NCBI GenBank assembly: GCA_002699585.1
Contig: PABP01000038.1
Coordinates: forward strand, 992,001 to 1,056,000
Reading direction: 5' to 3'
DNA: 64,000 bases
Source of the DNA: Anaerolineaceae bacterium
Lineage (GTDB): Bacteria > Chloroflexota > Anaerolineae > Aggregatilineales > Phototrophicaceae
How positions within the stretch are numbered: the first letter of the stretch is position 1; each line of letters opens with the position of its first letter. A program made the position numbers and the translations under genes. The notes under the pieces were generated by a model. That model was not told the origin of the DNA, did no database searches, and saw only the letters and a list, made by a program, of their open reading frames with translations. Shown piece by piece: positions 1 through 64,000 of the stretch.

Positions 1-1598
1 ATGCGCACGCGGCGTTTGGGTTCATCACCAAAGCTGCGTGAGGTCAGTTGTGCACGGCGCGCGACGCGATGCTGCTGTTTACGAATGTGCGATACCTGGG
101 GTGCGAGGTCTACGAATGGCTCCTGACCGGAGCGAATGCGCATGATCGCTTGTTGGGCCTCAAGTATCGCCTCATCAAAAGGGTCATCAGCCGCGTTGCG
201 TTCCTCCAGTTTGAAGAGATCAATCAAGAAGTTCTCCATCTGGGAAACGGTATTCGCGCGCAGTACATACAGGGGTTTGCCCTGTTTTTCAGCATCGGAA
301 ATGGCACGGGGCCGATTGCGATAGTAGCTCTTCAGCGTGACAACCGCGTCGGCGTCGTTCATCTTCTCGCTGATTTCCAGCGGGACGTTCATCCGGCGAG
401 CCGCCTGCTCCAGACGGTTGCGAGCCACGCCATAGGCATGCACCGTCTTCAGTGACAGGTTGGCGCTAGGCGCAGGTGCCAGTTCCATCTTCTCTTTACG
501 CGACATGCTGGTGTTCTGATTGCCGCGTACCATACGAATCGACCCATTGCTGTTGTCGGTACCATTGCCGCCATTTTTGCGCAGGCGCGACTCCAACTGT
601 AGGGCTTCTTCGCGGGTTTCGATTGTGCCATCAGGCTGACGTTCACGCAGCAAAATGGGCAGCGGACGTCCGCGCAGGATAGCATCCACCGATTCAGCGA
701 CATCCTGATGCACCGCGAGCGAATTGCGATCACGGATTTCCACCAGGATTTCAAATGTCGGTGGGCTACGCCGTTCAAGCACGGTTTTTTGCGTGCCGCG
801 ACGGCGGGCTTCATCGTCAGAGAGCGTAACGGACTCAATGCCGCCGACCAAATCGCTCAGGGTCGGGTTGAGCATGAGATTTTCAAGCGTGTTACCATGC
901 GCGGTACCAATGAGCTGAACACCACGTTCAGCAATGGTCCGGGCAGCCATCGCTTCCATCTCACGACCAATTTCGTCAATGACGATCACTTCTGGGTTAT
1001 GGTTTTCCACCGCTTCAATCATGACTTCGTGCTGGCGCTCTGGATGGCTGACCTGCATCCGGCGGGCACGGCCCACTGCCGAATGCGGCACATCACCATC
1101 ACCACCAATTTCGTTGGAAGTATCTACGATAACAACGCGCTTGTCCTCTGCTAGGATGCGAGCGACTTCGCGCAGCATGGTCGTTTTGCCGACGCCGGGT
1201 GCGCCCAGCATGAGCACACTCTGGCCGGATTTGACCAAATCTTCGATGATGTCGATGGTCCCATAGACCGCACGACCAATACGGCAGGTCACACCAATGA
1301 TTTCGCCTTTACGATTGCGAATCGCACTGATGCGGTGGAGCGTACGCTCCATACCGGCGCGGTTATCTGCATCGAAATCGCCAATCCGCGCGGCCATTTT
1401 GTCGAGGTCTTCGCGGGTGATTTCTTTATCAGAGAGAACGACTTCTGAATCCACATAACGTGCAGTCGGCAGCCGTCCGAGGTCCATGACAACTTCTAGT
1501 AGATTGTTGCTATCTCCGTGTTCTTCCAGCGCGTAATTGATATTGAGTGGCAGCACGCGCATGAGTTTATCGATGTCGTCTGTGATCCGTTTTTCCAT
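1..1598 (-). CDS. Ycf45/SpoIIIAA-like AAA ATPase with C-terminal R3H domain (C-terminus cut by window edge)
   Basis: The reverse strand from the ATG at 1598 reads without a stop to base 1 (532 codons), so only the last residues are missing. A P-loop [16 protein letters not shown] lies near residue 131, followed by an acidic Walker B-like stretch ([12 protein letters not shown]). The sequence ends in a typical R3H signature (RKQQH... then [16 protein letters not shown]), a single-stranded nucleic-acid-binding module. This layout matches the Ycf45 family of cyanobacteria, plastids and Chloroflexota and the SpoIIIAA-like ATPases. The cellular role is not established; binding of ssDNA or RNA is inferred from R3H. 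The start is six bases after the stop of the GNAT gene upstream, so the two are co-transcribed. No strong ribosome-binding site precedes the ATG, which suggests translational coupling. Confidence 0.88.
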
Positions 1599-1604
1599 AC
1601 AGCG

Positions 1605-2573
1605 TTATGTGTATTCCTCATCATCACTTACAGGTATCGAGCAAAGGGCTGGCATAGCTGGCTTGGCCACATCGGATTGGCCCAGACTAACGCGTCTGAA
1701 GCCAGGGTGACGGATGCCAGCGGCAATATGCTTTACCATGACAGCCTGCTCAATCCAGGGTTCGAAACCGATGTCTTCGATTGAGTGTGACAGCCAGTCC
1801 TGGTAACTACGTACGCATACATAGATGGGTACGCGGCGCGCCCGGCCCATATGGGCGATGGTCGCTTTCACCAGGTCGGATGCGTGTTCGACGGCATCGG
1901 TATGGATGTAGGGCAAAATGTAGATGCCGTTTTCGCCTTCTGAGAAGGCGATATAAGCCAGGATGCGTTCATCCTTGCGATAGACCAGCCCGCGCAAATC
2001 GCCATGTGGGACGGCGTACTGCTGCAGCATCTTGGGCACGATGTTGGCCATCAGGCTATTTATGGCCATTTGATGGGCATCGGCAGCATCTTCCAAGTTG
2101 ATTGCACAGTCTTCACGCTTGATGGTTGTCGGCTGGTGCCGCCAGATCACCTGGCGCGTGTAAGGTGCGAAGCGAGCCATACGAAATGTCTCGAACAGGC
2201 GACTGTTCGGCTCGACTTCCGCCAGGAGTGCATGTGCCCCGTATTTACCGGCTTCCTGGGTCATTGCGTCCAGGATATGCAGCACGATGGTATCGTCAGC
2301 ATCATCTTCCGCAGAGGGCGCAACATAAACAATGTGTGCACAGGTGTCATCCGGGTTATACCGGAACTGGCCCACAACCTGTTGTTGATCGCTCTTTGCG
2401 ACCAGGGTATACAAACCCCTGGGAAAAAGAATGGTGCTGAGGAGGGCACTATTGGCCCCGCGTGCATCGCGCGTCAAACCCCGCTCACTATCTAGCATCG
2501 TTCCCCGATTGCTCAGGCGACGGATTAGCGGCAGGTCTACGATTGTGATGGCACGCGTATCGGGTGTGTCCAT
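1605..2573 (-). CDS. GNAT-family N-acetyltransferase-like protein (322 aa)
   Basis: The first half holds a stretch like a GNAT core: VVGQFRYNPDDTCAHIVYVAP as the beta4-type strand, then LAEVEPNSRLFETFRMARFAPYTRQVIWR, which resembles the acetyl-CoA domain's last strands. The second half (after about residue 150) may be a second, degenerate GNAT fold, as in tandem GNAT proteins; this is inference. The substrate cannot be predicted. The ATG follows GGAAGGTAAGGT, a good ribosome-binding site. It is the first gene of a two-gene unit with the R3H ATPase and is preceded by a 230-base leader and a strong promoter. Confidence 0.7.
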   Translation of the reverse strand: MDTPDTRAITIVDLPLIRRLSNRGTMLDSERGLTRDARGANSALLSTILFPRGLYTLVAKSDQQQVVGQFRYNPDDTCAHIVYVAPSAEDDADDTIVLHILDAMTQEAGKYGAHALLAEVEPNSRLFETFRMARFAPYTRQVIWRHQPTTIKREDCAINLEDAADAHQMAINSLMANIVPKMLQQYAVPHGDLRGLVYRKDERILAYIAFSEGENGIYILPYIHTDAVEHASDLVKATIAHMGRARRVPIYVCVRSYQDWLSHSIEDIGFEPWIEQAVMVKHIAAGIRHPGFRRVSLGQSDVAKPAMPALCSIPVSDDEEYT

Positions 2574-2810
2574 ACCTTACCTTCCAGCAACATGCTGGAT
2601 GCACTCCACCTGCGTACAGTATAGGCCCTTTTTCTTACTTTTTCATCAGAATCTGAGCCATTTTTGCCGAGAGAGGAGTTTCCATGATGATTTTAGCATC
2701 GCAACATGTCTATTTCAATTCGACATCTGATTACATGATATAACCCCTTTCAACAGGTCGGGGGGCGATTTCAGCGGCATATTCCACTGAACAACCTAAC
2801 ACATAAGATC

Positions 2811-2839
2811 ATTATGGGTCACAATGGGTCAAATGTCAA
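2811..2839 (-). promoter_or_regulatory. Sigma-70-type promoter with tandem repeat in the spacer
   Basis: On the minus strand TTGACA (2839-2834) is followed by a 17-base spacer and CATAAT (2816-2811), close to consensus. The spacer and -10 contain two copies of TGACCCAT ten bases apart, a possible operator. It reads toward the GNAT gene at 2573, leaving an untranslated leader of about 230 bases. The rest of the 385-base gap 2574-2958 shows no gene. Confidence 0.6.
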
Positions 2840-2958
2840 GCAGCAAGCTGATTGCGGGTAGGCTCGGTACAGATGAAAAACGATATATTAAGTTTTGGTA
2901 AAACCTGAGAATAATGGGCGGTTGTTAGGGAAATCGAGCAGAAATATATCAACACCTT

Positions 2959-3351
2959 TCAATTGTGCGTAAGGCTCCCGTGTGATTGATTGGGATGGTC
3001 AGTGTAGTCGGATTGGGTTGGGTCGCTGTCAATAAGGCGCGAAATTTCAGGTTGTTCGCTGTCATGATGTGCATCATAGATAAAGGCTTCATGCCTGCGA
3101 CGCTGCCAACGGCGCATGATCTCTATGCTGAACACAGCTACCATATGAGCCAAAAGAATAGCAAGCCACATCAATGCCATACTTGTACGTTCCGCGGAAA
3201 GGCTACGCCACATATCGGCAGAGACGGAGGCATTCCCTGGATACAAGATACCTGCCAGCACGCCATAAAACATCGCGATGACACCGATCATAAAAATAGC
3301 GGTATGGACCTTCAAGATGCGTCGGGACCAGTTTGTGGCTTTTCGCTTCAT
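2959..3351 (-). CDS. Small membrane protein, two predicted TM segments
   Basis: The product is 130 residues. The first hydrophobic segment is around residues 17-37 (AIFMIGVIAMFYGVLAGILY), the second around 56-74 (TSMALMWLAILLAHMVAVFS), then a basic RRWQRRRH stretch and a hydrophilic Asp/His/Ser-rich tail. By the positive-inside rule both ends are likely cytoplasmic. The start ATG sits five bases after GGGGAGG. I do not recognise a family; it resembles generic two-TM-domain proteins. It reads alone. Confidence 0.6.
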   Translation of the reverse strand: MKRKATNWSRRILKVHTAIFMIGVIAMFYGVLAGILYPGNASVSADMWRSLSAERTSMALMWLAILLAHMVAVFSIEIMRRWQRRRHEAFIYDAHHDSEQPEISRLIDSDPTQSDYTDHPNQSHGSLTHN

Positions 3352-3435
3352 TTCGACCTCCCCTTTTTTCTATTTCTAGTGCCCCTACTTCGTTTACGCA
3401 ATTAAGTAAGAAAGGTTGCAAGTATCAAAACGAAA

Positions 3436-3460
3436 AAGGACGCAAGCGAGTTGCGTCCTT
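3436..3460 (-). terminator. Intrinsic terminator of the antiporter gene
   Basis: A perfect 10-base stem (AAGGACGCAA / TTGCGTCCTT) with a five-base loop, followed on the minus strand by a T-run. It lies 28 bases beyond the antiporter stop. Confidence 0.8.
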
Positions 3461-3487
3461 GAGACATATAGGAAAGCTAATTTGTAC

Positions 3488-4615
3488 TTACATGCCGTGC
3501 GCCGCTGCGACAATTTCCGCGGGGAGTTCGAAGAAGGCCAGGGCGATCATGAGGTAGACGCCGAGCAGTAGCGCCCCTTCTAGCCAGTTGGACTCGCCAT
3601 CCTCGGCGACGAAGGCCGCCAGGAAGGCCCCGACCAGCAAGGCAACCAGCTCAAATGAGGTGAAGACCAGCAGCAGCGGATTATCCGGGTTGATGAGCAG
3701 CGAGATGAAGACCAATACCGGCGCGACAAAAAGCGCGACCTGCAAGCTCGAGCCGAGCGATATCGCCAGACTGAGTTCCATCTTGTTTTTGTAAGCGACC
3801 TGCACCGCAACCAGATGCTCCGCGATGTTACCGACAATCGGGATGATGATGATACCCAGGAAAATTTCACTAAGGCCGAGTGACTCAGTGACGACTTCGA
3901 CAGCCCCCACCAGCGCTTCACTCATCAGCACGATGCCGATAGTCGACACGGCCAGCACACCAATCGAAAAGCCTACGGTCCAGCGCGGCTCGTGGTGCTC
4001 GTCAGCATCGGAGTGAGAGGTGTCATCACCCTGCTGGAAACTGTAAATGACGCTCAGGCCATAGAGGATAATCATAATGATGGCGATACCCTCAGACAGT
4101 TGCAATTCCGCTGTGGGGAATTCCTGGAGGGCGACATCGAACAGCGAAGGCACAACCAACGCGGCCACCGCCAGAATCAGCAGGATGCCGTTCATACCGG
4201 CAGTGCGGCGGTTGAAGCTCTGGCGGCCGTTTTTGAGGCCACCCAGGAAGATGCTGAGGCCGAGAACCACCAGCACATTGCCAATAATCGAGCCAACAAT
4301 CGAGGCACGCACGAGATCATTGAGACCTTCGTTTAAGGCGAAGATGGTGATGATGAGTTCAGCGGCGTTACCCAGCGTGGCATTGAGCAGGCCACCGATG
4401 CGCGGCCCGGTATGGACAGCCAGTTCTTCAGTGGCTTCCCCAATGAGCTTGGCCAGGGGCACAATCGCCAGTGCGGAAAACAAAAAGATCAGTTCCGGCT
4501 GCCAATGGCTGGCTTCGCCCACTAAGGTCAGCGGCAGAAAAATCAGCATCGCATAAATACCGATTTGTATAGGCGAAAGCGCTGGACGCCCCGCCGTCTG
4601 TTTTGTATCAGCCAT
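3488..4615 (-). CDS. cax: Ca2+/H+ antiporter, CaCA superfamily (CAX type)
   Basis: The 375-residue integral membrane protein has the two alpha repeats of the cation/Ca2+ exchanger superfamily: GLLNATLGNAAELIITIFAL near residue 75, and EIFLGIIIIPIVGNIAEHLV near 250. Each carries the acidic residue that binds the cation. An acidic, His-rich loop (DDTSHSDADEHHE, about residue 195) separates the halves, as in VCX1/ChaA proteins. Role by homology: exchange of Ca2+ for H+ across the cytoplasmic membrane. The length is usual for bacterial CAX. The ATG follows GAGGGGG. The gene is monocistronic with its own terminator at 3436-3460. Confidence 0.93.
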   Translation of the reverse strand: MADTKQTAGRPALSPIQIGIYAMLIFLPLTLVGEASHWQPELIFLFSALAIVPLAKLIGEATEELAVHTGPRIGGLLNATLGNAAELIITIFALNEGLNDLVRASIVGSIIGNVLVVLGLSIFLGGLKNGRQSFNRRTAGMNGILLILAVAALVVPSLFDVALQEFPTAELQLSEGIAIIMIILYGLSVIYSFQQGDDTSHSDADEHHEPRWTVGFSIGVLAVSTIGIVLMSEALVGAVEVVTESLGLSEIFLGIIIIPIVGNIAEHLVAVQVAYKNKMELSLAISLGSSLQVALFVAPVLVFISLLINPDNPLLLVFTSFELVALLVGAFLAAFVAEDGESNWLEGALLLGVYLMIALAFFELPAEIVAAAHGM

Positions 4616-4766
4616 AAATCAGCCCCCTCTTTTGATTAGAGAAATCAGCTCATTAGTGAAATCAGTTGTTGGCATCTTAAGACGCACATAACGACAGTTC
4701 ATCAAGTATAGCCATTGTTTGATTTACGGAAAGATGCGTATACGAATAGTACGCACAAAGAGCATC

Positions 4767-5774
4767 TCAGTCGAGTTGGGAAAGCGCCGCCTGGACGGTG
4801 GCGTCAGGGTCATCAAGCTGGTTGAGGTCGGCGCGGGCCAGGTCAGCATAGTTCGTGTCTTCTGTTGTTTGCCAGAGGGCATAATACAGCAAGCCGCGCT
4901 CGCGGTACGCCTGAGTATCATCCGGCTGCAAGATCAGCGCACGCCGGAAACTAGCAAGGGCAAATTCGGCGGCGTCACCCGGTTGGCCATCGGCCAGGCC
5001 CGCGTAAGCCATGCCTCGCTTGAGGTTAAAATCAGCATCCTCGCGGTAACTCTCGGCGGCAGCGTTGTAGCCTTCCAGAGCCAATTCGTAGAAGCCCAAT
5101 TCCATGAAGGCATCAGCAGAGCGCAGATAGTCCTGGGGACTCTGGGGCGTGGGCGTATCTTCCTGGATGGCCTGGGTACGGGCAATGCGCGTCGTTTGCA
5201 GGGCGGCTTCGGTCGATTGCAAGTCACGGGCAGAAGGTCCACTGCTGATGACGGGTGCCGAGCGCGAGCCATCATCCAGGAAACTGTTCACCATAATGGC
5301 ACCGAGCGAGACCAGAATCATCAAGCCAACAAACCAGGCCCAGGGTAAGCCACCCTTCTGTTTACTCGCAACAGGTTGGCGCTGAAAGCCGGCACTCGAC
5401 GATGATGGACGCGAAGGTCCGGTCGATGCGGATGTATTCGCGCTACGGGTCGTACGGGCGCTGGAGGTTGTACGGGGTCCGCTGGCCGTGGGCGGACGAT
5501 GGCCCTGGGCGCGGTCATAGGTGCTGCGCTGGACCGGATCGGACAGAACAGCATAAGCATGGTTGATGCGCTGGGTGGTGCGTTCGGACTCAGCAATTTT
5601 GCGGTCGAGGGCAGCAAGCGCGGCTAATTTACCCTCACGCTGGAGCTGCGAACGTTCGCCAGCGTAACGATCAGGATGATGTTGTCGGATTTTTTCTCGG
5701 TAGGCACGTTTGATGGCATCCTGATCGGCCATAGGCCGGATGCCAAGTGTCTGGTAGTGGCTCTCGTCTGCCAT
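4767..5774 (-). CDS. Membrane-anchored J-domain protein with TPR-like C-terminus
   Basis: Residues 1-90 form a J domain with the HPD tripeptide at 33-35 that stimulates DnaK ATPase. A Ser/Thr/Arg/Pro-rich linker (90-140) leads to one transmembrane helix (about 144-164), then a second domain with alanine-rich helical pairs resembling TPR repeats (from about 215, for example DAFMELGFYELALEGYNAAAES and FNLKRGMAYAGLADG). The likely topology puts the J domain in the cytoplasm and the TPR outside, which would link DnaK to a membrane or extracellular partner; this is inference. No cysteine-rich or DnaJ C-terminal domain is present, so it is not a general DnaJ. Confidence 0.88.
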   Translation of the reverse strand: MADESHYQTLGIRPMADQDAIKRAYREKIRQHHPDRYAGERSQLQREGKLAALAALDRKIAESERTTQRINHAYAVLSDPVQRSTYDRAQGHRPPTASGPRTTSSARTTRSANTSASTGPSRPSSSSAGFQRQPVASKQKGGLPWAWFVGLMILVSLGAIMVNSFLDDGSRSAPVISSGPSARDLQSTEAALQTTRIARTQAIQEDTPTPQSPQDYLRSADAFMELGFYELALEGYNAAAESYREDADFNLKRGMAYAGLADGQPGDAAEFALASFRRALILQPDDTQAYRERGLLYYALWQTTEDTNYADLARADLNQLDDPDATVQAALSQLD

Positions 5775-5875
5775 AGTTATCCGGCTGCAATGGGCGCGTT
5801 CCGAGCTAGTTTACCACGCCAGATCGTGTTCTGGGGAGCCACCGTCAGGGTGAATCTTTGCTAGCGAACAACAAA

Positions 5876-6382
5876 CTAGCGCGCCGCTTTACCGCGGTCG
5901 GGGTTGCTAGGGGGATGTGTCGCGTCCGGGTCATGCTCTTGAGAGATCGACTGACGCAACTTATTGCGCAGGGCTTCCGCAGAGATCAAGGTCCGCGCGA
6001 CGGTATCTTCGATGACTTTCACCGCATCCGGCAGTATGTCCACGTAGTAGACATTGGGGGTGTCGCTGGTATCGGCATTGTTGAGCAGCCTGCCAACCAC
6101 ACGTAACAAACGGCTGGCACCTACGAAAATAATCAGGCCGTAATCGCGGCGGTATGGGCGTACACGGTCCAGCACGGTGGTAATGCTTTGCAGTGAATTG
6201 GCGGAAATGATCGGCGCGTTGGTGAAATCGGTGACGATATGGTGCTTGATGCCGTCATCTTGACAGTGAAGGGCGTGGGCCGCTTCTATCGCACGTTGGA
6301 GTTGTTGGTCAGTCCATGTACCATTAAAACGTACTAAAATGGCCGCATGTTCATCATCCAACCAGTCGGCTGTGATAGGCAT
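5876..6382 (-). CDS. Conserved hypothetical protein, possibly STAS/SpoIIAA-like
   Basis: The product is 168 residues with no signal peptide or TM segment. Its alpha/beta pattern (AAILVRFNGTWTDQQLQRAIEAA, then HHIVTDFTNAP, then YGLIIFVGASRLLRVVGRLL) resembles SpoIIAA/STAS-like domains of other Chloroflexota, but no phosphorylatable-Ser signature can be assigned. The C-terminal tail (DPDATHPPSNPDRGKAAR) is disordered. The ATG follows AGGATACT. The function is unknown. Confidence 0.6.
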   Translation of the reverse strand: MPITADWLDDEHAAILVRFNGTWTDQQLQRAIEAAHALHCQDDGIKHHIVTDFTNAPIISANSLQSITTVLDRVRPYRRDYGLIIFVGASRLLRVVGRLLNNADTSDTPNVYYVDILPDAVKVIEDTVARTLISAEALRNKLRQSISQEHDPDATHPPSNPDRGKAAR

Positions 6383-6580
6383 AGTATCCTGACCTCAAAA
6401 GCATACCAATTGCTGTGTCCATACTATCAGCCAACAGTCTGCTTATTTTCTGACATTCAAATCGATTCTAACCGAAGCGATTTGTAAATATATTGTAGCT
6501 AAAAGTCAAGGATAAAACACTGAGACAAAGGTCCGTGTATAACAGAATGTAATACATTATTTAACAATAATAGCAGCGCA

Positions 6581-7306
6581 TCAATTGGGGCTTTTGGGGC
6601 CTTTAGAAGGACGTGGCGCGGCCTCGAAACCAATGATCGAGCGCCAGAAAAAGCCGTTGGCATTGGGGTCAAACGAACGAGCCGGGTCGCGGTTGAGTTC
6701 GAGATTGACGAGACGATAGCCCAGGCGCACACCGAGCACCAGACGACGCCTGCCCATCGGCAGCATGAAGTCGATGCCCAGGCCAATATGAAACTCCGCT
6801 GCGGCTGTGCCAATGGATTCTTCTTCTCTATGGGCATCATCCAGGCTGGAACGGTCGATAATTGAGGCCCCACTGCCCAGGCCACCACTGCCTATCAATG
6901 GGAAGATGCGCAGATGGCGATTGCGTAAGACGATGTAGCCAGCATCGATATAACCGAGACCACCGCCGAGCGTTGCCTCTTTTTCGGCAGATTCGCGGCG
7001 GTACCCCTGGCCACTACCACCGATGTTTGCTACAAAACGACCGCGCTGCATCATGAAGCCGCCGCCACCGCCACCACCGGGGTCCTCATCGGTGAGGGGG
7101 TCTACGCCGTGATGCGCGAACCAGCTATCCCAATCCGCGCGCCCAGGCAGGGCGCGGTTGATGGTGCTGAAGCCGCCGGCTGTACGCCGCAAGATTGGCG
7201 GCTGCGGGGCATCGCTTGATCGTGTTGTGGATGGGTCCTGGGTGCGTGTTACGACATCAGCCACATCCGAACGACCTTTTCTTGAGAAAAACGACCGCAA
7301 TTGCAT
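6581..7306 (-). CDS. Hypothetical protein with Gly-rich linker and beta-rich, porin-like repeats
   Basis: The 241-residue product has a disordered basic N-terminus, a run of seven glycines near residue 80, then amphipathic beta segments rich in Gly and aromatics (LGGGLGYIDAGYIVL, LRIFPLIGSGGLG, AEFHIGLGIDFMLPM, LVLGVRLGYRLVNLEL). The alternation resembles outer-membrane beta-barrel strands, yet there is no signal peptide. The start ATG follows AGGAG with a rather long spacing. Similar proteins are annotated only as hypothetical in my knowledge. It reads alone. Confidence 0.6.
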   Translation of the reverse strand: MQLRSFFSRKGRSDVADVVTRTQDPSTTRSSDAPQPPILRRTAGGFSTINRALPGRADWDSWFAHHGVDPLTDEDPGGGGGGGFMMQRGRFVANIGGSGQGYRRESAEKEATLGGGLGYIDAGYIVLRNRHLRIFPLIGSGGLGSGASIIDRSSLDDAHREEESIGTAAAEFHIGLGIDFMLPMGRRRLVLGVRLGYRLVNLELNRDPARSFDPNANGFFWRSIIGFEAAPRPSKGPKSPN

Positions 7307-7423
7307 GGCTGTATGCTCCTAGCACTTGGAGGTTATTCATTCCCCCCCATGATACCGCGAATAACGCGCTAACACGACATTCAGCCATCAGTTTCAAAGG
7401 ATGTATTCGGATGGATGGTGCGC

Positions 7424-8803
7424 TTAGTTGGATGGGCGCGACTTGTCGCCTTTGTTTTTGCTGTCCAGGGGCCGGGTGACTGGCAACCTCGGTGGGGATA
7501 GCGGGGCTGTATCGCCGGGTTCCTCTTCCAGCACATCGTCAATGTTATCGCGGAGCTCCCCGGTTTCGATTTCGTTGGGGTCCAGCACGCGCGGCTTGAA
7601 CTGAATACTCTGGTCTGCCGTCGTCGTCTGGTCGCTGCCGATGCGCGGCATGGTGATCCAGAAGCGACTGCCTTCGCCGTAGACACTCTCGAAGTCAATG
7701 TGACCACCATATTTTTCCATCAGGGTCTTGACGAGATAGAGGCCCAGACCTGTCCCATGAATCTTCTCGGTTTCTTCTGTGAGCACGCGGGCGAAAGGCT
7801 GGAAAAGCTCCGACTGGCGATCTTCAGGGATACCATAGCCATTGTCTTCAACAGCGACGCTCACGTATTGATCGGTTGCTGAGATTTCTACCGTGATGAC
7901 GCCTTTGTCATCTGAGTATTTGGAGGCATTGCTGATGAGGTTACGAATGGCCTCGCGCAGTTGGGTTTTCTCACAACGGATGTGGAATTCGGTATTGGGT
8001 GGGTTGAAGATGAGCTTTTGACCGGGTTTGAGGCCATAGTTGTGGTACTGTGCGCAAATGTCGGTGGTTATATCAACGACATTGATGACGGATTCTATGA
8101 CTTCGTTGGTCAGGTTGAGGCGCTCTAGCATGAGGATGTCGCTCGTGAGCTGCTCCATTGTGTCGACCGCCTGATTGATGCGGTAGAGATTGCGGGCGGC
8201 GGTATCGCTACCTTCGACCACATTTTCCAGCATGCGGGCGCTCAGTTTGACGTTGGTGATGTGGTTGCGCAGGTTATGCCCTGCCAGACGTACCAGACTG
8301 GCTTTGAAGGCTTCCAGCTCGCGGACCTGTGTATAGAGGGCTTCCAGCTCACGGCGGATGCGGTACTGCTCGATGGTATAGCGAATCGTTCGCTCCAGCA
8401 GTTCCGGGCGCAGGTGGCGCTTTTCGATATAGGCGACTGCTCCGGCCTGCATACCATCGATGTCCGGCTCGCGCTCATTGACGACCGTCAGCAGAATGAA
8501 GGGGCAGCTCACATTGGGATCGTGGACCATATCCCGCACGAAATCCACACCCGTCCGATCATAGATATCATTCAGGTAGAAATCCACCAGACAAATATCG
8601 AAGGGTTTGGAGCGAACCAAATTGACCGCTTCATCAAAACCCAAGGCACTGACGAATTGATAGGTCTGGTTGCGGACCTTATCCAAGACATTCTTTACAA
8701 AAACGTGCTCGCTCTTGTTGTCATCCAGATACAGTATCCGAATCGGGTTTTGATCCAAGTCGTCCTGATCGGTATCGTTATCGAAGGTTTCCCCAGCTTC
8801 CAT
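7424..8803 (-). CDS. Hybrid response regulator-histidine kinase (REC-HisKA-HATPase)
   Basis: The receiver domain is first (residues about 20-140; acidic pocket DD27-28, phospho-acceptor D74 in LVDFYLND, lysine in YIEK). A short coiled coil (140-170) follows, then a dimerisation helix with the likely phospho-acceptor H176 in GHNLRNHITN. The HATPase_c domain has an N box (REAIRNLISNASKYS), G1 (DNGYGIPE) and G2 (GTGLGLYLVKTLMEKYGG). The tail is Asp/Glu-rich and disordered. No membrane segment is seen, so the input should be cytoplasmic phosphorylation of the REC domain. No output regulator lies nearby. Confidence 0.92.
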   Translation of the reverse strand: MEAGETFDNDTDQDDLDQNPIRILYLDDNKSEHVFVKNVLDKVRNQTYQFVSALGFDEAVNLVRSKPFDICLVDFYLNDIYDRTGVDFVRDMVHDPNVSCPFILLTVVNEREPDIDGMQAGAVAYIEKRHLRPELLERTIRYTIEQYRIRRELEALYTQVRELEAFKASLVRLAGHNLRNHITNVKLSARMLENVVEGSDTAARNLYRINQAVDTMEQLTSDILMLERLNLTNEVIESVINVVDITTDICAQYHNYGLKPGQKLIFNPPNTEFHIRCEKTQLREAIRNLISNASKYSDDKGVITVEISATDQYVSVAVEDNGYGIPEDRQSELFQPFARVLTEETEKIHGTGLGLYLVKTLMEKYGGHIDFESVYGEGSRFWITMPRIGSDQTTTADQSIQFKPRVLDPNEIETGELRDNIDDVLEEEPGDTAPLSPPRLPVTRPLDSKNKGDKSRPSN

Positions 8804-8824
8804 AATGAATCAACGCTTTCCGGC

Positions 8825-9769
8825 TTAATCCCGTAACTTATCAAGCATGTTCTGAAGTCCGACAGGTAAATCCGAGCTGAAGTGCATGCGTTCACCTGTA
8901 CGCGGATGGTCAAAGGCGAGTTCCGAAGCGTGCAAGAACTGCCGCTTGAGGCCCGTACGCTGCTTACGATAGCCGTAGACCATATCGCCAACGACCGGGC
9001 AACTAATGAAAGCCATGTGCACACGGATCTGATGAGTGCGCCCGGTATGCAGCTTTAACTTTACCAGCGTACGGCCCTCTCGATAGCGATCATCGAGCAC
9101 CTCAAAATCAGTGACAGCAGGTTTGCCATCGCGGACGACGGCCATACGTTTCCGCTGGCGTGGGTCACGCTTGATGGGCGCATCGATGGTGCCCGTGTTG
9201 GTCTTGGGGCGCTTTTCTAGCAGGGCGATATACGTCTTTTCGACGGTGCGCTCCTGGAACTGGGCCATCAAGTTATGAAGGGCATCCAGATGGCGAGCGA
9301 CGACCATCAGACCGCTGGTATCTTTGTCCAGGCGATGCACGATGCCCATGCGGCCTTCCGCCTGGGGGTCATCCTGCATATCGATCATGGCCGGGTAACG
9401 CGCCAGCAACGCGTTCACCAACGTACCCGTCATGTGCCCCACTGATGGATGCACGACCATCCCGGCAGACTTGTTGACGACGACGATATCCTCATCTTCG
9501 TAACGCACATCAAGCTTGACATCTTCCGGCGTGATGGCGGTTTCATCCGGCTCATCCTGTAGGGTCACGGTGATCTGTGATTGATCTTTTAAGCGGACAC
9601 CGGGCTTACTCTGTTGACCATCCACCAGAACGTGGCCATCTTTGATGAGCGACTGAATTTGCGAACGCGAATAGTCCGGGAATTTAGCACTGATGGCCTT
9701 ATCCAGACGTTCGCCATTTTCGGTTACTATGAACTGCACAATGCGTTGATTATCCATATAGATCATCAT
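8825..9769 (-). CDS. 23S rRNA pseudouridine synthase, RluA/RluD family
   Basis: An N-terminal S4 RNA-binding domain (ERLDKAISAKFPDYSRSQIQ) is followed by the catalytic domain with the family motif HRLDKDTSG; D148 is the catalytic aspartate. The 314-residue length matches RluD. It should isomerise uridines of 23S rRNA; RluD versus RluC cannot be settled from sequence alone. Two possible starts exist (MMIYM: residues 1 and 5) and neither has a strong ribosome-binding site. It lies 21 bases upstream of the hybrid kinase gene and may be co-transcribed with it. Confidence 0.93.
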   Translation of the reverse strand: MMIYMDNQRIVQFIVTENGERLDKAISAKFPDYSRSQIQSLIKDGHVLVDGQQSKPGVRLKDQSQITVTLQDEPDETAITPEDVKLDVRYEDEDIVVVNKSAGMVVHPSVGHMTGTLVNALLARYPAMIDMQDDPQAEGRMGIVHRLDKDTSGLMVVARHLDALHNLMAQFQERTVEKTYIALLEKRPKTNTGTIDAPIKRDPRQRKRMAVVRDGKPAVTDFEVLDDRYREGRTLVKLKLHTGRTHQIRVHMAFISCPVVGDMVYGYRKQRTGLKRQFLHASELAFDHPRTGERMHFSSDLPVGLQNMLDKLRD

Positions 9770-10052
9770 AGCAGAAAATATATCGCAGAAAATATCAGGC
9801 CTCGTTAGAATTATATCCGATTATTACGAATACGTTCCATATGAATCTCTCAACTATTCGTAACTCATAAAGTCGTTACACCTAACAGTCTATGACCTAA
9901 AACTTACGTTGCACCAACAAATCTATGCTAAAATGGCACAAATTTAAGGATTATCGTGGCTGATGCTGTAAGGTCGCGATAAAACGTCAGCAATAAGCGT
10001 TATCAACTTGTAAACCGCTATCTGTAACACGGTATTTGTAACAGAGTGGTAG

Positions 10053-10415
10053 ATGGAGGCATTTCTGGACTCTTTAGACACTGCCCGGCATATCGTGGAT
10101 GTGCTGGAAGACAACAAAGGGCAAAACATCGTTCTGCTTGACCTGCGCCCAGATACGGTCATTGCAGATTTTTTTGTGCTGTGCACCGGGACGAGCGATC
10201 GTCAACTGCGCGCACTGACGGATTATGTTCGCGAACAGATGCGCGAGGATCATAAGCTCAAGCCGTATTCAGTCGAGGGCCGACCGGAAAGCGGTTGGGT
10301 GCTGATGGACTATGGTGAAGTGGTCGTTCATCTGTTTACCGAAGAGAAGCGCAAGTTCTACAACCTAGAAGAAATGTGGGAAGAAGTGGCCCACGTTCTG
10401 TTGAGCATCCAATAG
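10053..10415 (+). CDS. rsfS: Ribosomal silencing factor RsfS (Iojap/YbeB family)
   Basis: The 120-residue protein has the complete family signature: DLRPDTVIADFFVLCTGTSD, the SVEGRPESGWVLMDYGEVVVH block and LEEMWEE at the C-terminus. RsfS binds ribosomal protein L14 (uL14) and blocks joining of the subunits in starved cells. It is often next to nadD and RluD genes; here RluD is divergent at 283 bases. The TIR-like gene starts 42 bases downstream and is likely in the same transcript. No good -35/-10 pair stands out in the upstream gap. Confidence 0.95.
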   Translation: MEAFLDSLDTARHIVDVLEDNKGQNIVLLDLRPDTVIADFFVLCTGTSDRQLRALTDYVREQMREDHKLKPYSVEGRPESGWVLMDYGEVVVHLFTEEKRKFYNLEEMWEEVAHVLLSIQ

Positions 10416-10457
10416 CCAGCTTAATCGTCCACACGTTTGAGCCAAACTGAGGCTGCT

Positions 10458-11237
10458 ATGCCCCACTATTATGTTGCCCATCACGGTCAACCGATCACGG
10501 CAACGCTGCTGGCCCGTCTACAAGCGGCATTCGGGCCAGGTACGGTTGCCCATACGACGATGTCGCTAGACGCGGGTGCCGATGCGCGCAAAGCGGCAGC
10601 CAAGTATGCGGCATCAGCGGAAGCGGTGCTGGTGGTGATCGGGCCGGATTGGGTCAGCCGGGTGCGCCACGCAGATGACCTGGCACGCATCGCCACGGCC
10701 TATGCATTTAAATACCAGCGGCGCGTCGTGCCCGTCATGATCGATGGCGCGATGCTGCCGGATGCCGCGCTGCTGCCGCCATCCCTGCACAAGGTGGTTT
10801 ACTTATCACCTTATGCACTGCGCGATGTTGAAAACGACATCGTGCGGCTAATCGCCATGCTCCAGCGCAGCCAGCAAGAACCGTCTTTGCCCCAACAACC
10901 GGTCTATCAACCTACCCCGGCCACCTTGCAAAAGCCGCGTACAGTGTTGGGTTGGCTGCTATGGCCGTTCCGGCTGGTGGCGTGGCTGCTGATGTCGATT
11001 GTCCGGGCCATCGTCTGGCTCGTGAAAACCATCATCCAGCAAGCCTTGAAGTCATTTATCGCCTTAATTGTGACAGTGCTGGTCTTTGGCATCGTGGGGG
11101 CCATCGTGGCCTGGTTTGTGGTGTCGCTGGTGCAGAGCAATATGGATGCTGTCCAGGCATTGGCTTCTATGGGCGATACGATACGCGAGCTACTCAATAA
11201 TTTGGCCCAAGTTCAGAATACGTTGCCGTCCTCTTAA
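10458..11237 (+). CDS. TIR-like domain protein with C-terminal transmembrane region
   Basis: The start is the ATG at 10458, preceded by GAGGCTGCT; an upstream in-frame TTG at 10437 is less likely. Residues 1-130 resemble bacterial TIR domains: an N-terminal HYYVAHHG strand in place of the usual FISYR, VLVVIGPDWVSR, then DDLARIATAYAFKYQRRVVPVMIDGAMLP and a PPSLHKVVYLSP end. The position where TIR NADases carry the catalytic glutamate (typically within RxEIxxAL) reads RIATAYAF, so the enzyme site appears lost. A Pro-rich linker leads to hydrophobic segments around residues 168-192 and 205-232 and an amphipathic tail. It is probably an adaptor or sensor at the membrane; this is inference. Confidence 0.7.
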   Translation: MPHYYVAHHGQPITATLLARLQAAFGPGTVAHTTMSLDAGADARKAAAKYAASAEAVLVVIGPDWVSRVRHADDLARIATAYAFKYQRRVVPVMIDGAMLPDAALLPPSLHKVVYLSPYALRDVENDIVRLIAMLQRSQQEPSLPQQPVYQPTPATLQKPRTVLGWLLWPFRLVAWLLMSIVRAIVWLVKTIIQQALKSFIALIVTVLVFGIVGAIVAWFVVSLVQSNMDAVQALASMGDTIRELLNNLAQVQNTLPSS

Positions 11238-11249
11238 ATTGGCAGACAC

Positions 11250-11279
11250 AACGGGATCAACCCCGTTATCAACCCCGTT
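11250..11279 (+). repeat. Hairpin plus tandem 12-base repeat after the TIR-like gene
   Basis: AACGGG-ATCAAC-CCCGTT forms a six-base stem just after the stop, and the unit ATCAACCCCGTT is then repeated once in tandem, with a degenerate third start. There is no T-run, so termination here is uncertain. It lies in the 429-base convergent gap 11238-11666. Confidence 0.4.
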
Positions 11280-11484
11280 ATGAACCGCGCCCCTTGAGTG
11301 AACACAACCAAAGGCTAGCTGAACCCGTTAGCGAGCGTGGTGATCTCCGTTCAGTATTACGATTCAAACGTCTGTGCTAGCCAAAGTAAAAAGATCGCAA
11401 TACTTCTTGAAACTTTCTCGTTCAAGCTTCAATACAACCTTTATGCCCAAGACGTCGAAGCTATGCCATACTGAATATGTCCCG

Positions 11485-11557
11485 TGAGTGCAGTCCCGGC
11501 ACTCAACAAGCAAATCCTTATCTTACCCAAAGGCGAGCACATTGTTCGCCTTTGGGT
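11485..11557 (+). ncRNA. Candidate small RNA or terminator structure (two hairpins)
   Basis: TGAGTGC (11485-11491) pairs with GCACTCA (11499-11505), and a perfect 12-base stem ACCCAAAGGCGA (11525-11536) pairs with TCGCCTTTGGGT (11546-11557), followed by ATTCT. The second stem could simply be a terminator for the rsfS-TIR unit, but it is 290 bases beyond the stop. A small independent transcript is possible; no clear promoter is visible. Confidence 0.3.
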
Positions 11558-11608
11558 ATTCTAGGCCCCGTTACACATTCATCAACGCATCCCAGCATAA
11601 ACAGAAAA

Positions 11609-11628
11609 CGCGCTGACGGATCAGCGCG
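11609..11628 (-). terminator. Intrinsic terminator of the first FHA gene
   Basis: CGCGCTGA-CGGA-TCAGCGCG stem-loop followed on the minus strand by TTTTCTGT, 39 bases past the FHA stop. Confidence 0.65.
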
Positions 11629-11666
11629 CTGGTATAGGCTATGTCATTTCGCTAAGTTGACTTTGG

Positions 11667-12116
11667 CTAAGCGAGAGCCGGACTTTGATTGTAGACAAAG
11701 TCGACAGTCACTTTCAGGCGGCCCAGGGTGAGCGTATCGCCAGATTTGAGCTCGTAGCGCTGGTAAGCTTGCAGCGAATACTTGTTGAGCCAGGTACCGT
11801 TGGTGCTATCCAGGTCCTGGACCATGAGCACGCCGTAAATTTCGTTGATGGCACAATGCTGGCGAGACACACCATCTTGAGATTGGCAAAATGGCGAGAG
11901 ATCGACCAGGGTGGTGTTACTACTTGAGGAGCGACGCCCCAGGATCATGTTCTTCTTACAGGCGATATTAAAGGATATACCGGTCGCTGTGATGGTCAGC
12001 CGCAGTTCATCCGGTAGCTGCGCGAGTAAGGATTCTCTTTCTGGGAACATTTGCGGAAGGCGCGTGGTGGACTTCAGAATCTGCACCGTGACGTCGTTGC
12101 GCTGCGATTTTGCCAT
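11667..12116 (-). CDS. FHA domain-only protein (first of three)
   Basis: I place the start at the ATG at 12116, preceded by GGGGAGAAGATCAT; a longer frame upstream is unlikely. The 149 residues carry one forkhead-associated domain: MILGRRSS, then DGVSRQHCAI, then DLDSTNGTWLNKY. The Arg, Ser, His and Asn that bind phosphothreonine are all present. There is no other domain. FHA-only proteins act as phospho-dependent adaptors for Ser/Thr kinases. Two related FHA genes follow upstream on the same strand, but each has its own ribosome-binding site and sizable spacers. Confidence 0.9.
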   Translation of the reverse strand: MAKSQRNDVTVQILKSTTRLPQMFPERESLLAQLPDELRLTITATGISFNIACKKNMILGRRSSSSNTTLVDLSPFCQSQDGVSRQHCAINEIYGVLMVQDLDSTNGTWLNKYSLQAYQRYELKSGDTLTLGRLKVTVDFVYNQSPALA

Positions 12117-12255
12117 ATGATCTTCTCCCCAAAATTCAGAACACGCCCCAGATACGGGTATGCTCTTTTTACCCCTATGCTGCGGACCGATGCTGCGCAT
12201 AAACGCGCGACACGATCTGCCTTAGTCGAAGGCGGCTAAGCCTATCGTTGCCAAG

Positions 12256-12708
12256 CTATTGAATGGACGGTGCTTCATCCATGAATTCGATGGTTAGTTT
12301 CATCTGCCCCAGGGTGATGACATCCCCGGAACGCAACATATAGCTGTTGAGCTTGACACAACGCTGCCCATTAAGCAGGGTGCCATTGATGCTATCGAGA
12401 TCGCGCAGGGCGAGATAGCCATTGATAACAGCGATCATCGCGTGGTAACGCGAGACACCGTTTTGATAGCCATGATATTCGTCAAGCTGGATGGTCACGT
12501 TGGGATCACGGTCGCGAGGTTTGCGCCCCATGACAATTTCTCTGTGGGTTGATACTTCAGAAACCAGAGTGCCGTCTTCCAACCGGATACGAATGCCCGG
12601 TGGGACAGCTTGTTTATCCTGATTTTTATTGCTGGCGATGCTCAAGCGCCAGGGTTGGCGATTGAAAAGCGTCACCACTTCTCGTTGATTGTTGGAATAT
12701 GCAGACAT
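12256..12708 (-). CDS. FHA domain-only protein (second of three)
   Basis: The start is the ATG at 12708 behind AAGGGAG. The 150-residue product has the FHA core EIVMGRKPRD, NGVSRYHAMIAV and DLDSINGTLLNG. The SxxH and NG positions of phosphopeptide binding are kept. Its N-terminus (SNNQREVVTLFNRQPWRLS) is unlike those of the two neighbours, which suggests different partners. The upstream 303 bases (12709-13011) are AT-rich and contain no gene that I can see. Confidence 0.9.
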   Translation of the reverse strand: MSAYSNNQREVVTLFNRQPWRLSIASNKNQDKQAVPPGIRIRLEDGTLVSEVSTHREIVMGRKPRDRDPNVTIQLDEYHGYQNGVSRYHAMIAVINGYLALRDLDSINGTLLNGQRCVKLNSYMLRSGDVITLGQMKLTIEFMDEAPSIQ

Positions 12709-13011
12709 GCATAACTCCCTTAACGGACAATTCAACCGCGGGTGCGGCTTTATGCGACCTTATTGTAACGCTCAATGATAACGAACTAACTAGTACTCTG
12801 GCACTAATTGAAAACAAAAGAACAGTATTGTAAGGTATCTTACACTTTATTGTTTCACTATTAATTACGATATATCAAAATATGCTTCATTTTCAGAAAA
12901 GTATAGTGGATTGTGCCAGCTTTTGAGGATTTCGCTAGAGCGCATTTTGCGTATGTGTTGCGATGATGTTATCGGGCTGCGTGCTACGGTGGAGTGAGGC
13001 AGGTAGGTATT

Positions 13012-13455
13012 TTAGTGTGGGAGGCGGGGCAGCTTGGCTGTTTTGGTGGAGACGAAGAACACGCGCATGAGCATCATCCCTAGCTGGAAGATGTCCCCAT
13101 CATTCACTTCATAGACGTGCTCCGGGATGAGCTTTTCACCATTGAGGCGCGTCCCATTGCTGCTGTTCAGGTCGCGTAGCAAGAGGCGATTTTCGTCAAT
13201 CTGGAGGATGGCATGCTGCCGAGAAATGCCCTTCTCCAGGCTCTCGTAGGGGGTAAGGTCGACATCAACGCGCGCGGTAGACCCACGACGACCAATAACA
13301 AGTTCCTTCTTCAGGTTGACTTCAATGACATTGTCCGGCGTTTCGATCCAAAAACGCAGCCGTTCCGGCAAGTCCTCACGGAGCTTTTCTGTGCTGGGCC
13401 GGGGTTGGAAAGGCACCAAAGCACTTTCAATTTGGGGGTCGTCACCCATATACAT
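13012..13455 (-). CDS. FHA domain-only protein (third of three)
   Basis: The 147-residue product has ELVIGRRGST, KGISRQHAILQI and DLNSSNGTRLNGEKL, a complete phosphothreonine-binding FHA surface. An N-terminal extension with a LPERLRFWIETPDNVIEVNL strand is shared in outline with the first FHA protein (LPDELRLTITATGISFNI), so these two are closer paralogues. Start choice is between residues 1 and 3 (MYM). The 292 bases upstream (13456-13747) hold only AT-rich sequence and the divergent promoter. Confidence 0.9.
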   Translation of the reverse strand: MYMGDDPQIESALVPFQPRPSTEKLREDLPERLRFWIETPDNVIEVNLKKELVIGRRGSTARVDVDLTPYESLEKGISRQHAILQIDENRLLLRDLNSSNGTRLNGEKLIPEHVYEVNDGDIFQLGMMLMRVFFVSTKTAKLPRLPH

Positions 13456-13673
13456 TCTCTATGTCCGTGCTATCCGCAGTTTAATGTGTCCGTAAACAAT
13501 ATAGCATGCTAACAATGCTTGTAAGCAATAAGAAAGTATAACGCATTTGTTATGATATGCAATATACCGTAACAATACGTTTTATATTTCACCCCATTTG
13601 GCCCATCCGCAGCATATTTATAGCGAAGTGTCCTCAAATAAGAGGAGATTTGGCGCGCTAAACATTTGTTCAC

Positions 13674-13702
13674 TTGACTTATCCATTAAACAATCTTAAA
13701 GT
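13674..13702 (+). promoter_or_regulatory. Putative sigma-70 promoter
   Basis: TTGACT (13674-13679), 17-base spacer, TAAAGT (13697-13702), 46 bases before the gene at 13748 which has a strong AGGGAGGTGA ribosome-binding site. Confidence 0.45.
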
Positions 13703-13747
13703 ATTTAACATACACTTAAACTTTAGTGAATATAGGGAGGTGACACT

Positions 13748-14182
13748 ATGACTGTCATCGAAGCCAGACAAATTGCCGTCAACATCATTCGCCTCGCTGA
13801 ACTGGTGGCTCGCTTCCAGGCCAAATATGGACGTAACTACGTCATGTCGCTGGATTGCACTGAAGACGCATATCGACTGTATGAGGATATTCTGGAGCAG
13901 CAAGCGACTATCGCTGAGCTACTGCACCCACAAGCGTTGGACATCGCTTACAATCGCTTTGGCGAGTGGTGGACCCGTCACGATGTGATCGATAGCGCTA
14001 TCGTCAACGAAATGGCGATGGATGCTTGCAATCTGGTCAACCGGGCCGGGTATATGGAAGAAAACGGCCAGACGGAGAGCCATACGCTGCTGCCGATTGA
14101 GAAGTCGATTGCAGGTATGTTGCACCCCAGCGCACGCCAGATGGCCCGCGAGCGGGCGCTGACCTCGCTGGAAGCCAGCTAA
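13748..14182 (+). CDS. Hypothetical alpha-helical protein (144 aa)
   Basis: The product is soluble and predominantly helical, with regions such as EARQIAVNIIRLAELVARFQ and ETSLAxS-type Ala-rich ends. It has no recognisable motif. The very strong ribosome-binding site and promoter suggest good expression. It is transcribed divergently from the FHA genes and converges on the macro-domain gene, with a shared terminator at 14205. I do not recognise a family. Confidence 0.65.
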   Translation: MTVIEARQIAVNIIRLAELVARFQAKYGRNYVMSLDCTEDAYRLYEDILEQQATIAELLHPQALDIAYNRFGEWWTRHDVIDSAIVNEMAMDACNLVNRAGYMEENGQTESHTLLPIEKSIAGMLHPSARQMARERALTSLEAS

Positions 14183-14204
14183 GCTATTTAGCAATCTCAC
14201 AACA

Positions 14205-14229
14205 AAAAACGCCCTGCGTGGGCGTTTTT
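14205..14229 (+). terminator. Bidirectional intrinsic terminator
   Basis: Perfect 10-base stem AAAAACGCCC / GGGCGTTTTT with a five-base loop. A- and T-runs on both sides serve the convergent genes at 13748 (+) and 14254 (-). Confidence 0.9.
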
Positions 14230-14253
14230 GCTTTTAATGCCTGGGCAACAACC

Positions 14254-15123
14254 TTAGTCGCTTTTGGACGGATTGTTTTGCGACTTGTTCTGCTGGTTGC
14301 CCTGATTGTTGTTCTTATTGCGATTGCGCCCACCCCGGCGGCCCCGGCCTCGACGGCCTCGACGACTGCGGCGGCGAGATCCACCGTCTGATGAATTGTC
14401 GTCTGATTTACGGGGTTGATCGCCCGATTGCTGGTTACCAGAATTGCTATCTGAACTAGACGCAGCCGCTCGGTTATCGTCAGAACTTTTATTGTCATTA
14501 TCATTGCGGTTGCCAGAACGCCGCCGACCCCGGCGGCCCCGGCGACGACGTTTGCCACCGGACTGATCGTTGTTGTTGTTGCGATCATCACGGCGCTGGC
14601 GCGGCTGGTTCTTGCTGCTCTCGTCGATCTGGGTCTGGATGGCTTCTAAGTCACGTTCCGGGGATTTGTTTTTGACATAAACGTAGACATCGCCCTCATA
14701 GTTGTTGAAGGCATCTTCCAGGATTTTGCGGGCATGGCGCCAGTTGAGCGCGCCCATACCGGCCCCAATCGGTGGCATCGCTAAGCTTTCAAGGCCGCGT
14801 TCGTCGACCAAGCGCCGCAACTCAGCGATAGCCTGCTCCAGGACAGGCCGATCCGCCAGCGTCAAATAGGGATCGGTGAAGATAGCCAGGTTGTACACAA
14901 CCAGACCGGTTCGATCTTCCCAGATGAAGATGTCGCCCGGTTCATAGGTAACAGTCTCATCCAGGCAATGGGCGCGGTAGCCTTCAAACAAGCGCGGGTA
15001 GCGCGTCCGAAACTGGACGGCGATCTGAGTATTCATGAGGCCTTCGGTATTGCTCTCGATGGCATACGCGCGGACCTCGTGTTCGTTTTCCAGCAGGTCG
15101 CCTTCTATATAATGAATTGGCAC
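14254..15123 (-). CDS. Macro-domain protein with long disordered Arg/Asn/Ser-rich tail
   Basis: Start GTG at 15123 behind AAGGA. Residues 1-165 are a macro (ADP-ribose-binding) domain of the DarG/Appr-1''-p type: GDLLENEHEVRAYAIESNTEG, GLVVYNLAIFTDPYLTLADR, then MPPIGAGMGALNW, which matches the PxIGxGxGGLxW loop. The GKG lysine of active DarG is not evident (MNTQIAVQFR). Residues 175-289 are low complexity with several RRGRRG/RRGGRNR blocks separated by Asn, Asp and Ser: an RGG-like, probably RNA-binding region. No DarT toxin gene adjoins. Function may be ADP-ribose recognition or removal on nucleic acid or ribonucleoprotein; that is inference. Confidence 0.85.
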   Translation of the reverse strand: MPIHYIEGDLLENEHEVRAYAIESNTEGLMNTQIAVQFRTRYPRLFEGYRAHCLDETVTYEPGDIFIWEDRTGLVVYNLAIFTDPYLTLADRPVLEQAIAELRRLVDERGLESLAMPPIGAGMGALNWRHARKILEDAFNNYEGDVYVYVKNKSPERDLEAIQTQIDESSKNQPRQRRDDRNNNNDQSGGKRRRRGRRGRRRSGNRNDNDNKSSDDNRAAASSSDSNSGNQQSGDQPRKSDDNSSDGGSRRRSRRGRRGRGRRGGRNRNKNNNQGNQQNKSQNNPSKSD

Positions 15124-15270
15124 GCTGTATTCCTTGCGGTGATCTTATTGCTTGTGGACTTATTCCATATTACCGAATCATACACATGACTAGGTCTATT
15201 GTACACGAACATGAGCGGAGCATCTAGCGAGGTCGTGAGCAAGTCGAATTGATGTGTAACAATATCGGAC

Positions 15271-15350
15271 GCAGCATGCTGCATCCCTACGTGATGAAAA
15301 CTATCATGACGATAACGAGCACCATAACAATGGGCACAATGTATTGTGCT
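15271..15350 (+). repeat. Two palindromic REP-like units
   Basis: GCAGCATGCTGC (15271-15282) and GCACAATGTATTGTGC (15334-15349) are both followed within a few bases by CCTACGTG. The second is a near copy of the palindrome at 20832-20851, which is also followed by CCTAC. They lie downstream of the methyltransferase gene. Confidence 0.55.
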
Positions 15351-15360
15351 CCTACGTGCC

Positions 15361-16074
15361 CTATGCTTGAGCACGTTGCAGGATGCTGTAGCAGTTGACG
15401 GCATTGGTAAAGCCATCAGCGCGATAGGTAGCACGCTCGACCAGGCTAGTGGCGGCAATGAGTCCGGCCTGTTCGGCGTCATCGACATAGTGGCAATAGC
15501 GAAAGGCACGTTCGCCGCGCCGCCAATCCAGCAGGTAATCGTTCAGTTCCGGCTTGAGGTCATCCGGCCAGGGCGCGACGCGCTTGCGAAAGCGCTCGTA
15601 CTCGTAAAAGCGCCAACTGGCAAACGCCAGGATGCCCCCCGGTGCAACCCTCTCGGCGAGGCTTGCCATGAACTGGCGGCGATTGTCCGCGCCGGGGATG
15701 TGGTGAATCACTCCAAACAGGACGACCAGGGCATACTGGCCAGCATCCGGCGGCGACATGACGACATCGCGCTGTTCAAAGGTGGCTTCTATAGACGGAA
15801 AGTCCGTGAGGGCTGTTTGGGCATAGTCTAGCAGAGCCGGGTTGTTATCCATACCGTGATAACGAAACGGCGCTCGGTCCTGTTCCGCCAGAAACACGCC
15901 AAAGCGGCCATTGCCGCAGCCCACATCAAGCACGGACAGGTCATCTGGCAAATAAGGCAGCAATGCATCCCAACCGGGCCAAGCACGGCCACGAGTGGCG
16001 TCAAACTCGGTCGCGGTCGTTTCGTAAAAAGCACGGTTGATGGCATTCAGGCGGGCGATGGTCGTCGGGTCCAT
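15361..16074 (-). CDS. Class I SAM-dependent methyltransferase, Trm9/ALKBH8-like
   Basis: The 237-residue protein begins with RLNAINRAFYETTATEFDATR and has motif I VLDVGCGNGRFGVFLA, an acidic MDNN at strand 2 and VVLFGVIHHIPG as motif IV/post. The N-terminal pattern (short helix with FY...FxxTR...PW) is typical of Trm9-type tRNA wobble-uridine methyltransferases, but a small-molecule substrate cannot be excluded. It stands alone, divergent from the GT39 gene. Confidence 0.82.
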   Translation of the reverse strand: MDPTTIARLNAINRAFYETTATEFDATRGRAWPGWDALLPYLPDDLSVLDVGCGNGRFGVFLAEQDRAPFRYHGMDNNPALLDYAQTALTDFPSIEATFEQRDVVMSPPDAGQYALVVLFGVIHHIPGADNRRQFMASLAERVAPGGILAFASWRFYEYERFRKRVAPWPDDLKPELNDYLLDWRRGERAFRYCHYVDDAEQAGLIAATSLVERATYRADGFTNAVNCYSILQRAQA

Positions 16075-16171
16075 AGGCTATCGATCCGGTGTGGTTAGCG
16101 AGGCGATCATAGCAGGGAAACAGCCGCCAGCCTACACTGGGTGCGGTCTTCTTATCGCAGGTTGTCCCGTC

Positions 16172-16177
16172 TATAAT
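16172..16177 (+). promoter_or_regulatory. -10 box suggesting a leaderless transcript
   Basis: A perfect TATAAT lies only seven bases before the ATG of the glycosyltransferase gene. No Shine-Dalgarno is present. The -35 is weak. This spacing would place the transcription start at or next to the start codon. Confidence 0.4.
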
Positions 16178-16184
16178 CGGCGGC

Positions 16185-18377
16185 ATGAGCGAAACCCAAC
16201 CCCCCCCCCTCAAAATCACCTATTCGCAGATAGCGATCACGCTGCTGATTGTGCTGCTGGCCTTCGGACTGCGTTTTGTGCTGCTGCTAGACCGCGCTGC
16301 CGCTGACTATCTGGTGGTGCCGCTGCCCGGTTATGACCAGTTTCGTTACTTCAACAATGGTTTGAGCATACTGGATGGCACCTGGCCGACGGCGCCCTAC
16401 TGGTTCCATCCGCTGCCGAGCTATGTGAATGCGCTGTTCCTGGCGCTGACGGGCCGCTCGTTGATGGGACTACGGCTAATCTGGGTGCTGCTGGATGCTC
16501 TGACCTGTGCGGCACTGGCCGGGTCCGTTTGGCTGCTGACGCGGCGCATCTGGGCGGGTTGGGTCGCTGGGCTGCTGTACGCTGTCTATCCGGTGAGCAT
16601 TTTTTATGGCACGACGCTGCTGATCGCGCCGATGGCGACCGGATTGGTGGCCTGGATCACGTTTTTCGCCTTGTGGCAGGGGGAGCGTCTGCGCTGGTGG
16701 CGCACGGCTGGACTAGGATTATTGAGTGGGCTGCTGGCATTGTGTCGCATGAACATCGCGCCAGTAGCAGGGATATGGCTGCTATGGCTGGCGCTATCCA
16801 AGCCGGGTTGGCGAAAATTAATCGGGCATGGGCTGGTATGGGCTGTCGTCACGGCGGCGACTATCGCACCTTTTACGGCCTGGAATTTTTATATCACCGA
16901 TGGCGCGTTTATCCCGGTGGCGCAGACGGGACCTAAAGAGCTGTATATGGCCAATAACCGCGACGCGGGCGGCCTGTACGAGAGCAGTGTCGCGTTGGAA
17001 AATGCCGACCTGGATTTCTGGAGTGCGTTGGCACGAGATATCGAAGTCGCCCCGGTACGCTTTGCGGGACTGTTGGGACGCAAGTTTGCTTTGTTCTGGG
17101 GCGCATCGGAGCCGGGGAACAACATCGACTATCTAACGGCTGTGGAAACATCACCGCTGCTGCAAGGGCTTTTTGCATGGAACCATGTCTGGTTGGTCGT
17201 CCCAGGGCTATTGGGCTTGGCGACATTGTTCTATCGGGATAAACGCTGGTTCCTCTATTTTGGGCTGATGATCGCCTGGATGGCCTTCAGTGGCACGGTG
17301 ACATATGGCTACAGCCGCACGCGCTATCCGGTCGTGGTTCCGCTGATGCTGATGGCGGCTTATTTAGCCGCGGCGCTATTTGCCCAGCGGGAGCGCGTCA
17401 ATTGGCCGCAGCTAGCACGAAGATATGCCTTGCCAGTGATTATTGTAGCGGCGCTGGTCATCTTCCCCATATGGGCACTAGCAGGCGAAGCACCACCGCT
17501 GCCGCCCAAATCCACCCTCTCGACTGTACCTGACGCTGTAAACGCGCTGGATGTCGAATACGGCGAACTGCGGCTGCATGGCTGGCGACCTGTCGAGCAG
17601 TGGCCTGTCGCTGAACGCGGTTGGGCTGAAGTCGGGCAAGCCTATACGATTGAGCTATTCTGGTCGGTCAGCGAGCCAACGGATGCAGAATACCAATTTT
17701 ACTTGGCGCTGGTCGATGATGGGACGCGCATCGCTGGCATGGACCGGGCGATTGGTACGGTCAGTTACCCGCCGACGCCGACGGATACATGGCAGCCCGA
17801 CCAGATTTACAGCGAAATCGTCAGCGTGCGCATGCCTTTTGACGCCCCACTGGCGCGCAGCGGGTTTATTTTGCTGGGTGTGTATAGGCAGGATGCAGAC
17901 GGCACAATCGTCAATGTGCCGATGACCGCGCCCAATCAGCAGCCGAACCTGGCGCTGCAAACATTGGCCGTTTATGACCGGGCCTATCTGCCGGAGCCAT
18001 CCAATGATCTGACCGCAGCCGACATCGTGTTCGGGGAGCAAATCCGGCTGACGGGATACGACATCAGCCAAGAAGCGGTACGCTTGAGTTGGCAAGCTGT
18101 GTCAGATATTCCTATGGATTATGCGCTGTTTGTGCATGTCGAAGATGAAGATGGCGAACAAATCCCGACGAACGATCAACCACCTGTGCCGGGACTCAAC
18201 ACCTCTAATTGGATGCCGGGATGGCCGCTGGCCTCAACAGTTAACTTGCCCGACCTCGAACCCGGTAGCTACACAATCTACGTGGGCTTGTATTCCCAGA
18301 CAACAGGACAACGGTTGACCGTCGATGGACCGGACAATCGCCTGCCATTGAGCGAACTGGTCATTGCTACGGATTGA
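16185..18377 (+). CDS. Integral membrane glycosyltransferase (GT39/ArnT-like) with beta-sandwich C-terminus
   Basis: The 730-residue protein starts with a TM helix (ITLLIVLLAFGLRFVLLLD) followed by an acidic catalytic-loop motif (PGYDQF), then about ten further TM helices to about residue 430, as in GT39/GT83 polyprenyl-phosphate-sugar transferases. The soluble C-terminus (450-730) contains two beta-sandwich units (one around 450-590, one around 600-725 with LEPGSYTIYVGLYSQTTGQRL), a layout common in Chloroflexota membrane glycosyltransferases. It should add sugar to an extracytoplasmic acceptor; donor and acceptor are unknown. Confidence 0.85.
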   Translation: MSETQPPPLKITYSQIAITLLIVLLAFGLRFVLLLDRAAADYLVVPLPGYDQFRYFNNGLSILDGTWPTAPYWFHPLPSYVNALFLALTGRSLMGLRLIWVLLDALTCAALAGSVWLLTRRIWAGWVAGLLYAVYPVSIFYGTTLLIAPMATGLVAWITFFALWQGERLRWWRTAGLGLLSGLLALCRMNIAPVAGIWLLWLALSKPGWRKLIGHGLVWAVVTAATIAPFTAWNFYITDGAFIPVAQTGPKELYMANNRDAGGLYESSVALENADLDFWSALARDIEVAPVRFAGLLGRKFALFWGASEPGNNIDYLTAVETSPLLQGLFAWNHVWLVVPGLLGLATLFYRDKRWFLYFGLMIAWMAFSGTVTYGYSRTRYPVVVPLMLMAAYLAAALFAQRERVNWPQLARRYALPVIIVAALVIFPIWALAGEAPPLPPKSTLSTVPDAVNALDVEYGELRLHGWRPVEQWPVAERGWAEVGQAYTIELFWSVSEPTDAEYQFYLALVDDGTRIAGMDRAIGTVSYPPTPTDTWQPDQIYSEIVSVRMPFDAPLARSGFILLGVYRQDADGTIVNVPMTAPNQQPNLALQTLAVYDRAYLPEPSNDLTAADIVFGEQIRLTGYDISQEAVRLSWQAVSDIPMDYALFVHVEDEDGEQIPTNDQPPVPGLNTSNWMPGWPLASTVNLPDLEPGSYTIYVGLYSQTTGQRLTVDGPDNRLPLSELVIATD

Positions 18378-18626
18378 TCTGAGGATTGGACTCCGCTTAT
18401 GCTGAATAATGACTGAGTCCCTGTCATCTGAAAATCTCAGAGCATATCTTTAAAAATCGTAAAAATAATCTCAATATACTTGAGATCGGGATGTGTTTAT
18501 TATACACTACGACTATTCAACATTACGGAACATTTACAAATTGACACATGTTGGGCAGACGTTAACACAAGTATGGATTATCTAAAACTATAATATCTTG
18601 TGTATGACCTTTAGCCGGAAAGCCGT

Positions 18627-19685
18627 ATGAAGTCCATTCTCGTCATTGAAGATGTCGCGATCACACGCGAGTTGATCGTCCACACTCTCAAGAAAGAATA
18701 CACCGTTCTGGAAGCCAGCAACGGCATTGATGGTGTCCGTCTGGCGACCGAACATGTGCCGAACCTGATCCTATGCGACATCGCCATGCCGGATATGGAT
18801 GGTTATGAGGTCATTTCTACTATCCGCAAAGATGAGCGCACGTCCGATGTGCCCTTCATCTTCTTAACGGCCTTCGATGAACGCGAGGCGATCCGTTATG
18901 GTATGACGCTGGGTGCGGATGACTACCTGACCAAGCCCTTCTCTCTCGATGAATTACGCGATGCGGTCAAGGCAGGGTTACAGAAGAAGGCCCTGCATGA
19001 TCAACGATTGAACCAGCGCATGAACGAACTGCGCAATAACATCACCACAGCCCTGCCACATGAACTACGCACCGTTGTCATGGTGTTGGAAGGCTATTTG
19101 CAGGTGATGATGGACGGCCCCGAAGCCGATAATCAAGCGCTACTGGACACGATGAACAGTTACGCCGCGCGTTTGCATCGGCTGTCGGACAAGTTCCTGT
19201 GGTATACGGAACTGCAAACGGGAGCCGTTAAACCCGCTGAGGCGCCACTATGCTCCGCTGATGTGATTATTTCCGCGATTGCTAAAGAAAACGCAAGCAA
19301 CCTGGGCCGCAGTGATGATCTGTTTATGGACCTAGATGCCGTCGATTTATGCATCACTTCCGAACAGATCACGCTGGTTGTACGCGAGTTGCTGGAAAAT
19401 GCCTGTCAGTATTCCGAACCGGGCACGCCGATCAAGCTGATCGGGCACAAGCATGATACCGTCTATGACTTGCATTTCTGCGATCAAGGCCGAGGCATGA
19501 CCCCAGAGCAGATTGAGAATGTGGGGGCGTTCATGCAGTTTGAGCGCGATACCTATGAGCAGCAAGGGACGGGTCTGGGGATGGTCATCGTGCGGCGCGT
19601 GTTGGAACTCAACGGCGGTCAGTTGGACATCACCAGCGAATATGATTGCTCGACCAATGTGGTGTGCCGTTTCTCGATGCCCTAG
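18627..19685 (+). CDS. Hybrid response regulator-histidine kinase (REC-HisKA-HATPase)
   Basis: The order is REC (1-118; phospho-acceptor D51 in LCDIAMPDMDG, K103 in LTKPF), HisKA (H145 in ALPHELRTVV), then HATPase (N box RELLENACQYSEPG, G1 DQGRGMTPEQ, G2 GTGLGMVIVRRVLELNGG). No TM or PAS domain. It has the same REC-first architecture as the gene at 7424 but lacks the disordered tail and is about 100 residues shorter. Start ATG follows GGAAAGCCGT. The 249 bases upstream are AT-rich; a TTGACA at 18541 and TATAAT at 18589 occur but not at matching spacing. Confidence 0.92.
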   Translation: MKSILVIEDVAITRELIVHTLKKEYTVLEASNGIDGVRLATEHVPNLILCDIAMPDMDGYEVISTIRKDERTSDVPFIFLTAFDEREAIRYGMTLGADDYLTKPFSLDELRDAVKAGLQKKALHDQRLNQRMNELRNNITTALPHELRTVVMVLEGYLQVMMDGPEADNQALLDTMNSYAARLHRLSDKFLWYTELQTGAVKPAEAPLCSADVIISAIAKENASNLGRSDDLFMDLDAVDLCITSEQITLVVRELLENACQYSEPGTPIKLIGHKHDTVYDLHFCDQGRGMTPEQIENVGAFMQFERDTYEQQGTGLGMVIVRRVLELNGGQLDITSEYDCSTNVVCRFSMP

Positions 19686-19718
19686 ACGATACCGCTACTT
19701 CATTCTCTAACCATTGCT

Positions 19719-20795
19719 CTATCGATTGGCCAGATCAAATAACTTCTGAGCCGCCACGTCTGCGCCATTGGTAGGCAACGTAGGCAGGCTGCCTTCGCGT
19801 GCGGCCAACTCGTCAATCCAGTGAATCCAATCACCCTGTTCATACTGCTGATGCGTAATTTCAATGGAATGGTTGTATTTGCGCATGGCGGCAGCCAACA
19901 GGTCATGCTCTCGCCAGTTTTCGCGCGTCAGAAAAAGCATCGGCGTCTGATGAACAATGACTTCGCTCATGGTGGAGTAGCCCGATTTGCCAATGGAGAG
20001 GTCAGCAGCGGCCAGGATATTCTGAAATTCACCGTGACCGTAACCCACTAAACGCGTATGGGGCCAATCTTTGACCTGTTCCCAAGCAGCGGGTGTGACG
20101 ATGAAGGTCCAGCCGGCCTTGTGCTGAATCGCATCTAAGCCCCCGGCCCAATCCATGCCCCCCATCGAAATGACGGCGAGTTTATGCTCGTCAGGTACGT
20201 CGAACGCATCACGGACCTGTTGGCGAGTTTGGGTCAGCGGGTTGGCCACCAGCGGGATTTTTTCGATATGGTCAAATTGGGGCATCGGGTGGGCGAAAGG
20301 CATTTCCAGGAGCAGGTCAGCTTTGTGATAGGACGCCGTGATGCTATCGACGATGTAGCTATACTGCGGGTAGGCATTGATGTAGTGCTCATAGACCCAA
20401 TCCCAGGTGAAGTGCGTTACCACCACGCACGGGATGCCCGCCGCTGCCGCAATCTCGCAAGCCACAGGCGGGATGTCCGTCACCACCAGACGAATATCAT
20501 GTTGACGCAAATAGGCGACTTCCGCAGCGATGAGCGCCTCCTGGCGGTTCTGCAGGAAATCAGCGTACCACTGGAAGGTCGCCTGTGCATCCAGGCGCAT
20601 GGCATTTATCTGAACGGTGCCGATGTCATACTGCTGGTGATGATAGACCACGTTGGGCGCCTGAAAGAATTTTTGCGGGGCACTGGTGCGCACATGAATG
20701 GTCAGGCAGAGGTCCGACAGGCGCTTGATAATCGGTTGCTGACGCGCCGCGTGGCCAAATCCGTGGCCGCTGACATAATAAGCGATGTGGGTCAT
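19719..20795 (-). CDS. GT-B glycosyltransferase-like protein (MurG / ARA1 N-domain type)
   Basis: The start is the ATG at 20795 (MTHIAYYVSGHGFGHAARQQ); a GTG at 20837 would lie inside the palindromic terminator. The GHGFGHA loop near the N-terminus is the GT-B glycine-rich acceptor loop also seen in the N-terminal domain of plant L-arabinokinase. The second half has LAVISMGGMDW and IGKSGYSTMSEV, the nucleotide-sugar site of MurG-like enzymes. Sugar donor and acceptor are not predictable. Confidence 0.8.
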   Translation of the reverse strand: MTHIAYYVSGHGFGHAARQQPIIKRLSDLCLTIHVRTSAPQKFFQAPNVVYHHQQYDIGTVQINAMRLDAQATFQWYADFLQNRQEALIAAEVAYLRQHDIRLVVTDIPPVACEIAAAAGIPCVVVTHFTWDWVYEHYINAYPQYSYIVDSITASYHKADLLLEMPFAHPMPQFDHIEKIPLVANPLTQTRQQVRDAFDVPDEHKLAVISMGGMDWAGGLDAIQHKAGWTFIVTPAAWEQVKDWPHTRLVGYGHGEFQNILAAADLSIGKSGYSTMSEVIVHQTPMLFLTRENWREHDLLAAAMRKYNHSIEITHQQYEQGDWIHWIDELAAREGSLPTLPTNGADVAAQKLFDLANR

Positions 20796-20831
20796 TGAAT
20801 CATTATCCAGAGGCCATTTTTGGATAAAAAA

Positions 20832-20851
20832 GGGCACAATATATTGTGCCC
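20832..20851 (-). terminator. REP-like palindrome serving as gatA terminator
   Basis: A perfect 20-base palindrome GGGCACAATATATTGTGCCC followed on the minus strand by TTTTTT, 28 bases past the gatA stop. It is a near copy of the unit at 15334-15349. Confidence 0.7.
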
Positions 20852-20878
20852 CTACTGTTCGTAATGATTATGTTTCAG

Positions 20879-22342
20879 CTAGCTGATGAGTGCGGCTTTA
20901 CGCGTGTGCCAGTCGGTGGCCTGCTCGTAGGCGTGGGCGGCGCGGAACATGACGTCTTCGCCAAAGGCGGGGCCAAAAATTTGCAGGCCAATTGGCAATC
21001 CGGCATCGTCCACACCGCAGGGCACGCTGATGCCACAAACGCCGGCCAGGTTGGCGCCGATCGTCAGAATATCAGCCAGGTACATTTGCATGGGGTCCGA
21101 CGTATTCTGACCGATCTTGAAGGCCGTTGTCGGTGAGGTCGGCGCGATCATGACATCGACCTGTTCAAAGGCTTTGTCATAATCCTGCTTGATGAGGGCA
21201 CGCACCTGCTGGGCTTTACCGTACCAGGCATCGTAGTAGCCCGCGCTGAGGGCATAGGTCCCCAGCATGATGCGGCGCTTGACCTCGTCTCCAAAGCCCT
21301 GGCCGCGCGTCAGCTTGTAGGTTTCGATGACGTCGCTGCCATCGACGCGGGCACCGAAACGAATGCCATCGTAACGCGCGAGGTTGGCGCTGGCCTCTGA
21401 TGTGGCGATGATGTAATAGGCCGACAGCGCATATTCCGTGTGCGGCAGATGAACTTCTACCAATTCCGCACCCTGGTCCTCAAACCACTTGAGGGCGGCC
21501 TGTACGGCCTGTTCGACTTCCGGCTGCATGCCAGAGACGAAAAATTCCTGCGGGACGCCAATCTTCAGGCCTTTGACATCACCCGTTAAGCCAGCCACAT
21601 AGTCGGGAACCTCGACGGGCATGCTGGTAGCATCCAGCGGATCTTTGCCAGCCATCACCTGGAGGATACGCGCCGTGTCTTCCACCGTATGAGCTAAGGG
21701 GCCGGGTTGGTCAAGCGAGGAGCCGTAGGCCAACAAGCCATAGCGCGATACGCGCCCGTAGCTGGGTTTGACGGCGGCGACACCACAGAACGCACCCGGT
21801 AAGCGAATCGAACCACCGGTATCAGTGCCGAGGGTGCCGAGCGCCATATGCGCCGCGACTGCCGCCCCACTACCGCCACTGCTACCACCAGGAACGCGAT
21901 CCAGGTCCCAGGGGTTGTGGGTCGTGAAGTAGCCGCTGTTTTCCGTCGAGGACCCCATCGCAAACTCATCCATATTGAGCTTGCCGACCATCACCATACC
22001 GGCCTCTTTGAGGCGCGCGACGCAGGTGGCATCGAACAGGGGAACATAGCCTTTCAGGATTTTGCTGCCAGCGGTTGTTTCCACGCCCTGGGTGCTGAGC
22101 ACGTCTTTAATCGCCAGCGGGATGCCGAGCAAGGGGGCATCGCCGCCATCGGCGCGCATGTCATCAGCAGCCTGGGCTTGCTGCAATGCGGATTCAGCAG
22201 TCACCGTCAAGAAGGCCTTCACCTGGGGTTCGTATTTTTCGATCTGGTCGATGTGGGCCTGGGTCAGTTCGACACTGCTAATCTCGCCTGTACGCATTTT
22301 GGCGAGCGCTTCCGTAATTGTGAGGTCGGTCAGGCTGGTCAT
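20879..22342 (-). CDS. gatA: Asp/Glu-tRNA amidotransferase subunit A
   Basis: The 487-residue amidase-signature protein has the Lys-cisSer-Ser triad: K79 (PLAIKDV), S154 in PGGSSGGSG and S178 in TDTGGSIRLP. It is full length with the GatA-typical C-terminus (ADILTIGANLAGVCGISVPCG...GLPIGLQIFGP). It frees ammonia from glutamine for transamidation of Glu-tRNA(Gln) or Asp-tRNA(Asn) in the GatCAB complex. gatB and gatC are not adjacent, so the complex is encoded at dispersed sites. Confidence 0.96.
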   Translation of the reverse strand: MTSLTDLTITEALAKMRTGEISSVELTQAHIDQIEKYEPQVKAFLTVTAESALQQAQAADDMRADGGDAPLLGIPLAIKDVLSTQGVETTAGSKILKGYVPLFDATCVARLKEAGMVMVGKLNMDEFAMGSSTENSGYFTTHNPWDLDRVPGGSSGGSGAAVAAHMALGTLGTDTGGSIRLPGAFCGVAAVKPSYGRVSRYGLLAYGSSLDQPGPLAHTVEDTARILQVMAGKDPLDATSMPVEVPDYVAGLTGDVKGLKIGVPQEFFVSGMQPEVEQAVQAALKWFEDQGAELVEVHLPHTEYALSAYYIIATSEASANLARYDGIRFGARVDGSDVIETYKLTRGQGFGDEVKRRIMLGTYALSAGYYDAWYGKAQQVRALIKQDYDKAFEQVDVMIAPTSPTTAFKIGQNTSDPMQMYLADILTIGANLAGVCGISVPCGVDDAGLPIGLQIFGPAFGEDVMFRAAHAYEQATDWHTRKAALIS

Positions 22343-22505
22343 GGTTGCTCTCTGTCATCGTGAGGGTGGAACCGTATAAAAGAAGAGTATAACGTCATGG
22401 CGCATCTGGGAAAAGGGGCGTGTCAGGGAGACACGATTACATTGATAAAAATGCCTGTTCCGGTCTTGAAAATCCGTTTAAGGCGTGTATACTTTAGGAA
22501 CTTAC

Positions 22506-22581
22506 GGGCCGTTAGCTCAACTGGCAGAGCGCCTCGTTGACGTCGAGGAGGTTACAGGTTCGAGTCCTGTACAGCCCACCA
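22506..22581 (+). tRNA. tRNA-Val (anticodon GAC)
   Basis: A 76-base cloverleaf including encoded CCA: acceptor GGGCCGT / ACAGCCC (one C-A mismatch at pair 5), D stem GCTC/GAGC with a GG loop, anticodon stem CCTCG/CGAGG with loop TTGACGT, variable loop AGGTT, T stem ACAGG/CCTGT with loop TTCGAGT, then A and CCA. The anticodon GAC reads Val codons GTC and GTT. Confidence 0.96.
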
Positions 22582-22597
22582 AAAGAGTCTTCACTAA

Positions 22598-22630
22598 AAA
22601 CAATCCCCAATCGCTGATTGGGGATTGTTT
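22598..22630 (+). terminator. Strong bidirectional terminator after tRNA-Val
   Basis: Perfect 15-base stem (22598-22612 with 22616-22630) with a three-base loop, flanked by A- and T-runs. It closes the tRNA transcript and lies beyond the convergent oxidoreductase gene. Confidence 0.92.
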
Positions 22631-22691
22631 TGTTTACAGCTAACGTCTGTCAGAAGTCTCTTTACGCCATCATCCGACCGAGGGTGTCGGC

Positions 22692-23900
22692 TCAGTCTTC
22701 GTATTTGATGTCGACGCGCGTGCCGTTGCTGGCTGAGGCCAGAATGGCATCACAGATGACCGAATTGCGGTAGCCATCGACAAAGGTTGCGCCATAGGGG
22801 TCTACAGCGGTGACATTGACAATGGCACTGAAGAAATGATCGAACTCATGGATGAAGCTGTGCTCCCAACCGATAGTATGCCCATGTGGCCACCAGTTTT
22901 CCCAGTAGGGATGATGTGCTTCCGTCACCAGGACGTTGTGGAACCCCTGAGTCGTGTTGGGTTGGTCATCGGCCCAGAACACGTTGAGTTCATTGAGGCG
23001 TTCGAGATTAAATTGGATACTGCCGTTTTCACCGTTGATTTCGAAGTTGTTGAAGTTCTTGCGACCTTTGGCAAAGCGGGTTGCTTCGATAGTGCCGAGC
23101 GCCCCATTTTCAAATTCCATTGCGGATACAAAGCCATCATCGACATCGGCTTTGGCCATACCACCCTGTCCATCAGGACGCTCTTTCATCCAGGTTTGGG
23201 TATAGCCCATCACAGACTTGGGTTCACCAACCAGGAAACGCGCAAGATCAATGACGTGTGCACCCAGGTCGCCTAGCGCACCACTACCGGCAATGTCTTT
23301 CTTGAAGCGCCAGCTAATAGGCATCTGGTAATCAATGCCCCATTCCTGCAAATAGACAGCTCGCCAGTGATAGATGCGGCCGAGTTTGCCACTTTCGATG
23401 ATCTTTTTGGCCTGTTGGATGGCGGGCACAAAACGATAATTGAAGGCGACCATGTGCTTGACGTTCGCTTTGCGGACGGCTTCTAGCATGGACATGGATT
23501 CTTCGGCAGTGCGTCCGAGGGGCTTTTCACAGAAGACATGCTTCCCGGCTTGTGCAGCAGCGATGCAGGGTTCCGCGTGGATATTGTTGGGGCCGCCATT
23601 GTCGAAGACCTGTATATCGTCGTTTTCCAGCATGTCACGCCAATCCGTATAGGCGTTTTCGTAGCCGTAACGACGAGCGGCTTCTTTGACTGCGGCTTCG
23701 TTACGTCCGGCAATGCCGACCATACGCGGGATGGCGGTAGGCGGATACATCATGTAGGGAATGGTGCGAAACGCATTGCTATGCGCTTTGCCCATGAAGG
23801 CATAGCCCATCATGCCAATGCCAATTTCAGGGGCATCGCCCTCAGCGGCTTTGCCAGCCATGCTGGTAAAGCTACTGCTCATTTGTTGCTCGTCAGCCAT
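22692..23900 (-). CDS. Gfo/Idh/MocA-family oxidoreductase
   Basis: The 402-residue protein has an N-terminal Rossmann fold (IGIGMMGYAFMGKAHSNAFR) and the family EKP motif (FCEKPLGRTAEES), whose lysine takes part in hydride transfer. The C-terminal alpha/beta domain contains GDLGAHVIDLARFLVGEP. It should oxidise or epimerise a sugar or inositol derivative with NAD(P). The isomerase gene lies directly upstream (54 bases), an association typical of sugar-catabolic operons. Confidence 0.92.
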   Translation of the reverse strand: MADEQQMSSSFTSMAGKAAEGDAPEIGIGMMGYAFMGKAHSNAFRTIPYMMYPPTAIPRMVGIAGRNEAAVKEAARRYGYENAYTDWRDMLENDDIQVFDNGGPNNIHAEPCIAAAQAGKHVFCEKPLGRTAEESMSMLEAVRKANVKHMVAFNYRFVPAIQQAKKIIESGKLGRIYHWRAVYLQEWGIDYQMPISWRFKKDIAGSGALGDLGAHVIDLARFLVGEPKSVMGYTQTWMKERPDGQGGMAKADVDDGFVSAMEFENGALGTIEATRFAKGRKNFNNFEINGENGSIQFNLERLNELNVFWADDQPNTTQGFHNVLVTEAHHPYWENWWPHGHTIGWEHSFIHEFDHFFSAIVNVTAVDPYGATFVDGYRNSVICDAILASASNGTRVDIKYED

Positions 23901-23954
23901 GAGACTGGTCCTTTCTTAAGAAAACATATCATCAGGGGTTATCTCAAAAAGCGA

Positions 23955-24956
23955 CTAATCGTCAGCGAAGGCCGCATCAAAGGCCACATCAGATGCCGCA
24001 AAATCGTTTTTCTTGACCCAAGCCGCTGATTCGGTCGCGCCATATTCACGGTCCATACCGCTGTCTTCCCATTCAACGGATAGTGGGCCTGCATAACCAA
24101 TCCGGTTTAGCGCCCGGATCATTTCGTCGATATTCAGATCACCGTGACCGGGCGATACGAAATTCCAGCCACGACGATTATCGCCAAAGTTCAGATGCGA
24201 GCCTAAGATGCTGCGGGTGCTATCCAGTCGGACTTTGCTATCCTTTACATGAACGTGATAGATCTTTTCCGGGAAGGCATCAATGAATTTTGCGGGGTCA
24301 AATAGCTGGTGAATAAAGTGCGATGGATCGAAATTAAAGCCAAACGCCTCGCGGTGATTGAGGACCTCTAGCGTTTTTTCGGCAGTATAGATGTCATAGG
24401 CGATTTCCGCAGGGTGACACTCCAGGGCAAATTTAATACCCTCTTCGTCGAAAACATCCAGGATCGGATTCCAGCGATCCGCAAATTCTTGATAACCTGC
24501 TTCAATCATGGCATCGGTTGTCGGCGGGAAGCGGTATAGCATATGCCAGACGGGGCTGCCTGTGAAACCATTGACGACCGGCACGCCAAATTTCTTGGCA
24601 GCGCGGGCTGCGTTCATCACATCTTGTGCGCAACGCTGACGAACGCCTTCCGGGTCGCCATCGCCCCACAATTTATCCGACAGGATATCCTTGTGCCGTT
24701 CATCAATAATGGCATCGGAAACGCACTGGCCCACAAGATGGGTGCTGATGGCATAACATTTGAGGCCATTTTTTTCCAGAATGTCCCAGCGAGATTGGAC
24801 GTAAGCATCATCTTCAAGGGCTTTATCTATTTCAAAATGATCGCCCCAACAGGCTAATTCCAGTCCATCGTAACCAAAGCTAGCGGCTTTTTCCGCGAGT
24901 GTTTCCAGCGGCAAGTCTGCCCACTGCCCCGTAAAGAGGGTTACAGGCCGTTTCAT
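23955..24956 (-). CDS. Sugar phosphate isomerase/epimerase (xylose isomerase-like TIM barrel)
   Basis: The 333-residue product shows the AP endonuclease-2/IolE-type barrel: [53 protein letters not shown] and [13 protein letters not shown] supply the Glu/His/Asp metal ligands. Likely role: isomerisation or epimerisation of the sugar handled by the oxidoreductase encoded next. Start ATG follows AAGGATTATT. Confidence 0.9.
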
Positions 24957-25170
24957 AATAAATAATCCTTTCAGTGACTATTTCTTGATAAACTGACGTT
25001 GCTGTGGAACAGCGATTCATGTCTTACTATGCATAAGGGCCAATTTTAACATCGACATAGGGCATCACGCCAAGCCAATGGTGAAAAATGCGCGACCGTT
25101 TCGGGGTGTTTGTTTGCATGGTTAGCAAACAGATGGTCGTTTGCAATAAATGTACCGATATATGATAAGC

Positions 25171-25196
25171 AAAATCCAGCCAGTTGGCTGGATTTT
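25171..25196 (-). terminator. Intrinsic terminator of the lipoprotein gene
   Basis: AAAATCCAGCCA / TGGCTGGATTTT stem with A- and T-runs on both sides. It lies in the 304-base gap 24957-25260, where I see no gene. Confidence 0.75.
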
Positions 25197-25260
25197 TGGT
25201 GAGCATGCTCACAATATAAAGTAGTGGTACTTCACCCGTTTGCTTATCGGGCTGTAACCC

Positions 25261-25869
25261 TTACTGGCAATCTTCAAAAGACTGCATTCCGGCTTCCGCG
25301 TTGTAGGTGGCTTCCAGGTTGATGGTATTGCCGTCTTCGTCGCTTAACTCGGCTGTTAGTGTGCCGATAAACATCTCGCCTTCTGCTGCTGGCAGGTTCT
25401 CAATAACCAATTCGCCAGAACCCAGGTCATAGTTCACGCGGTCCTCACTACGGAAATTGACGTAGTTGGCCGACCCAGGCTGTGCTTCGGTTTCGTCACT
25501 GCCCAGCACCTCAACTGTCCCCGATACACCAGTCATCACGGTCAACTCTAGCTGAGGAATATGGCCAATTTCAATAAAGGGGTCCATGATACCGTCACCA
25601 TCATCACAGAACATGAGGACGGTGCCTTCGCCTTGCGCTTCGACCGCACCTGTCACCGTATAAGAGACGGCTGGTGCTGAGTCCGATGTATTGGGAGTAT
25701 CGCTGTTGGCATCGTCAGCAGTCGTATCAGACGTGTCGGCGCCGTTGTCGGTAGTCATTTCGGCGGTTGGGGCCGCATCATCAGCCGGGGTTTCGCTGCC
25801 ACAGGCAGTCAGGAGCAACATGGCCGTAAAGAGGCTCGTCAATAAGAAACGAATAGAGAAACGTTGCAT
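25261..25869 (-). CDS. Secreted lipoprotein of unknown function
   Basis: A type II signal peptide ends in the lipobox LLTACGS (C23). Residues 25-68 are an Asp/Thr/Ala-rich disordered spacer. The remaining 130 residues are beta-rich (SYTVTGAVEAQGEGTVLMFC, YVNFRSEDRVNYDLGSGELVI) with two cysteines (in FCDDGDG and EDCQ) that may form a disulfide. It resembles generic surface lipoproteins of Chloroflexota. The ATG follows AAGGTAAATTC. It is divergent from marR. Confidence 0.8.
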   Translation of the reverse strand: MQRFSIRFLLTSLFTAMLLLTACGSETPADDAAPTAEMTTDNGADTSDTTADDANSDTPNTSDSAPAVSYTVTGAVEAQGEGTVLMFCDDGDGIMDPFIEIGHIPQLELTVMTGVSGTVEVLGSDETEAQPGSANYVNFRSEDRVNYDLGSGELVIENLPAAEGEMFIGTLTAELSDEDGNTINLEATYNAEAGMQSFEDCQ

Positions 25870-26017
25870 GAATTTACCTTACACGCATACTTATAATCTC
25901 TTTCACTCTAAACAATGATGGGGCGTTTGACCAATCGTAAGCGCGACTCCAGCTATTTTTTTATCTCGTTTTTATAAACACTTACGTTAAATATTCGTAA
26001 ATCCCAGGCAACACCTA

Positions 26018-26073
26018 TTGACAGAACTAAAATACTCAACTAGATTGATAATCAATATGGTTGACCATCAACC
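26018..26073 (+). promoter_or_regulatory. marR promoter with two overlapping palindromes (putative MarR operators)
   Basis: TTGACA (26018-26023), 17-base spacer, TAGATT (26041-26046). ATTGATAATCAAT (26044-26056) overlaps the -10, and GGTTG-ACCAT-CAACC (26059-26073) follows. Such placement fits autorepression by the MarR protein encoded just downstream and control of the ABC exporter. Confidence 0.55.
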
Positions 26074-26096
26074 TCTTTGATAACTCTGGAGCCATC

Positions 26097-26564
26097 ATGT
26101 CGGAAACCTGGGACGCCCATCGCGTCGCCAATGAACTACTAGAGTCGATACCCCGCCTGAACAGGGCGATTTTTTTGTTTACGCATTCGCTGGAAGATGA
26201 TGACATCACCATACGCCAGATATTTACGCTGGATGCCTTGCGAGAAAACCCTATGACTGCCAGCGAAATCGCTCGGCGGCGCAACGTCAGCTTGCAATCC
26301 GTAAGCTCCTTGACCCAGGGATTAGTCGAGCGTGGGTTGTTGACACGGGTGCGTAAGCCAGATGATCGTCGTCAATATCTGCTGCAAGTCACTGACGCAG
26401 GTGTGGAATTGACCGAACGTATTAAGAGCGAGGTCGTTGATCACGCCGCTTCCTTGATCAGTGGCATGACAGACGAGGAACTGGCTGCAGCCAGCGTCTT
26501 TTTGCCAGCACTTCAGCGGCAAACGGCTCTCTCCCCTCCACCATCAGATGCATCCTGCCCATAG
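26097..26564 (+). CDS. MarR-family transcriptional regulator
   Basis: The ATG at 26097 is preceded by GGAGCCATC; an in-frame TTG at 26061 lies within the operator palindrome and is unlikely. The 155 residues contain the winged helix: TASEIARRRNVSLQSVSSLTQGLVERGLLTRVRKPDDRRQYLLQVT (recognition helix and the DDRR wing). MarR regulators release DNA on binding a small phenolic or drug-like ligand. The ABC exporter pair 210 bases downstream is the probable target. Confidence 0.92.
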   Translation: MSETWDAHRVANELLESIPRLNRAIFLFTHSLEDDDITIRQIFTLDALRENPMTASEIARRRNVSLQSVSSLTQGLVERGLLTRVRKPDDRRQYLLQVTDAGVELTERIKSEVVDHAASLISGMTDEELAAASVFLPALQRQTALSPPPSDASCP

Positions 26565-26773
26565 CAACCAACACCTGTTTTGTGTGGTCGCTAGCGGCCA
26601 TAGCGTATGGATCGTCGCCAGGTATTCACTTGCAACGATCCTGTTGATGGAGCCGTATGAAGATTATCAGGCTCTGCAAAACCGTTCCCGATCCATGTTG
26701 ATCGCCCTTTTCGACCGAGCGTGTTCGATTGACCATCGACGCCTGACATCATTGTGAGGAAAACAAGAAGCAT

Positions 26774-29020
26774 ATGATTCGATTATCTGGTTACGTCAAG
26801 CCCTTCCTGGGCATCGTCATCGCCGCAATTGCGCTGCTGTTCATGCAGGCGATAGCCGATCTGTCGTTGCCGTACTATACGGGCAACATCGTCAATGTGG
26901 GTATCCAGCAGAGCGGCATTGAAGATGCCGTTCCGATGGCGATCCGCCAATCGCAGATGGACAAGCTCACGCTGTTCATGAGCCAAGAAGAAGCCGATCA
27001 GGTCCTGGCCGCTTTTAGACTGGAAGACGCCTCATCTGCTGAACAAGATACGCTGGATGCCTACCCGGTCCTGGCCGATGAACCTGTTTATATTTTGCAG
27101 GACAACAGCCCGGAAACAATCGAGGCGTTGAACCCGATTATGGGCAAAGCCTGGTTGGTCGTCAGCGGCATTGAACAAGCGGCGTCAGGTGATGAAAGCA
27201 ACTCGGCAATCAGTATGCCAGACAATATGACGCTGGATCTGTCATCCTTGCCCGATGGTGTGGATGTCTTCACCGTCATGCGCAATCTGCCGGATGCCAT
27301 GCGCGGCCCTATCCTTGAGCAGATCGATGAGCGCATGGGTGCCTTGCCAGAAAGTATGCTGGTGCAAGCGTCCGTGAGTGCCGTTAAGAGCGAATACGAC
27401 GCGCTCGGTATGGATACAGGCACCCTACAGAACAATTATGTCATCAGCACGGGTTTGACGATGCTGGCGATTTCGCTGTTTTCCGGTGCGTGTACGATTA
27501 CAGTCGGTTATCTGGCGGCAAGAACCGCTGCCGGTATGGCTCGTAACTTGCGCAAAGACCTCTTCACCAAAGTTGAGGGCTTCTCACATCATGAGTTCAA
27601 CAAGTTCTCGGTTTCGTCATTGATTACGCGCACGACCAACGACATCACCCAGCTACAGATGCTGATGGTCATGTTGATCCGTATCGCCTTCTATGCGCCG
27701 ATTATGGGCGTGGGCGGGATCATTATGGCGCTGAACACGGATGCGACCATGTGGTGGACCATCGCACTGGCTGTAGCCGCCCTGCTAACCTTGATTACAG
27801 TCATGTTCTCGCTGGTGTTGCCCAAGTTCCGCATCATCCAGAACCTGACCGACCGCTTGAACCTGGTCGCTCGTGAAAATCTGTCGGGCATGATGGTTAT
27901 CCGGGCGTTCAATACACAGTCCTTTGAAGAAAAGCGCTTCGATAAAGCGAACGTCGACCTGACCGATACCAACCTGTTCGTCAGTCGGGCGATGGCAGCC
28001 ATGATGCCGATGATGATGCTCATCATGAACCTGGCCAGCATCCTGATTATCTGGGTGGGTGCCCATCAAGTAGCAGCTTCGTCGATGCAGGTGGGCGATA
28101 TGATCGCCTTCATGCAGTATGCGATGCAGGTTGTCATGAGCTTCTTGATGATTTCGATCATGTTCATCATGGTGCCGCGTGCGGCTGTTTCAGCAGATCG
28201 TATTGCTGATGTGATCGAAACAGAAACGATCATCAAAGATCCTAAGCAGCCGACCCAGTTCCCGGCAAACTTCGACGCCAGTGTGGAATTCCGCAATGTG
28301 TCGTTCCGTTACCCTGGCGCAGAAGAAGATGTCCTGCATAACCTGAACTTTACCGCCAAACCAGGCCAGACAACGGCCATTATCGGCTCCACCGGCAGCG
28401 GCAAATCCACATTGGTGAACTTGCTGCCACGCTTCTATGATGTCACCGATGGTGAAGTGCTTATCAGCGGCGTGGACATCCGCGATGTCACGCAGCATGA
28501 TTTGCGAGCGAAGCTGGGTTTCAACCCACAGAAGGCCGTTCTGTTCAGTGGCACGATTGAGAGCAACCTGCGCTATGCCGATGAAAATGCTTCCGAAACA
28601 GAATTAAAGGGAGCGACACACATCGCCCAGGCGGATGAATTCATCAAGGACAAACCAGAGGGCCTGGAAACAGAAATTGCCCAGGGGGGCAGCAATGTTT
28701 CCGGTGGTCAACGGCAGCGCTTGGCGATTGCCCGGTCGCTGGTCAAAGACCCGCCGATCTACATCTTCGATGATAGTTTTTCCGCATTGGACTATAAGAC
28801 GGATTCCGCATTGCGCCGCGCCCTACGTGAACGCACCCAGAACAGCACCGTCATCGTCATCAGCCAGCGCGTATCGACCATTAAACAGGCCGAGCAAATT
28901 ATCGTGCTGGACCAGGGCAAAATCGTTGGCAAAGGCACACATGACGAATTGATGGAGAGCAGTGAAGTCTATCGAGAGATTGCCCAGTCGCAGTTAAGCA
29001 TGGAGGAACTGGCATCATGA
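26774..29020 (+). CDS. Heterodimeric ABC exporter subunit 1 (degenerate ATPase site, large TM1-TM2 domain)
   Basis: The 748-residue protein has TM1 at about 12-32, then a roughly 190-residue hydrophilic insertion before TM2 (about 225), presumably an extracytoplasmic domain. The remaining TMs and nucleotide-binding domain follow: Walker A STGSGKST (near 538), signature NVSGGQRQ (near 641), Walker B IYIFDDS, where Asp replaces the catalytic Glu, and an H-loop replaced by Gln (VISQRVS). So this half carries the non-catalytic site of an asymmetric exporter such as TM287/288 or BmrCD. The last four bases (ATGA) overlap subunit 2. Confidence 0.92.
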   Translation: MIRLSGYVKPFLGIVIAAIALLFMQAIADLSLPYYTGNIVNVGIQQSGIEDAVPMAIRQSQMDKLTLFMSQEEADQVLAAFRLEDASSAEQDTLDAYPVLADEPVYILQDNSPETIEALNPIMGKAWLVVSGIEQAASGDESNSAISMPDNMTLDLSSLPDGVDVFTVMRNLPDAMRGPILEQIDERMGALPESMLVQASVSAVKSEYDALGMDTGTLQNNYVISTGLTMLAISLFSGACTITVGYLAARTAAGMARNLRKDLFTKVEGFSHHEFNKFSVSSLITRTTNDITQLQMLMVMLIRIAFYAPIMGVGGIIMALNTDATMWWTIALAVAALLTLITVMFSLVLPKFRIIQNLTDRLNLVARENLSGMMVIRAFNTQSFEEKRFDKANVDLTDTNLFVSRAMAAMMPMMMLIMNLASILIIWVGAHQVAASSMQVGDMIAFMQYAMQVVMSFLMISIMFIMVPRAAVSADRIADVIETETIIKDPKQPTQFPANFDASVEFRNVSFRYPGAEEDVLHNLNFTAKPGQTTAIIGSTGSGKSTLVNLLPRFYDVTDGEVLISGVDIRDVTQHDLRAKLGFNPQKAVLFSGTIESNLRYADENASETELKGATHIAQADEFIKDKPEGLETEIAQGGSNVSGGQRQRLAIARSLVKDPPIYIFDDSFSALDYKTDSALRRALRERTQNSTVIVISQRVSTIKQAEQIIVLDQGKIVGKGTHDELMESSEVYREIAQSQLSMEELAS

Positions 29021-30921
29021 GTGAAAATAAACAGAACAACGGCGCACGAGCAACAAGCGCACCACCCAGGGGCAGGGGTCCGGGGCATGGTGGCCCCATG
29101 GGCGGCATGGGCGGCAGCGGCGAAAAAGCGCGTGACTTTAGCGGTACGATGCGCCAGCTTATCGACTACCTGAGCGAGTATCGGTTGGCGATTGTCATCG
29201 TGCTGATCTTCGCGATGGCCTCAACTATCTTTGCGATTGTTGGCCCGAAGATCCTGGGTGAAGCAACCACCAAGCTATTCGAGGGTGTGGTTGCACAGTT
29301 AGCTGGCACAGGTGACGGCATCGACTTTGAGTTCATCGGCAACATTATTTTGCTGCTGCTGGTCCTGTACGTCATTTCGACTGTCTTCCGCTATGTTCAG
29401 GGGTGGATCATGGCCGGTGTGGCCATGCGCGTCACCTATAATATGCGCAAGGACATCTCTGAAAAGATGAACCGTCTGCCGCTGGGCTACTTCGACAAGA
29501 CCAGCCAGGGCGAAGTGCTCTCGCGCATCACCAACGATGTCGATACGGTCAGCCAGACGCTGAACCAGAGCCTGAGCCAAATCGTGACTTCTGTGACAAC
29601 AGTCATCGGCATCCTGGTGATGATGCTGTCGATTAGTGTGTCTATGACCATTGCGACGATTCTGGTCTTCCCGCTCTCGTTCGTCATCATTGCGGTGGTC
29701 ATCAAGCAATCCCAGAAGTACTTTAAGCAACAGCAAGAGTACCTGGGCCATCTGAACGGCCACGTTGAAGAGATGTACGGCGGCCATGATGTGATGAAGG
29801 CCTACAATGGCGAAGCACGCAGTATTAAAGCGTTCGAGGTCTATAACGATACGCTGTATAACACCGCCTGGAAGTCACAGTTCTTATCCGGCTTGCTGAT
29901 GCCGATCATGACCTTTGTCGGCAACCTGGGTTATGTGGTCGTGTCGCTGATTGGTGGCTACCTGGCTATCCAGGGCGCGATCACGGTTGGCGATATTCAG
30001 GCCTTCATCCAGTATTCGCGCCAGTTCATGCAACCGATCGCACAGATCGCCAATATCTCCAATGTGCTGCAACAAACCGCAGCAGCAGCGGAGCGCGTGT
30101 TTGAATTCCTGGCTGAAGAAGAAGAAATTCCGAATACGACCACGCCAGAGAAAGCCGAAGACATCCAGGGTCATGTAACCTTTGAGCATGTCAAGTTCGG
30201 CTACAATGACGACGAGATGATTATCCATGACTTGTCGGCAGAAGTTCATCCCGGCCAAAAGATCGCTATCGTCGGGCCAACCGGTGCCGGCAAGACGACC
30301 ATCGTCAAGCTGCTGATGCGCTTCTATGATGTGACCGATGGCGCCATCCGCGTTGATGGGTACGACATCCGCGATTTCACCCGTTACGACCTCCGTCAGG
30401 CGATGGGTATGGTGTTGCAAGATGCGTGGCTGTATAACGACACCATCATGGAAAATATCCGCTATGGGCGTCTGGATGCGACGGATGAAGAAGTCATCGA
30501 AGCGGCCAAAGCAGCGCATGTCGATCACTTTGTACGGACGCTGCCGGACGGCTATCAGACGGTGCTCGATGAAGAGTCCGGCAATGTATCAGCAGGTCAG
30601 AAGCAGTTGCTGACGATTGCCCGTGTCATCCTGGCGGACCCGCGTATGCTCATCCTGGACGAAGCCACCAGCTCGGTCGATACCCGTACCGAACTGCTCA
30701 TCCAGCGGGCAATGGACGGCCTGATGGAAGGTCGCACCAGCTTTGTGATCGCCCACCGCCTATCGACCATTCGCAATGCGGATTCGATCCTGGTGATGCG
30801 CGATGGCGATGTGGTCGAGCAAGGTAACCACGAGGACTTGCTGGAACGCGGCGGCTTCTATGCCGAGCTGTACAACAGCCAGTTCGAGGTCAAGGACGAG
30901 CTAACACCTAGCGTCGCATAG
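29017..30921 (+). CDS. Heterodimeric ABC exporter subunit 2 (catalytic half)
   Basis: The 634-residue protein begins with a disordered Gly/Pro/Arg-rich segment (about 45 residues), then six TM helices and a nucleotide-binding domain with Walker A GPTGAGKTT (near 420), Walker B LILDEATSS with the catalytic Glu, and H-loop VIAHRLS. Its signature reads NVSAGQK, less canonical than in subunit 1, again typical of a heterodimer with one active and one degenerate site. The pair likely exports drugs, lipids or a peptide; the MarR neighbour favours xenobiotic efflux. Confidence 0.93.
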   Translation: MSENKQNNGARATSAPPRGRGPGHGGPMGGMGGSGEKARDFSGTMRQLIDYLSEYRLAIVIVLIFAMASTIFAIVGPKILGEATTKLFEGVVAQLAGTGDGIDFEFIGNIILLLLVLYVISTVFRYVQGWIMAGVAMRVTYNMRKDISEKMNRLPLGYFDKTSQGEVLSRITNDVDTVSQTLNQSLSQIVTSVTTVIGILVMMLSISVSMTIATILVFPLSFVIIAVVIKQSQKYFKQQQEYLGHLNGHVEEMYGGHDVMKAYNGEARSIKAFEVYNDTLYNTAWKSQFLSGLLMPIMTFVGNLGYVVVSLIGGYLAIQGAITVGDIQAFIQYSRQFMQPIAQIANISNVLQQTAAAAERVFEFLAEEEEIPNTTTPEKAEDIQGHVTFEHVKFGYNDDEMIIHDLSAEVHPGQKIAIVGPTGAGKTTIVKLLMRFYDVTDGAIRVDGYDIRDFTRYDLRQAMGMVLQDAWLYNDTIMENIRYGRLDATDEEVIEAAKAAHVDHFVRTLPDGYQTVLDEESGNVSAGQKQLLTIARVILADPRMLILDEATSSVDTRTELLIQRAMDGLMEGRTSFVIAHRLSTIRNADSILVMRDGDVVEQGNHEDLLERGGFYAELYNSQFEVKDELTPSVA

Positions 30922-30941
30922 GTACCTGGTAACATAAGCAA

Positions 30942-30970
30942 AAAACGCCCTCTCGTGTAGAGGGCGTTTT
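30942..30970 (+). terminator. Bidirectional intrinsic terminator
   Basis: AAAACGCCCTCT / AGAGGGCGTTTT stem with a five-base loop and A/T runs, between the convergent ABC exporter and GH172 genes. Confidence 0.92.
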
Positions 30971-30985
30971 TTATTGGGCACAGCG

Positions 30986-32068
30986 CTAGATGACTTCCAG
31001 AAATTCAAAAGCGGGCAACTGAGGGAAAGGCGCGTGTGGCTCGGACTGGTACCAGAAGGCCGTCGACGCAAGGTCGTCTTGTAGAGGCAGATACGTACCG
31101 TTGTGCCGCCAGCCCAGCGCCTGGATCGTCACACGCAAATCTTCCTGAAAGCGAATCGGGTCCATGATATGCCAGCGATACATACCAAAGCGCTGCTGGC
31201 TGTTGTAAGCATCATGGGGGTTAATCACTTGATGGAAGCCCAGATAAGGCGTCGAAAAGGCTTTATACGTGCCTTGGGGCTCTTCAAAACTCCAGGCACC
31301 GCCGAAGTAATCTTCAGTTCCCGTGCCGCAGATGGTCGGATAGGTATCGTCACCATCCATGAAGAACTTCATTTCGCCTTCTCCCCACCAGCCTTTGTTA
31401 TTGCTGCCCCAGGCGATGTAGGTGCCGACATAGTGCCCCTGGCCTTTGACGCCTTCTAGCAGCGTGTGATCCGTTTTATAGGGCAGTGGATTGCTGCGCC
31501 GCCACTGCGCATGCAGGTAAGCAGCATCCTCAGGCACGTCGGTGAGGGCGTAGGTAATCTGATAATAAAAGCCCCTGAGTTCTTCCTCAACCAGATTTTC
31601 AATGGTGATGCGGGCATGTTTGCGGAATGGCATCTGCCAATAACTATTAAAGCCACCCGCCGTATTCACGGCTATCGGGATCGAACTGACGCTGCTGCGC
31701 TCACACCAGCCATTGCAGAAGAAATCGCCCAGAGGCACTTCAATTGATGGCGTTTCTTCTTTGTCCCAATAGAAGCGAATGACGAGCTTACGCCACATAC
31801 TCGGATGGCAGGTCAACCAGATATGCTGAATGACGCCGGGTCCGTCGATGTTAGCCAGGGTAACGGTCTTTAGCGGTTGAATGTGGATGCTGGGCGAGAC
31901 TTTCCAACCGCGGCCAAGACCGTGCGCGGCTTTCTCGCCCGTGCCGGATGTCGCCATGCCGCCCTTGCCCTTCTCGCCTGTGAAGTTTTCCGCGCTGATG
32001 GAGCGCGTCTGGGCGTTGGACAGCAGCGATAGATTACCAAGATGCATATCTAAGCCATTAAATGCCAT
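30986..32068 (-). CDS. Glycoside hydrolase family 172 (DUF2961) protein
   Basis: The 360-residue protein has the DUF2961 hallmarks: GPGVIQHIWLTC, VPLGDFFCNGW, GGFNSYWQMPFRKHARITIEN and GTGTEDYFGGAWSFE with the conserved acidic residues of the double jelly roll. Characterised GH172 members act on fructofuranosides or arabinofuranosides (for example difructose dianhydride I). There is no signal peptide, so it is cytoplasmic and would act on imported oligosaccharides. ATG follows AAGGAG. Confidence 0.9.
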   Translation of the reverse strand: MAFNGLDMHLGNLSLLSNAQTRSISAENFTGEKGKGGMATSGTGEKAAHGLGRGWKVSPSIHIQPLKTVTLANIDGPGVIQHIWLTCHPSMWRKLVIRFYWDKEETPSIEVPLGDFFCNGWCERSSVSSIPIAVNTAGGFNSYWQMPFRKHARITIENLVEEELRGFYYQITYALTDVPEDAAYLHAQWRRSNPLPYKTDHTLLEGVKGQGHYVGTYIAWGSNNKGWWGEGEMKFFMDGDDTYPTICGTGTEDYFGGAWSFEEPQGTYKAFSTPYLGFHQVINPHDAYNSQQRFGMYRWHIMDPIRFQEDLRVTIQALGWRHNGTYLPLQDDLASTAFWYQSEPHAPFPQLPAFEFLEVI

Positions 32069-32097
32069 GTTTTAATCTCCTTGAATAAGAAAATAAA

Positions 32098-32124
32098 AAG
32101 CGGAACACATCGTGTGCTCCGCTT
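32098..32124 (-). terminator. Intrinsic terminator of the feo operon
   Basis: AAGCGGAACACA / TGTGCTCCGCTT stem with one mismatch, followed on the minus strand by TTTTTATTTTC. Confidence 0.75.
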
Positions 32125-32189
32125 ATGATATGTGTTTTGGATTATTTATGCCTGCACTGGCCCTAAATCCATCCCTGCGAATTTGATTC

Positions 32190-33623
32190 CTAAACCAGGT
32201 TTAGCAGGTGCGCGATTGTCGTCGTTGTGAAGGTGACAGCGACACCCATCGCTATCGGCAGGAAAGTGGCAACAGCGGTCCATTTGGCGCTCTTGGTTTC
32301 CGTCCAGATGGTCCAGATGGTCGTGCTGCATGGGTTATGCAACAAGCTGAACAGCATCAGGTTTACAGCCGTTAACAGCGTCCAATCGCCGACCTGCGTC
32401 AGTACGTTGTAGACCTGGGCATTTTCCAGTTCCAACATGACGCCAGCTTGTGCCCCGGCAACGCCACCGAGGGTCATGGTCAGCATCAACACGGTGGGGA
32501 TGACGATCTCGTTCGCCGGGATCGCCACAATATAGGCCACCAAAATGACGCCGTTCAGGCCGAGTACCATGCCTAGCGGGTTCAAGAAGTTGACCAGATG
32601 CGCTGCGATGCTGGCATCGCCAAGCATGATGTTGCTGCTCAGCCAGATGACCGCCCCAGCAGGCGCAGCCATCATGATGGCACGCCAGAGCACAATCAGG
32701 GTGCGGTCAATGATGGACGTGTAAAGCGTGCGCCAAATTTGTGGCGGACGATATGGCGGTAGCTCCAGGCTGAAGACGGATGTTTCGCCCTTGAGCCAGG
32801 TGCGCGATAGTCCCCAGGAAACGAGCAAGGAGAAGACAATACCCAGTACGGCGACGGTCATCACGCTGAGGGCGGCAATGAGGCTCGCTAACGCTGGCGG
32901 GGCCATCGCCCCAATAAAGATCGTGCCCATCAGGATCAGGGTCGGCCAGCGGCCATTACAAATGCTGAAGTTGTTGGTGATGATAGCAATCAGACGTTCA
33001 CGCGGGCTGTCAATAATGCGTGTGGAGACGACACCAGCGGCGTTGCAGCCGAAGCCCATCATCATGGAAAGCGATTGCTTGCCATGTGTACCCGCTTTGG
33101 CAAACAGACGATCCAGATTGAAGGCCACGCGCGGCAGATAGCCAAAATCTTCCAGCAAGGTGAAAAGCGGGAAGAAAATCGCCATTGGCGGCAGCATAAC
33201 TGCGATAACCCAGGCTGTCGCCAAATAAATGCCATCGATGGTCAAGCCAGAAAGCCAAGTTGGCAGGCTGAGAGCGGTCGCTGCCTGATGAAGCCAGCCA
33301 TACACATGCGTGAGTAGCAAATCGCTCAGCATTTGTGAGGGAATATTGGCCCCAGCAATGGTGATCCAGAAGACGACCAGGAACATGAAGCCCATGGCGA
33401 TGAAGCCGAAAATCGGATGCGTCAGGATGCGATCCAGAGTGCGATCAAAGGTCAGGTTGGCTTTTTGGGTGTCACGGCTGACGCTGGTGCTGGCGATCTG
33501 AGCCGCATCAGCATAGATGGCGGTCATCACCTTGTCATGATAATCGTCGCTGAGTTCCGCGCGGAGCTGTTTGGCAGTGTCTAAGATGCTTGGTTTGGGC
33601 TGCTCGCCCATATTGCGTGTCAT
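32190..33623 (-). CDS. feoB: FeoB membrane domain encoded as a separate gene
   Basis: The 477-residue product corresponds to the transmembrane part of FeoB: a soluble linker (TAIYADAAQIASTS), the first TM block with HPIFGFIAMGFMFLVVFWITI, the Gate-1 motif FFPLFTLLEDFGYLPR followed by MMGFGCNAAG, and the second Gate block with LMLFSLLHNPCSTTIWTIW. The cysteines of the gates (GCNAAG, NPCSTT) are conserved. Its ATG overlaps the stop of the GTPase gene by four bases, so the two chains are translationally coupled and should assemble into one ferrous iron transporter. Confidence 0.93.
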   Translation of the reverse strand: MTRNMGEQPKPSILDTAKQLRAELSDDYHDKVMTAIYADAAQIASTSVSRDTQKANLTFDRTLDRILTHPIFGFIAMGFMFLVVFWITIAGANIPSQMLSDLLLTHVYGWLHQAATALSLPTWLSGLTIDGIYLATAWVIAVMLPPMAIFFPLFTLLEDFGYLPRVAFNLDRLFAKAGTHGKQSLSMMMGFGCNAAGVVSTRIIDSPRERLIAIITNNFSICNGRWPTLILMGTIFIGAMAPPALASLIAALSVMTVAVLGIVFSLLVSWGLSRTWLKGETSVFSLELPPYRPPQIWRTLYTSIIDRTLIVLWRAIMMAAPAGAVIWLSSNIMLGDASIAAHLVNFLNPLGMVLGLNGVILVAYIVAIPANEIVIPTVLMLTMTLGGVAGAQAGVMLELENAQVYNVLTQVGDWTLLTAVNLMLFSLLHNPCSTTIWTIWTETKSAKWTAVATFLPIAMGVAVTFTTTTIAHLLNLV

Positions 33624-34453
33624 GAGATAGCTTCTACGGCTATGAGTGGTTCACGGGTCGGTTGCTGTAAGACAGCAGGCTGCGTCAGATTGCCCAGGCG
33701 ATTGTCACGAATGGCTTGTTCGATGCTTTCGTCGCCATCGAGTAAGCGCAGGGCCACCCAACGGGCATTCGGCAGGCCGGGATAAATGGCCTCAATCTGG
33801 TCGATGAGCGTGTTCAATGCCCCTTCGAGCTGGGCATCGGTCTGGCGAACGCGGTGCGGTTTGGTAGCGATCTTCTGACGAGCAACCTGTTCAACGGCGT
33901 CCAGTAGTTCGGGAATACCCTGCATCTGACGGGCGGCCATTGGCACGACGGGCACACCCAGCTTACGCGAGAGGTGGCGCACATCGATCTCGATGCCGTG
34001 CCGTTCGGCTTCATCTATCAGGTTGAGCGCGACAACGACGCGGTCCGTGATTTGCAGGATTTGCAGCGCCAGGTTGAGGTTGCGCTCCAGCCGGGTGGCA
34101 TCCACCACAACGATAGTGACGGAAGGCTGGCCAAACAGGATGAAGTTACGAGCGATTTCTTCATCGGTGCTGGTAGAAAGCAGCGAGTAAGTCCCCGGAA
34201 GATCGACCAGTTTGTAGGTCTTGTCGTTATAGGTAAAGCCACCTTCGGCACGGGCAACGGTCTTACCGGGCCAGTTGCCGACATGCTGACGCAGGCCAGT
34301 CAGTGCGTTGAAGACGGTACTTTTGCCTGTATTGGGATTACCCGCCAGGGCGATGACATAATCCGCGCCTTCCGCACTGACGCCGAGCTTCTTCAAGCTA
34401 GAGGCGTTATAGGCTGGGCAAGTTTCGCAGTTGGGCATGATTTGCGTGGTCAT
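33620..34453 (-). CDS. feoB: FeoB GTPase domain encoded as a separate gene
   Basis: The 277-residue protein has G1 GNPNTGKS (38-45), G3 DLPG (84-87), G4 NLID (144-147) and the FeoB-specific HVGNWPGKTV switch region. The guanine-dissociation-inhibitor helical region follows and the chain ends in a polar tail before any TM. An N-terminal CETCPAY motif might bind metal. It overlaps feoA by four bases (start) and the membrane-domain gene by four bases (end). The split lies exactly in the linker between the domains, so it looks like a real gene fission and not a sequencing error. Confidence 0.93.
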   Translation of the reverse strand: MTTQIMPNCETCPAYNASSLKKLGVSAEGADYVIALAGNPNTGKSTVFNALTGLRQHVGNWPGKTVARAEGGFTYNDKTYKLVDLPGTYSLLSTSTDEEIARNFILFGQPSVTIVVVDATRLERNLNLALQILQITDRVVVALNLIDEAERHGIEIDVRHLSRKLGVPVVPMAARQMQGIPELLDAVEQVARQKIATKPHRVRQTDAQLEGALNTLIDQIEAIYPGLPNARWVALRLLDGDESIEQAIRDNRLGNLTQPAVLQQPTREPLIAVEAIS

Positions 34454-34746
34454 GAGCGTTCCGTTTCCGTCGATTCAGTGGACAAATCAATTTCGGGTGT
34501 GTCAGCGGTAATGGGTTCGATTTCGATTTCCTGGGCCTGGGAGCGCCGCAGAGCGATCAAGCTTTCGCGTACGCGGTAAGCAGTCGGATCACCGAGGGGA
34601 CTGGTGAGTTCTACAGTGAGGGACGTCCCTGGCAGGATGCCCAGGTCCATCAAGCGGCGGCGATTGCTCCCGGTACAGGTCAGGTTGGTGACGATGCCGG
34701 ATTGTCCGCGTTGCAATTGATCGAGTGTGCTTGACATTTTATACAT
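34450..34746 (-). CDS. feoA: FeoA, SH3-like partner of the ferrous iron transporter
   Basis: The 98-residue protein has the FeoA core: CTGSNRRRLMDLGILPGTSLTVEL and DPTAYRVRESLIALRRSQAQEIEIEPI. A C-terminal acidic Ser/Thr-rich tail is extra. FeoA associates with FeoB. The start could be residue 1 or 4 (MYKM). It is the first gene of the feoA-feoB operon with a strong promoter upstream. Confidence 0.93.
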   Translation of the reverse strand: MYKMSSTLDQLQRGQSGIVTNLTCTGSNRRRLMDLGILPGTSLTVELTSPLGDPTAYRVRESLIALRRSQAQEIEIEPITADTPEIDLSTESTETERS

Positions 34747-34779
34747 CTATCAATTTAGAGTTTTAACGTTCTAATGTGT

Positions 34780-34808
34780 ATTTTAGACCCACCTAAATTA
34801 CTTGTCAA
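34780..34808 (-). promoter_or_regulatory. feo promoter with DtxR/MntR-like palindrome
   Basis: On the minus strand TTGACA (34808-34803), 17-base spacer, TAAAAT (34785-34780). The spacer and -10 contain the inverted repeat TTTAG-N6-CTAAA (34797-34782), resembling TTAGG-type boxes of DtxR/IdeR/MntR regulators. Binding there would block RNA polymerase, consistent with iron repression of feo. Confidence 0.65.
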
Positions 34809-34853
34809 GCAATTGGACCGATTGGTTCATGAGCATGTCATAGCCAAATAAAA

Positions 34854-34883
34854 AGAGCACAGATGAGGGGGCATCCGTGCTCT
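34854..34883 (-). terminator. Intrinsic terminator of the LLM flavoprotein gene
   Basis: AGAGCACAGATG / CATCCGTGCTCT stem with one mismatch, followed on the minus strand by CTTTTTATTTGG. Confidence 0.75.
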
Positions 34884-34931
34884 GAAATGGTGAATTTGTA
34901 AAGGTTTATTTGATTGGCTTAAACAAGCGAA

Positions 34932-35918
34932 TTAATCAAATAAAGGCAACAGCAAACGCATGTATTTATGCAGTGCCCGGTCATTCGGCTCGACTGGCAC
35001 CAGTACCACACTATCTGCCCCGGCATACACAAGCGCTTCTATGGAAGCTTTGCATTCTTCCGGCGTCCCAACAACAGCCAACTTGGCGACCCACTCATCC
35101 GGCAGTTCACGCTGAACGTGTTCTAGACCACCCGCAGCCAGTTCATTGGCGGCTTCGGTCAGGCCCAGCGGGTCCAGATAGGATTTGAGTTGGCCGGATG
35201 CGATGCCCTCCGCGACACGGGGGCGCATCCGCACATAGGCCGCTTCCCGATTTTCATCGACTGCGCAGAAGGTATATACTGTCACACGATGGGGTTCATC
35301 CGCCTTGCCCGCTGCCTGCTGGCCCTGTTTGATCTGCTCAATGGCCCAGGCGATGTACACCGCCGAGCTATATTCCGATAGCAGCGTGCCATCGGTCACA
35401 CGGCCCGCCAATTGTAGCGACTTGGGGCCGCGCACGCCCAACGAGATCACCGGGACTTCCGCAGGTGGGAAATCCAGTTTGACATCGTCCAGCGAGACAG
35501 TCTGCCCACTGAAAGTCACCGTTTCCCCGGCCAGTAGTTGGCGCACAATAGTGGTCACTTCTTCCAGCGCAGTGAGCTGCGATTTGGGGAATGCGCCGAT
35601 CTGCTTCATCCAGTCGGTGACGCCATGCCCAAAACCGGGTAAAAATCGACCTGGGAACAGGCGTAGTAAAGCCGCCATTTCCATCGCAGAGAAAGCGGCG
35701 TTGCGCACCACGGCAGGCATGATGCCCAGCCCCACCGGGATCGACTCTGTATGAGAGAGGGCTGTCGCAACAGAGGCGACGGCCCCAGCATAAAAGCAAT
35801 CTTCCACGATCCAGACTTCATCGAAACCCGCTGTTTCTACCTGCTGGACGAAGGTAATCAGTTGTTCCGGTGGATTGTGACATCTGAACATCATGCCAAT
35901 ATCAAAATCTGACGGCAT
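34932..35918 (-). CDS. LLM-class (luciferase-like) flavin/F420-dependent oxidoreductase
   Basis: Start ATG at 35918 behind GAGGAGCCTGT; an upstream ATG at 35939 lacks this site. The 328-residue TIM-barrel protein contains PVGLGIMPAVVRNAAFSAMEMAALLRLFPGRFLPGFGHG, typical of the bacterial luciferase-like family, and TLLSEYSSAVY near the cofactor site. Whether it uses FMN or coenzyme F420 and which substrate it has cannot be told. The promoter lies between it and the GH3 gene only 36 bases upstream, so it may share the GH3 transcript. Confidence 0.88.
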   Translation of the reverse strand: MPSDFDIGMMFRCHNPPEQLITFVQQVETAGFDEVWIVEDCFYAGAVASVATALSHTESIPVGLGIMPAVVRNAAFSAMEMAALLRLFPGRFLPGFGHGVTDWMKQIGAFPKSQLTALEEVTTIVRQLLAGETVTFSGQTVSLDDVKLDFPPAEVPVISLGVRGPKSLQLAGRVTDGTLLSEYSSAVYIAWAIEQIKQGQQAAGKADEPHRVTVYTFCAVDENREAAYVRMRPRVAEGIASGQLKSYLDPLGLTEAANELAAGGLEHVQRELPDEWVAKLAVVGTPEECKASIEALVYAGADSVVLVPVEPNDRALHKYMRLLLPLFD

Positions 35919-35954
35919 ACAGGCTCCTCTTATATGCATGGATTTTCATTAAGG

Positions 35955-38225
35955 CTATGCTTGAATTTTATGCATGGACCTTGCGTGAACCTTGTCTACG
36001 AGGTCTTTCACGATCTCGTCTGGGTTTTTATCGCTATCGTCCTCCCCTGTAAAGCGCAAGACCTGCGGCAGCGGCAAGTCCTGGAAGAAGGTCAGCATAT
36101 CGACGCCGAGAGAATCACTTTCCTCTTCGCCGAAGAATTTGTCCAACAGGGGTTTCGCCAGTTCAGCCCCTTCCGGGTCCGCCAACCATTCATTCAGCGT
36201 GCTGTTTAGAGCAATGTTAGACGGTAGCGGGGTGCCTTCCGTCAGATTCACACGGGTGGTCAAGCGCGTATCGGCAGCGGAACTACCTACCAGCAGGTCA
36301 AACTCGCCAGCCTCTGCTACCCATTGACTATAGTTGGGGTCGTAATACATGAAGGCACGATCATCCAGCGTGAGGGTGACTTGCTTGGTTTCGCCCGGTT
36401 CCAGGGCGACTTTGGCAAAGGCTTTGAGTTCTTTGACGGGGCGCGGCAGGCGCGATTCGACATCGGCGACGTAGAGCTGCACAACTTCTTTACCCGCGAC
36501 CTCGCCCACGTTGGTCACATCGAGGGTGACTTGCAGCGCTTGGCCCAGGTCAAAGTCAATAGCAGAAACGTGCAGGTTGCTGTACTCAAACTGGGTGTAG
36601 CTGAGACCATAACCGAAGGGGAACAACACTTCACGTTCGAGGGCATCGTAACCGCGATAACCGACGAATATGCCTTCACCATAACGGACGATGTCTTGCT
36701 CACCAGGGAAGCTGAGGTGGCAAGGTGTATCCGACAACTTGATCGGGAACGTCTCGCCCAGTTTGCCGGATGGGTTCACGTCGCCAAAGAGAACATCGAC
36801 GATAGCGCCTGCCCCGGCCTGACCGGGCAACCACGCTTCGATAATGGCATCCACATCGTTGATCCAGGAATGCATATCAATGGCCGAACCGTTATTGAGG
36901 ATGACGACCACGCGCGGGTTGGCAGCGGCGACAGCATGAATCAGGGCGACCTGCTGCGGGGTCAGATAGAGGTTGTCACGGTCGTAGCCCTCGGACTCCA
37001 CGCTTTCCGGCAGGGCGATGAACAGCAAGGCGACATCGGCCCCATTGGCAATGGTCACGGCCTCGTCGATGGCAGCCTGGTCCAGGTCGACGCTGGCATC
37101 ACCCACGGCATATTGGACTTCGCTGCGCTGACGCAGGAAGTCGAGGGCGCTGTCGGTGCGGGTGGCATTAATATGTGAGCTACCCCCGCCCTGGAAAACC
37201 GGATTTTTAGCCGCTTTGCCGATGACGGCAACGCGTTCGTTGCCATCAAGCGGCAGCACATTGTCTTCGTTTTTCAGCAGCACGAGGCACTCAGACGCGA
37301 TGCGCTGTGCCAGAGCGTGATGGCCTGCAACGTCAATCGTACCGCCACCTTTGGGTGTTTCCTGCGCACGTAGGATGACCTTCAGCAGACGCTCCACCGC
37401 CTGATTGAGGGTGGCCATATCGAGTTCGCCTGCGTTGACCGCATCGACCACAGCCTGGGTGCGGTCCGGCGAGGGACCGGGCATTTCCAGCTCAAGACCC
37501 GCTTTGATGCCTGCCACACGGTCATGGACAGCACCCCAATCGGACATGACAAAGCCTTCAAAACCCCATTGATCGCGCAGGACTTCCGTCAGCAAATAGT
37601 GATTTTCAGCGGCGAATGTGCCATTTACCGAGTTGTAGGCGCACATAACGGTCCAGGGATTGCTTTCGCGGATGGCGATTTCAAAGCCTGCCAGATAAAT
37701 TTCGTGCAGGGCGCGGTCATCGACGATGGCATCAACCGTGAAACGGCGCGTTTCCTGGTTATTGACGGCGAAGTGCTTGACGCAAGCACCAACGCCTTTG
37801 CTCTGGATGCCATCGACCAATGCCGATGCCATCTTGCCAGCCAGCAATGGGTCTTCTGAAAAATACTCAAAATTGCGGCCACACAGCGGCGAGCGTTTGA
37901 TGTTCATACCGGGGCCGAGCACAATATCGACGTGAATGTCGATGGCTTCCTGCGCGATGGCCTGACCCAATTCATGGGCAAGGTCCACATTCCATGAGGC
38001 GGACAGTGCCGCAGCAACCGGGAAACAGGTCGCAGGTATGGCTTCGGCCATTAGCGAAGGCACAACCGCCACCCGACGTAGGCCGTGCGGCCCATCCGAG
38101 ACAAAGGCAGATTCCAGGCCCAGGCGCTCCACACCGGAAGTGGTCCAGGCGGTTTCTCCTGTACAGAGCGCAGCTTTTTCTTCTAATGTCATCTGGGCAA
38201 TAAGATCAGATATTTGAAGAGACAT
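35955..38225 (-). CDS. Glycoside hydrolase family 3 beta-glucosidase
   Basis: Start ATG at 38225 (the TTG two codons earlier is less likely). 756 residues: the GH3 N-terminal barrel with FVSDGPHGLR, GPGMNIKRSPLCGRNFEYFSEDP, KHFAVNNQETRR and the nucleophile D229 in GFVMSDWGAVHD; the C-terminal alpha/beta sandwich with VLLKNEDNVLPL; and a fibronectin III-like domain (GKEVVQLYVAD...LKAFAKVALEPGETKQVTLTL). No signal peptide, so an intracellular enzyme cleaving beta-glucosides or cellodextrins. It fits with the GH9 gene upstream on the same strand. Confidence 0.94.
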   Translation of the reverse strand: MSLQISDLIAQMTLEEKAALCTGETAWTTSGVERLGLESAFVSDGPHGLRRVAVVPSLMAEAIPATCFPVAAALSASWNVDLAHELGQAIAQEAIDIHVDIVLGPGMNIKRSPLCGRNFEYFSEDPLLAGKMASALVDGIQSKGVGACVKHFAVNNQETRRFTVDAIVDDRALHEIYLAGFEIAIRESNPWTVMCAYNSVNGTFAAENHYLLTEVLRDQWGFEGFVMSDWGAVHDRVAGIKAGLELEMPGPSPDRTQAVVDAVNAGELDMATLNQAVERLLKVILRAQETPKGGGTIDVAGHHALAQRIASECLVLLKNEDNVLPLDGNERVAVIGKAAKNPVFQGGGSSHINATRTDSALDFLRQRSEVQYAVGDASVDLDQAAIDEAVTIANGADVALLFIALPESVESEGYDRDNLYLTPQQVALIHAVAAANPRVVVILNNGSAIDMHSWINDVDAIIEAWLPGQAGAGAIVDVLFGDVNPSGKLGETFPIKLSDTPCHLSFPGEQDIVRYGEGIFVGYRGYDALEREVLFPFGYGLSYTQFEYSNLHVSAIDFDLGQALQVTLDVTNVGEVAGKEVVQLYVADVESRLPRPVKELKAFAKVALEPGETKQVTLTLDDRAFMYYDPNYSQWVAEAGEFDLLVGSSAADTRLTTRVNLTEGTPLPSNIALNSTLNEWLADPEGAELAKPLLDKFFGEEESDSLGVDMLTFFQDLPLPQVLRFTGEDDSDKNPDEIVKDLVDKVHARSMHKIQA

Positions 38226-38451
38226 TATCAATCCTGTGAACTAACTAAGTATTCATTGAGGAAGCGGACAGTCGCGTTCCATGTAAATTGCGTTGTCTAG
38301 CGTAGGTAACTCATTTTATGCAAAATGGCCCACTATGAGGCGACGATGTAGGTATGACCTAAGTGTATCCAATTTGCGGGTCAATTGCCGCTGGCTAGCG
38401 TCATGTCATCCGGCAACACTTGTCATTTTCAGAGGCCCAAATTCGTGACAT

Positions 38452-40041
38452 TTAATGGGACTGGATCATGGCAATGACGAAAACCAGAGGGCTGTTCCAG
38501 TAAATGGTATGTTCATTGGTGGACCAGTCATGGTCGCTATCGACATAGCGCTTGGCCGGGGCTGTTGACCACAACAAGGGGTTGGTATAGGCATTGGGGC
38601 CACCGACCAGGATGCCAGCCGGGATGGCATCAACTTCATCGTTGCTCCAAATGGCGGAATGCGGACGCCGGACATAATCGACCCCATAGCCGGATACGTA
38701 GCTAAAATGCAGCGGGTTCTGGCCGAGGATGTAGCTCAAAGTTTGCTGGGCGACCTGGGTGGTAACGTCATCTGTTTGCCCGGTAATGGCATCACCCACC
38801 GCCAGCGTGACCACAGTCCAGAGCGCAGGCGCATTACTGCCCCAGTAATAATCTTCATCGAGCAGGGTTGTGCCCCAAACGCCGGATTGGGCGCGGTCGA
38901 GCATATGGGCACGCCAGGGAGTGTATTGATCCGCAAACCAGGCGACAGCCGCTGAGTCAGGATTGGCCACCATGCCATATTCCATGAAAGCGAGCATACC
39001 CGAAAGGCCGACGCCATAAGCGTTATCATCACGGCTCTGCCAGATGCCCGCGAAGGTCTGATAGTTGGCCAGATAGTATTGTTGGTAGCGGTCCTCACTG
39101 GTGGCATTATAGAGTGCAGCAGCGGCCCATAGGCGTTCGTCAGCATCCTGATCATCCATATAGGGGCCAGGAATCGAGGCGACGCCTTCTGGATGGGCTT
39201 CCAGATAGTGCCAGCCGGATTCAGCAGCGGCGAGGAGGGTGGCGGCATAGGCCGGGTCGATTGCATCGTAAACAGTGCTGGCCATCGCCAGGGCGGCGAC
39301 TGCTGACGCGCTATTGGCCGTCGGCATGACGTTGGAACGCCCCTCATCGCTGTCTTCGATATAGCGCGTTTCGTCCGCTTCATCCGGAGAACCATCCTCC
39401 GTCGTCCCTACCCGTGACCAGAAACCGCCCGTCGCCCCGTCCTGCATTTTGAGTATCCAGTCAAGCTCCCAACGCACTTCGTCGAGCAAATCGGGCAGCC
39501 CATTGCCGCTTTCCGGGATGTTGGATTGGCCATCAAGGAACGCGTCTGGGAACAGCCGATAGGCCCACAGCAAGTCCGACACAGCCAGCGCCCCAGCGTT
39601 GACGTATTTGCCATAATCGCCTGCGTCGTACCAACCGCCTGAAGCATCGCGGGCATTGGCAATGCCTGACCGGAACGCGGCGACATTATCCTGTGGATGA
39701 CCGATGCCGCGTGCGAAAGGCCCTGCATACTGGGATTCCAGCACAATACCCTGCCGCTGAAAATAGTAATAGCGCATGACATCGACCAGCAGGTTGTCAT
39801 AGACATCGGCGGCGATACGGAACCGGGGCGAATCCGCGACCCCTTCAAGCTGCATGATATAGGTGCCTTCTGTATTCAGGTCACTGAAATCCGCTGACCA
39901 GACGTGCTCACCCGATGCCCCGTCGAAATCCGTAATCAACGAGAGTTCGCCTGTATATACGCTAGCGCCCGTGTCGGCATCGACGACTGTAAATACCTGC
40001 CCTGCACTGAAATCCAGTGTGTAGCTACTTACCAGGGCATT
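38452..40041 (-). CDS. GH9 endoglucanase, catalytic part (downstream frame of a frameshifted gene)
   Basis: Read in this frame from the A6 run near 40040, the chain gives the rest of a CelD-type Ig-like domain followed by the GH9 alpha-toroid. Signatures: GGWYDAGDYGKYVNAG near the start (catalytic Asp pair), RRPHSAIWS, and DHDWSTNEHTIYWNSPLVFVIA with the catalytic Glu. A first ATG in this frame occurs at 39939, but it lies inside the Ig-like domain and has no convincing ribosome-binding site, so independent translation is unlikely. With the frame restored the protein would be about 755 residues, secreted and cellulolytic. Confidence 0.88.
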   Translation of the reverse strand, partial: NALVSSYTLDFSAGQVFTVVDADTGASVYTGELSLITDFDGASGEHVWSADFSDLNTEGTYIMQLEGVADSPRFRIAADVYDNLLVDVMRYYYFQRQGIVLESQYAGPFARGIGHPQDNVAAFRSGIANARDASGGWYDAGDYGKYVNAGALAVSDLLWAYRLFPDAFLDGQSNIPESGNGLPDLLDEVRWELDWILKMQDGATGGFWSRVGTTEDGSPDEADETRYIEDSDEGRSNVMPTANSASAVAALAMASTVYDAIDPAYAATLLAAAESGWHYLEAHPEGVASIPGPYMDDQDADERLWAAAALYNATSEDRYQQYYLANYQTFAGIWQSRDDNAYGVGLSGMLAFMEYGMVANPDSAAVAWFADQYTPWRAHMLDRAQSGVWGTTLLDEDYYWGSNAPALWTVVTLAVGDAITGQTDDVTTQVAQQTLSYILGQNPLHFSYVSGYGVDYVRRPHSAIWSNDEVDAIPAGILVGGPNAYTNPLLWSTAPAKRYVDSDHDWSTNEHTIYWNSPLVFVIAMIQSH

Positions 40042-40718
40042 TTTTGGCCATCCGGCGGGTAACCAACCTGATTGATTTTGATGGCCGGGAATTGTGGCTC
40101 TGCATCTGGTGAGGTAAAGCGCAAGTTGTTAATCCAGAGTGTTCCGGTAGCATCCCCAGCGCTGCCTATCGAAAGTATTGCCATCTGGCGTGGCTCAAAG
40201 TCGGTGCCCGTGACGAATGCCTGCAAAGGGATACGTACCGCCTGCCAGTCATCCGTCAGGCGGATATACTCGGCCAAATTGACCTCAGCAGCATCCTGCT
40301 CTGCTGTGGCGCGGGTGTTGACGTGGTCGCGGAGGTTGATGGCAAAATTATCGATATTGGCACTGCCATGAATATTGAATTCCAGCGCGCCATTGGCGAC
40401 ATAGGGCCGCAAATCGTATGTTTCCCAGTTTTCCCCTGCCAGGATTGCCGCCCACCAACCACCACAGCACGCGCCCGATACATCGATGCGCAGCGATGGC
40501 AAACCATCGCGTGTCATAGCCTCATCAATGGGCAATAGGGAGCCATCTTCAACGGATAAAGTCAGACCATCGCCGGAACCTGCCCACATGCCATAACGCT
40601 GGTCCGCAAAGACAGGCAAGTCACGCAGTTGGGGCGCGCTATCCTGGGCCAATGTAATGGAGCCAGAGACAAGCATCAGACCCAGGATAAGCAGTGAAAA
40701 CAGACGATATGAACGCAT
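40029..40718 (-). CDS. GH9 endoglucanase, N-terminal part: signal peptide, CBM-like domain, start of Ig-like domain (frameshifted)
   Basis: Start ATG at 40718 behind GAGGCATTC. The signal peptide (MRSYRLFSLLILGLMLVSGS, cut after LAQ) leads to a beta-sandwich of about 165 residues resembling carbohydrate-binding modules (SLRIDVSGACCGGWWAAIL, WINNLRFTSPD). It then enters the cellulase Ig-like domain at IKINQVGYPPDGQK and stops at once with MPW. Adding one A to the A6 run (40040-40045) gives QKNALVSSYTLDF and joins the catalytic frame exactly. Sequencing error, true mutation, or slippage at the A-run are the options. Confidence 0.85.
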   Translation of the reverse strand: MRSYRLFSLLILGLMLVSGSITLAQDSAPQLRDLPVFADQRYGMWAGSGDGLTLSVEDGSLLPIDEAMTRDGLPSLRIDVSGACCGGWWAAILAGENWETYDLRPYVANGALEFNIHGSANIDNFAINLRDHVNTRATAEQDAAEVNLAEYIRLTDDWQAVRIPLQAFVTGTDFEPRQMAILSIGSAGDATGTLWINNLRFTSPDAEPQFPAIKINQVGYPPDGQKMPW

Positions 40719-40891
40719 GAATGCCTCAACTTTGGTTAGACCGTATCGGACTCTCTTTAGCTTCCATTTTACGCCGATAAGCAATCGTACGCCGATAGGC
40801 AATAAGCAGGAAGTTCCCATGTCAGGCGGAATCTGGAGTGGGATATGGGTAAGGGTATAATGAGCACTGTTTCGTGAGGAGGTAATGACCT

Positions 40892-41360
40892 GTGACCCAG
40901 GCTATTCACATTGATTATCAGCTATCGGGCGCGGCTGGCGTTTGCAGACCGATTTTGCTAGCGCTGCCGGCCTGGTTTGGCATTGAATCCGCCAATCAGC
41001 ATTATCTGGAATATGTCGATGCGAACCCAACCTTCATTGCCTACAACGGTGACACAGCAACAGGGTTCCTCTCACTGGCACAGCCCTTCCCGCAATCGGC
41101 AGAAATTTATGTGATGGCTGTCCATCCAGAGCATCATCGCCAGGGTGTAGGACGTGCGCTTGTCGCAGCGGCTGAGGCCCATCTGCGCCAGCAGGATGCG
41201 CGTTTTTTTACAGGTCAAGACGCTGAACGACACACATCCCAGCCCAGAGTACGCACTGACGCGGCAATTCTACCTGTCGATGGGCTTTGTTCCGCTGGAG
41301 GTCTTCCCTGAATTGTGGGGAGAACAGAATCCCTGTTTGCAGCTCATCAAAGCGCTATGA
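40892..41360 (+). pseudogene. GNAT acetyltransferase gene, frameshifted at a T7 run
   Basis: The GTG start at 40892 follows AGGAGGT. The frame gives a GNAT core with EIYVMAVHPEHHRQGVGRALVAAAEAHL (acetyl-CoA loop QGVGRAL). At the T7 run 41203-41209 it departs from the family; the chain then ends early at 41311 in unlike sequence. Dropping one T yields RFLQVKTLNDTHPSPEYALTRQFYLSMGFVPLE and a natural end at 41360, a normal GNAT C-terminus (FYxSMGFxPLE). The total would be about 155 residues. It may be a sequencing error instead of a dead gene. Confidence 0.75.
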
Positions 41361-41382
41361 ACGAGCCGTCCCATTAAGCGAA

Positions 41383-41412
41383 AAGGGCTGCTCCCGATTG
41401 GCAGCAGCCCTT
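41383..41412 (+). terminator. Bidirectional terminator between convergent genes
   Basis: AAGGGCTGCT / AGCAGCCCTT stem with A-rich left and TTAAA right flank. It closes both the GNAT gene (+) and the long minus-strand energy cluster. Confidence 0.75.
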
Positions 41413-41432
41413 AAATCGCGTCCCCACGCGGG

Positions 41433-42443
41433 TTATGCTAAATCGTTGTTGGGTACAACATAGGTCTTGAGGGCACGCATGTACTGGGCACGCTCGAATG
41501 CCGAGGCATCGGTGCCTTTTTGTTGGCTCATGCTGCCACGCAGTTGTTCAACGGATTCGTATTCGTTTTCTTCCAACCAGCGGACCAGATTGGCTTCCAC
41601 ATCTTTGACGTGGTCGATACCGAACTTGAGCAGGGCTGAGGTCATCATAGTGACATCGGCACCCGCCAACAACATCTTGATGGCATCTTCTGCGTAGTGG
41701 ATGCCGCTGGTCGCTGCCAAGCTGGCTTCCACGTTCCCATAGAGAATGCCGATCCAGCGCAGTGGCAAGCGAGCAGCCTGCGGCGTGCTCAGGATGATGT
41801 TCGGTTCGGTTTCCAGCGTTTCCAGGTTGATATCTGGCTGGTAGAAGCGATTGAAGAGCACCAGACCATCCGCACCGGATTCGTCAAGCTTTTTGGCCGT
41901 GTAGGCCATGTTGCTGTAGTACGGGCTGAGCTTGACCGCTACCGGGATCGAGACGGCGCTCTTTACAGCGCGGACGATACCCAACACCATCTGCTCGACA
42001 TCGGCACCCGGCATATCGAAATCAGTCGGGATGCTGTAGATGTTGAGTTCCAGGGCGCTCGCCCCAGCTTCTTGCATTTTGACGGCGAAGTCCGTCCAAC
42101 CACCGAGTGTCGAGCCGTTCAGGCTGGCGATAATCGGAATATCGACGGCTTCTCGGCATTTGCCGATGTGCTCCAGGTAGGCATCGGTCTTGGCGTAGAA
42201 GACTTCCGGCTCTGGGAAGTAGGAGAGCGCTTCTGCATAGCTTTCCGTACCGTATTCCAGGTGATGCATGAGCGCCTCGCGCTCCACGCGGATTTCTTCT
42301 TCGTAGAGCGAGTTCAGCACAACGGCGCTGATGCCCGCATCTTCCATCTTCTTGACGTTATCGAGTTCTCGTGCCAGGGGTGATGCCGAGGCCACCAATG
42401 GTGACCTCAGATCGAAACCCAAGTACTTACTTTTAATATTCAT
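41433..42443 (-). CDS. Dihydroorotate dehydrogenase-like flavoprotein linked to PFOR
   Basis: The ATG at 42443 (third residue of the longer frame) follows GGAG at a good distance. The 336-residue TIM barrel has the DHOD-like features SPLVASASPLA, IIASLNGSTLGGW, ALELNIYSIP, VAVKLSPYYSN and GLVLFNRF. This subgroup is often annotated as dihydroorotate dehydrogenase-like and frequently adjoins nifJ. It lacks a partner iron-sulfur subunit here. It starts twelve bases after the nifJ stop, so it belongs to the PFOR transcript; perhaps it exchanges electrons with ferredoxin. A role in pyrimidine synthesis is not certain. Confidence 0.88.
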   Translation of the reverse strand: MNIKSKYLGFDLRSPLVASASPLARELDNVKKMEDAGISAVVLNSLYEEEIRVEREALMHHLEYGTESYAEALSYFPEPEVFYAKTDAYLEHIGKCREAVDIPIIASLNGSTLGGWTDFAVKMQEAGASALELNIYSIPTDFDMPGADVEQMVLGIVRAVKSAVSIPVAVKLSPYYSNMAYTAKKLDESGADGLVLFNRFYQPDINLETLETEPNIILSTPQAARLPLRWIGILYGNVEASLAATSGIHYAEDAIKMLLAGADVTMMTSALLKFGIDHVKDVEANLVRWLEENEYESVEQLRGSMSQQKGTDASAFERAQYMRALKTYVVPNNDLA

Positions 42444-42454
42444 CCACATCGCTC

Positions 42455-45400
42455 CTAGTCGTCTGTCTCTGCGCCGTCACCGTTTTCTACCGGGCTGTAG
42501 GGGCGCTGTGCAAGATACTGATAGGTCTCCCAACGCTTAATCACATCGCCTTGGGCTTCTTCGAACATGACGCTGGCGGCTTCTGGTCGGCTCATTTCCA
42601 GCATACGGAAGCGATTTTCCATGTGCAGGTATTCGGAGACGGGCTTCTTAGGCGCACGCGAGTCGAGACTCAGCGGGTTCTTGCCTTGTTCGGCCAGTGC
42701 CGGGTTGAAGCGATAGAGCAGCCATTGGCCTGTATCAACAGCGGCCTTCTGATTCTGCATAGCAGTCTTCATATTGATGCCGTGTGCGATACAGTGGCTG
42801 TAGGCAATGATGATCGACGGGCCGTCGTAGGCTTCGGCTTCAAGGAAGGCGCGCAGGGTTTGTTCGTCGCGGCCACCCATCGCTACCTGAGCGACATAGA
42901 TATTGCCGTAGGTCATCATCATGCGGCCCAGGTCCTTCTTGGGCGAGGGTTTACCGCCAGCAGCGAATTTAGCGATAGCTGCGCGCGGGGTCGCCTTGGA
43001 GGATTGACCACCTGTATTCGAGTAGACTTCGGTATCCATGACCAGGACGTTGACGTTACGGCCACTGGCCAGGACGTGATCCAGACCACCATAACCGATG
43101 TCGTAGGACCAACCGTCACCACCGATAATCCAGACGTTCTTCTTGGCCAGGTTGTCCGCAACGGTGAGCAGTTGCTTGGCTTCCGGGCTGTCGATATTGC
43201 TCAGGCGTTCCTTGAGGGTAGCGATACGTTCGCGCTGCTCAAAGATACCGGCTTCGTCACTCTGGTCGGCGTTCAATATGGCTTCGGCCAGTGTGCCGCC
43301 GATTTCGCCACTGAGGCGCTGGACCAGTTCGGTCGCGTATTCGATTTGCTTATCAAGCGCAACGCGCATACCCAGGCCAAACTCGGCGTTGTCTTCAAAC
43401 AGGGAGTTGGACCAGGCCGGGCCACGACCATCGTCGTTGTGTGACCAGGGTGTCGTCGGCAGGTTACCACCATAGATCGACGAGCAGCCAGTGGCATTAG
43501 CGACAATCGCGCGGTCGCCGAAGAGCTGTGTGACCAACTTGAGGTACGGTGTTTCACCGCAGCCTGCGCATGCCCCACTAAACTCGAACAGCGGTTGTTG
43601 AACTTGCTGTTGACGAATGCTGTTGACCTTAATCAGGTTACGCGGCGTTTCCGGGATATCGTTGACGAAGAAGTCCCAGTTTTCGGCTTCTTGTTCACGG
43701 ATTGGCGGCTGCGGCGCCATGTTGATGGCCTTCAGACCAGCGGCTTGCTTGTTCTTGGCTGGGCAGACATCGACGCAGATACCGCAAGCGGTGCAGTCTT
43801 CCGGCGCGACCTGGATGGTGTACTGCATACCTTCCCAGGCACGATCACGGGCTGCGGTGGACTTGAAGGTTTCCGGTGCATTGTCCAGCACGGCTTCGTC
43901 ATAGGCCTTGATGCGGATTACCGCATGCGGGCAGACCATCGCGCATTTACCACATTGGATGCAGACATCCGGGTCCCAGACCGGGATTTCCTGGGCCAGG
44001 TTACGCTTTTCGTACTGGGTGGTGCCTGTCGGGAACGTGCCATCAATCGGCATAGCACTGACGGGTAGTTCATCGCCACGGCGACCAATCATGGTCCCCA
44101 GCACATCCTGAACGAACTCAGGTGCGCCGGCGGCGACTGGCGGCAGGAAGCCTGCACTGCTGGTGACCGCATCCGGCACGGTGACTTCGTGCAGATTTTC
44201 GATGGTGTTGTCGACCGCGACCAGGTTCATCTTGACGATTTCTTCGCCCTTCTTACCGTAGGTCTTTTTGATCGACTTCTTGATTTCTTCGATGGCTTCT
44301 TCACGCGGGAGCACACCGGAGATGGCGAAGAAGCAGGTCTGCATGATGGTGTTGATGCGGTTGCGCATGCCGCTATCGCGGGCGACTTTATAGGCATCAA
44401 TCACATACATGGACAGGTTCTTGTTAATAATGTGTTCCTGGTAGCTCTTGGGCAGCGTATCCCAGACTTTATCGGGGGCCGCTGTCGAGTTGAGCAGGAA
44501 AACACCATTCTTGACGGCATCTTTGAGGATGTCGTACTTCTCAAGGAAGATCGTCTGGTGGCAACCAATGAAGTTGGCACGGGTGATCTGGTATGGTGCA
44601 TGAATCGGCTGCGGGCCGAAGCGCAAATGCGAAACGGTCATGCTGCCGGATTTCTTGCTGTCATAGACGAAGTGACCTTGTGCGTAATTGCTGGTGTTTT
44701 CGCCAATGATCTTGATGGAGTTCTTGTTAGCGCCGACGGTACCGTCACTACCCAGGCCGTAGAACAGCGCGCGAACGACGGAATCGGATTCAACATCGAA
44801 TTCAGGATCAACGTCCAGGCTGGTGTGGGTTACATCATCGACGATACCGACTGTGAAGTGATTCTTGGGCTGGTCGGCCAGCATGTTGTCGAAGACGCCC
44901 TTGACCATCGCCGGGGTGAATTCCTTGGAGGACAGGCCGTAGCGACCGCCTGTAACCATCGGCATAGCACCATGCGGCCAGCCTTCAAACAGGGCTGTGA
45001 TGGTATCCAGATAAAGCGGTTCACCAGTCGAGCCAGGTTCTTTGGTGCGGTCGAGGACGGCGATGGATTTGGTCGTCGCCGGGAAGGCCGCCATGTAGCG
45101 GTCCACATCAAACGGACGATACAGGCGTACTTTGAGCACACCGACTTTTTCGCCCTGGGCGTTGAGTGCGTCCACAGCTTCCTGGGCCGCTTCAGCGCCG
45201 GAAGCCATCATCACGACGACACGTTCTGCATCGGGTGCGCCATGATATTCATACAGCGAGTAGTGGCGGCCTGTTAGCTCGCCGAACTGCTGCATGGCTT
45301 CTTCAACGATATCCGGGGTAGCAAGGTAGAACGGGTTGACCGTCTCACGACCCTGGAAGTAGACATCCGGGTTCTGGGCCGTACCGCGCAATACCGGGCG

Positions 45401-46033
45401 ATCTGAATCCAGGCCACGGTTGCGATGGGCCATGACCAGATCGTCGTCGATCATGGCACGGATAACTTCATCTGGAACCAGATGAATCTTCGAGACTTCG
45501 TGCGAGGTGCGGAAGCCATCAAAGAAGTGGAGGAACGGTATGCGGGATTTGAGTGTCGCCGCGTGGGCGATAAGGGCGAAGTCGTGCGCTTCCTGCACAG
45601 ATGCTGATGCCAGCATGCCGAAGCCTGTCGAGCGCGCAGCCATCACATCACTGTGATCGGCAAAGATACTCAGCGCCTGGGCGGCGATAGACCGGGCGGC
45701 GATATGGAACACCGTCGAGGTCAATTCACCAGCAATCTTGAACATGTTCGGGATCATGAGCAACAGGCCCTGAGACGCCGTAAAGGTCGTCGTCAGTGCG
45801 CCGCGCTGCAACGAACCGTGTACAGCACCTGCTGCACCGGCTTCACTTTGCATCTCAATAACCAGCGGCGATGTGCCCCATATATTTGACTGGCCACGAG
45901 ACGCCCAATCATCCGCCCACTCGCCCATTGGCGAGGACGGGGTAATCGGATAGATCGCAATCACCTCATTAACTTTATAGGCGATGCGGGCAACAGCCTC
46001 GTTGCCATCCAAAGTCGCAATATCATTTGTCAT
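42455..46033 (-). CDS. nifJ: Pyruvate:ferredoxin (flavodoxin) oxidoreductase
   Basis: Start ATG at 46033 (GAGGGAAATTCGT before it); an in-frame TTG at 46048 is less likely. At 1192 residues it is a single-chain homodimeric PFOR. It contains the N-terminal pyruvate-binding domain (AIYPITPSSPMGEWAD), the gamma domain, a two-[4Fe-4S] ferredoxin domain (CIQCGKCAMVCP near 690 and CTACGICVDVCP near 748), a cysteine pair for the proximal cluster (GACAGCGETPY), and the TPP-binding motif GDGWSYDIGYGGLDH near 974 with NTGGQSSKATP. It cleaves pyruvate to acetyl-CoA and CO2 and reduces ferredoxin, the likely substrate of the membrane hydrogenase encoded upstream. Confidence 0.97.
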   Translation of the reverse strand: MTNDIATLDGNEAVARIAYKVNEVIAIYPITPSSPMGEWADDWASRGQSNIWGTSPLVIEMQSEAGAAGAVHGSLQRGALTTTFTASQGLLLMIPNMFKIAGELTSTVFHIAARSIAAQALSIFADHSDVMAARSTGFGMLASASVQEAHDFALIAHAATLKSRIPFLHFFDGFRTSHEVSKIHLVPDEVIRAMIDDDLVMAHRNRGLDSDRPVLRGTAQNPDVYFQGRETVNPFYLATPDIVEEAMQQFGELTGRHYSLYEYHGAPDAERVVVMMASGAEAAQEAVDALNAQGEKVGVLKVRLYRPFDVDRYMAAFPATTKSIAVLDRTKEPGSTGEPLYLDTITALFEGWPHGAMPMVTGGRYGLSSKEFTPAMVKGVFDNMLADQPKNHFTVGIVDDVTHTSLDVDPEFDVESDSVVRALFYGLGSDGTVGANKNSIKIIGENTSNYAQGHFVYDSKKSGSMTVSHLRFGPQPIHAPYQITRANFIGCHQTIFLEKYDILKDAVKNGVFLLNSTAAPDKVWDTLPKSYQEHIINKNLSMYVIDAYKVARDSGMRNRINTIMQTCFFAISGVLPREEAIEEIKKSIKKTYGKKGEEIVKMNLVAVDNTIENLHEVTVPDAVTSSAGFLPPVAAGAPEFVQDVLGTMIGRRGDELPVSAMPIDGTFPTGTTQYEKRNLAQEIPVWDPDVCIQCGKCAMVCPHAVIRIKAYDEAVLDNAPETFKSTAARDRAWEGMQYTIQVAPEDCTACGICVDVCPAKNKQAAGLKAINMAPQPPIREQEAENWDFFVNDIPETPRNLIKVNSIRQQQVQQPLFEFSGACAGCGETPYLKLVTQLFGDRAIVANATGCSSIYGGNLPTTPWSHNDDGRGPAWSNSLFEDNAEFGLGMRVALDKQIEYATELVQRLSGEIGGTLAEAILNADQSDEAGIFEQRERIATLKERLSNIDSPEAKQLLTVADNLAKKNVWIIGGDGWSYDIGYGGLDHVLASGRNVNVLVMDTEVYSNTGGQSSKATPRAAIAKFAAGGKPSPKKDLGRMMMTYGNIYVAQVAMGGRDEQTLRAFLEAEAYDGPSIIIAYSHCIAHGINMKTAMQNQKAAVDTGQWLLYRFNPALAEQGKNPLSLDSRAPKKPVSEYLHMENRFRMLEMSRPEAASVMFEEAQGDVIKRWETYQYLAQRPYSPVENGDGAETDD

Positions 46034-46145
46034 ACGAATTTCCCTCAAGCATTTATAATGTTTTAGCGGTTGAGGCCTTCACTATTGTCCCAGTGGGGCA
46101 TTTTTTTAAGTAGTGCAATAGATAATCCCAAAGGGTGCAAGACGT

Positions 46146-46187
46146 CATACATCCGGCCCTGGACAATGAACCCAGACCGGATGTATG
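46146..46187 (-). other. Long hairpin between hydrogenase cluster and nifJ
   Basis: CATACATCCGG (46146-46156) pairs perfectly with CCGGATGTATG (46177-46187), loop 20 bases, without a T-run on either side. It could be an mRNA processing or partial termination site separating hox from nifJ expression. Confidence 0.45.
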
Positions 46188-46256
46188 TGAGGTTTGACTG
46201 CTAAAAACGGTGATGAATGAACATATTAAAGATAGGTCCTCAAGTGAGGTGTGGGA

Positions 46257-46481
46257 CTAATGCGGCTGTTTGAGGGCCGCGACCAATTTTTCCAGGGCTT
46301 CCTGCTTCAGCTTGGACAGGTCACTGCTGCCATAATGCTCGATCTTCTTGACAACCCCATTGGCATCGTCCAAGACGGACATCTCCACCCGGTAGGAATT
46401 CGGCCCAGCGGAGGTCACATCACAATGAAGATGGCACCCCGGATAGGTACTCCATAACTGCTCGGCGATTTTGTTAGACAT
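46257..46481 (-). CDS. Small conserved-looking protein inside the hydrogenase/PFOR cluster (74 aa)
   Basis: The start ATG follows AAGGAGTGAGCT, an excellent ribosome-binding site. The 74 residues include a CHLHC motif (16-20) and a KLKQEALEKLVAALKQ helix at the end; a beta-rich middle (YRVEMSVLDDANGVVKKIEHYG). No family is recognised. It lies 71 bases after hoxH and 223 bases before nifJ on the same strand. A regulatory or assembly role in this cluster is possible, but unproven. Confidence 0.65.
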   Translation of the reverse strand: MSNKIAEQLWSTYPGCHLHCDVTSAGPNSYRVEMSVLDDANGVVKKIEHYGSSDLSKLKQEALEKLVAALKQPH

Positions 46482-46552
46482 AGCTCACTCCTTCCATATC
46501 GAACGTCTCTTGGTACGTCTCTCGGCCATCTTCACAGCTAGGCAGCGTATGG

Positions 46553-47974
46553 TCAGCGGCGCACTTCATCTAAAAGCGTGCCATCGGGGCCGAGCAGTTG
46601 AATGTGCATCGGCATTTGCCCAATAGCATGCGTAGCACAGCTCAGGCACGGATCAAAAGCGCGAACGACAGCCTCAACGCGGTTGAGAGCGCCTTCGGTC
46701 AGTTGATCGCCGTGGACGAAGTGTTGGGCTACCTGCTTGACGCCTTTGTTCATAGCCATGATGTTATGGCCGGTTGCGACAATCAGGTTGACATCGGTGA
46801 TGGCACCGTGCTCATCGGCCTTGTAGTGGTGGATGAGCGTCCCCCGCGGTGCTTCTATGATGCCAACGCCCTCGCCCTGATTGGGTTTGGCCTGGGCACG
46901 CACCTTTTTACTGAGAATATCCGGCTCGTTAAGCAGCTCTTCGATGCGTTCGATGCCGTGGAGGAGTTCGATTAAGCGGGTGTAGTGATAGTAGAAAGCA
47001 CTATGGCGCTGCGACCCAGGAATTTCCCTGAACTGATCCAAAGCACGGTCAGCCGCGGGTGTGCCACAGGTCTTCGCCACATGGAGACGGGCGAGAGGCC
47101 CGACGCGGTACATCCCTTGCGGGTAACCAGCCGGACGGTAATAAGGTGACTTGAGGTAAGAGAAAGATTCAGTTGCCTCGCCGATATAATCGTAGAACTT
47201 GTCATGCGGGATGTCAACTTCAACGATTTCATCGTTTTCATCGACCAGGCGCAGGATGCCGTCATAGTGCTCCAGGCTGCCATCTTCATTGACCGTGCCC
47301 ATGTACATGGTCGGGAAGTTGGCAAAGGACTGAATTTCTTCCTCGTGGGCTGCCAGTAGGCCGATGAAGCTATCGATGGTGTTTATGGCAATAGCTTTGA
47401 CTTCGGCAATCGCACCGAGGGTCTGGTCACGGGTAGTGACTTTGAGCGGCTCTTTGACGCCACCAGGGATGACCCAGGCGTTATGAATGCGCTTGCCGCC
47501 CAACTGCTCGATCAAGTCCTGGCCGAACTGGCGCAGGCGAATGCCCAACCGGGCTGTTTCCGGCGCGGCGGCGATGAGGCCCGCGATGTTACGCACGGGC
47601 TGTTCAGCATCCATACCCAGCAGCAGGTCAGGCGCGGACAGGTAGAAGTAGCTGAGGGCGTGCGACTGCACCATCTGGGCATAGTTGAGCAGCTTGCGCA
47701 GCTTGACGGCTGTCGGTGGAATATCGAGCGACATGAGTTCATCGCAAGCTTTGGCCGATGCCAGCAGATGGCTGACCGGGCAAATGCCACAGATACGGGC
47801 GGTCAACGAGGGCATCTCGCGGAAGGGACGCCCCTCGGCTAGTTTTTCAAAGCCGCGCACCTGCGTCACATGCAGATGGGCATCTTCTACGTGGCCATCT
47901 TCCCCCATTTGGAGCGTCACGCGGGCGTGGCCCTCTATGCGAGTGATGGGTTCAATCGTGATGGTCTTTTGCAT
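46553..47974 (-). CDS. hoxH: [NiFe] hydrogenase large subunit, group 3 (HoxH-like)
   Basis: The 473-residue protein has both Ni-binding motifs: [10 protein letters not shown] (C62, C65) and DPCLSCATH (C443, C446). The 24 residues after H449 ([16 protein letters not shown]...) are the C-terminal peptide that the maturation protease removes. Conserved RIEGHARV at the N-terminus and the PxxPRG-type [11 protein letters not shown] loop are present. Group 3 assignment rests on the ATH^AxGxMP end and on the HoxY/HoxU partners. It should interconvert H2 with protons in the cytoplasm. It is the last hydrogenase gene of the cluster; ATG follows AGGGGGATACGATC. Confidence 0.96.
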
Positions 47975-47986
47975 GATCGTATCCCC

Positions 47987-48520
47987 CTATCCAAAATGCG
48001 CGCGATCAACGAGATCGGGCGTGCGTCCAGCCAGCAATTCCGTCAGGACATAGCTAATGACGCTGACATGTGGCGGGCATCCGGGCAAGGTGAATTCAAC
48101 GGGGACGACAGCATGCACAGGCGTGGCTTTCGGCAGCAGCGGCGGGACACCCTCGGTGGGCATCTTCCCGGTATGTGTTGCCTTGGTTTCGTACACTTCC
48201 TTGAGCAAGTACGGCATCTCGAAGCGGTTATGCATGGCCGGGATATTGCCTGTCACGGCGCAGTCGCCAAAGGCGATCAAAGTACGTGTGTGCTGACGAA
48301 TGTGCTTGATAAGGTGCAGGTCGTGCTCATTGCTGACAGCGCCTTCTACCAGGGTGATGTCGACCATGTCGGGGAATACTTTCATATCGACCAGCGGGCT
48401 GTAGACAATATCGACCAGCCCCACCAGATCAATGACGAACTCGTCGACATCCAGCAGGGACATATGGCAGCCGGAGCAGCCATCAAGCCAGACGGTGGCG
48501 AGGGTTGGTTTTTGGGTCAT
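47987..48520 (-). CDS. hoxY: [NiFe] hydrogenase small subunit (HoxY-like)
   Basis: The 177-residue protein carries the proximal [4Fe-4S] ligands: [19 protein letters not shown] and LPGCPPHVS. There is no Tat signal, as expected for a cytoplasmic group 3 enzyme, and no medial or distal cluster domain, as in HoxY. Its ATG overlaps the hoxU stop by four bases. It transfers electrons between HoxH and HoxU. Confidence 0.95.
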
Positions 48521-49218
48521 GAGAGTCGCTCCCGATGCTCTACTAGACGAATGAGTAGGCCGCAGTCTTTTTTCATTTCCGCGGTGGCGACCTGCTTATC
48601 GAACAAGGCGCCTGTCGGGCAGGCCATGACGCATTTACCGCAGTTGGTGCAGTTATCGGCTTCGCCCCATTTACCAGAAAGACCGGGTAGGATGCGTTCT
48701 TCACTGTGATGGCCCCGAATGGCCCAGACGCCTGCGCCTTCGATTTCTTCGCAGGCACGGATGCAGCGCTGGCACATCACGCAGCGGTTGATGTCATAAC
48801 CATATTGCTCATGAGTGAGATCCACCTGGGCCATCGGCCAGCGCGGCGACAGCATGATATGGGTCATGCCCAGGCGTTGGGCCAAGGCTTGCAGTTCACA
48901 ATAGCCGTTGGCTTCGCACACGGCGCAGACATGTTGACCGGAGGCGAAAATCAGTTGCAGGAGCATGCGCTGCTGGTTGCGGATCTCTTCGGTGTTGGTC
49001 ACCACGTCCATGCCCTCGCGGACAGGTGTGGCGCAGGCCATCTGCGGCAAACGCCCGCCATCGACCTGTACCATACATAGGCGGCACGACCCACTGACGG
49101 TCAGCCCTTCCAGGAAGCAAAGTGATGGTATGAAGATGTCGTTGCGGCGGGCGACTTCTAAAATACGTTCGCCTTCCGCGGCCTCAATGCGCTGTCCATC
49201 AATCGTAATCGTTACCAT
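48517..49218 (-). CDS. hoxU: Hydrogenase diaphorase-side iron-sulfur subunit HoxU (NuoG N-terminal homologue)
   Basis: The 233-residue protein has a [2Fe-2S] plant-type domain (PSLCFLEGLTVSGSCRLC...MACATPV), the His-Cys3 cluster (HVCAVCEANGYCELQ) and two CxxCxxCxxxC sets (CVMCQRCIRAC and CTNCGKCVMAC). This matches HoxU of bidirectional hydrogenases. In those enzymes HoxU passes electrons to the flavoprotein HoxF; neither hoxF nor hoxE is found in this window, so the partner must be elsewhere, or be another module such as the NuoI-like subunit encoded just upstream. Its start overlaps the end of the protease gene. Confidence 0.95.
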   Translation of the reverse strand: MVTITIDGQRIEAAEGERILEVARRNDIFIPSLCFLEGLTVSGSCRLCMVQVDGGRLPQMACATPVREGMDVVTNTEEIRNQQRMLLQLIFASGQHVCAVCEANGYCELQALAQRLGMTHIMLSPRWPMAQVDLTHEQYGYDINRCVMCQRCIRACEEIEGAGVWAIRGHHSEERILPGLSGKWGEADNCTNCGKCVMACPTGALFDKQVATAEMKKDCGLLIRLVEHRERLS

Positions 49219-49760
49219 TTCAAAACAGTCCTTTCTGAAAAATAAGCTTTATCAGCCGCAAGTACTGTGATGATGTGGTCCACGACGAGGCGGGCACTTG
49301 TAGCAACCGATTGCGAGAGTGGCAGATCTTGGCCGCAGCTTTCGACCTGTAACCCTAGCAACCGACAATCACAATTAAGTTCTGAGGCGAGATAACGGGC
49401 GACTAGCGCCAGGGGTAATGTATGCGTTGATGCACTGAGGCCTGTCGTTTGCGTCCAGTCGAGCAACGCGACCGTGCCAGGTTCAGCGTCCATCGCCACA
49501 GCATCAATGAGGAAGACGATATCCGGCTGATACTGACGGAGTGCCCCGGTGCAGTTTTCGGGAGCGATGCCAGCATCGACCAGTAAAATATTATTTGAAG
49601 GGGGTATGGCGGCCATTAATGCGCGGACGATCAACACGCCCGCGGCGTCATCACCTGCGTCTGTTCTGCCAATGCCAATAATGGCGATTCGGTCAGACTT
49701 TGACAGGATCGTCTGTAACGGGTCCCGCCAGCACCCGCTCAATATCTTCTTCCTTTCCAT
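49212..49760 (-). CDS. Hydrogenase maturation endopeptidase (HycI/HoxW family)
   Basis: The family core is IAIIGIGRTDAGDDAAGVLIVRAL with the two acidic residues that bind the large-subunit Ni (D in DAGDDAAG and in LVDAG), and VFLIDAVAMD. The usual GxGN has become GIGR. The start is uncertain: the ATG at 49760 gives 182 residues and overlaps the ferredoxin-like gene by 68 bases; no ATG occurs closer to the domain. It is the only protease in the window although two large subunits with different C-terminal extensions need cleavage. Confidence 0.85.
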   Translation of the reverse strand: MERKKILSGCWRDPLQTILSKSDRIAIIGIGRTDAGDDAAGVLIVRALMAAIPPSNNILLVDAGIAPENCTGALRQYQPDIVFLIDAVAMDAEPGTVALLDWTQTTGLSASTHTLPLALVARYLASELNCDCRLLGLQVESCGQDLPLSQSVATSARLVVDHIITVLAADKAYFSERTVLKW

Positions 49761-50109
49761 AATATTCAACGAAGCCATTGGCTGTCGTCGCCGCCAGCGA
49801 CCAATCGTCATTGGCAGCTTGCCAACAATCAAAACGGCAGCTTTGCATACACTGGCCACAGAAGGTACAGCGGCCTATGTCATAGCGCATGACGAACTGT
49901 TTGGCTTTTTTATCGAGTACAAAAATATCGATAGCCGCCGCTGGGCAATCTTTGACGCACAGGCTACAACCTGTACAGCCCTCCGGGTTCCAGCGCAGGC
50001 GACCGCGCAGGCGTTCGGTTTCGTCCGGGTGCGGGTTGGGGTACGGCTCGGTAGCCGCCTCGCTAAAGAGCGCGTCCCAGGCATCTTTGAAGAGCGTTCC
50101 GAGTTTCAT
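49693..50109 (-). CDS. Group 4 hydrogenase ferredoxin-like subunit (NuoI/MbhN/EchF homologue)
   Basis: Start ATG at 50109 behind GGAGGTGGCCA, overlapping the NuoH-like gene stop (ATGA). The 138-residue protein has two [4Fe-4S] motifs, CTGCSLCVKDCP and CTFCGQCMQSCRF; the second has Arg in place of the usual Pro after the last Cys. It is the electron entry or transfer subunit between ferredoxin and the hydrogenase small subunit. Confidence 0.93.
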   Translation of the reverse strand: MKLGTLFKDAWDALFSEAATEPYPNPHPDETERLRGRLRWNPEGCTGCSLCVKDCPAAAIDIFVLDKKAKQFVMRYDIGRCTFCGQCMQSCRFDCWQAANDDWSLAATTANGFVEYYGKEEDIERVLAGPVTDDPVKV

Positions 50110-51029
50110 TGGCCACCTCCCATCAGGAAGATCAGCAACCACTGGACCAGCGCCAGCAGCGCGCCATAGCGCCACCACATGCCGACTGTCTGGTCGATGC
50201 GCAAGCGCGTCATGAGGGTTTGCAACGCAGCGATAATCAGCAGTGGGAACAGCGTTTTAATCACATAGTCGAGTGGGTTATGGATGCCACCCAGGTAAAA
50301 AGCGGCAATCATCGTCAAGCCGATGACCAGCTCCACCCACTGCCCCAGCCGGAACAATGCCAGTCCGCGCCCACTGTATTGGGTGAGTGCCCCGGCGACG
50401 ATTTCGGTTTCAGCTTCCGGCGCATCAAAGGGCGTGATTTCCAGCTTGCCCATCAGGCCAATGAGGACCACGACGAAGCCAATCGGCTGGGTGAACAGCA
50501 GCCAGTTGCCGCTGGCATAAGCCATGATGTCACTGAGTTGCCAACTCCCTGCCGCTAACGCGGGTCCGAGAAGTGCCAGCAAAAAAGGCGCTTCGTAGGA
50601 AAAAAGCTGCGTCAGGGTACGGGTCGCGCCGACCATCGAGAAGCGGTCGCGGGTGTTGGCCCCGGCCAGCCCCAGGCACAGCGTCAGCATGCTGAGCATA
50701 TACACCGTGACGATCAGATCACCAGGGAAGCCATAAGCAGGCGGCAAGCCCGCAATCGGCAGGTAGAGCGCGGTTGTCAGCGCCCCGGCCAAGCCGATGA
50801 TCGGCAGGCCGATGAACAGCCACTTATTGACACCATGTGGCAGGACTTCCTCATTGGCCAGCAGCTTGACCGTATCCGCCAGGGGTTGATACCAGGGCGG
50901 GCCGACGCGATCTTGCAGACGCGCGACCAGCTTGCGGTCAATCCACTGGTAGATCATGGCATTCGCCAGCAGGAACAAACCCGCTGGGAAGATGAGCATG
51001 GTCACGAGGACTTGCAGCAATTCCATCAT
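50106..51029 (-). CDS. Group 4 hydrogenase membrane anchor (NuoH/MbhM/EchB homologue)
   Basis: The start is at 51029 or 51026 (two ATGs that overlap the large-subunit stop). About 307 residues, eight TM helices. Conserved signatures: YQWIDRKLVARLQDRVGPPWYQPLADTVKLL, which contains the ERK-RxGP quinone/ion loop in hydrogenase form, and ITPFDAPEAETEIVAG with the acidic residues of the proton-path entry. It links the hydrogenase module to the antiporter-like subunits. Confidence 0.94.
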   Translation of the reverse strand: MMELLQVLVTMLIFPAGLFLLANAMIYQWIDRKLVARLQDRVGPPWYQPLADTVKLLANEEVLPHGVNKWLFIGLPIIGLAGALTTALYLPIAGLPPAYGFPGDLIVTVYMLSMLTLCLGLAGANTRDRFSMVGATRTLTQLFSYEAPFLLALLGPALAAGSWQLSDIMAYASGNWLLFTQPIGFVVVLIGLMGKLEITPFDAPEAETEIVAGALTQYSGRGLALFRLGQWVELVIGLTMIAAFYLGGIHNPLDYVIKTLFPLLIIAALQTLMTRLRIDQTVGMWWRYGALLALVQWLLIFLMGGGQ

Positions 51030-52234
51030 CAACCTAAGTCCTTGGTATAGTGCGTGCCATAATGGTCGATGCCGTACTGGCGCAAACGCGCCCAGTCCCA
51101 CATATCGCGCTGGCCATCCTGGCAGATGACCGAGGTTCGGTCATTGCAGGAGAAGCAGGGGTCAATGCCGACCAGGATCATGGGGACATCGGCCAGGTGC
51201 TGCCCAATGACCAACTGAGCCACCGAAGCAATGTTGCACAGGGTCGGCGTGCGCACATGGATGCGGTCGGGCATATCGCCGCCGTTGCTCTTGATATAGT
51301 AGAAGAGTTCCCCACGCGGGGCCTCTACACGGCTGATGGCCTCACCTGCTTTGACACGGCGCGGCATGCGCGTGGTCAATGGACTATTGGGCAGGTGATC
51401 CAGCAGCATGCGGATGTAATCAATGCTGGTGAGTTGTTCCCGCAGGCGCACGACGAAACGCGCAAGCAGGTCGCCAGTTGTTTCGTAGACAGGCGTTATG
51501 GGATGGTCGGCGTAGGCGGCATAGGGTGAATCCAGGCGCACGTCACGCTGGACGTTGGAAGCGCGTCCGGTTGGGCCAATGACGCCGGATAGCTGGGCGG
51601 CTTCACGGTCCATCACACCGATATTGCGCGTGCGCTGCAAAAACAGGCTGTCCGTCGAAACGACTTCCAAATAGTGCAAAGTGCGTTCTTCTAAGAAGTC
51701 CAATCCTTCGCGGATAGTCGCGGCCTGTTGGTCATCGACATCGTATTTAACGCCGCCGAGCACATTGGCCGAGTAATGCACGCGATTGCCCGTCATAACT
51801 TCCAGAATGTTCATGACGGTTTCGCGGTCGCGCCAGCTATACATGAAGAGCGTATCGAAACCGGATTCGTGGGCAGCAACCCCCAACCATAGCAAATGAC
51901 TATGGATGCGTTCCAGTTCCGCGACCAGTGAACGAATAGCCTGAGCGCGCGGCGGCACCTCGACCTGAGCCAGTTTTTCCACCCCTAGACAATAGGCTGT
52001 TGCATGGATGTGTGAACAAATCCCACAAATGCGCTCCAGCAGGTACAGGTTTTGCACCCAGGTGCGCGATTCAGTGGCTTTTTCGATGCCACGATGGGCA
52101 TAGCCCAGGCGTACGGACGCCGATTGCACGATTTCGCCATCGACATCAAAGGCAAAGTGGCCGGGTTCCTTGAGCGCCGGGTGCTGTGGTCCAATCGGAA
52201 CAGTGAAGCGCTTGCGATTGGCAGGCTGTGTCAT
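51029..52234 (-). CDS. Group 4 [NiFe] hydrogenase large subunit (MbhL/EchE-type NuoD homologue)
   Basis: The 401-residue protein aligns with NuoD but keeps all four nickel ligands: RICGICSHIH (C70, C73) and DPCFSCNDR (C360, C363). Complex I NuoD has lost these, so this is an active-type hydrogenase. After NDR a 35-residue tail follows, the likely substrate of the endopeptidase (cleavage after Arg, as in HycE). The GPQHPAL and NVLGGVKYDVDD segments are family features. Start overlaps the NuoC-like stop by four bases. Expected reaction: ferredoxin-dependent H2 evolution, or the reverse, coupled to ion pumping. Confidence 0.96.
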   Translation of the reverse strand: MTQPANRKRFTVPIGPQHPALKEPGHFAFDVDGEIVQSASVRLGYAHRGIEKATESRTWVQNLYLLERICGICSHIHATAYCLGVEKLAQVEVPPRAQAIRSLVAELERIHSHLLWLGVAAHESGFDTLFMYSWRDRETVMNILEVMTGNRVHYSANVLGGVKYDVDDQQAATIREGLDFLEERTLHYLEVVSTDSLFLQRTRNIGVMDREAAQLSGVIGPTGRASNVQRDVRLDSPYAAYADHPITPVYETTGDLLARFVVRLREQLTSIDYIRMLLDHLPNSPLTTRMPRRVKAGEAISRVEAPRGELFYYIKSNGGDMPDRIHVRTPTLCNIASVAQLVIGQHLADVPMILVGIDPCFSCNDRTSVICQDGQRDMWDWARLRQYGIDHYGTHYTKDLG

Positions 52235-52698
52235 GCGTCACCCCCACCATTACCATTGAGTACGGCGTCTTTGCGCAGTGGGAAGACCTCAGACTGCCAA
52301 TCATCGGGCAGGAACAACCAGGCGTCGTCGGGCGTACCCGCGAAGGTAATGCCGAGCATCTCGCCCGTTTCGCGTTCGTAAGGGCTGGCGTAGAGCATCA
52401 CCCCGCAAATACTGGGCATGACCGGGTCGGCGCGGTCGATGATGACGCGCAGGGTCAGCACGGCGGCATCCGCACAGAAGTGATACAGCACTTCAAACTC
52501 GCCGACCTCTGGCCCCTTATCCAATCCGGTGATCGCTGCCAGATAGCCCCAACGATCCTGGTGGAGCGTGGTCACGACTGCGACCAGATTGTCCGGCTGC
52601 ACAAAAGCGTCATAGCGATCCGGTGCAGGCTGCGACCAGTCAGTAGTCAGATCACCCAGGATCGACTGCGCATGCAGCAAATTGCGTTCCGTCGTCAT
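52231..52698 (-). CDS. Group 4 hydrogenase NuoC-like subunit (MbhK/EchD)
   Basis: The 155-residue protein ends with the NuoC/30-kDa signature YERETGEMLGITFAGTPDD...LPDDWQSEVFPLRKD. NuoC and NuoD are separate genes here, as in Ech and Mbh and unlike Hyc. It scaffolds the large and small subunits. Both ends overlap neighbours by ATGA. Confidence 0.93.
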   Translation of the reverse strand: MTTERNLLHAQSILGDLTTDWSQPAPDRYDAFVQPDNLVAVVTTLHQDRWGYLAAITGLDKGPEVGEFEVLYHFCADAAVLTLRVIIDRADPVMPSICGVMLYASPYERETGEMLGITFAGTPDDAWLFLPDDWQSEVFPLRKDAVLNGNGGGDA

Positions 52699-53195
52699 GA
52701 GGCCGCCTCCTCGATTTTTGGCCCAGCGGCCAGCTTTTGCAGCAGGATCACCAGTGCATCGATGATGGCTTCCGGGCGTGGTGGACAGCCCGGAACGTAG
52801 ACATCAACCGGGATAACTTCGTCGATATGGCCGATGACGTTGTAGCAGCCAGCGAAGACCCCGCCCGTGATGGCACAGGCCCCAACCGCCACAACAAATT
52901 TGGGATTGGGCATTTGTTCATAGGTACGCAGGAGGCGCTCACGGGCCTGACGGGTGACTGGCCCGGTACAGATCAGAATATCGGCGTGGCGCGGACTGCC
53001 GTGCAATTGCACGCCGAAGCGCTCGGCATCGTAGCGCGGTGTGAGCGTTGCCAGAATTTCAATGTCACAACCGTTGCAGGAGCCACTATTAAAGTGAATC
53101 AGCCAGGGCGATTGGGTACGCGACCACGTTTTGACGCGATCCAGCACTTTTTGCCACAGGCCAGGGGCTTTTTGGGGTACGTTACCATTGGTCAT
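52695..53195 (-). CDS. Group 4 [NiFe] hydrogenase small subunit (NuoB/MbhJ/EchC homologue)
   Basis: The 166-residue protein has the hydrogenase-type cluster motif GSCNGCDIEI (C40, C43) in place of the adjacent-Cys motif of complex I NuoB, followed by VGACAITGGVFAGCYN and VPGCPPRPEAI for the remaining ligands. It carries the single proximal [4Fe-4S] cluster. Start ATG follows GGGAGGCTGC. Confidence 0.95.
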   Translation of the reverse strand: MTNGNVPQKAPGLWQKVLDRVKTWSRTQSPWLIHFNSGSCNGCDIEILATLTPRYDAERFGVQLHGSPRHADILICTGPVTRQARERLLRTYEQMPNPKFVVAVGACAITGGVFAGCYNVIGHIDEVIPVDVYVPGCPPRPEAIIDALVILLQKLAAGPKIEEAAS

Positions 53196-53208
53196 TTTGC
53201 AGCCTCCC

Positions 53209-53535
53209 TCAGCCCAAAATCAGGGCGATTAACGACACGAACAACCCGAACAGGAAGACCAGTGCCATGGGCGAGCCACTGCTGGTCGCCAGGATGACAA
53301 CGCCCAGATGCAGCGTGGCGAAAAATAGCGCGATCAGGAAGAACGGGCGGTAGCCCGGTACAGAGCGGTCATCATCGGCAGGCGGGGCTTCGCCACTGGC
53401 ATACAGGCTACTGCCATAAGTGGTGCTATCCGGCGCACTATTGCCCCCGGCCAGCAACCAGCCGATCAGTGCCAGCCCAGCGACGAGCAGAGCATAAATG
53501 AGGAATGCAATGGGCGGTGAGAAAAGCAGCGTCAT
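53209..53535 (-). CDS. NuoA/MbhI-like membrane subunit
   Basis: A 108-residue protein with three hydrophobic helices (about 8-28, 62-80 and 86-106) and a polar loop with YASGEAPP before TM2, similar to NuoA's cysteine/acidic loop although the Cys is absent. It joins the membrane arm to the hydrogenase module. Twenty-seven bases separate it from the antiporter-like gene. Confidence 0.85.
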   Translation of the reverse strand: MTLLFSPPIAFLIYALLVAGLALIGWLLAGGNSAPDSTTYGSSLYASGEAPPADDDRSVPGYRPFFLIALFFATLHLGVVILATSSGSPMALVFLFGLFVSLIALILG

Positions 53536-53562
53536 GCCCTCACCTTTCTAATAAGTGGTCAT

Positions 53563-55041
53563 TTATCCAAATAACGTCAGGAGTGCCGCACTCGCTGGTT
53601 CAATAATGCTATCCAGCAGGCCCGGCCACAGCCCAACCACAACAAGCGCGATTGCCAGGATGAAGATCGGCAGCCGCATAGACAACGGAATATTCGGCAG
53701 CGCTTCCCGCGAGGGACCGGGCTGCATATCGTAAAGCGTATTCACTATGGGTAAGAAGTAAGCCAATGCAGCGACGGTAAACAAAGCCGCCACCACAATC
53801 AATAAGACAATCCAGCCGGAGGGTTGCTGCACACCCGCCAGCAATATCTGGAATTTAGATACAAAGCCACCAAAGGGCGGCACACCCACCAAGCTGAGGC
53901 AGGCAGCGGCCAGCGAGAGCGCCACACCAGGGTAACGCTGGGCCAGCCCCTTGAGATCTTCAACGGTGAAATCCGCAGAAGCGCCATTGCGACATCCGGT
54001 CGCGTAGGCCAAGCCACCCAATGCCAAAAAGGCCAGGGCTTTCATCAGGCCGTGGATGAACAGGTGCAGCATGCCACTGCGCAAGCCCATCATCGACCCG
54101 GCGCTGATGCCAATGCCAATCGCCAGCACCACGTAACCAATGTGGCCAATGCTGGAATAGGCTAGAATGCGCTTCACTTTGGTCTGGCTGAAAGCCAGCA
54201 TGGTCCCGGCGGCGATGTTAATCATGCCCAGGGCCATTAGTAAGCCACCCCAGGCAGCAGGCGTCACAATGATGATGGCCAGCGCGCGCATCATGGCGAT
54301 CAGGCCCGTCATGGTGACAACACCGGACAGCAAGGCGCTAACGCCTGTCGGCGCTTCGCAGTAGGAATCCGGCAGCCAGGTGTAGTTGGGGAACAGGGCC
54401 AGCTTGACGCCAAAACCGAGTACAAACAGCGCACCGGCGACAATCAGCAGCGGCGACGCTGAGGCAGTCATCTCGTCGAGGTCGAGGGTGCCATTGTGCA
54501 TCAGCACCAGGGCGATGCCAAACAGCACCAAAATCGAGCCGCTAACGGTCTGGATGAAGTATTTGGTACTGGCACCGAGAGCGTCTTCGCGCTGGCGATG
54601 GTAGGCAACCAGTAGGTAAGACGAAATGGCCATGCCTTCAAACCAGACCCACATATTGAACAGGTCATTGGCGCACACCAGGCCGATGACAGTCCCTAAC
54701 ATCAGCAGCAGGGAGGCGTAGAATTTCTCTTCGCCCACCGTGCCAATGAGGTCCTCGCGGGAGAAGATCGTCACCAGCGTCGTCAGCAGCACAGCCAGCA
54801 CGATAATAACCAGGCCAATACCATCCAGGCGCAGGCTAATCGCCCCATATTCTATTTCCAGTACTTCGGAAGCAGCGAAAGCGCGCATGACGAAGAACAG
54901 CGCCAGCCAGATGGGCACCAACATCAACAGCGCCAGATCGCGGGCTTGTACCCGTTGCAACGCATTTTGCCGATGGCCAAAAGCAAATACCAACGGCGAT
55001 GTCACGCAGGGCAATCCGATGAGTCCAGCCAGCCAGGTCAT
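53563..55041 (-). CDS. Antiporter-like subunit (NuoN/NuoM/MrpD/MbhH homologue)
   Basis: The 492-residue, roughly 14-TM protein has the conserved acidic residue E135 in NMWVWFEGMAIS and K213 in GFGVKLALFPNYTWLPDSY, the Glu/Lys pair of the ion-translocation path. The family block APTGVSALLSGVVTMTGLIAM follows. It is the only large antiporter-like subunit in the cluster, so the pumping arm is minimal. ATG follows AAGGATAACC. Confidence 0.95.
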   Translation of the reverse strand: MTWLAGLIGLPCVTSPLVFAFGHRQNALQRVQARDLALLMLVPIWLALFFVMRAFAASEVLEIEYGAISLRLDGIGLVIIVLAVLLTTLVTIFSREDLIGTVGEEKFYASLLLMLGTVIGLVCANDLFNMWVWFEGMAISSYLLVAYHRQREDALGASTKYFIQTVSGSILVLFGIALVLMHNGTLDLDEMTASASPLLIVAGALFVLGFGVKLALFPNYTWLPDSYCEAPTGVSALLSGVVTMTGLIAMMRALAIIIVTPAAWGGLLMALGMINIAAGTMLAFSQTKVKRILAYSSIGHIGYVVLAIGIGISAGSMMGLRSGMLHLFIHGLMKALAFLALGGLAYATGCRNGASADFTVEDLKGLAQRYPGVALSLAAACLSLVGVPPFGGFVSKFQILLAGVQQPSGWIVLLIVVAALFTVAALAYFLPIVNTLYDMQPGPSREALPNIPLSMRLPIFILAIALVVVGLWPGLLDSIIEPASAALLTLFG

Positions 55042-55043
55042 GG

Positions 55044-55349
55044 TTATCCTTCCGGCTCGATGATTTCTTCGAGATCCAATGTGCCCATAGAGGCGCTCAA
55101 GCGTACAGCCATCGCCAAGCCGATGACAACAGCCATCGTATCAGCGGCGATGACGGTAATCGCCAAGCTTTGTCCCAAGGCCAGTTGGCCCGTCTGCGCA
55201 CCGGCAACGACCAACATCAACATAGCGGCTTTCACCATGATCTGGAGCGCTATGACGGCTTTCAGCACGTTGCGGGCGATCATCAGCCCGTATAGTCCGG
55301 TACCCAGTACAAACCAGGCCCCAATAAATAGCATGTGAACCGATGGCAT
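55044..55349 (-). CDS. NuoK/MrpC/MbhG-like membrane subunit
   Basis: The 101-residue protein has three TM helices and the NuoK-type ALGQSLAITVIAADTMAVVIGLAMAVRL end; the LIARN...ALQIMVKAAMLML helix matches TM2. It starts immediately after the stop of the preceding gene (TAAATG). Confidence 0.92.
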   Translation of the reverse strand: MPSVHMLFIGAWFVLGTGLYGLMIARNVLKAVIALQIMVKAAMLMLVVAGAQTGQLALGQSLAITVIAADTMAVVIGLAMAVRLSASMGTLDLEEIIEPEG

Positions 55350-55955
55350 TTACACCGGCTCCTTCTCCAATCTGCCAGATGGAGCTGACTGCATGCTATC
55401 GCTGAGTTCGGGGGCGTCAGAGGTTTGTGTTGTGTGCGTCGCGGAGGAAAGGGGTGTCGTAGAAGCTTGATGCTCAATGCGGTTGACTCGTACGCGCACG
55501 ATGTCATCGGATACGCTCAGCAAGCCAAGCACACCCAGGACACCGGCGAATATCAAGACGATCTGCGCAGCCATATCTAAGCCGCGCACTTGCCAGAGAA
55601 CCGCACCAAGGGGTTCGGTGATCACATCGACGGGTGCGGGCAAGCTATTGACGGTCATGCCAACGATGAGGGTCATCGCCAGTATGACGAAAATGAGCAG
55701 TGTCCGCCGCGATACATGGGGTGTTGGTGGGGGATCACCGATCATGGTGATGGCAAAGACCATCAGCACAGTGACCAACCCGGCCCCCACGCTCAATTCG
55801 ATAACTGCAATTTCCCAGGCACCTAGCTGGTACAACAAGATACCGACCAGGGCGCTGGTAGCAGCCAACCAGAGCGTCGCGTGAAGTAGACGTGTTGAAA
55901 CGACGGCGAGTAGTGCACAAAACACAGTGAGGATGATTAGAATCGCGGTTAACAT
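55350..55955 (-). CDS. MbhD/MrpA-C-terminal-like (DUF4040) subunit with a second domain
   Basis: The first 80 residues (LLHATLWLAATSALVGILLYQLGAWEIAVIELSVGAGLVTVLMVFAI) match the DUF4040/MbhD domain of Mrp-type complexes. Two further TM helices (about 85-105 and 130-150) resemble MbhE/MrpB, so two short subunits seem fused. The Ser/Thr/Glu-rich C-terminal tail of about 45 residues is unusual. It is the first gene of the 14.5-kb cluster; ATG follows AAGGAGCGTGG. The divergent 777-base region upstream should contain its promoter. Confidence 0.82.
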   Translation of the reverse strand: MLTAILIILTVFCALLAVVSTRLLHATLWLAATSALVGILLYQLGAWEIAVIELSVGAGLVTVLMVFAITMIGDPPPTPHVSRRTLLIFVILAMTLIVGMTVNSLPAPVDVITEPLGAVLWQVRGLDMAAQIVLIFAGVLGVLGLLSVSDDIVRVRVNRIEHQASTTPLSSATHTTQTSDAPELSDSMQSAPSGRLEKEPV

Positions 55956-56178
55956 GGTGGTCCACGCTCCTTACGCAAACCATAGCCTGCCAGCCCTTAC
56001 ACTCGTTAGTGCAAAAGCGCTGCATATCGGCTGACATCCGTCACATTCAGCCCATGACAATTCCCTTATGCGTGTACCTTTTGAGGACAAAATTCCCCTT
56101 ATTTTCACAGTATAGTGGGAACTATGCGACAGATGACATACAGTCAGTGTGACTTTACTGACATTCCTGGCTTGCGCT

Positions 56179-56194
56179 TGTGACAAAAATCACT
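56179..56194. promoter_or_regulatory. CRP/FNR-like palindrome in the divergent control region
   Basis: TGTGA-N6-TCACT, close to the TGTGA-N6-TCACA consensus of CRP-type regulators. It lies 223 bases upstream of the hydrogenase cluster and 538 bases upstream of the PEPCK-like gene. More TGACA/TGTGA half-sites flank it (56133-56165). Regulation of either side is inference. Confidence 0.45.
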
Positions 56195-56220
56195 AGGCGT
56201 ATGACAGGCATCAGCAGACA

Positions 56221-56318
56221 ATGAGGGTGAAACAAGTTTCTGCCAGATCAGTGGCGGGAGCGCAGCCGACATCGACCTCATCCACCACGCTAAGTACGCA
56301 TCCGCCTGCCGGGTGCGT
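56221..56318 (+). ncRNA. Candidate structured leader RNA with terminator-like hairpin
   Basis: ATGAGG (56221-56226) can pair with CCTCAT (56276-56281), enclosing CTGCCA-N6-TGGCGG (56240-56257). Then ACGCATCCG (56296-56304) pairs with CGGGTGCGT (56310-56318, one G-T pair), followed by TTTT. The nested stems with a downstream terminator resemble a riboswitch or attenuator about 415 bases ahead of the PEPCK-like gene, but I cannot match a known class and the T-run is short. Confidence 0.3.
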
Positions 56319-56373
56319 TTTCGCTTTAGTGCCGTTTAACAGTACGTTCTATTTAGGATGTTGATTTTTGAAA

Positions 56374-56415
56374 GTTGTGTTTAAGAAGTTGTGTTTAACA
56401 ACATGTTCTGTTTAA
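56374..56415 (+). repeat. Three short direct repeats upstream of the PEPCK-like gene
   Basis: GTTGTGTTTAA at 56374-56384 and 56388-56398, and GTTCTGTTTAA at 56405-56415. They may be operator half-sites. The rest of the 777-base gap 55956-56732 shows no convincing gene; an open frame at 56529-56729 has no coding character. Confidence 0.4.
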
Positions 56416-56732
56416 TGCACATCGCATGAAAATATTTTTACAGGACCCTATATATTGACGCGACGAAGCCCGCCGCACAACCACAAGGAAGCCACTATGC
56501 CGACAGATTCTTAACCGCTGTAGCCTGCATGAACCAGACAGAAAGGATCCGCCAGTCCATACACCAGAGTGACGCTCTGTCCCTACTTATACCTACCCCA
56601 AAAAGACGCAGTGCTGTCCTGATTCCATTTCATCGCCCCCGACAGTTCATCGTCCAGCTTTATGACTTGACCTGGGTATGCCACTCATCCCCAGGCACAT
56701 GCAAGCAAATAAACTTGCTTGAGGAGTGAACA

Positions 56733-58331
56733 ATGAAGATTTTACAGCACCACTCACAGCTCAACTTGTTGGGCATCAACCGCCCGAACCGCATTTACTG
56801 GCAAATGAATACCCCGCAACTGTACGAAGAAGCCGTACAACGTCATGAAGGCTATGTGGCCCACCTGGGGCCGCTTGTCGTCCGTACTGGCGATCAATCG
56901 ACACTGGCCCATAGTGACCGCTTCATCGTGGCCGAACCAGCCACCCAGGGCAATATTAGCTGGGGCGAGATCAATCGATCCTTCCAACCAGAGCGTTTTG
57001 ATAAGCTGCTACTGCGTATGGGCGCCTACTTCAACGGGTTGGATGTCTTCGTACAGGATGCGTATGTACGCACCTCGTCAGAGGGTGACTTGATGCCGCT
57101 GCGCGTCATTACAGAAACCGCATGGCACAATCTGTTCGTACGCAATACTTACCTGCATCCAGAGCCAGATGAACTCGACGACTTCGTGCCGGAATTCACC
57201 GTGATGCATGCCCCTGGCTTCCGGGCCAACCCGGAGCGTGACGGCACCAATTCCGATGTATTCGTGGTGATTCACCTCAGCCGTAAGCTGATCTTGATCG
57301 GTGGCACGAGCTTCGCTGGCGAAATCCAGAAGGCAATTTTCAGCGTCATCAATTACTTGCTGCCTCGCCAGGACATCCTGACGATTGAAGCCTCATCGAA
57401 TATCAACGACAAAGGTGAAGCGGCCCTGTTCGTCGGTGTGGATGGCAGTGGCAAGACCTGCCTGGCCACCGACAATACACGCCTGTTCCTGGGCGATACC
57501 GAGCATGGCTGGGACCACAACGGCATCTTCAGCATCAGCCGTGGTTGCTATGCAAACGTGCTGGGCCTGTCGATGGATGAGGCCACTGATGTCTGGCAGA
57601 CGACGCGGCGATTCGGCACATTGCTGGAAAATGTCGTGGTCGATGTCGAGACACGGCGGTTGGACTTAGATAACGACTCGTTCACGGAAAATACGCGGGC
57701 TTCCTACCCCATCAGCCACCTACTGCGCTCATCGCGCACGGGTATCGCCGAGCATCCGCACCATATCTTCCTGCTGGCGAAAGATGGCGATGGCGTACTG
57801 CCTGTCATCAGCAAGCTGACACCGGAACAAGCCTACTTCTTCTTCCTCAGTGGCTATACAACCGAAATCACATCGGATTATTATGGCAAACCGATTGCAC
57901 GGCGGCGCTTCAGCGCGTGCTATGGCGCACCCTTCATGCCCCTGCATCCAGGGCACTATGCGCAGATGTTCGCCGAGCGAGTCAACCTGTACAGACCCAA
58001 GGTCTGGCTGTTGAATACGGGTTGGATGGGTGGTGCGTTCGGCACAGGTGGCCGCGTTCCGGTGGAAGTCAGCCGGGCAGCAGTGCGCGCGGTACTCGGT
58101 GGCAAGCTAGACAATGTCGACTACATGACTGAAAGCACCTTCGGCCTTCAAATACCAAGCTACTGCCCTGGCATCCCAGAGAATATGCTGAATCCGGTCG
58201 CCAAATGGTCAGACAAAGCCAGTTATGACAAAGCGGCCCAGGCACTTAAAGTCGCCTTCGACGAGCACCTGGCCCAGTATCAGGATGAGGTCAATTCCGA
58301 ACTGCTAACGGCGCAACCGCGCTTTAGCTAA
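56733..58331 (+). CDS. ATP-type PEP carboxykinase homologue with altered active site
   Basis: The 532-residue protein aligns end to end with ATP-dependent PckA: DVFVQDAYV, GGTSFAGEIQKAIFSVINYLLP, P-loop GVDGSGKTCLATD (canonical GLSGTGKTTLS), GDTEHGWDHNGIF (canonical GDDEHGWDDDGVF), ENTRASYPI, FSACYGAPFMPLHP and LLNTGWMGGAFG. Compared with E. coli PckA as I recall it: K213, K254, T255, D268 and R333 are kept (K200, K241, T242, D255 and the Arg in ENTR). R65 (in GRSPKDK), Y207, K212, H232 and D269 are replaced by L58, F194, Q199, E219 and T256. H232 and D269 are Mn2+ ligands. It probably binds ATP, but normal PEPCK activity is doubtful. ATG follows GAGGAGTGAACA. Confidence 0.85.
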   Translation: MKILQHHSQLNLLGINRPNRIYWQMNTPQLYEEAVQRHEGYVAHLGPLVVRTGDQSTLAHSDRFIVAEPATQGNISWGEINRSFQPERFDKLLLRMGAYFNGLDVFVQDAYVRTSSEGDLMPLRVITETAWHNLFVRNTYLHPEPDELDDFVPEFTVMHAPGFRANPERDGTNSDVFVVIHLSRKLILIGGTSFAGEIQKAIFSVINYLLPRQDILTIEASSNINDKGEAALFVGVDGSGKTCLATDNTRLFLGDTEHGWDHNGIFSISRGCYANVLGLSMDEATDVWQTTRRFGTLLENVVVDVETRRLDLDNDSFTENTRASYPISHLLRSSRTGIAEHPHHIFLLAKDGDGVLPVISKLTPEQAYFFFLSGYTTEITSDYYGKPIARRRFSACYGAPFMPLHPGHYAQMFAERVNLYRPKVWLLNTGWMGGAFGTGGRVPVEVSRAAVRAVLGGKLDNVDYMTESTFGLQIPSYCPGIPENMLNPVAKWSDKASYDKAAQALKVAFDEHLAQYQDEVNSELLTAQPRFS

Positions 58332-58345
58332 ATTTAAGCTACAAA

Positions 58346-58371
58346 CAGGGGAACCCGCACCGGTTCCCCTG
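58346..58371 (+). terminator. Terminator-like hairpin after the PEPCK-like gene
   Basis: CAGGGGAACC / GGTTCCCCTG perfect 10-base stem, six-base loop, 15 bases past the stop. No T-run follows, so termination may be inefficient or the hairpin may protect the mRNA end. Confidence 0.5.
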
Positions 58372-58479
58372 CGGCCGTGCGAGCCGCAACATTGATGGTG
58401 CCATTACAATCTAACTTACGTCCAACATTGCCTGTGCGGTTCGCCTTTCGTAAACGATTCGTTTTAAGGAGCGAACACC

Positions 58480-59916
58480 ATGCTAAAGGTACATCGGCTA
58501 GGGTTTGTGTTGGGCGTAATTATTTTGTTGTTTGGTGTGAGCAGCACGGTATGGGGCCAACGGGGCGACTGGTTCGAGGAGGAGTTCGACCATCGGATGC
58601 CGCGCGGCGATTGGGACTACTCCGACAATTGGCGCGTGAGCAGTGGCGTCGCGCGGACGACCAGCGATGGCGGTTTTATGTACTATCCCGGCCCGTATGA
58701 CGATATGGTGTTGCATACGCGCCTGCGCTGGGAAGCTGATGACGGACGAGTCGGCGTCTTTTTCCGTGCACAGGACGAAGGAACGATCATCTTCGTGCTG
58801 TTCCCTGACGGCATGCAACTCGAAGTCCCCATCGCGGGCACGGAAGATGTCGACGTCCTGGACGACACACCGCAGCACCCCGGCGACGGCTGGCATGATG
58901 TCATCTTATGGGCACAAGGCGAAGATCTGGTAGTCATCTTTGACTGGGAATTTGTGTTTGAAGAACGCATCGACGATCATGAGGGTGGTTTGGGCATCTT
59001 TGTCGATGGTGAAGGCCCCCTGGAAGTGGATTTCTTCCGCGTGGGACCGATGGAGCCGCTCGAAGACCTATTCCCCAACAACGTCGTGCCCAGCCACGAT
59101 TCAGCCGACAATGATGATACGAGCAATTCCGACACGAGCAGCACTGACACGAGCAGTCCAGGCGTGAGCAGCACCCAAACGAGTGGCAGCGGTGACAATG
59201 ACGGCTGGGAAACTGATGTCGCCATCACCGACCTGTTCCTGGAAAGCGCGGGCCAGATGAACATGCGTATCACCAATCATGGTCCAAAGGTGATGAACAA
59301 CGTCAACGTACCCGTGCAGTGCGAGGCATTTGGCTCCAATGACTCTGGCGCGCAAACGCACCGTCCCCCTGTGAACTGGGTCTTTACCATGTCGGCTGCA
59401 CCGGGCCAGACGGAAACCTTTATGACCAACTGGACGCTCGACCGCAATGCTTACATGTGGACTGTGTATTGCCACACAAACACAGACTATGATGCTGATA
59501 CCAGCAATACGGAGTATAGTGAATCTTTTGAGCAACCGCAGCCTCAGGATAATGGGGTTGGCGATGCACATATTCCGCAGTCGGACCTGGCGGTCACGGA
59601 CATCTATCCGCAAAGTATGCCACAAGGTACTATTTTCGTACGTGTGACCAACAACGGGCCGGAAGCCATCAATAGCGATGTCGGGTTAGCATGCACCGCC
59701 AAGATCTCTGGCGACCCCAATAACCCCGACGGAACGACAGCCAGCGTTTATTCGCCAATCAGCGTGAATTTGCAGCCAGGTGTTACTGAGGCGTTCCACA
59801 GCGGCCTGATGGTAAACGACACCAACACGTATCAGTATGATATCATCTGTACCGTCAACGCGGGTATTTTTGATCCTGTACCCGATAACAATTCCTATAA
59901 TGAGATAGTACCGTAA
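58480..59916 (+). CDS. Secreted protein: laminin-G/DUF1080-like domain plus two CARDB-like domains
   Basis: Signal peptide MLKVHRLGFVLGVIILLFGV, cut near VWGQ. Residues 28-200 form a concanavalin-like beta-sandwich (FMYYPGPYDDMVLHTRLRW, GRVGVFFRAQDEGTIIFVLF, GGLGIFVDGEGPLEVDFFRVG), as in sugar-binding LamG/DUF1080 modules. A Ser/Thr/Asp linker (about 205-245) is followed by two CARDB-type Ig repeats (AITDLFLESAGQMNMRITNHGP and LAVTDIYPQSMPQGTIFVRVTNNGP), each with a cysteine pair. It probably adheres to polysaccharide or cell surface. ATG follows AAGGAGCGAACACC. Confidence 0.8.
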   Translation: MLKVHRLGFVLGVIILLFGVSSTVWGQRGDWFEEEFDHRMPRGDWDYSDNWRVSSGVARTTSDGGFMYYPGPYDDMVLHTRLRWEADDGRVGVFFRAQDEGTIIFVLFPDGMQLEVPIAGTEDVDVLDDTPQHPGDGWHDVILWAQGEDLVVIFDWEFVFEERIDDHEGGLGIFVDGEGPLEVDFFRVGPMEPLEDLFPNNVVPSHDSADNDDTSNSDTSSTDTSSPGVSSTQTSGSGDNDGWETDVAITDLFLESAGQMNMRITNHGPKVMNNVNVPVQCEAFGSNDSGAQTHRPPVNWVFTMSAAPGQTETFMTNWTLDRNAYMWTVYCHTNTDYDADTSNTEYSESFEQPQPQDNGVGDAHIPQSDLAVTDIYPQSMPQGTIFVRVTNNGPEAINSDVGLACTAKISGDPNNPDGTTASVYSPISVNLQPGVTEAFHSGLMVNDTNTYQYDIICTVNAGIFDPVPDNNSYNEIVP

Positions 59917-59981
59917 GTGTTAACGCGCCAGTGACGAAAAATGCGTTAGATTAGAAGAATAAGGCGAGTTCGCCAAACATG

Positions 59982-60001
59982 GGGCACCTCATCAGGTGCC
60001 C
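59982..60001 (+). terminator. Intrinsic terminator-like hairpin
   Basis: GGGCACCT-CATC-AGGTGCCC stem-loop followed by TCATTTAAA, 66 bases past the secreted-protein stop. Confidence 0.6.
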
Positions 60002-60067
60002 TCATTTAAAAAGACTGTTTTCGCTCGATAGTGATGCGAGCGGCATATATTTACACGGTGTGATATT

Positions 60068-60454
60068 TTGAGTTCCGAACCTAGATTTCGTATTTCTTTT
60101 TGGATTGAGTGGGGACCCTCCGCTTACCTGTGGGCACGCAACCAGGCAGCGGAAGATGTATTCGGCGGCCCGAACATACCCGCAGATCAGATCCCTATTT
60201 CTGAACAACTTTATGAGCGCGGGGAAGCCTTAGCTGAGTGGTACCAAAATTCGTTGAACTGGGATTTCCCAAACTTCCCCGGCCCCTGGCGTCAGGATGA
60301 GTGTGACGCCTTCAGAGAACACGCACGGGCATTTTTCATGGACCTGTGCTATGAACTCGGCCCCGAATTTGAAGTGACGTACGATCAGGTTGAGCCGGAT
60401 GAAGACCCCGACTTAGACGCCTATCTACACGATCCGCACAACTTCCGGCGGTAA
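60068..60454 (+). CDS. Small acidic protein of unknown function, TTG start
   Basis: There is no ATG in frame before residue 80, so the only plausible start is TTG at 60068, with a poor ribosome-binding site. The 128-residue product is rich in Trp, Tyr, Asp and Glu (WIEWGPSAYLWARNQAAED, SLNWDFPNFPGPW, YDQVEPDEDPDLDAYLHD). It is soluble without a known motif; the look recalls small immunity or antitoxin-like proteins, but I have no direct evidence. It converges with def and ends one base before the def stop. Confidence 0.55.
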   Translation: MSSEPRFRISFWIEWGPSAYLWARNQAAEDVFGGPNIPADQIPISEQLYERGEALAEWYQNSLNWDFPNFPGPWRQDECDAFREHARAFFMDLCYELGPEFEVTYDQVEPDEDPDLDAYLHDPHNFRR

Positions 60455-61006
60455 TTACGATTTCCCCATAAATGGCAAGCTGTTCAGCGGCACATATTTG
60501 TGGCCATCTTCGGTATCGACCGATAGATATAGCTCACCGTCTTGCGGCAGGCGGTCGGTGAAAAAGACACCGTCGAGGTGGTCGATTTCGTGATGCACCA
60601 GAATGGCGTCGATGCCCTCGACGCGCATCTCGAATGCCTTACCGTCTAAATCCTGCGCGCGGAAGCGCAGCCAACTCGGTCGCAGGGTATCCCAGGTGAC
60701 GACGCGCGGCAGGCTCAGGCAACCATCGAAGCCTTTGGCAAGCGGCCCTTTTTCTAAAATCACCGGGTTGATGAGTTCGCGCGGTGGCTCCATTTCGCCC
60801 GATTCCTGCCCCAAACGCACGACAACCACCCGCTTATGCACATCAATCTGTGGTGCAGCCAGACCCGCGCCGGGGTTGGCCAGCAGTGTTTCCTTGAGGT
60901 CATCCACCAGTTGGCGGATGCTCTCGTCACGCTTTTTGACCTTGACGGATTTTTTCCTGAGTTTGGCTTCGTCCTGGGGATAAATGAGGATGTCTCTGAT
61001 GGTCAT
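60455..61006 (-). CDS. def: Peptide deformylase
   Basis: Start ATG at 61006 behind AGGACGCCTT. The 183-residue enzyme has the three motifs: GAGLAAPQ (46-53), GCLSLP with metal ligand C96, and HEIDH (139-143) supplying H139, E140 and H143. Motif 2 reads DGCLS and not EGCLS. It removes the formyl group from nascent proteins at the ribosome exit. A basic insert near residues 16-26 (RKKSVKVKKRD) is present. Confidence 0.95.
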   Translation of the reverse strand: MTIRDILIYPQDEAKLRKKSVKVKKRDESIRQLVDDLKETLLANPGAGLAAPQIDVHKRVVVVRLGQESGEMEPPRELINPVILEKGPLAKGFDGCLSLPRVVTWDTLRPSWLRFRAQDLDGKAFEMRVEGIDAILVHHEIDHLDGVFFTDRLPQDGELYLSVDTEDGHKYVPLNSLPFMGKS

Positions 61007-61040
61007 AAGGCGTCCTGTATGGGCAACTTGAAAAAACAAT

Positions 61041-61067
61041 CATACCCCAGACGCCGCCTGGGGTATG
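61041..61067 (-). terminator. Intrinsic terminator of the beta-propeller gene
   Basis: CATACCCCAG / CTGGGGTATG perfect stem with a seven-base loop, followed on the minus strand by ATTGTTTTTTC. Confidence 0.85.
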
Positions 61068-61105
61068 TATTTAACCTGATATGAGGTGCGTGCTAAGAAG
61101 TTTTT

Positions 61106-62239
61106 TTAGCGATCCAGCACCACGATGCGATTATCTTCCGGGTTATCTCCCCGATAGAAGAAGCCTGCCAACACAAGGCGATTGCCATCGCTGGATGCGG
61201 CCAGGTCGGTGATGCGTAACTGCACTACAAGTTCTTCAGGCAAATCGACCAGGGTACGCAGGTCAAACTGGGCCGCGGCCTTGAGGTCAGATAAGGGCGC
61301 GACGTTGATGACCTCTGCACCACGCTCGCCTGTCATGTAAGCCAGGGTGTTGTCATCGAGCAAAGCGCCCATACCCAACAGAGGGACTTCACCAAATTCG
61401 ACGGTTTCCTGCACCTGGGATGCGGCCAGGTCAATGCGGGTGATGGTATCTTGCTGGCTGTTGAGCGCAACGGCAGTCTGCTCGTCTGTCGTTAGCGCCA
61501 TACCCGTGATGCCAAAATTGGGGCGGCTATCCGGGCTGCCGACCAGCGTTAGCTGCTCGCCTGTAGTCAGGTTCCAGCGCAGGACCTCATCAAAGCTCGT
61601 TGCAGCGATAATCGTCTCACCATCAGCTAACGGGTGCATGTTCAATAAGGTTATGGGCATAGCCATACGCGAATCTATGAACTCGCGGTAAACAGCCATC
61701 GACGTAAAGCGATTGAGGACAGTCGACACAATATGCCCGGTTTCTGTGTCATAGACAAGGACCATCGGCAGTTGGTAGCCGGTGCTAGATTGGGCCAGCA
61801 ATGTGGTCCCTGGTAGGAAAGTCAATGTACCCAGACCGGGCGAGGTCGGGATGCGGCTGCGTACCGAGCCATCGGCCATATCCCATAAATAGAGCCAACC
61901 GACTTCATAGTATCCTGCCAGAATGCTGCCATCGTCATTGAAAGCAATCTGACTGGGGAAATCCGGCGGACCAGATAGCTCGTACAGCAATTCACCCGCA
62001 TCCAGGTCATAGACACGCACCCCTAGCAGACTGGGATCAATGGCGTCACCAACTTCAAGTTGGTAAATCTGGCTGACCTCGTGCATTGCAAGCAAATGCC
62101 CATCAGAGGTCATTTCAAATCTAGCGGCCATGCTGTTAACAGGAATGGTGCGAACGGTGTAATCCTCAAGCTGGGCGGCGGTTGGAAACGTAAGCAAGAA
62201 CAGAAGTGTCATTACAAAAAACCATTTGAGATGCTTCAA
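61106..62239 (-). CDS. Exported WD40/YVTN-like beta-propeller protein
   Basis: TTG start at 62239 with AAAGGGG before it. The signal peptide (MKHLKWFFVMTLLFLLTFPT, cut near AAQ) is followed by about six blades with repeated pattern, for example IAFNDDGSILAGYYEVGWLYLWDMADGSVRSRIP, ETIIAATSFDEVLRWNLTTGEQLTLVG and MALTTDEQTAVALNSQQDTITRIDL. Probably a periplasmic or surface scaffold; no ligand is evident. Monocistronic, with its own terminator at 61041. Confidence 0.85.
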   Translation of the reverse strand: MKHLKWFFVMTLLFLLTFPTAAQLEDYTVRTIPVNSMAARFEMTSDGHLLAMHEVSQIYQLEVGDAIDPSLLGVRVYDLDAGELLYELSGPPDFPSQIAFNDDGSILAGYYEVGWLYLWDMADGSVRSRIPTSPGLGTLTFLPGTTLLAQSSTGYQLPMVLVYDTETGHIVSTVLNRFTSMAVYREFIDSRMAMPITLLNMHPLADGETIIAATSFDEVLRWNLTTGEQLTLVGSPDSRPNFGITGMALTTDEQTAVALNSQQDTITRIDLAASQVQETVEFGEVPLLGMGALLDDNTLAYMTGERGAEVINVAPLSDLKAAAQFDLRTLVDLPEELVVQLRITDLAASSDGNRLVLAGFFYRGDNPEDNRIVVLDR

Positions 62240-62332
62240 GGAAAGCCCCTTTCTACAGACGAATCCATACCCCTTACTGTGGCGGCTGGTCTGGTCAATG
62301 TCAACGAAAAAGGTGTAAAAAACGGGTAAGGA

Positions 62333-62731
62333 TCAGGACGATTGCAGGTGGTAAAGCACGATACGCCAGCCATCGGGGTCGGCAATGGTGAGGCCCTTAT
62401 CCAGCCAGTAGGGATTTTCCGGCGGAACAGTAGGATAGCCCATGCTGGCCAGTCGGTCAACAATCTGCTGGATAACCTGCTCATCCTCAATGTAGAACAC
62501 TAGCAGGTTATCTTCTGTTGGTGCGGGGCATGGGCTGCCATCCACATGCTGCGTAAATTCCAGATGATAGCCTGCGTCGGGCATCCCCAACATGACGCCA
62601 TCATAGCCTACGTGGCCTTCAAAGTGGCCAATCACAGGCAGACCCAGGCCATCCCGATAGAAGGCAACTACTTTGTCTAGCTGGTCAGTTGGCCGGGCGA
62701 CGCGCACCCGCGCGGCGAAAAAGTCACTCAC
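62333..62731 (-). CDS. VOC-family (glyoxalase/dioxygenase superfamily) protein
   Basis: GTG start at 62731 after AAGGGAG. The 132-residue protein has two beta-alpha-beta-beta-beta units: LDKVVAFYRDGLGLPVIGHFEGHVGYDGVML, and VIQQIVDRLASMGYPTVPPENPYWLDKGLTIADPDGWRIVLY. Metal-ligand candidates are a His and two Glu (GYHLEFTQ and others). The function cannot be assigned within this broad superfamily. Confidence 0.85.
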   Translation of the reverse strand: MSDFFAARVRVARPTDQLDKVVAFYRDGLGLPVIGHFEGHVGYDGVMLGMPDAGYHLEFTQHVDGSPCPAPTEDNLLVFYIEDEQVIQQIVDRLASMGYPTVPPENPYWLDKGLTIADPDGWRIVLYHLQSS

Positions 62732-62744
62732 AACGCACTCCCTT

Positions 62745-62791
62745 CAAACAAAAAACGTGCCATGAGCATTGTCACGACACGTTTTTGTTTG
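62745..62791 (-). terminator. Intrinsic terminator of the malic enzyme gene
   Basis: Long imperfect hairpin with arms 62745-62759 and 62778-62791 (one extra A), T-run on the minus strand. It abuts the ribosome-binding site of the VOC gene. Confidence 0.75.
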
Positions 62792-62818
62792 GTCAAGCTA
62801 TAACGACTGGCTTGATGA

Positions 62819-64000
62819 CTAATCGCGGCTTTGGGCATCCATCGCGGCGACAGCGGCCATTGCGACGATGTCTTCGACATCATCACCCGCTTGCAGGACG
62901 TGGATCGGAGCACCCACACCCAGCAGGATCGGACCAATTGCCGTAGCGTCGGTCAGGCGGGTGAGCAGCTTGTAAGACACGTTGGCGGCGTCCAGGCTGG
63001 GGAAGACCAGCACGTTGGCTTTCTTCACCTGGCTGAACGGATAGCGTTCTTCGATGATTTCCGCGACGACAGCCGAGTCGGCTTGCATTTCGCCATCAAC
63101 AACGATGTCTGGGCGGCGATCACGGATGAGGTCAACCGCGTTGGCGACTTTGTCGCTGAGCGGGTGGCGGGTGCTGCCGAAGTTCGAGAACGAGAGCATA
63201 GCCACGCGCGGGTCGATGCCGAGCGTCTTGGCGAAGTCATTGGCCAGGATAGCGATTTCACTGAGTGCTTCGGCATCCGGGTCGATGTTCACAGTCGCAT
63301 CGGTGAAGACGTAGACCTCGTCCTTGACAATAATGAGGTACAGACCACAAACCACAGACGCATCCGGGCGTGTGCCGAAGATTTGCAGCGCAGGGCGCAG
63401 CACATCGGGGTACTCATGGGTGATACCACTGACGACCGCGTCAGCGTCGCCCATATGGACCATCATCGGGCCGAAGTAGTTGTGATCGCGCATGAGTGCT
63501 TCGGCTTTATCGAGGGTGATGCCCTTACGGCTGCGCAGTGTGAACAGTTCGTCACGATAGTCACCCAGCTTGGACGAGGTATTGTAATCCACGATGGTCG
63601 GCTCGAAGTTGAGGCCGAGTTCAGCGATCTTGCTGCGGATCGTTTCTTCATTGCCAAGCAGGATCGGTTCGGCGATGCCCTCGTCTTTGACCTGGGCAGC
63701 AGCACGAATGACCTTCTGCTCGCGGCCTTCTGCGAAGACGATACGCTTTTTATCACCCAGACGGGCGCTGTTGACGATGAAGTTGCGGACCGTGCGACCG
63801 CGTCCCTGACGGGCAATGAGCTGTTCACGGTATTCGTCGATGTCAATTTCACGACGAGCAACGCCACTTTCCATCGCGGCTTTGGCGACTGCCGGGGCTA
63901 CCCATAGGAGAGCGCGCGGGTCCAGCGGCTTCGGAATGACGTATTCACGGCCAAACTTGAGTGATGTCAGGCCATAAGCCGAGAGCACGCTGTCGGGCAC
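62819..64000 (-). CDS. maeB: NADP-type malic enzyme with phosphotransacetylase-like domain (N-terminus beyond window)
   Basis: The 393 visible residues start within the malic-enzyme NAD(P) domain (IPKPLDPRALLWVAPAVAKAAMESGV) and continue into a complete phosphotransacetylase-like domain (KKRIVFAEGREQKVIRAAAQV, PILLGNEETIRSKIAELGL, MMVHMGDADAVVSGITHEYPDVLRPALQIFG). This two-domain form is MaeB, which converts malate to pyruvate with NADP; the PTA-like domain is regulatory. It would supply pyruvate to PFOR. The first about 370 residues lie to the right of base 64000. Confidence 0.93.
   Translation of the reverse strand: MPDSVLSAYGLTSLKFGREYVIPKPLDPRALLWVAPAVAKAAMESGVARREIDIDEYREQLIARQGRGRTVRNFIVNSARLGDKKRIVFAEGREQKVIRAAAQVKDEGIAEPILLGNEETIRSKIAELGLNFEPTIVDYNTSSKLGDYRDELFTLRSRKGITLDKAEALMRDHNYFGPMMVHMGDADAVVSGITHEYPDVLRPALQIFGTRPDASVVCGLYLIIVKDEVYVFTDATVNIDPDAEALSEIAILANDFAKTLGIDPRVAMLSFSNFGSTRHPLSDKVANAVDLIRDRRPDIVVDGEMQADSAVVAEIIEERYPFSQVKKANVLVFPSLDAANVSYKLLTRLTDATAIGPILLGVGAPIHVLQAGDDVEDIVAMAAVAAMDAQSRD

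Follow-up and report, generated by a model that had tools for sequence, protein, structure and literature searches.

An NTQ-type macro domain protein with an arginine-rich disordered arm in Chloroflexota: a possible ADP-ribose reader

The macro gene, its fold and its locus

The window analysed here is a stretch of 64,000 nucleotides from the genome of an Anaerolineaceae bacterium (G000). A gene on its minus strand encodes a macro domain protein with an arginine-rich tail; the features of the gene, with the evidence for each in brackets, are as follows.

14254..15123, minus strand: coding sequence of 289 amino acids with a GTG start (counterpart in the congener G059)
14671..15123, minus strand: macro domain, residues 1-151 (Pfam Macro and structural match to DarG 5m31)
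15025..15033, minus strand: N31-T32-Q33 in place of GKG (DarG) or GAG (nearest relatives) (alignment)
14878..14880, minus strand: F82 at the site of DarG Lys80 and SCO6735 Gln85 (alignment and published papers)
14857..14865, minus strand: L87-T88-L89, with two Leu where relatives mostly have Arg or Lys (alignment)
14740..14778, minus strand: phosphate-binding loop MPPIGAGMGALNW, retained (alignment; model confidence low at residues 122-125)
14611..14661, minus strand: predicted linker helix, residues 155-171 (DSSP on a poor full-length model; conserved with the congener)
14257..14610, minus strand: Arg-rich disordered tail, residues 172-289 (composition, charge and hydropathy, model)
14518..14553, minus strand: Arg block 1 (KRRRRGRRGRRR) (composition; shuffles)
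14314..14376, minus strand: Arg block 2 (RRRSRRGRRGRGRRGGRNRNK), where conservation of the tail is highest (comparison with the congener)
14205..14229, no strand assigned: terminator-like hairpin between the macro gene and its convergent neighbour (read by eye)

A preliminary description, made from the sequence alone, had placed a macro domain at 14254-15123. This was borne out, as Pfam Macro (PF01661) matches residues 25-134 of the encoded protein with an E value of 5.4e-7 (30 bits vs a cut-off of 22). The bases AAGGAA lie 7-12 bases 5' of the GTG start codon. Differences from the gene of the congener G059 take the form of whole-codon gaps, and 57 of 118 aligned residues are kept from position 165 onwards; thus, the macro gene, including the part that encodes the tail, is coding. 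G000 has no second match to the sequence of this gene, although three other Macro-family genes are present there. Between the congeners, the NG86 estimates for the domain are dN 0.26 and dS 1.63, the latter near saturation.

Among solved structures, those of DarG macro domains are closest in sequence (5m31, E 1.2e-11; 5m3i, E 2.4e-11). A model of the domain built on three clade sequences reached a pLDDT of 77.8 and a pTM of 0.77 at best; the five models obtained (pLDDT 77.8, 71.3, 50.7, 48.3 and 41.0), with phosphate-loop residues 122-125 below 50, indicate a moderate quality of prediction. The best structural match of the domain model was again DarG 5m31 (Z 17.6, rmsd 2.5, 146 residues aligned), and TARG1 (Z 16.3) and BT1257 (Z 15.2) also matched. 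SCO6735 (5e3b, Z 14.2) appeared lower down, amid many macro domains of like Z. The fold and the macro class of the protein are thereby established. With DarG, TARG1, BT1257 and SCO6735 among its best matches, the protein belongs to the ALC1-like class, a grouping that is taken from published papers and not from a tree of our own with these proteins.

Thirteen genes of the window, including the macro gene, are collinear with an inverted stretch of the congener at 42-76% identity. This suggests vertical inheritance of the locus within the genus, and the idea of a mobile or defence island was rejected on this ground. The collinear genes include a TIR-like gene, three FHA genes, a 144-aa gene, a methyltransferase gene and a 120-aa gene that resembles the one for the ribosome-silencing factor RsfS and downstream of which lies the TIR-like gene. 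The latter gene (10437-11237, plus strand) scores 19.2 bits with TIR_2, below the cut-off of 28, continues into hydrophobic stretches and has a counterpart of 42% identity in the congener. The three FHA proteins (Pfam FHA) stand in a row at 11667-13455 on the minus strand (11667-12200, 12256-12735 and 13012-13455) and are kept in the congener. Convergent with the macro gene is the gene of the 144-aa protein (13748-14182, plus strand), which is 68% identical in the congener and gave nothing over cut-off in Pfam and NCBIfam.

Outside the genus the neighbours differ: recA, identified by eye, lies 3' of the G043 gene, and other genes are found in G019. A comparison of the neighbourhoods in these two genomes gave no partner gene conserved outside the window's genus. 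A functional link to recA was rejected because recA, which follows the G043 macro gene by 86 bp, was not seen beside the other three. The recA gene in question (L033:5555-7102) carries an intein-like insertion, as judged by eye.

The NTQ clade and its nucleotide pocket

Four proteins carry the NTQ loop: that of G000 and those of the congener G059 (66% identity), G019 (45%) and G043 (38%), the last two from two genera other than the window's. The clade spans four genomes and three genera of one GTDB family; of 98 genomes of this family, 36 had a match of some kind to the domain. When one genome for each of 84,980 species was scanned by alignment, a method that needs two short conserved patterns and may omit the query's own genome, two loci were returned, in Chloroflexi bacterium isolate J038 (identity as for G019) and Anaerolineaceae bacterium GEM2.Bin39 (identity as for G043). 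The loci read from the order (154 genomes), the class (396) and the phylum (400) included no fifth NTQ member. For the class and the phylum, genomes were drawn evenly and searched at E values up to 1e-18, and further members may therefore exist. Scans of genome contigs with a single protein (13 stretches) and of viral contigs (75 stretches) yielded no relatives. Plasmids and phages gave 72 and 42 matching records with any loop motif, all below 60% identity, and the identities among the 20 matches listed were 27.7-35.1%.

The loci read from the species scan and from the searches of the family, order, class and phylum contain 67 distinct macro proteins at E under 1e-5, namely four NTQ, six GAG, 52 DarG-like and five degenerate ones; these labels were set by loop motif and profile and do not follow a published scheme. 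A tree was built from 34 rows (four NTQ, six GAG and the first 24 of the 52 DarG-like), leaving out 28 DarG-like and the five degenerate proteins. The NTQ members lie together on one side of a branch with a support of 100/99, and these four and the six stand-alone GAG domains split from the 24 DarG-like rows at 100/100. Within the clade, G043 branches first and then G019, with a support of only 94/83; long branches were flagged (L005, L014 and L041), and the branches inside the clade are long as well. The GAG relatives (L006, L038, L039, L041, L068 and L069) are tail-less, stand-alone proteins of Chloroflexota, and one of them, L006, has a weak match to ThsA (E 0.002, PADLOC). A second, more degenerate macro-like group (L024, L027, L028, L029 and L030) was found in one genus of the family; it has lost the loop and the Gly residues of the phosphate loop and reads 'AQTLAFGFNA'.

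The NTQ loop occurs in all four clade members and in none of the six GAG or 52 DarG-like rows. Seven positions are invariant in the clade (E27, N31, T32, Q33, L87, L89 and K151), and these residues appear in none of the GAG rows and each in at most one of the 52 DarG-like rows, which argues for a change fixed throughout the clade and not for scattered decay. Each of the four has Leu at positions 87 and 89, where 57 and 39 of the 58 relatives, respectively, have Arg or Lys. At the site of DarG Lys80, the alignment has Lys in 51 of the 52 DarG-like rows and Gln in all six GAG rows; the clade has Phe in G000, Tyr in G059 and G019, and Gln in G043. Further, N25 (equivalent to DarG N22) is kept in all four, with Asp or Glu at position 9, and the phosphate loop retains G122 and G124 throughout, with Gly or, in two of the four, Ala at position 120. 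On the alignment, the side of the pocket that would cradle adenine and phosphates looks largely kept, and the distal-ribose side looks replaced.

Mutational work on DarG bears on these changes. The variant K80A was inactive, and N22A, K29E (Lys29 being the lysine of GKG) and G119E were impaired (PMC5179494). The preliminary description had found the 'catalytic GKG motif' of DarG not evident; GKG is indeed absent, and the main catalytic residue is Lys80 in the motif NFPTK (PMC5179494). The changed Lys80 site is therefore a stronger argument than the missing GKG. In SCO6735, Gln occupies the Lys site and the change Q85A inactivates the enzyme, which hydrolyses thymidine-linked ADP-ribose with Gln85 instead of Lys (PMC9411070). 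By alignment, then, the GxG loop is lost in all four members and the catalytic Lys or Gln in three of the four. Hydrolysis may still occur, since SCO6735 works without a Lys at this site and the Gln has been retained in G043. The NTQ loop, L87 and L89 could also abolish the binding of ADP-ribose.

DarG, the antitoxin of DarTG (5m31, 5m3e and 5m3i; NF048014), is the best match of the window protein by both sequence and fold and shares with it the phosphate loop and the Asn at 22/25. DarG has GKG and Lys80; the window protein has neither, and a basic tail takes the place of the remainder of DarG. With the NCBIfam DarG equivalog the protein scores 81.2 bits, below the 250-bit cut-off, and the PADLOC model of DarG is matched only at 2-153 of 329, so that no DarG region beyond the macro domain is present. 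DarT is not beside the macro gene either, the one DarT match of the genome being on contig C4 and the window on C7. A role as a DarG antitoxin was rejected in view of the missing Lys80, adjoining DarT and remainder of DarG and of the score below the equivalog cut-off.

TARG1 (C6orf130; 4j5q and 4j5s) agrees with the window protein in class and fold, and differs in being a minimal domain with a catalytic Lys84 and an acidic partner, as stated in the cited part of PMC7050489. SCO6735 of Streptomyces (5e3b) is of the same class, also lacks the Lys and has its Gln in common with G043; it actively erases ADP-ribose, its pocket contains the basic residues Lys34 and Lys89, and the cited sections of PMC9411070 describe no arm. 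The stand-alone GAG domains, the nearest relatives in the tree, have the GAG loop and Gln at the catalytic site and are without a basic arm. ALC1-like hydrolases are recognized by Lys or Gln at the catalytic position, for which the window protein has Phe.

The arginine-rich arm

The tail of the window protein (118 residues) contains 28 Arg, 22 Asn, 18 Ser, 15 Gly, 13 Asp, 10 Gln and 6 Lys, has no Phe, Trp, Tyr or His and carries a net charge of +21. Charge and hydropathy place the stretch 165-289 on the disordered side. Full-length AlphaFold2 gave the tail no secondary structure, with pLDDT means of 40-56 over 10 residues, which is weak evidence for disorder because the run was poor throughout (mean 50.8). 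A 115-residue 'RGG-like' disordered tail had been proposed in the preliminary description: the disordered, Arg-rich tail stands, and the term RGG-like is apt only in part. In the stretch 165-289, RGG occurs once (equalled in 626 of 2000 shuffles) and RG six times (161 of 2000), while RR occurs 12 times (10 of 2000) and RRGRRG twice (0 of 2000). An RGG box was thus rejected, the single RGG being at chance level and the non-chance motif being RRGRRG. The signal is weaker in the arm of G059, with one RRGRRG (10 of 2000 shuffles) and nine RR (83 of 2000).

The only tandem repeat at 14200-15200 is 20 bp long, and the tail is therefore not a repeat expansion at the DNA level. Searched alone against its own genome at E values up to 10, the tail matched only itself. 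Between the congeners it has an NG86 dN of 0.54, with dS not estimable. The codon pattern of RRGRRG is found at two places in the 6.7-Mb genome of G000 and at one in G059, all within the macro gene. The reversed control gave two places in each of these genomes, so that the location and not the number of the matches is informative. No place was found in the G019 genome. The G043 genome has 16 (control, 1). One falls in the macro gene, whose open frame of 230 aa is longer than any other in this set; the rest are in mostly short frames, of 38-186 aa. The composition of the tail is compatible with that of Arg-rich disordered RNA-binding proteins. Absence of aromatic residues disfavours self-driven phase separation, for which the arm would thus be a poor candidate, such behaviour being unlikely; co-condensation of the arm with RNA is possible.

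A disordered arm rich in Arg and Lys is present in all four clade members, at the C-terminus in G000 (125 residues from position 165, net charge +20) and G059 (126 residues from the same position, +15) and at the N-terminus in G019 (32 residues, +10) and G043 (68 residues, +16). The G019 and G043 proteins end shortly after the macro domain, and their arms both lead into an EPSP-[LV]-x-LVTG junction, which suggests that these N-terminal arms are translated and of common origin. As G043 branches first and G019 next, albeit at the modest support given above, the N-terminal arm may be ancestral, and the window's genus may have replaced it with an arm at the C-terminus.

An arm was scored where 30 residues outside the domain had at least 30% Arg plus Lys, at most 15% hydrophobic residues and a net charge of at least +7. 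Five of the 67 distinct macro proteins have such a segment, comprising the whole clade and one of the other 63, and the rarity claimed for this architecture in the preliminary description is upheld among the proteins read. The exception, L067 (G178), lies at a contig edge and has a GKG-type (DarG-like) macro domain with a short Lys/Arg-rich C-terminal tail; it is possibly an independent case of the same architecture. The homologue search that the preliminary description had proposed found a C-terminal tail in the congener and an N-terminal counterpart in two further genera. That description had also considered that the tail might be absent from all orthologues, or be a low-complexity expansion limited to this strain. 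Neither is the case, given the tail of G059, the arms of all four genomes and the shortness of the sole tandem repeat.

The net charge of the domain core in the clade is -12, -7, -6 and 0 (mean -6.2), as against a mean of +1.8 in the GAG relatives (n=6, 0 to 4) and +2.6 in the DarG-like ones (n=52, -4 to 13). The basic charge of these proteins is thus on the arm, and the domain core is acidic or neutral. DarG has a positive surface patch that is presumed to bind single-stranded DNA (PMC7050489). In the clade, the arm may have assumed the function of such a positive surface.

Possible functions of the protein

The explanation that we tentatively prefer, at somewhat less than an even chance, is that an ALC1-like macro domain of the DarG/TARG1 type, once an eraser, now reads or senses an ADP-ribose-like ligand, with a flexible polybasic arm that keeps the protein on RNA or DNA. 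The binding of ADP-ribose or a related nucleotide, the lack of hydrolysis and the binding of RNA or DNA by the arm are all inferred from sequence. A non-specific hold on nucleic acid, no longer provided by the folded domain, would come from the arm; the pocket would then recognize a modified end or base or a nearby protein, leaving the mark in place. The preliminary description had put forward an ADP-ribose reader, and this role is plausible: the catalytic side is lost, yet the protein still has N25 and the Gly-rich phosphate loop. Such a loss beside a largely kept nucleotide cradle would best be read as the mark of a receptor that binds ADP-ribose or a nucleotide related to it. A doubtful, though by no means remote, proposal is that of a reader tethered to nucleic acid, in which the charge has shifted to an arm at either end and the NTQ pocket binds an ADP-ribosyl mark on RNA, DNA or ribosomes without hydrolysing it. 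The small extent of the clade, four members in only three genera, counts against a reader.

Several published observations provide a context. Human TARG1, of the same class, binds RNA and ribosomes and reaches nucleoli independently of ADP-ribose binding (PMC5928194), which speaks for the preferred explanation. Macro domains that have lost their activity are reported from host immunity and viral proteins (PMC10221186). ALC1-like macro domains are described in the cited part of PMC7050489 as minimal, without terminal extensions, and the bacterial ALC1-like members in the portions of the literature cited here are erasers. Among the titles and abstract openings searched, no bacterial protein of the present architecture was encountered, which is not proof of its being unpublished. 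The arrangement is formally similar to that of another protein. In macroH2A, an ADP-ribose-reading macro domain is joined to a Lys-rich flexible linker. This is an analogy only, as macroH2A is a eukaryotic histone fusion of another macro class, and no common origin of the arms is implied.

The protein may, on the other hand, still be a hydrolase with a further diverged mechanism, taken by its arm to DNA or RNA that bears ADP-ribose; it might, for instance, act on its own as an antidote to the TIR-DarT-like transferase encoded elsewhere in these genomes. The Gln-dependent activity of SCO6735 (PMC9411070) and the Gln of G043 speak for this possibility, but Phe or Tyr at the catalytic site of the other three and the loss of the GxG loop in all four make it unlikely in our view. 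It gains from the single DarT-family match in each of the four genomes and from G019 and G043 having no Macro match on the contig that bears it. The DarT matches of G000, G043 and G019 are TIR-DarT fusions of 469-484 aa (Pfam TIR_2 and DarT over cut-off; loci L130:4758-7298, on contig C4 of the window's own genome, L132:5345-6799 and L133:4879-6291), and in G059 the coordinates put TIR_2 and DarT in one 471-aa frame. However, a DarT match is no rarity in the family, being present in 30 of 98 genomes and 18 of 24 genera, so that such matches in all three clade genera are not unusual and a specific DarT link was rejected; the probability of finding DarT in four of four genomes against 30 of 98 would be 0.0076 if genomes were independent, which they are not. 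The TIR-DarT of G000, moreover, has a DarG-like neighbour of its own. It lies 12 bp after this macro protein, which has a PPTESK-repeat tail. Many genomes of the family have DarT-like frames of some 460-530 aa. Slightly less credible again is a pocket that is dead as a nucleotide site, the domain serving as a protein-protein or dimerisation scaffold for a basic RNA- or DNA-binding arm. The change of three consecutive loop residues and two basic positions in all four proteins, the replacement of G120 by Ala in two of them and the independence of TARG1 RNA binding from its ADP-ribose pocket (PMC5928194) are in keeping with such a scaffold, whereas a dead pocket need not keep N25, G122 and G124 invariant.

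Improbable, too, is a sensor of a soluble ADP-ribose derivative made by TIR proteins, comparable to the macro part of the TM-macro protein ThsA of Thoeris. TIR_2 matches are numerous in the four genomes (31, 32, 21 and 12 at E values up to 0.001), the TIR-like gene of the window lies about 3 kb from the macro gene and has its counterpart near that of the congener, and a TIR match of G019 lies about 2 kb from the macro gene. With 12-32 such matches per genome a TIR gene nearby is not rare, G043 has none on its macro-gene contig, a positive arm is not part of Thoeris, and the window protein had no match to ThsA at E values up to 0.01 (PADLOC reported DarG only). We give the least credence to the view that the protein is a DarG-like relic in decay, whose low-complexity tail drifts and which no longer has a function; this is very improbable. 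Such decay would agree with the small clade, its long internal branches and the fast divergence of the tail documented above. It is opposed by a dN/dS of about 0.16 for the domain (NG86, with dS near saturation), open frames in all four genomes with Shine-Dalgarno-like bases upstream (weakest in G043), the collinear locus within the genus, the seven clade-specific invariant positions and the presence of an arm in every member.

If the pocket were dead, the interest of the protein would shrink to that of a curious basic-arm protein. Were the preferred reading of an eraser turned reader correct, the NTQ clade would be a natural experiment in the conversion of an ADP-ribose eraser into a reader and would offer a compact protein with which to find out whether ADP-ribosylated RNA or ribosomes are recognized by readers in bacteria. 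ADP-ribose signalling in Chloroflexota would then extend beyond toxins and erasers to dedicated readers.
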